A stretch of 34,369 nucleotides of DNA from Chloroflexota bacterium (lineage in GTDB: Bacteria; Chloroflexota; Dehalococcoidia; Lucifugimonadales; Lucifugimonadaceae): positions 1 through 34,369 of the forward strand of contig JAQBUX010000006.1 in the NCBI GenBank assembly GCA_027623795.1. The letters run 5' to 3'. Each line of letters starts with the position of its first letter. The first letter of the stretch is position 1. Below the pieces are notes generated by a model, which did not search any database, was not told the DNA's origin, and saw only the letters and a list, made by a program, of their open reading frames with translations. This document shows, piece after piece, positions 1-34,369 of this stretch. Made by a program: the position numbers and the translations under genes.

Positions 1-3
1 CAC

Positions 4-1458
4 CTAGTCGCCCCAGCGTGCTAGCGAACGCGGAGACAGCTCGTCGATTTCGCGCTCGGCCCAGTCCGCCTGCGGTATCCGGTCCCAGAGACGTTCGCCG
101 GACGCCTGCAGACGCACGCCAAGTTCCGCGACGTCGACGCCGGGGATCGACCTCTCGTCCATCACCGTCCGGCCGTTGATCACGACCTTCCGAAGGTCTT
201 CTTCTCGCGCCGAGTAAACAAGATTTTTGAGCGGATCGCGGAACGGCGCCATCCATGTGCCGCCGGTGTCCCAGACCAGCAGATCAGCCTTCGCCCCCGG
301 CGCAATCCGACCCAGGTCATCCCTCCCGAGCGCTGCGGCGCCACCCAGCGTCGCGGCCGTGAACACCTCCGCCGCGGTCGATCGTTCGGCGTTCCTGCCG
401 GTGACCTTGCCGAGCACGGCGGCCCAGCGCATCGCTTCGAGCATCGACTGTGGCGCTGTATCGGTACCGATCGACATATTCACGTCCGCCGACAGGTAGT
501 CGGCGAAGCTTTCGAGTGCGATGCCCCGGCGTGCGAACACCCACGGCGCATGGGCCACCGTCGCTCCGGCGTCGCCAAGAATCTCGATGTCGTTTCCGAT
601 CTGGTTGATCCACGAGTGTGAGTTCGGGAATATCCCGTGCCCGACTATCGCCATAGGCCCGCGTGGTCCCAGAAAGCCGATGTCGAGCAGCCATTCGACG
701 GGCGTCCTCCCGTGCCTGCGCATCATCTCGTGAAACTCGACCACCGATTGCGAGGCGTGTGTCTGTATCGGCACGCCCAGGTCGCGGGCGGCGTCGCACG
801 CCCTGCGAAACAGGTCTTCGGTGCAGGTGTCGATCTGCATCGGACACAGCATTCCGCGGATCAGACCGTCGTGGGCTCCGTCGTGGCGCTCGATGAACTC
901 GATCGCCCGTGCCAGTCCGTCCAGCCCCGCCTGCTCGTCCCAGTCGTATAGCACCTGGCGTCCGTCGGACGTGTACCAGCGGCCGGAACGGAACGTCGGG
1001 GCGAGGTACATCCGGAGACCGATCTCTGCGGCGCGCGCCATGTTGTACTCCGGCATCGGGTCCATCGAAAACACGGTCGTCGTGCCGCTCATCACGAGCT
1101 CTACCGATGAAAAGTCCAGGCAAGCGCGAGTGCCCTCTTCATCCTGTGCGCCGGACCTCGCCGGAAGCATCTCGTATAGGCCGGACATACCGAACTCACG
1201 CCGGCCGACGTCCTCGATGTATGACTTGTCCAGCGGCGATCCGCCGATGTGCGCGTGGAGGTTAATAAGACCGGGCGTTACCAGCCGGCCGGGCGCCTCG
1301 ATCTCAGTACAGTCCGGATCCGGTCGCCACGCGGAGTGCGGTCCCACCCAGGTAATCGTGTCGCCTTCGTACGCAACCACGCCATCCTCGATATGCCGAT
1401 GTGACACGCCGTCGAACCCGATGACGTGTCCTGCGTGGATCGCTGTCGTTGAGGTCAT
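4..1458 (-). CDS. Amidohydrolase family protein (metal-dependent, TrzA/AtzA/deaminase-like)
   Basis: 484-aa ORF; N-terminal PGLINLHAHIGG metal-binding motif, QTHASQS, VGHGIFP and SIGTDTAPQSMLEAMR segments, C-terminal GAKADLLVWD typical of cyclic amidohydrolases. Confidence 0.88.
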   Translation of the reverse strand: MTSTTAIHAGHVIGFDGVSHRHIEDGVVAYEGDTITWVGPHSAWRPDPDCTEIEAPGRLVTPGLINLHAHIGGSPLDKSYIEDVGRREFGMSGLYEMLPARSGAQDEEGTRACLDFSSVELVMSGTTTVFSMDPMPEYNMARAAEIGLRMYLAPTFRSGRWYTSDGRQVLYDWDEQAGLDGLARAIEFIERHDGAHDGLIRGMLCPMQIDTCTEDLFRRACDAARDLGVPIQTHASQSVVEFHEMMRRHGRTPVEWLLDIGFLGPRGPMAIVGHGIFPNSHSWINQIGNDIEILGDAGATVAHAPWVFARRGIALESFADYLSADVNMSIGTDTAPQSMLEAMRWAAVLGKVTGRNAERSTAAEVFTAATLGGAAALGRDDLGRIAPGAKADLLVWDTGGTWMAPFRDPLKNLVYSAREEDLRKVVINGRTVMDERSIPGVDVAELGVRLQASGERLWDRIPQADWAEREIDELSPRSLARWGD

Positions 1459-1531
1459 ATTTACTCCGCCGTAGGGCCCGCCTGCCGGGCCGACATACCC
1501 GGCTGGACAAGCCTAACGAACCCCAAACGGT

Positions 1532-2974
1532 TCAGGCAGCTTCCGACCCCGCCGGGGTTGGGAGGGAGCGGAGCAAGTAGGTAAACGCCAGCGACCTCCA
1601 TGGACTCCAACGTTGCGACATCTTCTCGATGGTCTCGTCGGTCGATGAGCCACGCGATGACAGCTTCAAGATCGCACTTTTGAGTCCCAGGTCACCAGAC
1701 GGAAACGCATCCATATGGCCGAATACGCGCATGGCGATCATGTTGGCGGTCCATGGGCCGATCCCCGGGATCTGTTGGAGGCGCTTCAGCAGTTCGGGCA
1801 AAGCGCTGTGATCGTAGAGATCGAGGGATTGATCAGCCACCGCCCCGGAAAACGACCGGATAGCGAGAGACCTCGCCTGAGGAATCCCCATCGAAGTAAG
1901 GTCAGCATCACGAAGCCGATCGGCTGAAGGAAACAAGAACCCGAGACCAACCTGCCCGAGGCCGGGTACGGGGGTCCCAAGCTCCCGCGTGATACGCCCG
2001 GCGAGCGTGCTTGCGCCCCTCACGGTCACCTGCTGGCCGAGAATTATCCGGACCCCCGTCTCGAACCGGTCCCAGGCGCCGGGGAGTGTGAGGCCGGGCC
2101 TTAAAGCTATGAGGGGAGCGAGCACGGGGTCGCCAGACAACTCCTCTCGGGCCCGTGAAACGTCGACGTCCATCCCGAACAGAGTTCGGCAGCGGGCGAC
2201 ATCCCCCGGGAGCCCGTTAAACGATGGCAGGTGGGCGATCAGTCTCAGGTCACCGCCGCCTGCACCGCCAGACACCTCGATGACTCCCGGATATCCACAG
2301 GTGTTCGTGACACGCCTGTAGACGCCATCGACGACCGACTCGACACCGGGAATGACGCGCGGCGCCAAATATTCAAGGATGGCGTCGAAATCGAACCCCT
2401 CCGGACAGGGGATGCGCAGTTTCAATCCTCCGTCTATCACGAGGCGATCCGCTTTGCGGCGTTTCTTTCTCAGTTCGGTCGGCGTGAATCGAAACACGTT
2501 TTTCATCACCCGGTTCATCTGCCGAATGCTCTTGAAGCCGGAGGCCGACGAGATGTGTGTGACCGTCAGATCCGTCTCGTCCAGAAGCCTGCGTGCGAAG
2601 TGGGCCCGTCTGGATTGAGCGATCAACGCCGGTGTCGCTCCGATGTGATCCTCAAACAACCGGTTGAGATGACGTGGACTGATCCCGATACGCCTGCCCA
2701 GATCCGCGGCGCTGTTCTGGTCCATGAACCCGTCGGCGATAAGCATCAAAGATTGCCGGACCACCTCCGGCGTGTCGCCGTTGATGAGCGTGTCGCCGCG
2801 TCGATCGGGGCGGCATATCAGGCAGGGCCTGAACCCCGCGGCCTGTGCGGCCACGGCAGAGGGATACGCCGCCCGATTAGCGGGCTTTGGGCGTCCGGAA
2901 CAACCCGCACGGCAATAGATGCCGGTGGTAAAAACGGCGTTAACTCCCCGGTCGCCCAACTCTGGCAAGATCAT
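1532..2974 (-). CDS. alkA: Ada metal-binding domain + AraC-type HTH + AlkA DNA-3-methyladenine glycosylase II fusion
   Basis: Ada-type zinc module (TTGIYCRAGCSGRP...GFRPCLICRPD), AraC HTH (DLGRRIGISPRHLNRLFEDHIGATP), HhH-GPD glycosylase (IPGIGPWTANMIAMRVFGHMDAFPSGDLGL). The ORF opens at 3112; Met at 2974 fits the Ada domain start better. Confidence 0.9.
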   Translation of the reverse strand: MILPELGDRGVNAVFTTGIYCRAGCSGRPKPANRAAYPSAVAAQAAGFRPCLICRPDRRGDTLINGDTPEVVRQSLMLIADGFMDQNSAADLGRRIGISPRHLNRLFEDHIGATPALIAQSRRAHFARRLLDETDLTVTHISSASGFKSIRQMNRVMKNVFRFTPTELRKKRRKADRLVIDGGLKLRIPCPEGFDFDAILEYLAPRVIPGVESVVDGVYRRVTNTCGYPGVIEVSGGAGGGDLRLIAHLPSFNGLPGDVARCRTLFGMDVDVSRAREELSGDPVLAPLIALRPGLTLPGAWDRFETGVRIILGQQVTVRGASTLAGRITRELGTPVPGLGQVGLGFLFPSADRLRDADLTSMGIPQARSLAIRSFSGAVADQSLDLYDHSALPELLKRLQQIPGIGPWTANMIAMRVFGHMDAFPSGDLGLKSAILKLSSRGSSTDETIEKMSQRWSPWRSLAFTYLLRSLPTPAGSEAA

Positions 2975-3274
2975 GAGTGCATTCTGCGTGCGCCTTCCCG
3001 GGATGAGCTGGACAGATTCGGACACGATATCGAATCTAGAGCGATGGTGTCCGAAAACGGCCGGTTTGATCGGTGCGCCGGCTCTAACGTCAGGTCCATG
3101 CACCTGAAACATCCGGCCGCCGTGCTGTCCGCCGAAATGGGCCTTTCGCGACGACCCAACAATCGAACCGGAGATATTCCGACCGGTCAGGGCTGCAACG
3201 TTCAGGTGGCGGTCAAGCGCGCAGGCCAGGAGCGGCGGGTGATTGCGACAGATTCAGGACGGGAGGGTCACATC

Positions 3275-3772
3275 GTGGCCGACGACCGACACTACATGAC
3301 GACGACGGACAGTCAGTTCGGGGAACTGACGCTGGTGGCGACCGATCTTGGCCTGCGGGCGGTCAAGTGGCCCGCAGAACTGGCACGCAGGGTGCCGCTG
3401 CCTGATGAACTGACCGTCGCGCCCGATCATCCTGTACTGAGCGCAGCGCTTCTCCAACTTCGGGAGTACTTTGACGGCGAGCGCACGGAATTCGACCTCC
3501 TGTTCGATCTTCGAGGGACCGAGTTTCAGGAAATGGCCTGGCGCGCGCTCGGTTCCATCCCCTACGGAGCCACCACGACCTATGGTCGTCAGGCGGAACG
3601 AATCGGCCGGCCCACCGCCACGCGCGCCATCGGAGCCGCCAACGGCCGGAACCCGATCTCGATCATTCTTCCCTGCCATCGTGTGATCGGGGCCAACGGC
3701 GATCTGACGGGTTTCGCCGGAGGTATCGATACCAAAAGGCGGCTGTTGGCGTTCGAGGTCGCCAACACGTAG
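3275..3772 (+). CDS. ogt: Methylated-DNA--[protein]-cysteine S-methyltransferase
   Basis: IPYGATTTYGRQAERIGRPTATRAIGAANGRNPISIILPCHRVIGANGDLTGFAGG with active-site PCHRV. GTG start at 3275 follows GGGAGG; the longer 513-aa track ORF extends antisense through alkA. Confidence 0.92.
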   Translation: MADDRHYMTTTDSQFGELTLVATDLGLRAVKWPAELARRVPLPDELTVAPDHPVLSAALLQLREYFDGERTEFDLLFDLRGTEFQEMAWRALGSIPYGATTTYGRQAERIGRPTATRAIGAANGRNPISIILPCHRVIGANGDLTGFAGGIDTKRRLLAFEVANT

Positions 3773-4108
3773 GGCCAACACGCAGGCCAAAAACTCGGAA
3801 GGTAAACAACACCGGCCACCGGCCCGGGCGACCGCGGTCGCCTTCCGCAGAGGAACCGCGTTTCCGGCCTGGTATGCGCTCTTCTACCGGACGGTACCGG
3901 TCAAAGTCCGCCGCAAAGCCCGGTTGCACGCGCCACAAGCGCCGGAACGGCATTCCCGACCGCGGCCTGCCAACGCAGTCGAAACCTTGGATGGATGCGT
4001 TGCCGGATCTACATCCGCGCTCATCGGAATCCACGTGCATCAAATCATGTAATTTCGGGGGCTGCACCGTGGCCCATATTCACCACCACTGACGATACGG
4101 ACGATTAC

Positions 4109-5497
4109 TTGACCAACATCTCATCTACCACACTGGGTCGGGCGCTGAGCCGCCGCCGCACGCTGATAAGCGCCGCCGCGTTTGTGGCCGTCGTTGCCGT
4201 AGCCTGCGGTAGTGACCCGGACAGCCAGCAAGCTCCAGCCGCGCCCGCGGATTCGCCCGCCTCCGGAGTCGTGACCGCAGCGCCTGCCGCCACTGTGGCG
4301 CCGTCCTCAACAACAAACCCGACTACTCCAGATACAGGCGCAATCGACTCGATCCCCGGGAGGGTGCTTTCTTCGGTGGAACAGACTTTCGCATCGCGTG
4401 CCCAGGGACAGGGCTGGGAGACCGACTTCACGAAGATCGTCGACAACGTAGACGTGCGAGACATCCTGTCGGGCGGCGTACCGAGGGACGGCATCCCGTC
4501 GATCGATAACCCGAAGTTCGCCGCCGTCAGTGACGCGCCCGCCTACCTCAGGTCCGATGAACCCGTGATCGTTCTCGAACTGAACGGGGCGCAACGCGCG
4601 TACCCTCTCTCGATCCTCACCTGGCACGAGATCGTGAACGACGAGGTCAACGGGGTCCCGATCGTCGTCACCTTCTGCCCGCTCTGCAACACCTCCATTA
4701 CCTTCCCGCGCACACTTCCCGACGGTCGCGTTCTGGATTTTGGCGTGAGCGGCAACCTGCGAAACAGTGACCTGATCATGTACGACCGCCAGACCGAGAC
4801 GTGGTGGCAACAGATCACCGGAGAGGGGATCATCGGCGAGCTCGCGGGCACAAAACTGGAGTTCCTGCCGGTGGCCATCACGAGCTGGGACCAGTTCGCG
4901 ACCCAGTTCCCGGATGGTGACGTCCTGTTGCAACCGACCAGCCTGGACCGCCACCCGGTCACGGGAGCGCCGATCGCCCGGAACTACTCCTCTCCCCCAT
5001 ATGCGGGGTACGACAGCATCAATAGCTCCCCATTCCTGTTCGACGGCCCGCTCGACGGCCGGCTGCTCCCGATGGAGCGCGTTGCCACCGTGAGCCTGGG
5101 TGAGTTGGAAGTGGCCTATCCGTTCAACTTCCTGGCCGAGAACCCGGTCATCAACGACGTAGTTGATGAGATGCCCGTCACCGTATTCTTCGACGACGGT
5201 ACCGAGTCAGCCTTTACGGCGAGAAGCGGTAACTTCTCCAAGTCAGGCTCCACGACGCTCTTTGGACGAACGGTCGGCGACCGGGTCCTTACGTTCAGCG
5301 TCGAGAACGGCGTCATTACGGACGCCGAGACCGGCTCAACTTGGAGCAAGTTCGGCAAGGCGCTCGACGGGGAGCTGGCGGGCGCAGAGCTTGAACCGGT
5401 CGTCCACGCCGCGCATTTCTGGTTCGCATGGGCCGCCTTCAGCCCGGAGACCGAGATCCGCGACTCAACCGACAGTCTGACATCGACGGTTGTTTAA
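4109..5497 (+). CDS. DUF3179 domain-containing putative lipoprotein (copy 1)
   Basis: Signal-like RRRTLISAAAFVAVVAVAC followed by low-complexity A/P/T linker; DUF3179 hallmarks AYPLSILTWHEIVNDEV...VTFCPLCN and QTETWWQQITGEGIIGE. Start uncertain (TTG 4109 or ATG 3995). Confidence 0.82.
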   Translation: MTNISSTTLGRALSRRRTLISAAAFVAVVAVACGSDPDSQQAPAAPADSPASGVVTAAPAATVAPSSTTNPTTPDTGAIDSIPGRVLSSVEQTFASRAQGQGWETDFTKIVDNVDVRDILSGGVPRDGIPSIDNPKFAAVSDAPAYLRSDEPVIVLELNGAQRAYPLSILTWHEIVNDEVNGVPIVVTFCPLCNTSITFPRTLPDGRVLDFGVSGNLRNSDLIMYDRQTETWWQQITGEGIIGELAGTKLEFLPVAITSWDQFATQFPDGDVLLQPTSLDRHPVTGAPIARNYSSPPYAGYDSINSSPFLFDGPLDGRLLPMERVATVSLGELEVAYPFNFLAENPVINDVVDEMPVTVFFDDGTESAFTARSGNFSKSGSTTLFGRTVGDRVLTFSVENGVITDAETGSTWSKFGKALDGELAGAELEPVVHAAHFWFAWAAFSPETEIRDSTDSLTSTVV

Positions 5498-6950
5498 CGA
5501 CATCCGCAGACGATCTCCATCTAACCCGTCATCCGGCGGCGCGACGGCTGGTCGTCTTGTCAGACCGGGATCACGCAAAGGCAGGGCGTTCCTGCTCACC
5601 GCCGCGGCCGTCGTCGCCAGCATCGCGGTCGCCTGCAGCTCTGACAACGATGCCGATACCGGCGTGTCGCCGTCCCCGTTGCCTGCCCCGACCGCTGTCC
5701 CGGCATCGACGCCCGAACCGACGGCTTCGCCTGCGCCTGCGCCAACACAAGCGCCTGGCGATGGCGATCGCCCGCGGATCAAGCTGCGCCCGACGCCCGA
5801 AGGCACGATCGCCGAGCAGATCAGAAACGGCTGGCTTCAGGAGCGCGTCAATGACGGGTGGAACACCGACATAACGAAGGTGGTCCCGGACCTAAAGGTT
5901 GGTCTTTTCACAAAGCCGTCCGACTTCATTAATAAGGACGGCATCCCCTCCATCGACAGTCCGGAGTTCGCTACGGCGAGCGACGCCCCCGATTACATGC
6001 GGCCGGAGGAACCGGTCATCCTGGTCAACGTCAACGGCGACGCGAGGGCCTACCCGCTCTCGATCCTGATGTGGCACGAGATCGTGAACGACGAGATCGG
6101 CGGCGAGCCGGTGACCGTCACGTTCTGCCCCCTATGCAACAGCTCAGTCGCGTTCTCCGGGCGTCACGATGGTCGCGTCCTCGATTTCGGCACTACGGGC
6201 TGGATCGCAAGCGCAGATCTCGTGATGTACGACAGGCAGACAGAGACATGGTGGCAACAGATCACCGGGGAGGGAGTTATCGGCGAGTTTGCGGGAGACA
6301 CGTTGACATTCCTACCGTCGTCTATCGTCGGGTGGCAGGACTTTGCCGAGCAGTACCCCGAAGGCAAGCTCCTGTTGCGACCGGTCCCGGGAACGATCCA
6401 CGCTATCTCCGGCCAGGAGATCACCCACAACCGGACCTACGATGATCCGCCGTACTCCGGGTACGACGTCGCCGGATCGTTACCGAGCTTCTTCACCGGG
6501 GCTTTCGATCTCACGCTTCAGCCCGTCGACAGGGTCGCCGCGTTCGACCTCGGCGGCGAGTCCGTCGCCTACCCGTTCCGCGCTCTCGCAAACCGGCCCG
6601 TGGTGAACGACACGGTTGGCGGAGAGGAGATCGTCATCTTTTTCGACAACGGCACGGAGTCCGCCTTCCGCACCAGCACACGTGGACAGAACTACCAGAC
6701 CACCGGTTCCACGACCGCATTCTCCCGGGACTTCGAGGGACGCACCTTGACATTCGCGGCAGATGACGACGGCATTATTTCGGACGCCGAAACCGGGACC
6801 GAATGGAACAGGTTCGGGAGGGCGATCGCAGGCGAACTGGCCGGCGCGCAGTTGGAGGCGGTTGTCCACGGCGCCGAGTTCTGGTTCGCTGTTGCCGCAT
6901 TCAATCCGGGGATCGAGGTCCGATTACTCGAGCTGCTGGCGAGCGAATAA
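5490..6950 (+). CDS. DUF3179 domain-containing putative lipoprotein (copy 2)
   Basis: Same architecture and motifs as the upstream gene (AYPLSILMWHEIVNDEIGGEPVTVTFCPLCN, QTETWWQQITGEGVIGE); TTG start overlaps the previous gene by 8 nt. Confidence 0.83.
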   Translation: MFNDIRRRSPSNPSSGGATAGRLVRPGSRKGRAFLLTAAAVVASIAVACSSDNDADTGVSPSPLPAPTAVPASTPEPTASPAPAPTQAPGDGDRPRIKLRPTPEGTIAEQIRNGWLQERVNDGWNTDITKVVPDLKVGLFTKPSDFINKDGIPSIDSPEFATASDAPDYMRPEEPVILVNVNGDARAYPLSILMWHEIVNDEIGGEPVTVTFCPLCNSSVAFSGRHDGRVLDFGTTGWIASADLVMYDRQTETWWQQITGEGVIGEFAGDTLTFLPSSIVGWQDFAEQYPEGKLLLRPVPGTIHAISGQEITHNRTYDDPPYSGYDVAGSLPSFFTGAFDLTLQPVDRVAAFDLGGESVAYPFRALANRPVVNDTVGGEEIVIFFDNGTESAFRTSTRGQNYQTTGSTTAFSRDFEGRTLTFAADDDGIISDAETGTEWNRFGRAIAGELAGAQLEAVVHGAEFWFAVAAFNPGIEVRLLELLASE

Positions 6951-7211
6951 ACGTTCCGGTGATCTCCGGCCGGCCGATTGGCGGACGGGCGGTATCCAGT
7001 TTCGTCCGACCTGCTCCGCCTGCAGTCATCGGTCGCCCGAAAATCTTCATATGAAATTTATTGACGCACGCGATTGTCTTGATTTATCTTGCCATCTCTA
7101 TCGGGAACGGCCTGTTTCGGACCTGGCTTCGGATCCGTTATGGCCCATGCCGTTGCCCTCGGATCGAACACGCCCGGACCAGGCGTTTATGCAGATCGCG
7201 GAGGTTGAAAA

Positions 7212-7610
7212 ATGGTGACAAGAGTCCTGGTGCCAGTCGATTCGACCACGGCGGCCGTTCTCGCCTACAAAGAGGTCCGGGCGGCGCTGCGGGACGATCC
7301 TTATGTCGTGTTCCTGCGGGTTTTGACGCCCGGCGAAGAGTCGCTAAAGGCACGGGCGCGTGCCAGTCTGGTCAAATGCCTCATGGTTTACCGCACCCGG
7401 GGTGTCGATTCCGAGATGCAGTTGATCGAGGCGGAGACCGTTGCGAAAGGCATTGCAGACGCAACCACTCGCTTCGAGATCGACGAGATCATGTGCATTC
7501 AGGGCCACGGCGCAGATGATCCGTCCGGGGTTGTGGCCGATCTCGGCTCTTTGACCGGCGTTCCTGTCCGGGTGATGGTCGGGGAACGCGAAACGGCGAC
7601 CGCCGGCTGA
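7212..7610 (+). CDS. Universal stress protein-like protein
   Basis: 132-aa single-domain protein, VTRVLVPVDSTTAAVLAYKEV...FEIDEIMCIQGHG...VPVRVMVGE; GGAGG 7 nt upstream of ATG. The G-2x-G-9x-G(S/T) ATP motif is not evident. Confidence 0.6.
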   Translation: MVTRVLVPVDSTTAAVLAYKEVRAALRDDPYVVFLRVLTPGEESLKARARASLVKCLMVYRTRGVDSEMQLIEAETVAKGIADATTRFEIDEIMCIQGHGADDPSGVVADLGSLTGVPVRVMVGERETATAG

Positions 7611-7710
7611 TCGACTTGCCCCGAACGCCTGACCCGCTCGACGCTGCCGGACGGCGGTGGTACGTTGCGACTCTAGTGTTCCGCATTCCGCGGAGTGGAG
7701 TTGCACGGCC

Positions 7711-8883
7711 TTGACCGTCACAACAGATGCCGTCGTCATCGGCGGCGGCGTCATGGGCACAAGCATCCTGTACAACCTGGTCGCGCGCGGCGTCCAGAGC
7801 CCCGTGTTATTGGAGCGCACTACGCTTGGGGCGGGGTCCACGGGTCGTTCGTCCGGCGCGATCCGTATGCACTACTCGACCGAGGTGAACGCCGCCCTCG
7901 CATGGGAGTCCCTGAAAACCTACGAGAACTTTGACGACGTTATCGGCGGCGGCGATGTCGGGTTCGTCCGCACCGGCTACATGGTGTTCGTGCCGGGGCA
8001 TGCGACAGACGGTTTTCGGCACAACATCGCGTTGCAGCAACGAGTCGGTATTGACACACAGATCGTGTCGAGCGAGGAAGCTGGGGAGCTCGCGCCGGCC
8101 TTCGCCCGGTTCGATGGCGAGGTGTTCGCGTGGGAGCCGCGCTCCGGCCACGCCGATCCCTCTGGAACCGGGTTGGCCTATGCAACGCGTGCCCGGGAAC
8201 TCGGCGCAACGGTGCTGTTGGAGACCCCGGCGACGGGCGTTGAGATCGAGAACGACCGCGTCGTGGCGGTGACGACGGCTGGCGAGCGATATGCGACCAG
8301 CACGGCGATCGTCGCCACCGGGCCGTGGTCAAAATCCTTCCTGGCAGGGATCGGAATCGATCTGCCGCTCGAAGCGACCCGGCATGAGGTGTTTCTGCTG
8401 CGGCGGAACGTGGAGGAGCTGCCCTCACACCCCGGCGGCGCCGACATGGCCAACATGACCTACTTCCGGCCCGAAGCCGCCGATCTAACCCTGGTAGGCA
8501 ACGGCAACCGCGAAGAGTTCGCAGACCCGGACACCTATAACCCGCGACCGAGCATGGACTATCTGGAGGACGTCTGGCTCCGGCTGTCGAAGCGCCTACC
8601 CGGGATCGCCGGGGCCGAATTCTTCACCGGGTACGCGGGCTTGTACACATCGACGCCAGACCTGCATCCGGTGATCGACCGCGTGGACGGAATCTCGGGG
8701 TTGTACATCTGCACCGGCTTCAGTGGCCACGGGTTCAAGCTAGCGCCCGCGGTTGGGACCGTGGTCGCGGAGTTAGTTCTTGAAGGCAAAGCGAAAACGG
8801 TTGATATCTCGGCGCTCAAAATGGACCGCTTTGAACGCGGCGAGACCAACACCACGTCCTACGATTTCAAAGTGATCGCGTAG
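7711..8883 (+). CDS. FAD-dependent oxidoreductase (DAO / sarcosine oxidase beta-like)
   Basis: N-terminal Rossmann DAVVIGGGVMGTSILYNLVARG, GAGSTGRSSGAIR, C-terminal GLYICTGFSGHGFKLAPAVG. TTG 7711 fits the domain start. Confidence 0.88.
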   Translation: MTVTTDAVVIGGGVMGTSILYNLVARGVQSPVLLERTTLGAGSTGRSSGAIRMHYSTEVNAALAWESLKTYENFDDVIGGGDVGFVRTGYMVFVPGHATDGFRHNIALQQRVGIDTQIVSSEEAGELAPAFARFDGEVFAWEPRSGHADPSGTGLAYATRARELGATVLLETPATGVEIENDRVVAVTTAGERYATSTAIVATGPWSKSFLAGIGIDLPLEATRHEVFLLRRNVEELPSHPGGADMANMTYFRPEAADLTLVGNGNREEFADPDTYNPRPSMDYLEDVWLRLSKRLPGIAGAEFFTGYAGLYTSTPDLHPVIDRVDGISGLYICTGFSGHGFKLAPAVGTVVAELVLEGKAKTVDISALKMDRFERGETNTTSYDFKVIA

Positions 8884-8919
8884 CGACGGGTGGGGCATCA
8901 GCCGACCAATGCTCTCTGT

Positions 8920-9119
8920 GTCATTCTGAGCCCGAGGCGAAGAATCTCCCGGGCAGCGAACCGATCAATATCTCCCCCCCGTACGCAAGCTAGTCCGCCC
9001 AGAACTCGTTTCCGCGGATGCCGCCGCCGACCTGATCAACGCGGTCTTGAAATGTCCCTTACCGAAATAACCGGGCGATGAGAAGGCCAGGAGATACTTC
9101 GCCTCGGGCTCAGCATGAC
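8920..9119. repeat. 200-bp element bounded by 30-bp inverted repeats (8920-8949 and 9090-9119)
   Basis: Left GTCATTCTGAGCCCGAGGCGAAGAATCTCC; right end on the minus strand GTCATGCTGAGCCCGAGGCGAAGTATCTCC (28/30 identical). Confidence 0.8.
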
Positions 9120-9141
9120 AGTTCATCTGTTCGCAACCGGC

Positions 9142-10107
9142 TCAGCTACGCTCCACGTCCAACCGGAGCCGCTCCGCCCCGTACCGTCGCCGAATGCCCG
9201 CGATCCACTCCCCGTAGTCAGGCCGATTGGCCGAACTATTGACGGCGTCCCACCAGTAGAAACCGAGATTCTTCATCCGGGCGAAGCGTGGCAGCTCCCC
9301 GACCCAACGGTCGGAGAACTCCCGGACCTCCCGATAGCCGGCCAGAAACGCGTCGAAGAGTGGGTCAAACCGGAGGGCAGGCAGGAGCGAGAATTCCAGG
9401 AACGGGCGCATCACGTCCGATGCGTACCAGTGATACACCGGCTCGTCAAAGTCGATGATCCGCACGCGCTCGCCATCCCACATAGCGTTCTCTGTCCGGA
9501 TGTCCGTATGCGTCAGCCCAAACCCCGCCAGATCTTCCGGCAATGAACGCAACCACGGATCGAGGGAGTCGTACTCAGCCCGTACCGGTTCGGTATCTTC
9601 CGGACCCAGACCATCATTAGTCTGCCGCCACAGGTCTTTCCACGTCAGGTAGGAAAGATCATCCGACGGGCGGAACGTCTCGGCGGTCCGGTGCATCTTG
9701 CCGAGCGCGACGCCCCAAGCGTGGAACTCTTCCGTGGTCGGCGCCTCCAGCGAGATCGCGCGACCCGGCGCCTCCGTGGTTACCCACGCCAGATACGACT
9801 CACCGCTTTGCGGATACTCCTCGACAAGCCGCCCACCGGCGGACATGACGGGAGCGCACACGTCTGCGCCGTTGACAGCGAGATGTTGGAGGTACTCGGC
9901 GGCGGCACGATGTTCCAGCATCGAGCGATTGGCCGCATTGCATACCTTCAGGAACATGCCGCGGCCGTCCGCCTCAAAGCGGTAAACGATGTTAATCCCG
10001 TCGTTCACCAGCCGGACCGAATCCGGGTCAGCGCGCCAAAGCGCGGCGATCTCCCGGCCCGAACGCTCACGATCAAGTTTTGCGTTACGTTCGGACCAGG
10101 AGTTCAT
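9142..10107 (-). CDS. Aminoglycoside/choline-kinase-like (APH family) phosphotransferase
   Basis: NDGINIVYRFEADGRGMFLKV N-lobe, catalytic GFGLTHTDIRTENAMWDGERVRIIDFDEPVYHWYASD. Confidence 0.82.
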   Translation of the reverse strand: MNSWSERNAKLDRERSGREIAALWRADPDSVRLVNDGINIVYRFEADGRGMFLKVCNAANRSMLEHRAAAEYLQHLAVNGADVCAPVMSAGGRLVEEYPQSGESYLAWVTTEAPGRAISLEAPTTEEFHAWGVALGKMHRTAETFRPSDDLSYLTWKDLWRQTNDGLGPEDTEPVRAEYDSLDPWLRSLPEDLAGFGLTHTDIRTENAMWDGERVRIIDFDEPVYHWYASDVMRPFLEFSLLPALRFDPLFDAFLAGYREVREFSDRWVGELPRFARMKNLGFYWWDAVNSSANRPDYGEWIAGIRRRYGAERLRLDVERS

Positions 10108-10116
10108 GCCGGGTCT

Positions 10117-10848
10117 TTAAGGCTTCGGGCTTTCCAGGAGGACCGTCGCGCCCATCCCGATGTACTTGTCCCGCAGGTTCCAGTCGTAGTTGCGGATCAT
10201 GAGTTTCGCGCCGGTGCCCTCGAGGGCTTTGACGGCGTACTCAACGCAAGCGTCGTCAGACACTGACAGCGGGTGGTGAGGGTTGGCCTCACGGTCGAAG
10301 GTCAGGTCCGCCGGTCCCCACGAGATCACGTCGACGCCCGGGCGGACAAGCCTCGGGATGTTACAGATCGCCTGTATCGACTCCACCTGTAGCATCAGGA
10401 CGCCGTAGTTGTTCCAGAACTCCGCATACTCAAGCCGGCCATTATTCTCGGCAAGCCCAACCCTTGAGGCGCCGCCTGCGCTGCGCTTGCCAAACTGACG
10501 ATAGTAAAAGTAGTCGACCGCTTCCTGGGCGGTTGCTTCCGTCTCGGTCTGCGGCACCTCGATGATGCTCGGGCCAAGGTCGAGCCAGTTTCCGATCTGC
10601 CACGTGTAGTACGCGTGCTTGATCCGAAAATGGACCGGGATGCTGAGGTCCTGGGCGGCCAGGCTGACGCTCACGAGGTTGGTCTCATCCAGCGGGTTGT
10701 GCTGGCTATCGACCGAGATGTAGTTGTAAGCGTCGTCCTTGCTCCAGATGTCCTCAATCTGAGTCCTGGTCGCGTTGTACGGAACAGCCACGCCGATGGT
10801 GGTCTCGCCGCGCCTGATGCGTTCTTTAAGATTCTCTTCGCCCGCCAT
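10117..10848 (-). CDS. HpcH/HpaI aldolase/citrate lyase family protein
   Basis: RRGETTIGVAVPYN, YNYISVDSQHNPLD, MLQVESIQAICNIPRLVRPGVDVISWGPADLTFD typical of HpaI-like aldolases. Confidence 0.8.
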   Translation of the reverse strand: MAGEENLKERIRRGETTIGVAVPYNATRTQIEDIWSKDDAYNYISVDSQHNPLDETNLVSVSLAAQDLSIPVHFRIKHAYYTWQIGNWLDLGPSIIEVPQTETEATAQEAVDYFYYRQFGKRSAGGASRVGLAENNGRLEYAEFWNNYGVLMLQVESIQAICNIPRLVRPGVDVISWGPADLTFDREANPHHPLSVSDDACVEYAVKALEGTGAKLMIRNYDWNLRDKYIGMGATVLLESPKP

Positions 10849-11083
10849 CTGGCCTCCTTATTCTGTGTCCGACGCCCAAGGGTTCTCTCTTGGAGGCCAA
10901 AGATACGCCAGCGCGGCGAAGCACGCCACGATAACGGTCGGGGGTTCCGCTCATCCCTCCTGTAATTGCCTCGTCATCCCGACCGAAGCGGAGTGACCTG
11001 CACCAATTTCTGGGCTGGGCGGCCCGTTCAATGTCGCCAACGCTCTTTTCTCGGTCTAAGCCACATTCTCCGAAGAGCGACCT

Positions 11084-12199
11084 TCAGTCTTCAATAAGGC
11101 GAGGCTGACTCGGATCATGTTCGCCTTCATCAAGTTTCTTCGGAATGTATTCGTATACCCGATCACGCGTCTTCCCGTGCGGGCTTAAGATTCCCAGTTG
11201 GACCAGACTCCTGAGGTCGCGTGAAGCGGTTTGTCCCGAAACTCCTGTGATCTCGATGTAGTCAGCCCGCGTAATCCAGCCGGTGTTGCCTGCAAACCAC
11301 AGCCCATCGACCTGCCGCTCCTTCAGCCCAGCGGCGAAAAGCGTAGATTTCAGCTCGTCCAAAATCTGCTGGATTGAAGCAAATCTGTTGACTACCTCTT
11401 CGATTCCCGTGAAAACCTTGCCAACCACGTATTCGATCCAGGGCGTTGCATCATAGGTTTCAGGCCATTTCGGACCGAGTGTCCGTTCAATCGCCGTGAA
11501 GTAACCATCAGGGTCGCCTTGGAACACTTTCTCTATCGATAAGTACTTAATGGGCTTTTGACGCTGAAGCATCAAGGTCAAAAGTGCCCTCGCTGTGCGT
11601 CCGTTCCCATCCCAGAACGGGTGAATCGCAACGAACTGAATGTGAGTGAGGGCCGCCTTGACGACCGGATGAATCTCGTGGCCCACCGACATCCAATTCG
11701 AGAGATCGCGCATGAGCGCGGGTACGTCACCGGCATTGGGGGTGGTGTACGCGTTCCCGGCCGTATTCTGTCCTTTGCGGTAGGCGCCCGGTGTGTGAAG
11801 CGCTGGCGCACCCTTCATGAAAAGTCGATTGAGTTCGCGAATCACGAACTCATTGAGCGGGATGTCCATTTGAGGCTCTTCGCTTAGGTGGTCCACGAAT
11901 TCGTAGGCCACAGCAGCGTTGACATTGGCGGCCTCGTCGTCGTTTGTTGGCGACTTCCCGCGATTGATCAGGCTGTGAACCGTCTCCTCAGGGACTTCAT
12001 GCCCTTCGATCGCAGTTGTGGCGGCGACCCGAGCGGTGTTGACATCACGAATGAACCACTCCTCGTACTTTGCGGGGAGCAAATGTCGATCAAGCATCCA
12101 AATCTCTCGATCGATCAAGTCCAGTAATGATCGGGTTTCCGTAGAGATGGAATAACTTGGTACCCAGATGGGTTCGTCGGAACTTTTAGATAGTATCAT
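11084..12199 (-). CDS. Fic family protein (class II-like, N-terminal inhibitory motif) with C-terminal winged-helix region
   Basis: Fic core HPFWDGNGRTAR; N-terminal TTAIEG matches (S/T)xxxE(G/N); C-terminal ITRADYIEITGVSGQTASRDLRSLVQLGIL winged-helix. Confidence 0.93.
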   Translation of the reverse strand: MILSKSSDEPIWVPSYSISTETRSLLDLIDREIWMLDRHLLPAKYEEWFIRDVNTARVAATTAIEGHEVPEETVHSLINRGKSPTNDDEAANVNAAVAYEFVDHLSEEPQMDIPLNEFVIRELNRLFMKGAPALHTPGAYRKGQNTAGNAYTTPNAGDVPALMRDLSNWMSVGHEIHPVVKAALTHIQFVAIHPFWDGNGRTARALLTLMLQRQKPIKYLSIEKVFQGDPDGYFTAIERTLGPKWPETYDATPWIEYVVGKVFTGIEEVVNRFASIQQILDELKSTLFAAGLKERQVDGLWFAGNTGWITRADYIEITGVSGQTASRDLRSLVQLGILSPHGKTRDRVYEYIPKKLDEGEHDPSQPRLIED

Positions 12200-12202
12200 T
12201 TA

Positions 12203-12225
12203 TATCAATCTTGATAGTATTGATA
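12203..12225. promoter_or_regulatory. Palindromic AT-rich operator-like site immediately upstream of the Fic gene
   Basis: TATCAA-TC-TTGATA (12203-12216) followed by a further TTGATA half-site at 12220-12225, directly before the ATG (12199, minus strand). Confidence 0.5.
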
Positions 12226-12411
12226 ATATCATACCACTCCGTTTCGGATGATTACGAGGCCTCCCGCCTACAATCGGAAGTACGCCCCATCGTAGCCGTA
12301 GAACATTTTCTCCCGATCAGCGCCCGGAACCACGGGTGATCTTTGCTTGACGAGCCACATCGCCTTCTGCACTCTGTGTCGATCTGCGCTCCCAGTGCCC
12401 TGGAGGCATCG

Positions 12412-13068
12412 GTGGAATATCAAGTCGAAGGCAACCCGGACTACGGTCAACTGACCGTTCGCCTCTCGCCGGGCGAGTCGTTCCTGGCGGAGTCCGGTTC
12501 GATGGCCTACATGAGCGAAGGCACGAGGCTCAAAAGCAAACTCGTCGGCGGCTTTTTCAAGGCGCTCATCCGGAAGGTGGTGGGCGGCGAGTCGCTGTTC
12601 GTAGGGGAGTACAGCCATCCCGTTGGCGGGGCGGCCACATTCTCCCCGAACCGGCCGGGAACAGTCCGGCAACGGACGATGAGCGGCGATTCGTTCATCC
12701 TCACCGCAGGCTCTTTCATGGCAGCCACCGACGGCGTCACCCTTAGCACGCGGTTCGGCGGATTGAAGGCGCTGTTCTCTGGCGAGGGCGCCTTCATCGT
12801 TGAGGTCGGCGGCGACGGCGAACTGTTCTTCAACTCCTACGGAGCGATCATCGAGAAGCAGGTCGATGGCGGGCTCGTCGTGGACACCGGCCACGTCGTG
12901 GGCTGGGACTCGGGTCTTGACTACAACGTAACGACCATCGGCGGAATGAAATCGACACTTTTTTCGGGCGAGGGGCTCGTGCTGAACTTCACCGGCACCG
13001 GCACCGTGTACCTTCAGACGCGGACACTCGGCGGTATCGCACGCTGGATGACACCGTTTAGCCGCTAG
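12412..13068 (+). CDS. AIM24 / TIGR00266 family protein (paralog 1)
   Basis: VEYQVEGNPDYGQLTVRLSPGESFLAESGSMAYMS...GGESLFVGEY...VDTGHVVGWDSGLDYNV; GTG preceded by TGGAGG. Confidence 0.88.
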   Translation: MEYQVEGNPDYGQLTVRLSPGESFLAESGSMAYMSEGTRLKSKLVGGFFKALIRKVVGGESLFVGEYSHPVGGAATFSPNRPGTVRQRTMSGDSFILTAGSFMAATDGVTLSTRFGGLKALFSGEGAFIVEVGGDGELFFNSYGAIIEKQVDGGLVVDTGHVVGWDSGLDYNVTTIGGMKSTLFSGEGLVLNFTGTGTVYLQTRTLGGIARWMTPFSR

Positions 13069-13081
13069 GAGGGCCTCGCTT

Positions 13082-13771
13082 ATGGATGTACAGGTTGCGG
13101 AGAGGGGCGCTTTCAGCTGGGTCCAGGTTCATCTGGACCCGGGCGAGCAGTTCATCTCCGAGGCGGGCGCTATGTTCCGCGCCTCACCCAACATCGACAT
13201 CGACGTGACCACGCGCAACCGCGGCGGTGGCGGATTTCTCGGCGGTATCGGCCGCATGCTCGCAGGCGAGAGCTTCTTTCTCTCGACCTATGCGTCGAAC
13301 GACGGCCAGCCCGGCGACGTTGGACTCGCGCCCACTCACCAGGGGCAGATCCAGAAGATCGAAAGCGACGGAACTACGGACTGGTTGTGCGCCGGCGGCT
13401 CATACCTTGGCTCGTCACAGAGCCTCGCACTCGACACCAACTTCCAGGGATTCCGGGGCATGCTCTCGGGCGAGTCGTTGTCGTTCATCTCTGCCTCAGG
13501 CGTCGGCACGTTGCTGGTGAACGCGTTCGGCAAGATCTCGGAGATCGATATCGAGGGCGGGCTGGCCGTTGACTCGGGTCACGTCGTCGCATTCGAGAGC
13601 ACGCTGAACTACTCGATCGGCAAGGCCGGAGGCAGCTTTTTGCAGTCGTTCCTGGCCGGTGAGGGGCTGGTAATGAACTTCCAGGGACATGGCCGGATCT
13701 ACGTCCAGAGTCACAATCCAGACGAGTTCGGCAGGGAGATCGGACCCTTGCTGCCGCCGAGGAGGAGGTAG
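13082..13771 (+). CDS. AIM24 / TIGR00266 family protein (paralog 2)
   Basis: VHLDPGEQFISEAGAMFRASP...MLAGESFFLSTYAS...AVDSGHVVAFESTLNYSI; GGAGG upstream of ATG. Confidence 0.88.
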   Translation: MDVQVAERGAFSWVQVHLDPGEQFISEAGAMFRASPNIDIDVTTRNRGGGGFLGGIGRMLAGESFFLSTYASNDGQPGDVGLAPTHQGQIQKIESDGTTDWLCAGGSYLGSSQSLALDTNFQGFRGMLSGESLSFISASGVGTLLVNAFGKISEIDIEGGLAVDSGHVVAFESTLNYSIGKAGGSFLQSFLAGEGLVMNFQGHGRIYVQSHNPDEFGREIGPLLPPRRR

Positions 13772-13772
13772 G

Positions 13773-14447
13773 TTGCGCTACACGATCGAGGCCCAACCCA
13801 GCTACAGCGTCCTCGAGGTCACGGTCGACCCGGGCGAGCAGTTGGTCAGCGAAGCCGGCGCGATGGCGTGGATGAGCCCCAACATGCGCATCGCGACCTC
13901 AACCCGCGGCGGGATCATGGCCGCGCTGAGCCGCAGCATGCTGAGCGGGGAGAGCTTCTTTCAGAACACGTATGAAGCGGTTGAAGGGCCGGGAGTGGTG
14001 GGGTTAACGCCGGGACAACCGGGTGACGTCGTTGCGCACCAGATGACCGGCGGCGAACTCCTGCTCGAGAAAGACGCGTACCTGGCGTCCGACCCCGGCG
14101 TCCGGCTGGACAGCAATTTCCAGGGGTTGAGCGGCCTGTTTAACGAAGGGCTATTTGTACTCCGGGCCACCGGAGCGGGGACACTATTCTTCACGGGCTA
14201 TGGCGACATCGAAGAGATCGATCTGGACGGGGAGTACCTGGTCGATAACGGCCACGCCGTCGCATGGGATTCAGAGCTTCGATACACATTGACCCGTGCG
14301 CGGAAGATTCGGTCGTTCCTGTTCTCGGACCAGTTGCTTATGAGGTTCAGCGGCAAGGGGAAGCTCTGGGTGCAGTCCCGGAACCCGCGGTCATTCGCAA
14401 ACTGGATAGTTCCGTTCAGGCCTGTCGAGCAAGAACGGCGGCGATAG
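13773..14447 (+). CDS. AIM24 / TIGR00266 family protein (paralog 3)
   Basis: VTVDPGEQLVSEAGAMAWMSPNMRI...MLSGESFFQNTYEA...LVDNGHAVAWDSELRYTL; TTG start after GGAGGAGGTAGG, 1 nt after paralog 2 stop. Confidence 0.87.
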   Translation: MRYTIEAQPSYSVLEVTVDPGEQLVSEAGAMAWMSPNMRIATSTRGGIMAALSRSMLSGESFFQNTYEAVEGPGVVGLTPGQPGDVVAHQMTGGELLLEKDAYLASDPGVRLDSNFQGLSGLFNEGLFVLRATGAGTLFFTGYGDIEEIDLDGEYLVDNGHAVAWDSELRYTLTRARKIRSFLFSDQLLMRFSGKGKLWVQSRNPRSFANWIVPFRPVEQERRR

Positions 14448-14495
14448 GACGCGAAAGGACAGCGCTTGCCTGGCGGGTCGACGGGAACCAGTCCA

Positions 14496-14711
14496 TCAAT
14501 CTCCCGGTCCAACGGCGGCCGCGGGCACGGCGATGTGCCACTCGCGCCCGCCTGAGTTCACGATCAACCCCGACGGCGTTTTCGAGCCAACACAGGCGAT
14601 AAACGTTCCAAGCCGATCCGCGTGGATTTGCACACGGGACACCGGCGTGATGGTGTATTTGTCGACCTTGACCGATGGTCCCCTGCGCTCCTCGTCCACA
14701 ACGACGTCCAT
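14496..14711 (-). CDS. Small uncharacterized protein (71 aa)
   Basis: ATG overlaps the DUF2953 stop codon as TGATG, suggesting translational coupling; sequence MDVVVDEERRGPSVKVDKYTITPVSRVQIHADRLG... looks protein-like. Confidence 0.55.
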   Translation of the reverse strand: MDVVVDEERRGPSVKVDKYTITPVSRVQIHADRLGTFIACVGSKTPSGLIVNSGGREWHIAVPAAAVGPGD

Positions 14712-15298
14712 CAGGTACCGGCCTTTCGGAGCCTGATGATTGCCCAGACATTGGACGGTTTGAGGAAGAACGCAATCAATGGCGGAAACAGCCGGATCGG
14801 AACGAGTCGAATCGTCCCGCGCATCTCCCCCTCAATGACCGTCGCTGTGTAGTCCGGCATCACCCGCACGTCGACATTTGGCAGCCGGTTTACGAATCCC
14901 GTGACCCCGGAACTGATGCCGAAGAGAATCCCCGTCTGAGCCGGGTCACCGGTGCCGACGCGCCCTCGCAGGACGAACTCTCGAACGTCAAACTTCTTGA
15001 ACAACCGCCAGGCCAGTTTGAGAACTCTGAGTGCGAACCTCGGCTCAAAGCTGCCGCCAAGAGCGCTAAACCTGGGCCGCGGCCACCGGTTGCGTGGTTC
15101 AGATTTAGCGCTCTTTTTCCCGTGTGCGCCGAGGTCACCGCCTACCAGGCCGAACAACCAGCGCATCCTCACCCGTGGCCGCGAGCCATCGCCCCGTGCA
15201 ACCCTGAAGCTCAACTCCACCGGCGCCGCCAGTATCAACCCGTTGATCGACAGGGCAACGACGACAGCGACAGCGGCCAATCCGAGGATCACGAGCAC
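14711..15298 (-). CDS. DUF2953 domain-containing protein (YtfI-like)
   Basis: N-terminal hydrophobic helix, VELSFRVARGDGSRPRVRMRWLFGLVGGDLG, long linker, RLFKKFDVREFVLRGRVGTGDPAQTGILFGI; adjacent to a GerW/YtfJ gene as in Bacillus ytfI-ytfJ. Confidence 0.78.
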   Translation of the reverse strand: MLVILGLAAVAVVVALSINGLILAAPVELSFRVARGDGSRPRVRMRWLFGLVGGDLGAHGKKSAKSEPRNRWPRPRFSALGGSFEPRFALRVLKLAWRLFKKFDVREFVLRGRVGTGDPAQTGILFGISSGVTGFVNRLPNVDVRVMPDYTATVIEGEMRGTIRLVPIRLFPPLIAFFLKPSNVWAIIRLRKAGT

Positions 15299-15301
15299 GG
15301 G

Positions 15302-15697
15302 CTAGTCCTTGCCGTTCCCACCTCTGCGGGCCATCGCCGTCCCGATTGCAGCTCCGAGTTTCTCGAGGCCCGACGGTTCGCCCGGTACCGCGGTTACGGT
15401 TACGCCATCCGGGTTGACGATGATGACCGCTACCGGTTTCACGCCACCACCACCGCCGGCGCCTCCACCCTGGCCCTGGCCCTCCGGCATTCCCTCTCCA
15501 CCTGTCCCGTGACCCTCTCCACCGCCACCGCCAGCGCCAAAGCCGAAGCCCATCGCAACGAGCGGTATGATCGTGGTGTCGCCGAACGTCATGGCCTCTC
15601 CGACCACGTGTTTCGAGTCGAGCGTCTGGTTTATCTCTTCGACCGTGTCTTTTACGAGTTGGTCGATGTCCTGTGTCAACTGGTCAAGCTCTGGCAT
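15302..15697 (-). CDS. GerW/YtfJ family protein
   Basis: MPELDQLTQDIDQLVKDTVEEINQTLDSKHVVGEAMTFGDTTIIPLVAMGFGFGAGGGGG...VKPVAVIIVNPDGVTVTAVPG; typical YtfJ order with an expanded Gly-rich loop. Confidence 0.85.
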   Translation of the reverse strand: MPELDQLTQDIDQLVKDTVEEINQTLDSKHVVGEAMTFGDTTIIPLVAMGFGFGAGGGGGEGHGTGGEGMPEGQGQGGGAGGGGGVKPVAVIIVNPDGVTVTAVPGEPSGLEKLGAAIGTAMARRGGNGKD

Positions 15698-15868
15698 GTT
15701 GAACCCTCCGCCATTGGGCAAAGTACGTATGCCTCCCTGACTCAAACATCCCTCAGTTGTAGGGGGCGCGGCGTGAGTGGGGCGTGAAAAGTCAGCCGCT
15801 CGAAATGATGGCCTTGTGACCGCATAAGACGCGGAGGTCAACTCTACTGAGCGGTCACTACCGTGCAA

Positions 15869-16774
15869 CTACAGCCGGTAGTACTTCACGGCGTTGTCGT
15901 GGAACAACTTCTGACGGTCTGCGTCGGTCATCCCGCTCGTGATCTCGTCGTAGGCGGACCAGATGGTCGTGTAGTCGCTGGTCAGGCTGTCCACGGGGAA
16001 GTTCGAGGCGAACATGCAGCGGTCCACCCCGAAGATTTCGATTGTTCCTTCGACGTATGGACGGATGTCGTCTGTGGTCCATCCGGGCGTCGCCATGCCC
16101 AGCGCCGATATCTTTGCTGACACATTCGGCGCCTCCGCCAGCGCCCGCATCCCGGCGTCCCACTGCCGCCTGCTCGCCGCGTTGTTCGCGAATGGCATGC
16201 CCGTGTGATTCAGGATGACCGGGACTTCCGGGACGTCTGAGGCGAGCCGGGCAGCCATTCCGAGCTGCCACGGCCACACCTGGAGGTCGAACGACGCTCC
16301 GAACCTGGCGAGGAGGCGATACCGGTCCCGCCAGGCCGTGTCATCCATCGCATCGCCGCGGTCGATGAAGTTGAGCCCTGGGTTATCCTGTGAGTAGTTC
16401 AGCATCTGGCGGATGCCGCGGAAGTTTGGGTGCGCTGCGTGACGCGTCAGAACGTCTTCGGCGTCTGGCGAGAAGAAATCGGCGTTCCCGACTATCGCCG
16501 AAACCAGCCCGTTCGCCTCCGGTGAATCGGCGACCGACTGCAACCACGCCGTCTCGCCTACGGGGTCGCCATCGTGGTCCCACTCCGCCTGGACGTGGAC
16601 CGATTTCACGAGCTCGTAAGGCCCCTCCGAGGCGTCGGCGGTCAGGTCCGATATGAGATACGTCCGGCGGATCTTCGAGTAGTCGCCTGCGAAGTGGTCG
16701 ATCGGCTTCTGGAGCCAGGGATAGCTGTTGTTTTCGAGGTCCCACAGGTGGTGGTGCGTGTCGATGATCTTCAT
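15869..16774 (-). CDS. Amidohydrolase 2 family protein (PDC hydrolase / fuconolactonase-like)
   Basis: MKIIDTHHHLWDLENNSYPWLQ, VHVQAEWDHD, GIRQMLNY, VPVILNHTGMPF, MFASNFPVDSL. Met at 16774 has AGGAG 5 nt upstream; the track ORF opens at 16801. Confidence 0.88.
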   Translation of the reverse strand: MKIIDTHHHLWDLENNSYPWLQKPIDHFAGDYSKIRRTYLISDLTADASEGPYELVKSVHVQAEWDHDGDPVGETAWLQSVADSPEANGLVSAIVGNADFFSPDAEDVLTRHAAHPNFRGIRQMLNYSQDNPGLNFIDRGDAMDDTAWRDRYRLLARFGASFDLQVWPWQLGMAARLASDVPEVPVILNHTGMPFANNAASRRQWDAGMRALAEAPNVSAKISALGMATPGWTTDDIRPYVEGTIEIFGVDRCMFASNFPVDSLTSDYTTIWSAYDEITSGMTDADRQKLFHDNAVKYYRL

Positions 16775-16797
16775 CGAATCTCCTATGGCAGAACCTG

Positions 16798-18036
16798 TCA
16801 TCCGTCCGCCCCGATCGCTCCGCCATCGGCATGACCGGCGATCAAGTTGTCGTTGATGTAGTCCCAGTTGAAGTCGAAGCCCAGTCCGGGGCCGTTCGGG
16901 AGGGTCACGAACCCTTCATCGTCCATAGGATCGCACGGCGCGTTCAGGTACAGCGGCGGCTGGTCGTAGTCCTCGTCCGGATACAGGAGTCCCCGCTCGA
17001 AAAACTCACACGTCTCCTCGGTTGTCGCCCCGAGGATTGCGGCGTTACCGAATCCACCGACGTGCATCTCACACGGGACGCCGAGCGACTCGTACATATC
17101 GACCGCTTTCTTGCATGCCGTGATCCCGCCGAAGTTAACGTCGATCCGCCCGATGTCGGAAGCCCGCTGAAGCACCCATTCCGCTCGGCTGTAGTGGAGC
17201 CCGTCGGTCAGTTCGGGTGAGCAAACCGGGATGTCTAGCTCCTGGCAGAGTCGGCGATACGGCTCGGTCCGCCGCTCGTCCATCGGGTGCTCGTAGAAGT
17301 AGTAGCCGAGCCGCTCCAACTCCCGCCCGACGTACACCGCCTCCTGGTACGAGTAGACGCCCCAGGGATCGTGCATAAGGGTCATGTCGGGACCGACGGC
17401 GTCACGCACCGCCTCGCAAACTTCTACGTCTTCACGGGGCGAGGACGGCTTGCCGGGCGTCGGTGCGAGGGTCTTCGGATCGGCGAATATGTAGGCGTGA
17501 ACCTTGAACGCCTTGTATCCGCGTCGTTTGGCTGCACGGGCGAGATCGGCGTACACGTCCGGGCTTCCCAGGTTTGGGGCGGTACTTGCGTACGCCTTCG
17601 CCCTGTCCCGCGCCCGGCCCATCAACTTCGCCACTGACACCCCGGCAACGCGGCCCGCCAGGTCCCACAACGCTGAGTCGATGTTACCCAGTAGCCTCTC
17701 CGAGATGCCGCGGTGCTGGGCCATCCAGTTCCAGAGAAGTTCCCGATCCCATGGGTCCTGCCCGACGAGCAGGGGCTTGATCACAGCCTCTACCTCAACC
17801 GCGTTCGCCCCGTAAAAATACGAGTGCACGCCGCCGGTGGCGTAGCCAACAGCGCCGGTGTCGGTCGAAATGCGTGTGATCGTCTGAACGCCATCGTGCT
17901 GGGCCACGACCTCGCCGTAACCCCATTTGGTGCCCCGGCTACGTGTCGGCAGCCGGAACGAGATAACTTCGACGTCCGTGATCTTCCCGGCGCCGTTGCC
18001 AGTAGGCCCAAAACCCGAAGAACTCAAAGGGATCAC
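16798..18036 (-). CDS. Enolase superfamily (mandelate racemase/muconate lactonizing-like) enzyme
   Basis: KITDVEVISFRLPTR, DSALWDLAGRVAGVSVAKLMG, MTLMHDPWGVYSYQEA, YFYEHPMDE, CSPELTDGLH, RIDVNFGGITACKKAVDMYESLGVPCEMHVGG. Confidence 0.88.
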   Translation of the reverse strand: MIPLSSSGFGPTGNGAGKITDVEVISFRLPTRSRGTKWGYGEVVAQHDGVQTITRISTDTGAVGYATGGVHSYFYGANAVEVEAVIKPLLVGQDPWDRELLWNWMAQHRGISERLLGNIDSALWDLAGRVAGVSVAKLMGRARDRAKAYASTAPNLGSPDVYADLARAAKRRGYKAFKVHAYIFADPKTLAPTPGKPSSPREDVEVCEAVRDAVGPDMTLMHDPWGVYSYQEAVYVGRELERLGYYFYEHPMDERRTEPYRRLCQELDIPVCSPELTDGLHYSRAEWVLQRASDIGRIDVNFGGITACKKAVDMYESLGVPCEMHVGGFGNAAILGATTEETCEFFERGLLYPDEDYDQPPLYLNAPCDPMDDEGFVTLPNGPGLGFDFNWDYINDNLIAGHADGGAIGADG

Positions 18037-18124
18037 CTTCCACGAAGACAGTCAGTTAATGGCGAGAGGGTAGCCGATACGGCGGCGAAGAGGTTGTTGG
18101 CCCTCATCCCGGACACAGCGACCA

Positions 18125-18514
18125 CTAACGATTCTGGACCAGTTCAATCCTCACGTCGTCCGGGCCCTGGACGAACGCGACGAGATTGCCGTCCGGGATG
18201 TCGATCGGCCCCTCAAGCAACGGCGCGCCCAGATCGCCCAGTCTTGCGATGTCTGCCAGCAGGTCGTCCACATCTACGCCGAAGTGCTCCAGCCCCCAGT
18301 GCGGCCGGGCGTTGCCGTCCGCCATCGTCTCGCCGTCGCGTGCACTCGAGATGTTCACGACAAATCCGTCCGGCGTCTTGCACTGGACGCGGCGATCGCC
18401 AAACGAGCGCACTGTGTCGCTGACGATCTCGAACCCGAACGCCGCTGCGTACCACTCGGCCGTGCGCCGCGGATCGGGCGCTTTCAGATGGATATGGTTG
18501 ATTCCGAACGACAA
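18125..18514 (-). CDS. VOC family (glyoxalase/dioxygenase fold) protein
   Basis: INHIHLKAPDPRRTAEWYAAAFGFEI...GLEHFGVDVDD...VRIELVQNR: His, His, Glu ligand pattern. Confidence 0.85.
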   Translation of the reverse strand: MSFGINHIHLKAPDPRRTAEWYAAAFGFEIVSDTVRSFGDRRVQCKTPDGFVVNISSARDGETMADGNARPHWGLEHFGVDVDDLLADIARLGDLGAPLLEGPIDIPDGNLVAFVQGPDDVRIELVQNR

Positions 18515-18555
18515 CTGCTCTGCTCCAACTGGTCTTGCGGCGCGTGCATAAAGAA

Positions 18556-18584
18556 AAACGCCCGGGCGCGGAGCCCGGGCGTTT
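18556..18584 (-). terminator. Rho-independent terminator for the 18606-19004 VOC gene
   Basis: Perfect 12-bp stem AAACGCCCGGGC / GCCCGGGCGTTT with 5-nt loop; T-run on the minus strand past the stem. Confidence 0.85.
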
Positions 18585-18605
18585 CGTTACAAAACCTGCC
18601 GGCGC

Positions 18606-19004
18606 CTAGCCGCGCTGAATCAGCTCAATCCGGATATCGCCGGGCACCGCGATGAATGCGATCTTCAGACCGCCGCCGGCCTCGATCGGACCCTCTTTCA
18701 ACACCGCGCCGAGGCCGGTGAGGCGTTCAAGTTCGGTGTCCATGTTGTCGACATCGAACCCGAAGTGCTCCAGACCGAAGCGTGGCTCGGCGCTTGCCGG
18801 CCCCAGCTTCTCGCCGAGCTTGTCGCGCTGGCCGGAAATGTTGATGTTGAACCCGTTGCCATCGAAGCAGCGCAGGAACCGATCGCCTCCAGCTTCACGA
18901 AGGTCGTCGCCGCGGATCTCGACGCCGAACGCCTCGACGAACCAGTCGGCCGTCTTCTTGGGGTCGGCGGACTTGAGGTGAACGTGATTAACGATGTGTC
19001 CCAT
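18606..19004 (-). CDS. VOC family protein (paralog of 18125-18514)
   Basis: VNHVHLKSADPKKTADWFVEAFGVEI...FGLEHFGFDVDNMD...IRIELIQRG. Confidence 0.85.
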   Translation of the reverse strand: MGHIVNHVHLKSADPKKTADWFVEAFGVEIRGDDLREAGGDRFLRCFDGNGFNINISGQRDKLGEKLGPASAEPRFGLEHFGFDVDNMDTELERLTGLGAVLKEGPIEAGGGLKIAFIAVPGDIRIELIQRG

Positions 19005-19270
19005 GGATTTCCTCTTGTGGCGATTCGCGGGTGAACCGAGTTTCAGGTGTTGAATGTCGCCGGGCGAGACTATGCCGCGCCCGTAACCGAGTCAAGGAGA
19101 CGTCGAGTTTCCACAACGGAGCGGCGGCGCTGAGTGATGCACGATCCGCAGTCGACGCCACCCTGCCCTTATTTGCGTCGGTGAACATAACCGATCTGTT
19201 ATTCCATTTTCCGGCGTTCAATTGAAATAAGGCTCCACGGACCGCCCGGCAGCCGGCAGCCATTCGCCAC

Positions 19271-20005
19271 CTAAATCCCGATCACCTCAAACATCACGGC
19301 ATAGTCGACGCCCAACCGCTCACCGGCTGCCGCCGCGCCCCACGTCAGGAACTGTTCGGGATCGAACTCCTGTGACAGTCCGTCTATGTAAGCCTTGTGC
19401 TCCTTCAATGAAGCGATGCCGCGCTCAAGCGTGTCGCCGACATCGACGCCATGTGTCGGGCTTGTCGACCCGCCTGTCAGCACCGAGGTGATTCCGTCCC
19501 ACGGCTCGAACCCCTCTTCGAGAAGCTCAGGAAAGATCCAACGATTACCGGCGTCCCGGGCGGCGTCCAGCACGGCTAGTCCGGTCCATCGGTGGTCCGC
19601 CATATTTAGCCTCCCGTTCGGGAACAGCAACCGATGATTGCCGCTGATCACGATCTGGGGCCGGTACTTCCGAAACGCCCGCGTAATGTCGCGTCGAAGG
19701 TCCATCCCGTACTCGATAACGCCGTCCCGGTAATCGAGGAAGTCGACCGTCGTAACGCCGACCTTTGCCGCTCCCGCCACCTCTTCGCCCTCCCGTAAGG
19801 GGCCGGCGTCGTTCGGATGCATCCCGTCGATTCCCGCCTCCCCGCGGGTCACCAGCAGATAAGTGATCTCCTTACCCTGATCCGTCCACCGTGCGATCGC
19901 CGACGCCATCCCGTACTCAAGGTCGTCCGGGTGAGCGGCGACTGCGACCGCCCGCTCCCAGCCCTCGTCCAGCGGGAGTATTTTCGGCTTGTTGTCCGCG
20001 CTCAC
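19271..20005 (-). CDS. PIG-L family deacetylase (LmbE-like)
   Basis: AVAVAAHPDDLEYGMASAIARWTDQGKEITYLLVTRGEAG, metal-binding HPDDLE; GTG start with AGGAG. Confidence 0.88.
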   Translation of the reverse strand: MSADNKPKILPLDEGWERAVAVAAHPDDLEYGMASAIARWTDQGKEITYLLVTRGEAGIDGMHPNDAGPLREGEEVAGAAKVGVTTVDFLDYRDGVIEYGMDLRRDITRAFRKYRPQIVISGNHRLLFPNGRLNMADHRWTGLAVLDAARDAGNRWIFPELLEEGFEPWDGITSVLTGGSTSPTHGVDVGDTLERGIASLKEHKAYIDGLSQEFDPEQFLTWGAAAAGERLGVDYAVMFEVIGI

Positions 20006-20050
20006 TGTTGGTCTCCTCTAATCAAATTGGGCCTCAAAAAGTCCGGCGGC

Positions 20051-21502
20051 TCAGTCCCCGGCAGGTCTGCCTCCAGCGCCTCTGCCGGGGGCTCCAATGT
20101 TCAGTCGCGCAAAGCTTTGCAAGCCGGCGGCTGCTGCGCGGCGCGTATATTTGGCTTTCTGGGCCGGCGAAAAAGTCCGCCTTAAAACGATCGCAAACGC
20201 TATCAACGAGAACAAACCTAGCGCACCGGACACTCCCTGGAACTGGTCAGCCCCTGAGAACGACCCGAACCCGAACGCCACCCGCAGCAACACGCCCGCG
20301 TTGAGCGCCACGAACGCAGCGTCGAGCAACCAGTGCATCGGCGCTTCCGAGCCCTCGAACAGCGTCAACATCCGGATGCCCACGCCAAAGATGACCATCG
20401 TCACAAAGCCCAGTGTCAGGACGTGGGTTATCGGCGCCGCAAGGGGAGCGCCGAGGATCGGATCGGCGGCGAGCATGCCGATGGCGTCCAGCGCGATCAG
20501 CGCGGCGGCGACAAGGAGCCAGCCGAACGCCGAGCGGATGAACCACGCGTAGCGCGTGTACGTGCCCTCGAAATAATCGCTCTTCCGCGCAGGTGACTCG
20601 AAAACACGAAGCGCGATCACGAACACCACAAAGCCGGCCGCCTGGAGCAGCAACCCGGGCGCCGTCCACTCGTCAGATACCTCACGGTAACGCGCCAGTA
20701 CGTACCACCCGGTCCCCACATTCAGGAGCGCCAACGCCATCATGGAAAGCCATCGATATGTCGGCTTGAGGCTCAGGAACCCGACTATCGCCCTCGTGCT
20801 GATCCCGAGGATGAAGAGGACGAGAAATCCGACGAGTCCCGCATTCACCAGCGCAAAGTTCCATAGCCCGGGCGCCGCGACGGCGTCCGTGTCAGCCATT
20901 CGAAAGACGATCCGCGCATGGAGCGCCGCGGCGATCACCGCCCAGACGACTGCCGACCACAGCCATGCCTCCGTGTGCGACCGCTTGTTCTGGCCGCGCA
21001 ACAGGGCGCGACCGATCACGATCGCGTAGATCAGCACGCCCGCCAGCAACACCACGCCGGACGCATCCAACAGCTCGGGACTGAACGAGCGGCGATGCAG
21101 TGACTGGCCAAAGAACCGAAGCGTGATGCCGATCACCACCAGTGTGAGGACCGCGCGCTGGGGCCACGGGAAGTCCATCGGGCCGTTCCGGAACCTCGGG
21201 ACAACGTGGAAAGAGACGCCCATCATGAAGAGGCCGCCCCATCCGAAGATCTGCGCCACCCCGTGCGCCTGGCCGTGGACGATCCACCAGAGGCCGCGGT
21301 CGATGCCAAATGCGGGGGCTAGCATCATCCCGGCGCCGGTACCGAATCCGTATATGAGGGCAACGAGGAGTGACGCCCATATGAACGGCCTGTACAGCCG
21401 CTGCACAGACCACGGCGTGACCGGATAACGCTCCCGAGCCGTCTCCGGAGTGATCGCGGGGACCGGACCCGGCGCTATTCTCGGAGCCTCACCCGTCGTC
21501 AT
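20051..21502 (-). CDS. NnrS family heme/copper membrane protein
   Basis: Polytopic membrane protein; HGQAHGVAQIFGWGGLFMMGVSFHVVPRFRNG and HVLTLGFVTMVIFGVGIRML are NnrS-like. Confidence 0.85.
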   Translation of the reverse strand: MTTGEAPRIAPGPVPAITPETARERYPVTPWSVQRLYRPFIWASLLVALIYGFGTGAGMMLAPAFGIDRGLWWIVHGQAHGVAQIFGWGGLFMMGVSFHVVPRFRNGPMDFPWPQRAVLTLVVIGITLRFFGQSLHRRSFSPELLDASGVVLLAGVLIYAIVIGRALLRGQNKRSHTEAWLWSAVVWAVIAAALHARIVFRMADTDAVAAPGLWNFALVNAGLVGFLVLFILGISTRAIVGFLSLKPTYRWLSMMALALLNVGTGWYVLARYREVSDEWTAPGLLLQAAGFVVFVIALRVFESPARKSDYFEGTYTRYAWFIRSAFGWLLVAAALIALDAIGMLAADPILGAPLAAPITHVLTLGFVTMVIFGVGIRMLTLFEGSEAPMHWLLDAAFVALNAGVLLRVAFGFGSFSGADQFQGVSGALGLFSLIAFAIVLRRTFSPAQKAKYTRRAAAAGLQSFARLNIGAPGRGAGGRPAGD

Positions 21503-22310
21503 GCATCAGATCCAACAGTCTCGTGTGGGCATCGGGCCATGCGGCGATCATCACCGGGAACGGACCGTCGCCATGGCGAACCCAGTCAAGCGCATCCCCG
21601 TTCCCGTCAGTGACATTAATACCAAGTTCTTCGGCAATGGCCAGTCCAGCCGCTACATGCACCCCGCCCACCGAGTACGCGACCACGCCCGCAAGCCGCC
21701 CCAGGCAAAGCTGGCTCAGCGGGTACGCCATCGAAGCGTACGTCGTCGTGTGATCCACACCGCGTACCCAGCGGAGGCTGCCGTTGGACATCATCTCAGC
21801 CGAAATTTCCGGGCCGCCAATCTCAAGGTCTACAAGCTGCTCCGACAACTTGCCGACCGGCGGCCCGGGTGACCATGGTTTACCGTTCCGGGACACCCCG
21901 CGGCCGCGGACGGAGGTCAACGTCTCGCGCATCGTGGGAACCGTGATCGCGCCCAGTACGGGGACCGAACGATCCATCAAAGCCACGTTGACGCCCCACG
22001 TGCCGAGCCCCGCCGCATACGGCGCCGTGCCACACAACGGATCCACAGCCCAGTGGAGGTCCGAACCCTCAGCCCCGGACACGCTCTCCTCCGAGACGAT
22101 CCGGTCTGACACGTCGTACGCCCTGAGTGCATTTGAGATCGCCGCGTCTGCCGCAAGATCGGCATCGGTAACGATACCGCCATCCGATTTGAAGCTTCGT
22201 TCAAGCGGAGATCCGTCCGCCTCGCGAAATCGTGCCAGCAAAACCTCGGCCGCCGCGCCGCATGCAGTTATAGCTGCGAGCAAAGCGTCCCTTCGATTGA
22301 ACTCCGTCAA
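21489..22310 (-). CDS. Inositol monophosphatase-family protein with altered metal-site residues
   Basis: GGIVTDADLAADAAI, IVSEES, WAVDPLCGTAPYAAGLGTWGVNVALMD (cf. DPLDGT), GGVHVAAGLAIAEELGINVTD (cf. WDxAAG). Confidence 0.75.
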   Translation of the reverse strand: MTEFNRRDALLAAITACGAAAEVLLARFREADGSPLERSFKSDGGIVTDADLAADAAISNALRAYDVSDRIVSEESVSGAEGSDLHWAVDPLCGTAPYAAGLGTWGVNVALMDRSVPVLGAITVPTMRETLTSVRGRGVSRNGKPWSPGPPVGKLSEQLVDLEIGGPEISAEMMSNGSLRWVRGVDHTTTYASMAYPLSQLCLGRLAGVVAYSVGGVHVAAGLAIAEELGINVTDGNGDALDWVRHGDGPFPVMIAAWPDAHTRLLDLMHDDG

Positions 22311-23653
22311 CGCGTCCGGACTGCGCCAGATTTGAGCATCTCACGCCCGACAAACAACATGCGTTCGGTGTTGTCCGCCATGTATCCGCCGAGTAGATCG
22401 GCCGCGGCCTTGGGCTCCCGGGCATTGATCATCGCCCGGCCGCGCGCGGCCATGTCGTACGCCGACCCGAACAGCCCTTTCTGGAGGTCCCACCAGCCTT
22501 CGTGGATCTCCTTCATTCTGTCGTAGCCTCCGGCGAGACCTTCCTGAGCGAGATCGTGGAACATCCACCATGGGCTGCCCGGCGAAGAGCTACTGCCGCC
22601 AACCGATAGCGCCTCCGGCAGGTCGCCCTCGATAAATACCGGGAAGAACAGCGCCATGCACGGCAAGTACATGCCACACCAGTAAACCGGCAACCGTGAG
22701 CCGTCCGCGCACAGATCGGCTATGAGGCTCGCTGTCGTGGCTCCGCCTTCATATTGCGGATGCGTACAGATGCCCCTGAGATCGCCCGGAACCGGCTCAA
22801 ACTTTCCGGGCTCACCCTCCGGCGCGCCGTGATCGGACAGCGTGAGCATCAACTTGCCGAAATCGATCTCACCGGTGTGGTACTCAAGTATCGAGGACGA
22901 CCGGGATTGTCGGCGCGCGCCCGACGTTGCGTCGTTCACCGCGGAGTACGCCGCAGTCCAGTCGAAGGCGTCTCCGCGTCCCACCTCAAACAGACCATGC
23001 CGGGCCGCCTGCGCCTCAGCCCCCGGTGACAACCGCACTTCGCCGTCCATGGCGCTGACGTTGCTGACGCTGTGCGCGCCGGACGCCGGACGAACCGCCC
23101 ATTCGTGTCCCACCGCCTCGACGACGAACGCTTCTTGCGGGTCGGCGACGAGGTAGATGTTGTCGTACGTCCGCACTCCGGCGTCGTTGCTGAACTTGCC
23201 CTGGCCGTACTTCTCCACGAGTCCCGTGATCACATCGACCGACTCTCTCGCGCTCGCGCCGCGCTCCAACGCCAGACGAAGTACCTCCATGCCGATCAGC
23301 TTTCCTTCGCCGGCCTCCGGAAGGAGCGACGGAAGAGCCTCGTTCCCGATCACGACCTGGTGCTCATTGAACCCGTGCTCGTAACCCCAGCACCAGTCTG
23401 GCCGCGAACCGACATGCCGGTGAGCGGGGGACGCGCCGTCGATATCCACGAACTGTGTGCCGGGACGAGCGGACGAGGTCGCGGCATGTAACTCGAGGGG
23501 TTGGGCCTCGTGCGATGGCCGGTCGCTATTCTTCGCAAAGAGCGTCTGCCCGCCCTTCGAGGCTCCACCGATCGACACCATCGTGTCGCAGCTCGTGTAA
23601 CGGCCGGGGATGCGATCTATAACGTGATCCGGGAGACTTTTACTCGGGTTCAT
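22307..23653 (-). CDS. Peptidase C69 / secernin-like N-terminal nucleophile hydrolase
   Basis: YTSCDTMVSIGGASKGGQTLFAKNSDRPSHEAQPLEL; internal Cys as candidate Ntn nucleophile; EHGFNEHQVVIGNEAL. Confidence 0.85.
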   Translation of the reverse strand: MNPSKSLPDHVIDRIPGRYTSCDTMVSIGGASKGGQTLFAKNSDRPSHEAQPLELHAATSSARPGTQFVDIDGASPAHRHVGSRPDWCWGYEHGFNEHQVVIGNEALPSLLPEAGEGKLIGMEVLRLALERGASARESVDVITGLVEKYGQGKFSNDAGVRTYDNIYLVADPQEAFVVEAVGHEWAVRPASGAHSVSNVSAMDGEVRLSPGAEAQAARHGLFEVGRGDAFDWTAAYSAVNDATSGARRQSRSSSILEYHTGEIDFGKLMLTLSDHGAPEGEPGKFEPVPGDLRGICTHPQYEGGATTASLIADLCADGSRLPVYWCGMYLPCMALFFPVFIEGDLPEALSVGGSSSSPGSPWWMFHDLAQEGLAGGYDRMKEIHEGWWDLQKGLFGSAYDMAARGRAMINAREPKAAADLLGGYMADNTERMLFVGREMLKSGAVRTR

Positions 23654-23812
23654 TCCGACCTCCGGAATCGTTCTGATACAAACCGCTCAACTCGTGACCG
23701 CGGCCATACTACACGCGGTCCTCACGGAGCACCGTTGTCCTGGGTCGTACTATCGAATCGATGTCCCTGAACGGCCGAACAAATAGACCCGGTGAGATCG
23801 ATGGAGGAATGG

Positions 23813-24238
23813 ATGGGAACGACTTCGTACGGAATGCGGATCAAGACGGCACTCGAGTTTGATGACGCCGTTGCGGCCATCACCCTCGCGCTCTCGGAAC
23901 AGGGATTCGGCATCCTGACACGGATTGACGTGAAGGAGACGCTGGAGGCGAAACTCGGCGTCGATTTTCGGCCGTACGTCATCCTGGGAGCCTGCAACCC
24001 TACGCTTGCGCACCGCGGGCTGGAGGCGGAGATCGATCTCGGGCTGCTACTGCCCTGCAACGTGATCGTGTACGCCGAGCCTGACGGAGCAGTGGTGTCC
24101 GTCATCGATCCCGCGCTCATGGCCCGGGTGACCGAGAACCCCCGGATGCACGAGATCGCCGTCGAGGCCCGCAGCCGTCTCGAGCGCGCCCTGAATGCGT
24201 CGGTCAGCCCGGCCGGGCTGACCGACGCGCCGCGTTGA
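23813..24238 (+). CDS. DUF302 domain-containing protein
   Basis: FDDAVAAITLALSEQGFGILTRIDVKETLEAKLGVDFRPYVILGACNPTLAHRGLEAEIDLGLLLPCNVIVYAEPDG; GGAGG 5 nt before ATG 23813. Confidence 0.9.
   Translation: MGTTSYGMRIKTALEFDDAVAAITLALSEQGFGILTRIDVKETLEAKLGVDFRPYVILGACNPTLAHRGLEAEIDLGLLLPCNVIVYAEPDGAVVSVIDPALMARVTENPRMHEIAVEARSRLERALNASVSPAGLTDAPR
24197..24228. repeat. 32-nt perfect palindrome at the 3' end of the DUF302 gene
   Basis: GCGTCGGTCAGCCCGG|CCGGGCTGACCGACGC, perfect self-complement. Confidence 0.9.
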
Positions 24239-24529
24239 ATACGGCGTTGATCGGTTGAGGAGCGGAACCGCCGACGCCGCGGGTCCAGCACATCATCGTG
24301 GTTGTTGAATCCCGGACCGGCGCTGATCCAGTACCTGACCTGTGGCTAGCTCGGGCTAACGGGCAGGTAATTGCTGCATCCCCGTTTCCTTGCAGGACCA
24401 GTCGCTACAGCTTTCTTCCGATTGCAGAATCGGGACCGGGTGCTGCCGTTCCGCTACCGGACTCTGCCACGCTTGAACCACCGCCAGCGCCCGCCATAAC
24501 GCCATCCAACGCGGAGCAAAGGCCAGCTA

Positions 24530-27505
24530 ATGTCCACCCAGCTGACGCCCGGAGAAACCGCCCCGGACGCACAACGGCTAGGCCCCTACAGGCTCGTCGA
24601 GCCGGTTGCCGAAACGCCGATGACGTCGGTGTACAAAGCGATCAACTCCGCCGATGGCCGGTCGCTAGCCTTGCGCGTGACCAACGCCGGCCTGCTTGCG
24701 GACCCTGACCGGTTGCGCGGGCTGCTCGAAGCCTCCAACCAGACCGCTACCCTGCACCATCCGAACGTCCTCCGCGTGTTCGACATAGGTGGGGAAGATG
24801 GACGGTTCTACATAGCGACGGAACTCCTGCCCCAGAGCATGGAGATCAACCTGGAGTTCAGCGGCCAGATGTCTTTCGCGCAGGCGGCGCGCTTCGCGTC
24901 GGAGATCGCCAGCGGTGTCGCGACGGCGCACGACGCGGGACTGATCCACGGGGGTCTTTCGCCCCACAATGTGCTCGTCGGAACGGACGGCATCTCCAAA
25001 GTGTCTGACTTCGGAGCGGCCGCGTTGTCGCGGCCGGCGGGCCGGCTACCGTACTTCTCGCCCGAGCAGGCGACGGGCAGTCCGGCGGTACGGTCGAGGG
25101 ATATCTACGCCCTGGGCGCCCTCCTCTACCACATGCTCGCCGGACGGCCGGTGTTCAATATCGCGGACCCTCGGGCGTTGCTGGCGGCCCACGCGGGAAC
25201 AGAACCGGAGTCCATCAGGACATTCCGTTCAGATCTCAAAGTCAGGTTCGCCAAACTCGTAATGTCCTGCCTGGAAAAGAGCCCGGGACGCAGGCCGTCA
25301 TCAATGGCAGAGCTCGCCGAACAGTTAGACGGCATCGCATCGCAGGCGGAGGGCAGCGATGTTCGCAAGGCGGTCGCTTCCGGCGAAGATGCGCCCGTCG
25401 TTCGCAGGAAAGCCCCGGTAAACGATTCCGGCGGCCTCGACGGCCCGCCACCGCCTCCATCGACCGCGCCAAACCCGGGCACATGGCTGGAGGCCGGCGA
25501 AGTCACTGAGCCGCGTGCTGAGCACGCTTCGGTCATGTTATCCAGCGGACAGATGTTGATTTTTGGCGGGCGCGGCGGCGTGAGCACTTACGAGATGTAC
25601 GACCCGGAGATGGAGCTGTGGCTGCCGGCGGCGGCCGCGCCGGAAGCGCGTACGTGGCCTACTGCGACCGTGCTTCCGGACGGCAACATCCTGATCGCCG
25701 GCGGGTACACGGCGACCGAGCCGTTGGCCACGACGGCGCTGTTCGACCCGCGCAAACGAGCATGGTCGGAAGCGGCGGCGATGTCGGACGCCCGTGCGGA
25801 ACACACGGCGACCCTCCTCGATGACGGCAAGGTGCTGATTTGCGGCGGACTCGGATCACAGGGCGTCTTGAAATCCGGCGAGCTATACGATCACGAGTCC
25901 GACACATGGACCGCCGTAGATCCGATGGGCGGTGATCGCGTTCGCCACACGGCGACGCGGCTCAAGGACGGAAGGGTCCTCGTCGCCGGAGGGTTTTCGG
26001 AAGAAGGGAACCAGTCGACCGCAGAGATTTTCGATCCGCGTCAGGGGACATGGACCGGGACCCACTCGATGGAAGCCCCGCGCTGGCGTCACACGGCGAC
26101 GATGCTCCTCAATGGCGAAGTTCTGGTTGCCGGTGGTGAAGACGATGCCGGAGGAAAGATGCGCACGGCTGAGGTGTTCAGACCCGGCGCGGCGCTATGG
26201 GAACCGGTCTCCCCTATGGAGGGTGAACGCTACGACCACTCGTCCGCGCTGCTGGACGATGGAAGGGTGCTCGTCACCGGCGGTTACGGCGGAACCCGTG
26301 CACTCGCGAGCGCCGAGATTTACGAGCCGTACTCAGCGAAGTGGGAGTCAGCGGGGTTTTTCAAACAGGCCCGCATGTGGCACACATCTCACCTGTTGCC
26401 AGACGGCCGGGTCCTCATCGCAGGGGGCTACGCGGACGGAGCAACCCGCTCGATCTGTGAGCTTTTCGATCCCTCGAGCGGCGGATGGGCGGCGCCGCCG
26501 AAGTTGAAGATTCGCCGATATTCCCACACCGTCTCCACCTTGCCAGACGGAGACCTCCTGGTGGGCGGCGGCTACAACCAGGACGGCACGCTGGACTCCG
26601 CTGTCTTGTACCGGCCATCGGACGGACGGTGGGAAGACACGGGCGCCATGATCGAGGGCCGATTCGACCATCTGTCCGTTGAACTGGACGACGGCCGAAC
26701 GCTTGACGTTGGCGGCCGGAACGGGGACCGCGTTCTCGCGTCGGCCGAAATATACAGCCCGTCTCGCGGGACGTGGCAATCCGCCGGAGAAACGCCCGTC
26801 GCCGTAACGGAACACTCAGCGACGCGCTTGCGGGACGGGACCGTTCTCGTGGCCGGAGGCTGGAACGCCGAGAAGATCTCCAACGCCGCATACCTTTTCG
26901 ATCCTGCGGCAGGTAAATGGCATCCCGCCGAGCGCATGCTCAGGAACAGGCGCTGCCACAGCGCGGTCGCCTTGATCGACGGTCGCGTGCTCGTGACCGG
27001 AGGATGGGATGGCTCCGGGTTCCTTGAGACGGCGGAGTTGTACGATCCGGCCAGGAATAAGTGGACCAAGATAGCGCCGATGTCGCACTCCCGTTTCAAC
27101 CACGTGTCGGTGCTTCTAAAGGACGGACGAGCGCTGATCGCCGGGGGCATCGCCGACGACGGCGCCCTTGCGATGTGCGAGGTGTTCAGCCCCCTGGCTG
27201 GCACATGGGCGCAGGTCGGCGATATGGCCCGTGCCCGTTACCTCCACTCGGCCGTGCTCCGCGAAGACGGCACCGTGGTCGTAGCAGGAGGCCGTGCTGA
27301 CGACTACGCATGTGTCGCGACCGCCGAGGTATTCGACCCGGCGACGCGCGGCTGGGTTCAGGCCGGGCGCATGGCGCAAGCCCGAACGTGGCACACGACA
27401 TCATTACTCCGGGATGGGCGCGTTCTGGCTGCGGGCGGGTACGCGGAGGTGTTGGGAGGCGGCCACTTCCTGGACTCAGTCGAGATCCTGGACGCGGCCG
27501 CCTGA
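24530..27505 (+). CDS. Pseudokinase-kelch fusion: degenerate Ser/Thr kinase-like domain (about 24587-25340) + 14 kelch repeats (about 25478-27502)
   Basis: Kinase fold signatures (SDFGAAAL, FSPEQATG, DIYALGALLYHMLAGRPVF) but LALR for VAIK and HGGLSPHN for HRDLKPEN; then 14 units of the type M..AR..HT.T.L.DGRVL.AGG......AE.YDP....W... Confidence 0.9.
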   Translation: MSTQLTPGETAPDAQRLGPYRLVEPVAETPMTSVYKAINSADGRSLALRVTNAGLLADPDRLRGLLEASNQTATLHHPNVLRVFDIGGEDGRFYIATELLPQSMEINLEFSGQMSFAQAARFASEIASGVATAHDAGLIHGGLSPHNVLVGTDGISKVSDFGAAALSRPAGRLPYFSPEQATGSPAVRSRDIYALGALLYHMLAGRPVFNIADPRALLAAHAGTEPESIRTFRSDLKVRFAKLVMSCLEKSPGRRPSSMAELAEQLDGIASQAEGSDVRKAVASGEDAPVVRRKAPVNDSGGLDGPPPPPSTAPNPGTWLEAGEVTEPRAEHASVMLSSGQMLIFGGRGGVSTYEMYDPEMELWLPAAAAPEARTWPTATVLPDGNILIAGGYTATEPLATTALFDPRKRAWSEAAAMSDARAEHTATLLDDGKVLICGGLGSQGVLKSGELYDHESDTWTAVDPMGGDRVRHTATRLKDGRVLVAGGFSEEGNQSTAEIFDPRQGTWTGTHSMEAPRWRHTATMLLNGEVLVAGGEDDAGGKMRTAEVFRPGAALWEPVSPMEGERYDHSSALLDDGRVLVTGGYGGTRALASAEIYEPYSAKWESAGFFKQARMWHTSHLLPDGRVLIAGGYADGATRSICELFDPSSGGWAAPPKLKIRRYSHTVSTLPDGDLLVGGGYNQDGTLDSAVLYRPSDGRWEDTGAMIEGRFDHLSVELDDGRTLDVGGRNGDRVLASAEIYSPSRGTWQSAGETPVAVTEHSATRLRDGTVLVAGGWNAEKISNAAYLFDPAAGKWHPAERMLRNRRCHSAVALIDGRVLVTGGWDGSGFLETAELYDPARNKWTKIAPMSHSRFNHVSVLLKDGRALIAGGIADDGALAMCEVFSPLAGTWAQVGDMARARYLHSAVLREDGTVVVAGGRADDYACVATAEVFDPATRGWVQAGRMAQARTWHTTSLLRDGRVLAAGGYAEVLGGGHFLDSVEILDAAA

Positions 27506-27751
27506 ACCGCGGCCAGTGCCGTGCCCGGTTGCCCCGGAGGCAAAGCCATGTTCCGTCGGTTTGTACGCGCGACGGTTGGGGTTCGTGCCGACGAATCGCT
27601 TCATGCGAGGTGTCACGATGGTCCCATACGGCTCAGAGATCGGATTCACGGCTTCCGGGACGATAGTTAAGCGGTCTGGCCGCCACTCCCGCCGGGTCGG
27701 GCTTTTGACCTCATTGAAGTGCGTCAGGCAGATGGAGGCCCGCGGCCAGCG

Positions 27752-30700
27752 ATGGTGGACACAACGGACACATCCCGCCGAATTGGCAAGTACAACGTCC
27801 TGGAAGACCTCAGCGGCGAAGGGCATTCCAGGGTATTCCGGACCTTCGACCCGTCCTCAAGCCAGATGGTCGCGCTCAAATTACTGAACGAAGATTTGGC
27901 GGGCGACTTCAGTTTCTCTCAACGCTTTGAGGCCACTGCCGAGACGATCGCCGGCATAGACCACCCAAACCTGGTCCGCATTTTTACCGTCGGCAAGCAC
28001 GAAGGCGCGCCTTACGCCGCCCAGGAGTTCCTGTCCGACGATCTTCGGACCATCGTCGGACTCCCGGAGCCGATCAGCCTTGAGCGAGCCATCGAGCTGA
28101 GCAAGCAGGTCCTCGCCGGGCTTGCCGCCGCCCACGGCGCAGGAGTTCTGCACAGCGCCCTGAAACCGTCCAACGTCCTCATGGGCACCGACGGACAGGC
28201 CAAGCTGGCCGACTTCGGAATGATCCAAACCGCCGACATCTCCACAGCGATCGATCGCGGCGGTGTTCAGGCCGTCCTGCTCCACTACATCTCGCCTGAA
28301 CAGGCCCGGGATCACGCGATCGACACCCGGACCGATGTTTACGGCGCCGGCTGCCTTCTGTATCACCTGTTCTCCGGCAAGGCGCCCTTCGACGGACTCG
28401 AGCCGGGTCCTATCGTCCGCGCCCAGATCGGCGACGATCCCCCGCGCCCGAGCGAAATCCGCGCCGATCTCCCTGAGCGAATTTCAGACTTGATCATGAT
28501 CGCCATGGCGAAGGACCCGGCGCAGCGATTCCAGTCCGTGACGGACATGTCCGCCGCCCTTGATGGCGCCGTCATCGCCATCAACGAACCGGAAACGGAG
28601 CCAGGAAAACGCAAGAAACGGCGCGATCCGGCTGATCCTGAAGGCCCGAAGCCCCGGAAGAAAGGCGGCGTCGGGTACGTCATGCCTGCAGGTGAGTGGC
28701 GCTCCGGGCAGGCCCTCGCGACAGCGCGCGCGGAGCACACCGCAACGACGCTTAAGGACGGCAGGGTTCTTGTGGCGGGGGGCCAGCGTGAAAGTGGCAC
28801 GGCCGAGGTGTTCGACGCCTTCGAAAACCGGTGGGCTAGCGCGGGCTCGCTAACGCACCCCCGGACGCGCCATACGGCCACGGTGCTGGGGGACGGTGGG
28901 GTGCTCGTCGCTGGTGGATACAAAAACCTGGAGCCCTTCGACGCGTGTGAGACGTACGACCCGGAATCGAATAGCTGGTCGATCACGGGCAGCATGTTGA
29001 CGAAAAGGGCCGGTCACTCGGCCACCTTGATGCGGGACGGAAAGATTCTCGTCTCGGGAGGATACGGGGAACAGGGAATCGAAGCTTCTGCCGAGCTTTA
29101 CGATCCGAGCACAAAAGAGTGGACAAGAGTCGGAGCGATGGCCCACTCCCGCGCCGAGGCGGTGATGATAGGTCTGCCATCCGGCAGCGCCGTGATAATC
29201 GGCGGCCTCGGTGAAAACGGACGTGAAGCGTCCCTGGAGATATTCAACCCGACCAGAAACTCCTGGTCTCCCGGCGTGCCGATGAAAGTGGCGCGGAGTC
29301 GCCACACGGTCTCGGTCCTCCATAACGGACGTCTTCTCGTTGTCGGCGGAGAGGACGAAGATGGCGATCCTATAAGTTCGGCGGCGATTCTCGACCCGTT
29401 TCGCGGGGACTGGACCGATGCCGGTGTGCTCACCGATCCGAGGTCCCAGCACTCAGCCACCGTGCTTCCGGACGGCCGTGTCGTCGTAACCGGCGGCATG
29501 GACGAAGAGGTCGAACTTCTTTCAACCGAGATTTACGACTCGGTATCAAATCGGTGGTCGCTAGCGGCCAGCCCGGAGTCGGCGCCACTGTGGCACACCG
29601 CCAGCCTGCTCGCCGACGGACGCGTACTTCTGGCCGGCGGGTACGTGAACGACAACGTCGCCAACTCCACGCAAGAGTTTGACCCGGCGAGCGATGAATG
29701 GTCCCAGGCGGGCCGAATGGCGCACGAGAGATACGTCCACACCGCCACGACGCTAAAGGACGGCCGTATCGCCATCGTCGGCGGGTGGGACGGCGTGGCG
29801 CCCGTTGGTCCGATCGAGATCTATGACCATGCGAAGAAATCCTGGAATCCGTCGGGATCGATGAATATCCCGCGTTTCGACCATCGGTCCATGCTGCTCG
29901 AAAACGGAAAGGTCTTAATTGCCGGCGGCCGGTCCGGACAGACCGTCCTCGCCGAAACAGAGCTTTTTGACCCCGCGTCCGGGACCAGCGTTCCGACGGG
30001 CGAGATGGGTACGGCGCGCGCCGAGCACACCCTCGCGCTCTTGCAGGATGGCCGCGTACTCGTGTCGGGCGGATGGGATGGAAACAATATATTCCCGACC
30101 GCCGAAATCTGGGACCCGAAGTCCGGTGAATGGGCCGAAATCACCAGGATGCACGAGCCGAGACGCGGCCACACCACCGTGACGATGAGTGACGGACGCG
30201 TGCTCGCCGCAGGCGGATGGTCGGGCGACGGGCGACTGGTCGCGGCCGAGATATACGACCCCTCGACCGATGCCTGGGGGTCCGCCGGGGAGATGAGCTC
30301 GCCCCGCTACCTGCACACCGCCACCGTGCTAACAGACGGTCGGGTGCTCATGGCCGGCGGATGGAGTGGGGACAGCGTGTCGAACACGGCGGAGCTTTAT
30401 AAGCCGGGAACCCGAAAGTGGGCGAAGATCGGCAAGATGGGTGAGGCGCGGTACGTCCACAGCGCAGTCACGTTGAAGGACGGCAGGATCCTGGTCGTCG
30501 GAGGCCGGGCCGGGAAGTTCATGTCCCTCTCAACGGCAGATATCTGGGACCCGGTCAAGGGCTCGAAAAGCCCCTGGATGGCTGCGGGCCGCATGGCGTC
30601 CGCCCGGCTGTGGCACACGGCGTCCCTTCTTCCGGACGGCACGGTGCTTGTCGTCGGTGGCTGGACAGAGATCCTTGGTTCAGGCCGATTCATGGCGAGC

Positions 30701-30847
30701 GCTGAGCTATTTGACCTGGCCGAGTTTGATGCCGGGGCAAGCGACGCCGCGATGGTCAGTGATGCCCCGGTGGCCATACCGGACGGCGAAGCAGAGACCG
30801 GCGAGGAAGACGCTTCGACCCAACCTGCCCAGGAGACGGCCGCGTAG
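27752..30847 (+). CDS. Pseudokinase-kelch fusion, second copy: kinase-like domain (about 27785-28570) + 14 kelch repeats (about 28691-30728)
   Basis: MVALK retained, HSALKPSN for HRDLKPSN, ADFG and ISPEQARD retained; basic linker GKRKKRRDPADPEGPKPRKK then 14 kelch units. Track start is GTG 27719; ATG 27752 is an alternative. Confidence 0.9.
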   Translation: MVDTTDTSRRIGKYNVLEDLSGEGHSRVFRTFDPSSSQMVALKLLNEDLAGDFSFSQRFEATAETIAGIDHPNLVRIFTVGKHEGAPYAAQEFLSDDLRTIVGLPEPISLERAIELSKQVLAGLAAAHGAGVLHSALKPSNVLMGTDGQAKLADFGMIQTADISTAIDRGGVQAVLLHYISPEQARDHAIDTRTDVYGAGCLLYHLFSGKAPFDGLEPGPIVRAQIGDDPPRPSEIRADLPERISDLIMIAMAKDPAQRFQSVTDMSAALDGAVIAINEPETEPGKRKKRRDPADPEGPKPRKKGGVGYVMPAGEWRSGQALATARAEHTATTLKDGRVLVAGGQRESGTAEVFDAFENRWASAGSLTHPRTRHTATVLGDGGVLVAGGYKNLEPFDACETYDPESNSWSITGSMLTKRAGHSATLMRDGKILVSGGYGEQGIEASAELYDPSTKEWTRVGAMAHSRAEAVMIGLPSGSAVIIGGLGENGREASLEIFNPTRNSWSPGVPMKVARSRHTVSVLHNGRLLVVGGEDEDGDPISSAAILDPFRGDWTDAGVLTDPRSQHSATVLPDGRVVVTGGMDEEVELLSTEIYDSVSNRWSLAASPESAPLWHTASLLADGRVLLAGGYVNDNVANSTQEFDPASDEWSQAGRMAHERYVHTATTLKDGRIAIVGGWDGVAPVGPIEIYDHAKKSWNPSGSMNIPRFDHRSMLLENGKVLIAGGRSGQTVLAETELFDPASGTSVPTGEMGTARAEHTLALLQDGRVLVSGGWDGNNIFPTAEIWDPKSGEWAEITRMHEPRRGHTTVTMSDGRVLAAGGWSGDGRLVAAEIYDPSTDAWGSAGEMSSPRYLHTATVLTDGRVLMAGGWSGDSVSNTAELYKPGTRKWAKIGKMGEARYVHSAVTLKDGRILVVGGRAGKFMSLSTADIWDPVKGSKSPWMAAGRMASARLWHTASLLPDGTVLVVGGWTEILGSGRFMASAELFDLAEFDAGASDAAMVSDAPVAIPDGEAETGEEDASTQPAQETAA

Positions 30848-30952
30848 TCCAGGCTGAGGGGTTCAATCTCGGCTCGCGGCACGCGCGGTGGTGACGCAGA
30901 GCCTCCCATCAGGACGGCTCGCCCATAACGGGCTTGCGTCGCGCAGCACGTA

Positions 30953-32449
30953 TCACCCGGCGACGCTACGCGCGCGGCCCACCGCGTCGTACCAGCCCGC
31001 GATAAGGCGAGCGCGCTCACCCGCCGCCATCTCCGGCTCATATCGCGCCCCGGCCCGCCAGAGCCTTCCGATCTCCGCCTCGCTGCGCCACATTCCTGCG
31101 CCGCGGCCGGCCAGAAAGGCGGCGCCGAGGGCCGTCGTCTCGCTCACGTCGGACACCTCGACCGGCCGGTCGATGATGTCCGCCTGGAACTGCATCAGGA
31201 ACCGGCTGGCCGTCTGTCCCCCGTCGACCCGCAACGGAGAAGACGATCGCACTCCGGACCCCGACATCGCCCGAATCACGTCGCGCACCTGGTACGCCGT
31301 CGCCTCCAGCGCCGCCCGAGCGAGGTGTTCACGCGACGAGCCGCGCGTCAAACCGGTGATGATGCCGCGTGCGTCCGGGTCCCAGTGCGGCGCCCCGAGC
31401 CCCACAAATGCCGGCACCATGTACACCCCGCCGTTGTCTGACAGCGTCAGGGCCATATCGTCCGTCTCTTCCGCGGAGGCGACCACGCCGAGGCCGTCAC
31501 GCAACCACTGCACCGCCGCCCCAGTCACGAAAACTCCGCCCTCGCTGGCGTAGGTCCGTCTCGATCCGACCTGCCAGCCGACCGTGGACAGAATGCCATC
31601 CGTCGACGCCGGCGGGCTGGAACCGGCATTTGTCAGCACAAACGCGCCGGTGCCGTACGTGCACTTGGTCATGCCCTTGCTGAAACAGGCCTGGCCGTAG
31701 AGCGCCGCGTGCTGGTCACCCGCGACACCGGTCACCGGTAGCTCAGCGCCGAGTTCCGTAGCGTCCGTAACCGCGAAGTCTCCCGCGGAGGGCCGAACCT
31801 CGGGCAGCATCGCCCGCGGCACTCCAAATAGCTCCAGTAGCGATGAGTCCCACTCAAGATCGTGGATGTTCAGCAGCATCGTTCGTGAAGCGTTGGTGAC
31901 ATCTGTGACATGAGAGCGACGCCCCGAGAGCCGAAACAACAACCACGAATCGACGGTGCCGAAGCACAGATCCCCGGCCTCAGCCCTGCGCTGACCATCG
32001 GGGATGCGGTCGAGCAGCCAGCGCAACTTTGTGGCCGAGAAATAGGGATCGACCACGAGTCCCGTGCGGTCGCGTATGTCTCCAGAACGCCCCTGACGGA
32101 CCAGCTCGGCGCACGCGTCTGCCGTACGCCTGCACTGCCACACGATCGCGTTCGACACGGGTTCACCGGTCGCCCGGTCCCACACGACGACGGTCTCACG
32201 CTGATTGGTGATCCCGATCGCAGCGATCCCCGCCATGCCGACACCCGATTTTTCGACCGCCTCGATGGCGACCGCCCGGGCGTCCCGGTAGATGTCGGAC
32301 GCGTCGTGCTCCACCCAACCGGGCCGCGGGTAATGCTGACGCAGGTCCACCTGCGACGACGCTACCGGGCGCGCCTCGCCGTCGAACACGATCGCCCGTG
32401 TGCTTGTCGTGCCCTGGTCGATCGCGAGTATGTGTCGGGCTTCAGCCAA
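30953..32449 (-). CDS. glpK: Glycerol kinase
   Basis: ILAIDQGTTSTRAIVFD, GITNQRETVVVWDRATGEPVSNAIVWQCRRTAD, GVAGDQHAALYGQACF, KCTYGTGAFVLTNAG, VDGGQTASRFLMQFQADI. Confidence 0.95.
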   Translation of the reverse strand: MAEARHILAIDQGTTSTRAIVFDGEARPVASSQVDLRQHYPRPGWVEHDASDIYRDARAVAIEAVEKSGVGMAGIAAIGITNQRETVVVWDRATGEPVSNAIVWQCRRTADACAELVRQGRSGDIRDRTGLVVDPYFSATKLRWLLDRIPDGQRRAEAGDLCFGTVDSWLLFRLSGRRSHVTDVTNASRTMLLNIHDLEWDSSLLELFGVPRAMLPEVRPSAGDFAVTDATELGAELPVTGVAGDQHAALYGQACFSKGMTKCTYGTGAFVLTNAGSSPPASTDGILSTVGWQVGSRRTYASEGGVFVTGAAVQWLRDGLGVVASAEETDDMALTLSDNGGVYMVPAFVGLGAPHWDPDARGIITGLTRGSSREHLARAALEATAYQVRDVIRAMSGSGVRSSSPLRVDGGQTASRFLMQFQADIIDRPVEVSDVSETTALGAAFLAGRGAGMWRSEAEIGRLWRAGARYEPEMAAGERARLIAGWYDAVGRARSVAG

Positions 32450-32491
32450 CGTCGTCCCCGATTTTCGTTGAAGGCCGGCGCCCCGTCGAAG

Positions 32492-33484
32492 CTAGAGGCC
32501 GCGCCTTCGCGGGAGGTTGCCAACTCCGGCTCCGGGAGTGCCCGGCAGAATCGCGTCCAGCTCAGACATCTCCTCGCTCGTCAGCTCCCAGTCGCTTGCA
32601 GCGGCGTTCTGCTCGATCTGCTCGACCCGAGTCGCGCCGGCGATCACCGACGACACTTCCGGGTGCGCAAGCAGCCATGCAAACGCCAATTCCACCATGG
32701 AGTGGCCGTGTTCACCGGCGAACGACTCGAGAGCCTCAAGCACGTCAAAGTTGGCGTCGGTAAGCTGCGCGTCCGCCATCCGCTGAGTCCCCGCCAGCCG
32801 GGTTCCCTCAGGCAGATCGGCGCCGCGTTTGTACTTGCCGGTCAGGAATCCTGAGGCGAGCGGGAAGTAGGGCAGAATCCCGGTCTGGTACTTCGCGCTG
32901 GAGTGGATGAGTTCAATCTCCACATCGCGTTTCAACATCGAGTACTCGGGCTGATTGCTGACAAACTCCGGCCAACCGTAGCGCCGCGACACCTGGATGG
33001 CCTCGACCATCTCCCACGCCATGAAGTTGGAACAGCCGATGTAGCGCACCTTGCCCGCGGACACGATGTCGTCCAGCGCCCTCAGAGTCTCTTCGATCGG
33101 CGTTAGCGGGTCGGCGATGTGCATCTGGTACAGGTCGATGTAGTCGGTCTGCAGACGCCGGAGGCTGTTGTCCACCGAGTACTTCAGGTGGGCGGCAGAC
33201 AGGCCGTCCCTGTTCGGGCCTCCCGCCCACGGCATACCGGCCTTCGTGCCGATGATGACATCCTGCCGATACTCCTTGACCCCCCGGCCGATGAAGTCCT
33301 CGGAGATGCCCCCGGAGTACGAGTCTGATGTGTCAATGAAGTTGATGCCGTTGTCATGACAGGCGTCCAACGCCCTTTTCGCAGATTCGTAGTCCATCCG
33401 GCCCAGCATCTCGCCGAAGTTGTTGGTTCCAAGGCCGATGTTGGACACGAGCAGCCCGGAGCTGCCAAGACGTCGGTACTTCAT
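32492..33484 (-). CDS. Aldo/keto reductase
   Basis: MKYRRLGSSGLLVSNIGLGTNNFG, NFIDTSDSYSGG, IIGTKAG, YIDLYQMHIADPLTPIEETLRALDDIVSAGKVRYIGCSNF; Met at 33484. Confidence 0.93.
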   Translation of the reverse strand: MKYRRLGSSGLLVSNIGLGTNNFGEMLGRMDYESAKRALDACHDNGINFIDTSDSYSGGISEDFIGRGVKEYRQDVIIGTKAGMPWAGGPNRDGLSAAHLKYSVDNSLRRLQTDYIDLYQMHIADPLTPIEETLRALDDIVSAGKVRYIGCSNFMAWEMVEAIQVSRRYGWPEFVSNQPEYSMLKRDVEIELIHSSAKYQTGILPYFPLASGFLTGKYKRGADLPEGTRLAGTQRMADAQLTDANFDVLEALESFAGEHGHSMVELAFAWLLAHPEVSSVIAGATRVEQIEQNAAASDWELTSEEMSELDAILPGTPGAGVGNLPRRRGL

Positions 33485-33631
33485 GGACGCAGTTCTCTCC
33501 CCTTCGAGTGATTCGAATACAACGCCCGAGCTGGCGCAGCCAGATTGTAACGCCGCATGACCACAGCACACCCGGAACCGGGGTGTTGGCGGTGATGAGG
33601 GCGTCTCCATCATGTGGAGTTGACCCGCAGG

Positions 33632-33674
33632 TGTGGCGAGGGCGTCCCATGATGGCGTGAACGCCCTCGCCACA
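33632..33674. repeat. 14-bp perfect inverted repeat around the start of the membrane-protein gene
   Basis: TGTGGCGAGGGCGT (33632-33645) and ACGCCCTCGCCACA (33661-33674), 15-nt spacer. Confidence 0.75.
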
Positions 33675-34256
33675 TACCAGCAAAGGGCAGTCGCTAGACT
33701 TCTCTTTGTGGCGTTCACGCTTGAGACGCTCGTGATCGGCCTCGTCCGGGTGGCTGGCTCGCTACCCGTTCTGCGATGGGCGTTCGCCGACGCGTTGATC
33801 GCGATCCTGGTCGACTTCTCGGACCTGTTCCAGAAGAACCTGCTCGACCTGGGCGGTGTGGGCGACTACCAGCAGTTCGACAAGTGGGCGGACCTCGCCT
33901 ACATGGTCACCTTTCTGGTGGTTGCGCTCCGCTGGGACGGAGTGGCCCGGACCGTGGCTATAGGGCTGTTCAGCTTCAGGCTCGTCGGACTGGTGGCGTT
34001 CGAGGCGACTTCGTCCCGCACGGTGCTTCTGGCTTTCCCGAACCTTTTCGAGTTCTGGTTCGTATTTATCGCTGCACTCAAACACTGGTGGCCGGGGTAC
34101 GCCTTCACCCAGAAGCGGCTCGCGGGTTAGCTGTTCCTGCTTCTGGCCCTGAAAATGTTCCAGGAGTACACACTGCACGGGGCCAAATGGCTCGACAATT
34201 ATGTGGCGACCGACGTCGTCGCTGACTGGTGGAGCTTCCTGACGGGATGGATTTGA
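33633..34256 (+). pseudogene. Multi-pass membrane protein gene interrupted by an in-frame TAG (34128-34130)
   Basis: Track ORF 33633-34130 ends ...YAFTQKRLAG-TAG; the same frame continues LFLLLALKMFQEYTLHGAKWLDNYVATDVVADWWSFLTGWI to TGA at 34254-34256. Confidence 0.6.
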
Positions 34257-34369
34257 GATCGGTACGATCGGTACGCAGGACAACATGAACGCCAGCCCCC
34301 TCCGACACACCTCAGGACAGGCCAGCCGCCACACCGTAGGGGCGTATGGCTATCCGCCCTCGGGCGGGG

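Follow-up and report, generated by a model that had tools for sequence, protein, structure and literature searches.

The window analysed here is a 34,369-nucleotide stretch of DNA from a Chloroflexota bacterium (GCA_027623795.1, contig JAQBUX010000006.1). A sequence-only reading of this DNA had reported two neighboring genes on the same strand, coding for proteins of 991 and about 1030 residues, and both are indeed present (K1 and K2, Table 1). The reading frame of K2 is open from a GTG codon at position 27719; the ATG codon at 27752 is its most likely start. The two proteins had been assigned a shared plan, with a kinase-like N-terminus, a linker devoid of hydrophobic segments and a C-terminal kelch region. 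Profile matches, hydropathy and the repeat count bear out this plan. The Pfam search that had been proposed matched both domains in both proteins: Pkinase with E = 1.7e-24 (87 bits) in K1 and E = 4.1e-28 (99 bits) in K2 (Pfam cut-off 31.7), and the kelch families with E of about 1e-81 to 1e-85. The best PDB matches of the kinase region include PknB and StkP.

Table 1. Features of the K1–K2 locus (positions in the window)
Feature	Position	Strand	Basis
Left flank, C69-peptidase-like gene	22307..23653	-	in all eight congeners
K1 pseudokinase-kelch protein, 991 aa	24530..27505	+	ORF; Pfam Pkinase + kelch
K1 pseudokinase domain, residues ~18-271	24581..25342	+	alignment
K1 HGG in place of HRD	24947..24955	+	alignment
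K1 kelch region, 14 blades	25469..27502	+	repeat count, AF2, Foldseek
K1–K2 gap, 246 nt	27506..27751
K2 pseudokinase-kelch protein, 1031 aa	27752..30847	+	ORF; Pfam
K2 pseudokinase domain, residues ~10-281	27779..28594	+	alignment
K2 HSA in place of HRD	28151..28159	+	alignment
K2 kelch region, 14 blades	28697..30721	+	repeat count, AF2, Foldseek
Right flank, glycerol kinase GlpK	30953..32449	-	NCBIfam glycerol_kin 667 bits

K1 and K2 lack a transmembrane (TM) helix, since the linkers between the kinase-like domain and the kelch region are polar and the 19-residue hydropathy mean peaks at only 1.3 (K1) and 1.5 (K2). The same scan gave maxima of 1.2–1.7 for the intact copies of the family and located no TM helix after the kinase domain, the hallmark of transmembrane STPK receptors, in any copy of K1, K2 or their paralog K3 (see below). 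By comparison, kinase-kelch relatives with an intact HRD motif and a TM helix peak at 2.0–2.75 around residues 330–365. This difference favors the cytosolic location that had been proposed for K1 and K2. A simple scan of the K1–K2 junction returned neither a sigma-70-like promoter match nor a terminator, and the two genes probably share one transcript.

K1, K2 and K3 each contain exactly 14 kelch repeats, one every ~48 residues. The earlier description as a double propeller is compatible with this count: 14 blades would imply two rings, with the division left at either 7+7 or 6+8. We also considered that the region might be a duplicated seven-blade unit, and found no similarity signal between repeats i and i+7. 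AF2 predicted the kelch regions mostly with pLDDT above 90, and Foldseek matched these models to the six-bladed propellers of KEAP1/KLHL proteins (TMt ~0.8, rmsd ~3.5 Å). Tandem repeats, Pfam, AF2 and Foldseek together place the region among the kelch beta-propellers. The models have pTM below 0.5, and their kinase domains were predicted weakly because the input alignment was restricted to few sequences. An enzymatic kelch region (galactose/glyoxal oxidase, NanM, GlxA) was considered and appears unlikely: the matches are weak, at the level that any kelch repeats would be expected to give, and the GlxA profile reaches ~150 bits against a cut-off of 800.

Degeneracy of the kinase-like domains

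The third paralog, K3, is encoded in the same genome on contig C11. The sequence-only reading had noted that the catalytic Asp of the HRD motif is missing from K1 and K2, and that homologs mostly carrying intact HRD/VAIK would point to degeneracy private to this genome or to sequence error. In all 11 intact orthologous and paralogous copies, from four species, this Asp is replaced by Gly, Ala, Thr or Asn. The motif reads HGG, HAG or HSG in K1, HSA, HRT, HCN or HGN in K2, and HGA or HSA in K3. The position of the alphaC Glu could be aligned in ten of these copies and holds Ala, Ser, Thr or Gly in every one. Both the Lys–Glu salt bridge and the catalytic Asp are lost in every aligned copy, and the catalytic-loop Asn and the DFG motif are invariant. 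The agreement of 11 intact copies from four species eliminates sequencing error, or degeneracy private to one genome, as an explanation. The proposed picture of degenerate cytosolic pseudokinases joined to a large kelch platform is supported, and the degeneracy is common to four species and three paralogs.

The three paralogs differ in what is left of the ATP pocket. In K1 and K3, the beta3 Lys is replaced by Arg, the Gly loop is absent and the activation segment is shortened (by ~10 residues in K1). K2 retains the VALK Lys, GEG of the Gly loop, the catalytic-loop Lys and Asn, and DFG. Pkinase scores above the cut-off, the missing HRD Asp (11/11) and the missing beta3 Lys of K1 and K3 are the sequence signature of pseudokinases; none of the three proteins combines intact VAIK, HRD and DFG motifs as canonical Ser/Thr protein kinases do. 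Among 27 other kinase domains included in the kinase tree, L029 from G028 alone lacks the HRD Asp. This protein (L029 1354-3765, plus strand) is a separate, TM-containing kinase homolog with HGNLKPANI instead of HRD.

The retained pocket raises the alternative that at least K2 has remained enzymatically active, for example as an atypical SelO- or SidJ-like transferase that would bind ATP through Lys, Asn and the DFG Asp and modify clients held by the kelch region. The pocket residues (VALK Lys, GxG, catalytic-loop Lys and Asn, DFG) are common to four species, and pseudokinases with new chemistry exist (PMC12599244). Some HRD-less kinases, such as SelO and SidJ, keep weak or altered activity, which counts against a non-catalytic reading (PMC12599244). 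Nevertheless, we consider an enzymatic K2 unlikely. The Asp and Arg positions of its HRD motif drift freely and the alphaC Glu is gone, unlike what is expected of a re-used active site. In addition, K1 and K3 lack most of the ATP pocket.

Orthologs and history of the locus

K1 has orthologs in two sister species (79% and 74% identical) and K2 in three (76–80%). All three paralogs are present in G003; G004 contains K1 and K2, with K3 split across two contig ends; G005 contains intact K2 and K3 and a broken K1. A full-length profile search of roughly 1,000 Chloroflexota genomes (overlapping sets of 250 from the order, 393 from the class and 400 from the phylum) found the full pseudokinase-kelch fusion in this genus only, at strict E-value limits that distant fusions could escape; further fusions may exist outside the phylum. 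Elsewhere, kelch repeats also occur together with a TM helix and an HRD-intact kinase, namely in G010 C53 of a sister genus and in L117 of Thermoanaerobaculia. Within the order, relatives that consist of kelch repeats alone have a hydrophobic stretch close to their start; in those inspected a Cys comes next, as it does in secreted lipoproteins. Plasmid carriage was also considered, and the sole match is a kelch-only protein.

The genomes of the genus (G000–G007) are either kinase-rich (2.8–3.2 Mb, 11–24 Pkinase matches) or kinase-poor (2.1–2.6 Mb, 0–1 match). Intact K1–K3 occur only in kinase-rich congeners, which would fit the role proposed below; the correlation is confounded by ancestry among these eight related species.

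In the kelch tree, K1–K3 form one clade (98/96 support) with K1 and K3 as sisters, and the same two proteins group together in the kinase tree (100/100). A single clade for all three kinase domains is not rejected (p-AU 0.46), and the tree itself does not recover it. The simplest reading of these trees would be one ancestral fusion that was later duplicated, with kinase data that fall short of proof.

The C69-like gene and glpK flank K1–K2 in the window and mark the site in other species. They lie 447–465 bp apart in G001, G006 and G007, and no K1–K2 remnant was found between them. In G002, ~115 C-terminal codons of K2 persist beside a truncated C69-like gene without residues ~85–288 (L253 4319-5372). 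This scar implies that the K1–K2 locus was lost from G002. On the minus strand of the window (21489-23653), the C69-like gene overlaps an inositol-monophosphatase-like gene by 4 nt.

Possible partners and selective constraint

The sequence-only reading had proposed that K1 and K2 form a heteromeric assembly. The two genes are neighbors with the same orientation; three species have both intact, and three have neither. The neighborhood survey of the pair showed that their order is conserved in sister species, as is the whole neighborhood. Adjacency is weak evidence for an obligate heteromer because the flanking genes are also syntenic, and the 246-nt gap does not amount to translational coupling. 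Furthermore, the K1 gene of G005 (L079 5886-7076) lies in three reading frames alongside an intact K2 and lacks residues ~226–870, a deletion of ~645 codons, which marks it as a putative pseudogene. K2 of the same genome shows dN/dS values of 0.084 in the kinase domain and 0.063 in the kelch region (Nei–Gojobori; these and the following values are approximate, with synonymous sites near saturation). This putative breakage of K1 next to K2 under purifying selection, with K3 also intact, argues against an obligate K1–K2 heteromer, and we now regard this form of the proposal as quite improbable. Judged from the genomes, the putative loss of K1 in G005 and the loss of K1–K2 in G002 show that the pair is dispensable.

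K3 offers a different type of evidence. In four of four species, its stop codon overlaps the TTG or GTG start codon of a gene for a PAS-GAF-HisKA-HATPase protein (TTGA, GTGA, GTGA and GTGA, with a purine-rich stretch upstream). This histidine kinase is a soluble PAS-GAF protein with two GAF stretches matched by Pfam, and the spacing makes a third possible. Its orthologs (65–74% identical) occur only in the four K3-bearing species. The predicted translational coupling of K3 to the histidine kinase is better evidence for a partnership than the adjacency of K1 and K2. The locus (L012 2148-8774, minus strand) contains K3, the coupled histidine kinase, a small P-loop-like protein that matched none of the families, and one that contains carboxypeptidase-regulatory-like repeats; this gene order is repeated in G003, G004 and G005.

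The kinase domains themselves are under constraint and not decaying. Their dN/dS values are 0.08–0.11 in K1, 0.08–0.175 in K2 and 0.12–0.22 in K3, and those of the kelch domains are 0.06–0.14. Kinase values of about 0.08–0.22 speak against both recent decay and sequencing error. K3 has the fastest evolving kinase domain of the three, with interspecies identities of 54–65% against 75–80% for its kelch region. This difference, together with the existence of presumably active, TM-anchored STPK-kelch proteins (G010 C53, L117), would fit a scenario in which only the kelch region is functional and the kinase part, inherited from membrane STPK-kelch receptors, is decaying. We judge this scenario very unlikely, given that the kinase domains of K1 and K2 are conserved like their kelch regions (73–82% versus 75–85%) with dN/dS near 0.1, and that none of the 11 intact copies contains a stop or a frame break.

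Proposed role and related systems

As a whole, these observations are best explained if K1, K2 and K3 form one family of soluble, non-phosphorylating signaling adaptors, a reading to which we assign a probability of roughly 60%. They are probably intracellular docking or sensing hubs and not enzymes, and their best reading from sequence is that of non-catalytic cytosolic adaptors or sensors within a network of Ser/Thr and His kinases. The pseudokinase domain would dock on an active kinase or control one allosterically, and the kelch propellers would bind a client protein or ligand. K2 may bind nucleotide as a switch through its retained Lys, Asn, DFG Asp and two Gly residues; K1 and K3 probably do not bind nucleotide. 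The most likely partner of K3 would be the soluble PAS-GAF histidine kinase encoded by the overlapping gene. More tentatively, these genus-specific hubs may link the Ser/Thr kinase network to two-component signaling, with K3 as a stoichiometric, translationally coupled regulator of the histidine kinase and K2 as an ATP-sensing switch. A role in defense was also considered. PADLOC and NCBIfam matches are limited to the kinase region: the MADS6 profile reaches 82.3 and 123.5 bits against a cut-off of 460, and PD-T4-6 profiles, which carry no curated cut-off, match the kinase region only. On these scores the proteins do not count as anti-phage kinases, and a defense role was set aside.

Several known systems share parts of this architecture. 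PknB-type Ser/Thr kinases (PF00069) contain the same kinase-fold domain by sequence, but carry PASTA domains, whereas K1–K3 carry kelch repeats and lack the HRD Asp, the alphaC Glu and the TM helix. The STPK-TM-kelch receptor-like kinases (G010 C53, L117) have the same order of N-terminal kinase and C-terminal kelch region, but keep both HRD and TM helix. KEAP1/KLHL adaptors share the propeller fold (TMt ~0.8), yet contain six blades and a BTB domain, in contrast to the 14 blades of the BTB-less, bacterial and cytosolic K1–K3.

Among bacterial pseudokinases, the mainly actinobacterial ActPs1 family resembles K1–K3 in the size of its C-terminal domain, which is listed as PQQ domain 2 (PMC12599244). 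ActPs1 is substituted in all three catalytic motifs (PMC12599244), whereas K1–K3 have an intact DFG and a kelch partner domain. In ActPs2, the beta3 Lys is changed to Arg, the HRD Asp to Asn, and DFG is deleted in most members (PMC12599244). By contrast, DFG is intact in K1–K3, K2 keeps the Lys, and the HRD Asp of K1 and K3 is replaced by Gly or Ala. CP1 pseudokinases are cytosolic, show mixed motif loss and are tied to PAS/GAF signaling (PMC12599244), all features that recall K1–K3. However, CP1 is fused to COG3899, whereas the PAS-GAF histidine kinase coupled to K3, and to K3 only, has a gene of its own. EssB/YukC, MviN and CP1 provide precedents for non-catalytic bacterial pseudokinase hubs (PMC12599244). 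A review from 2025 that covers the families of bacterial pseudokinases mentions neither kelch nor propeller architectures (PMC12599244). The sequence-only reading knew of no described system with this pairing; likewise, we found neither a matching system nor a description of the K1–K3 family in the open-access literature.

The family provides three paralogs that have lost the ATP pocket to different degrees and, for one of them, a clear predicted partner, the coupled histidine kinase. To our knowledge, bacterial pseudokinases are common in sequence, and few have a known role. K1–K3 are naturally present or absent among sister species, and their soluble architecture should be expressible. The family would make the docking targets of bacterial pseudokinases directly testable.
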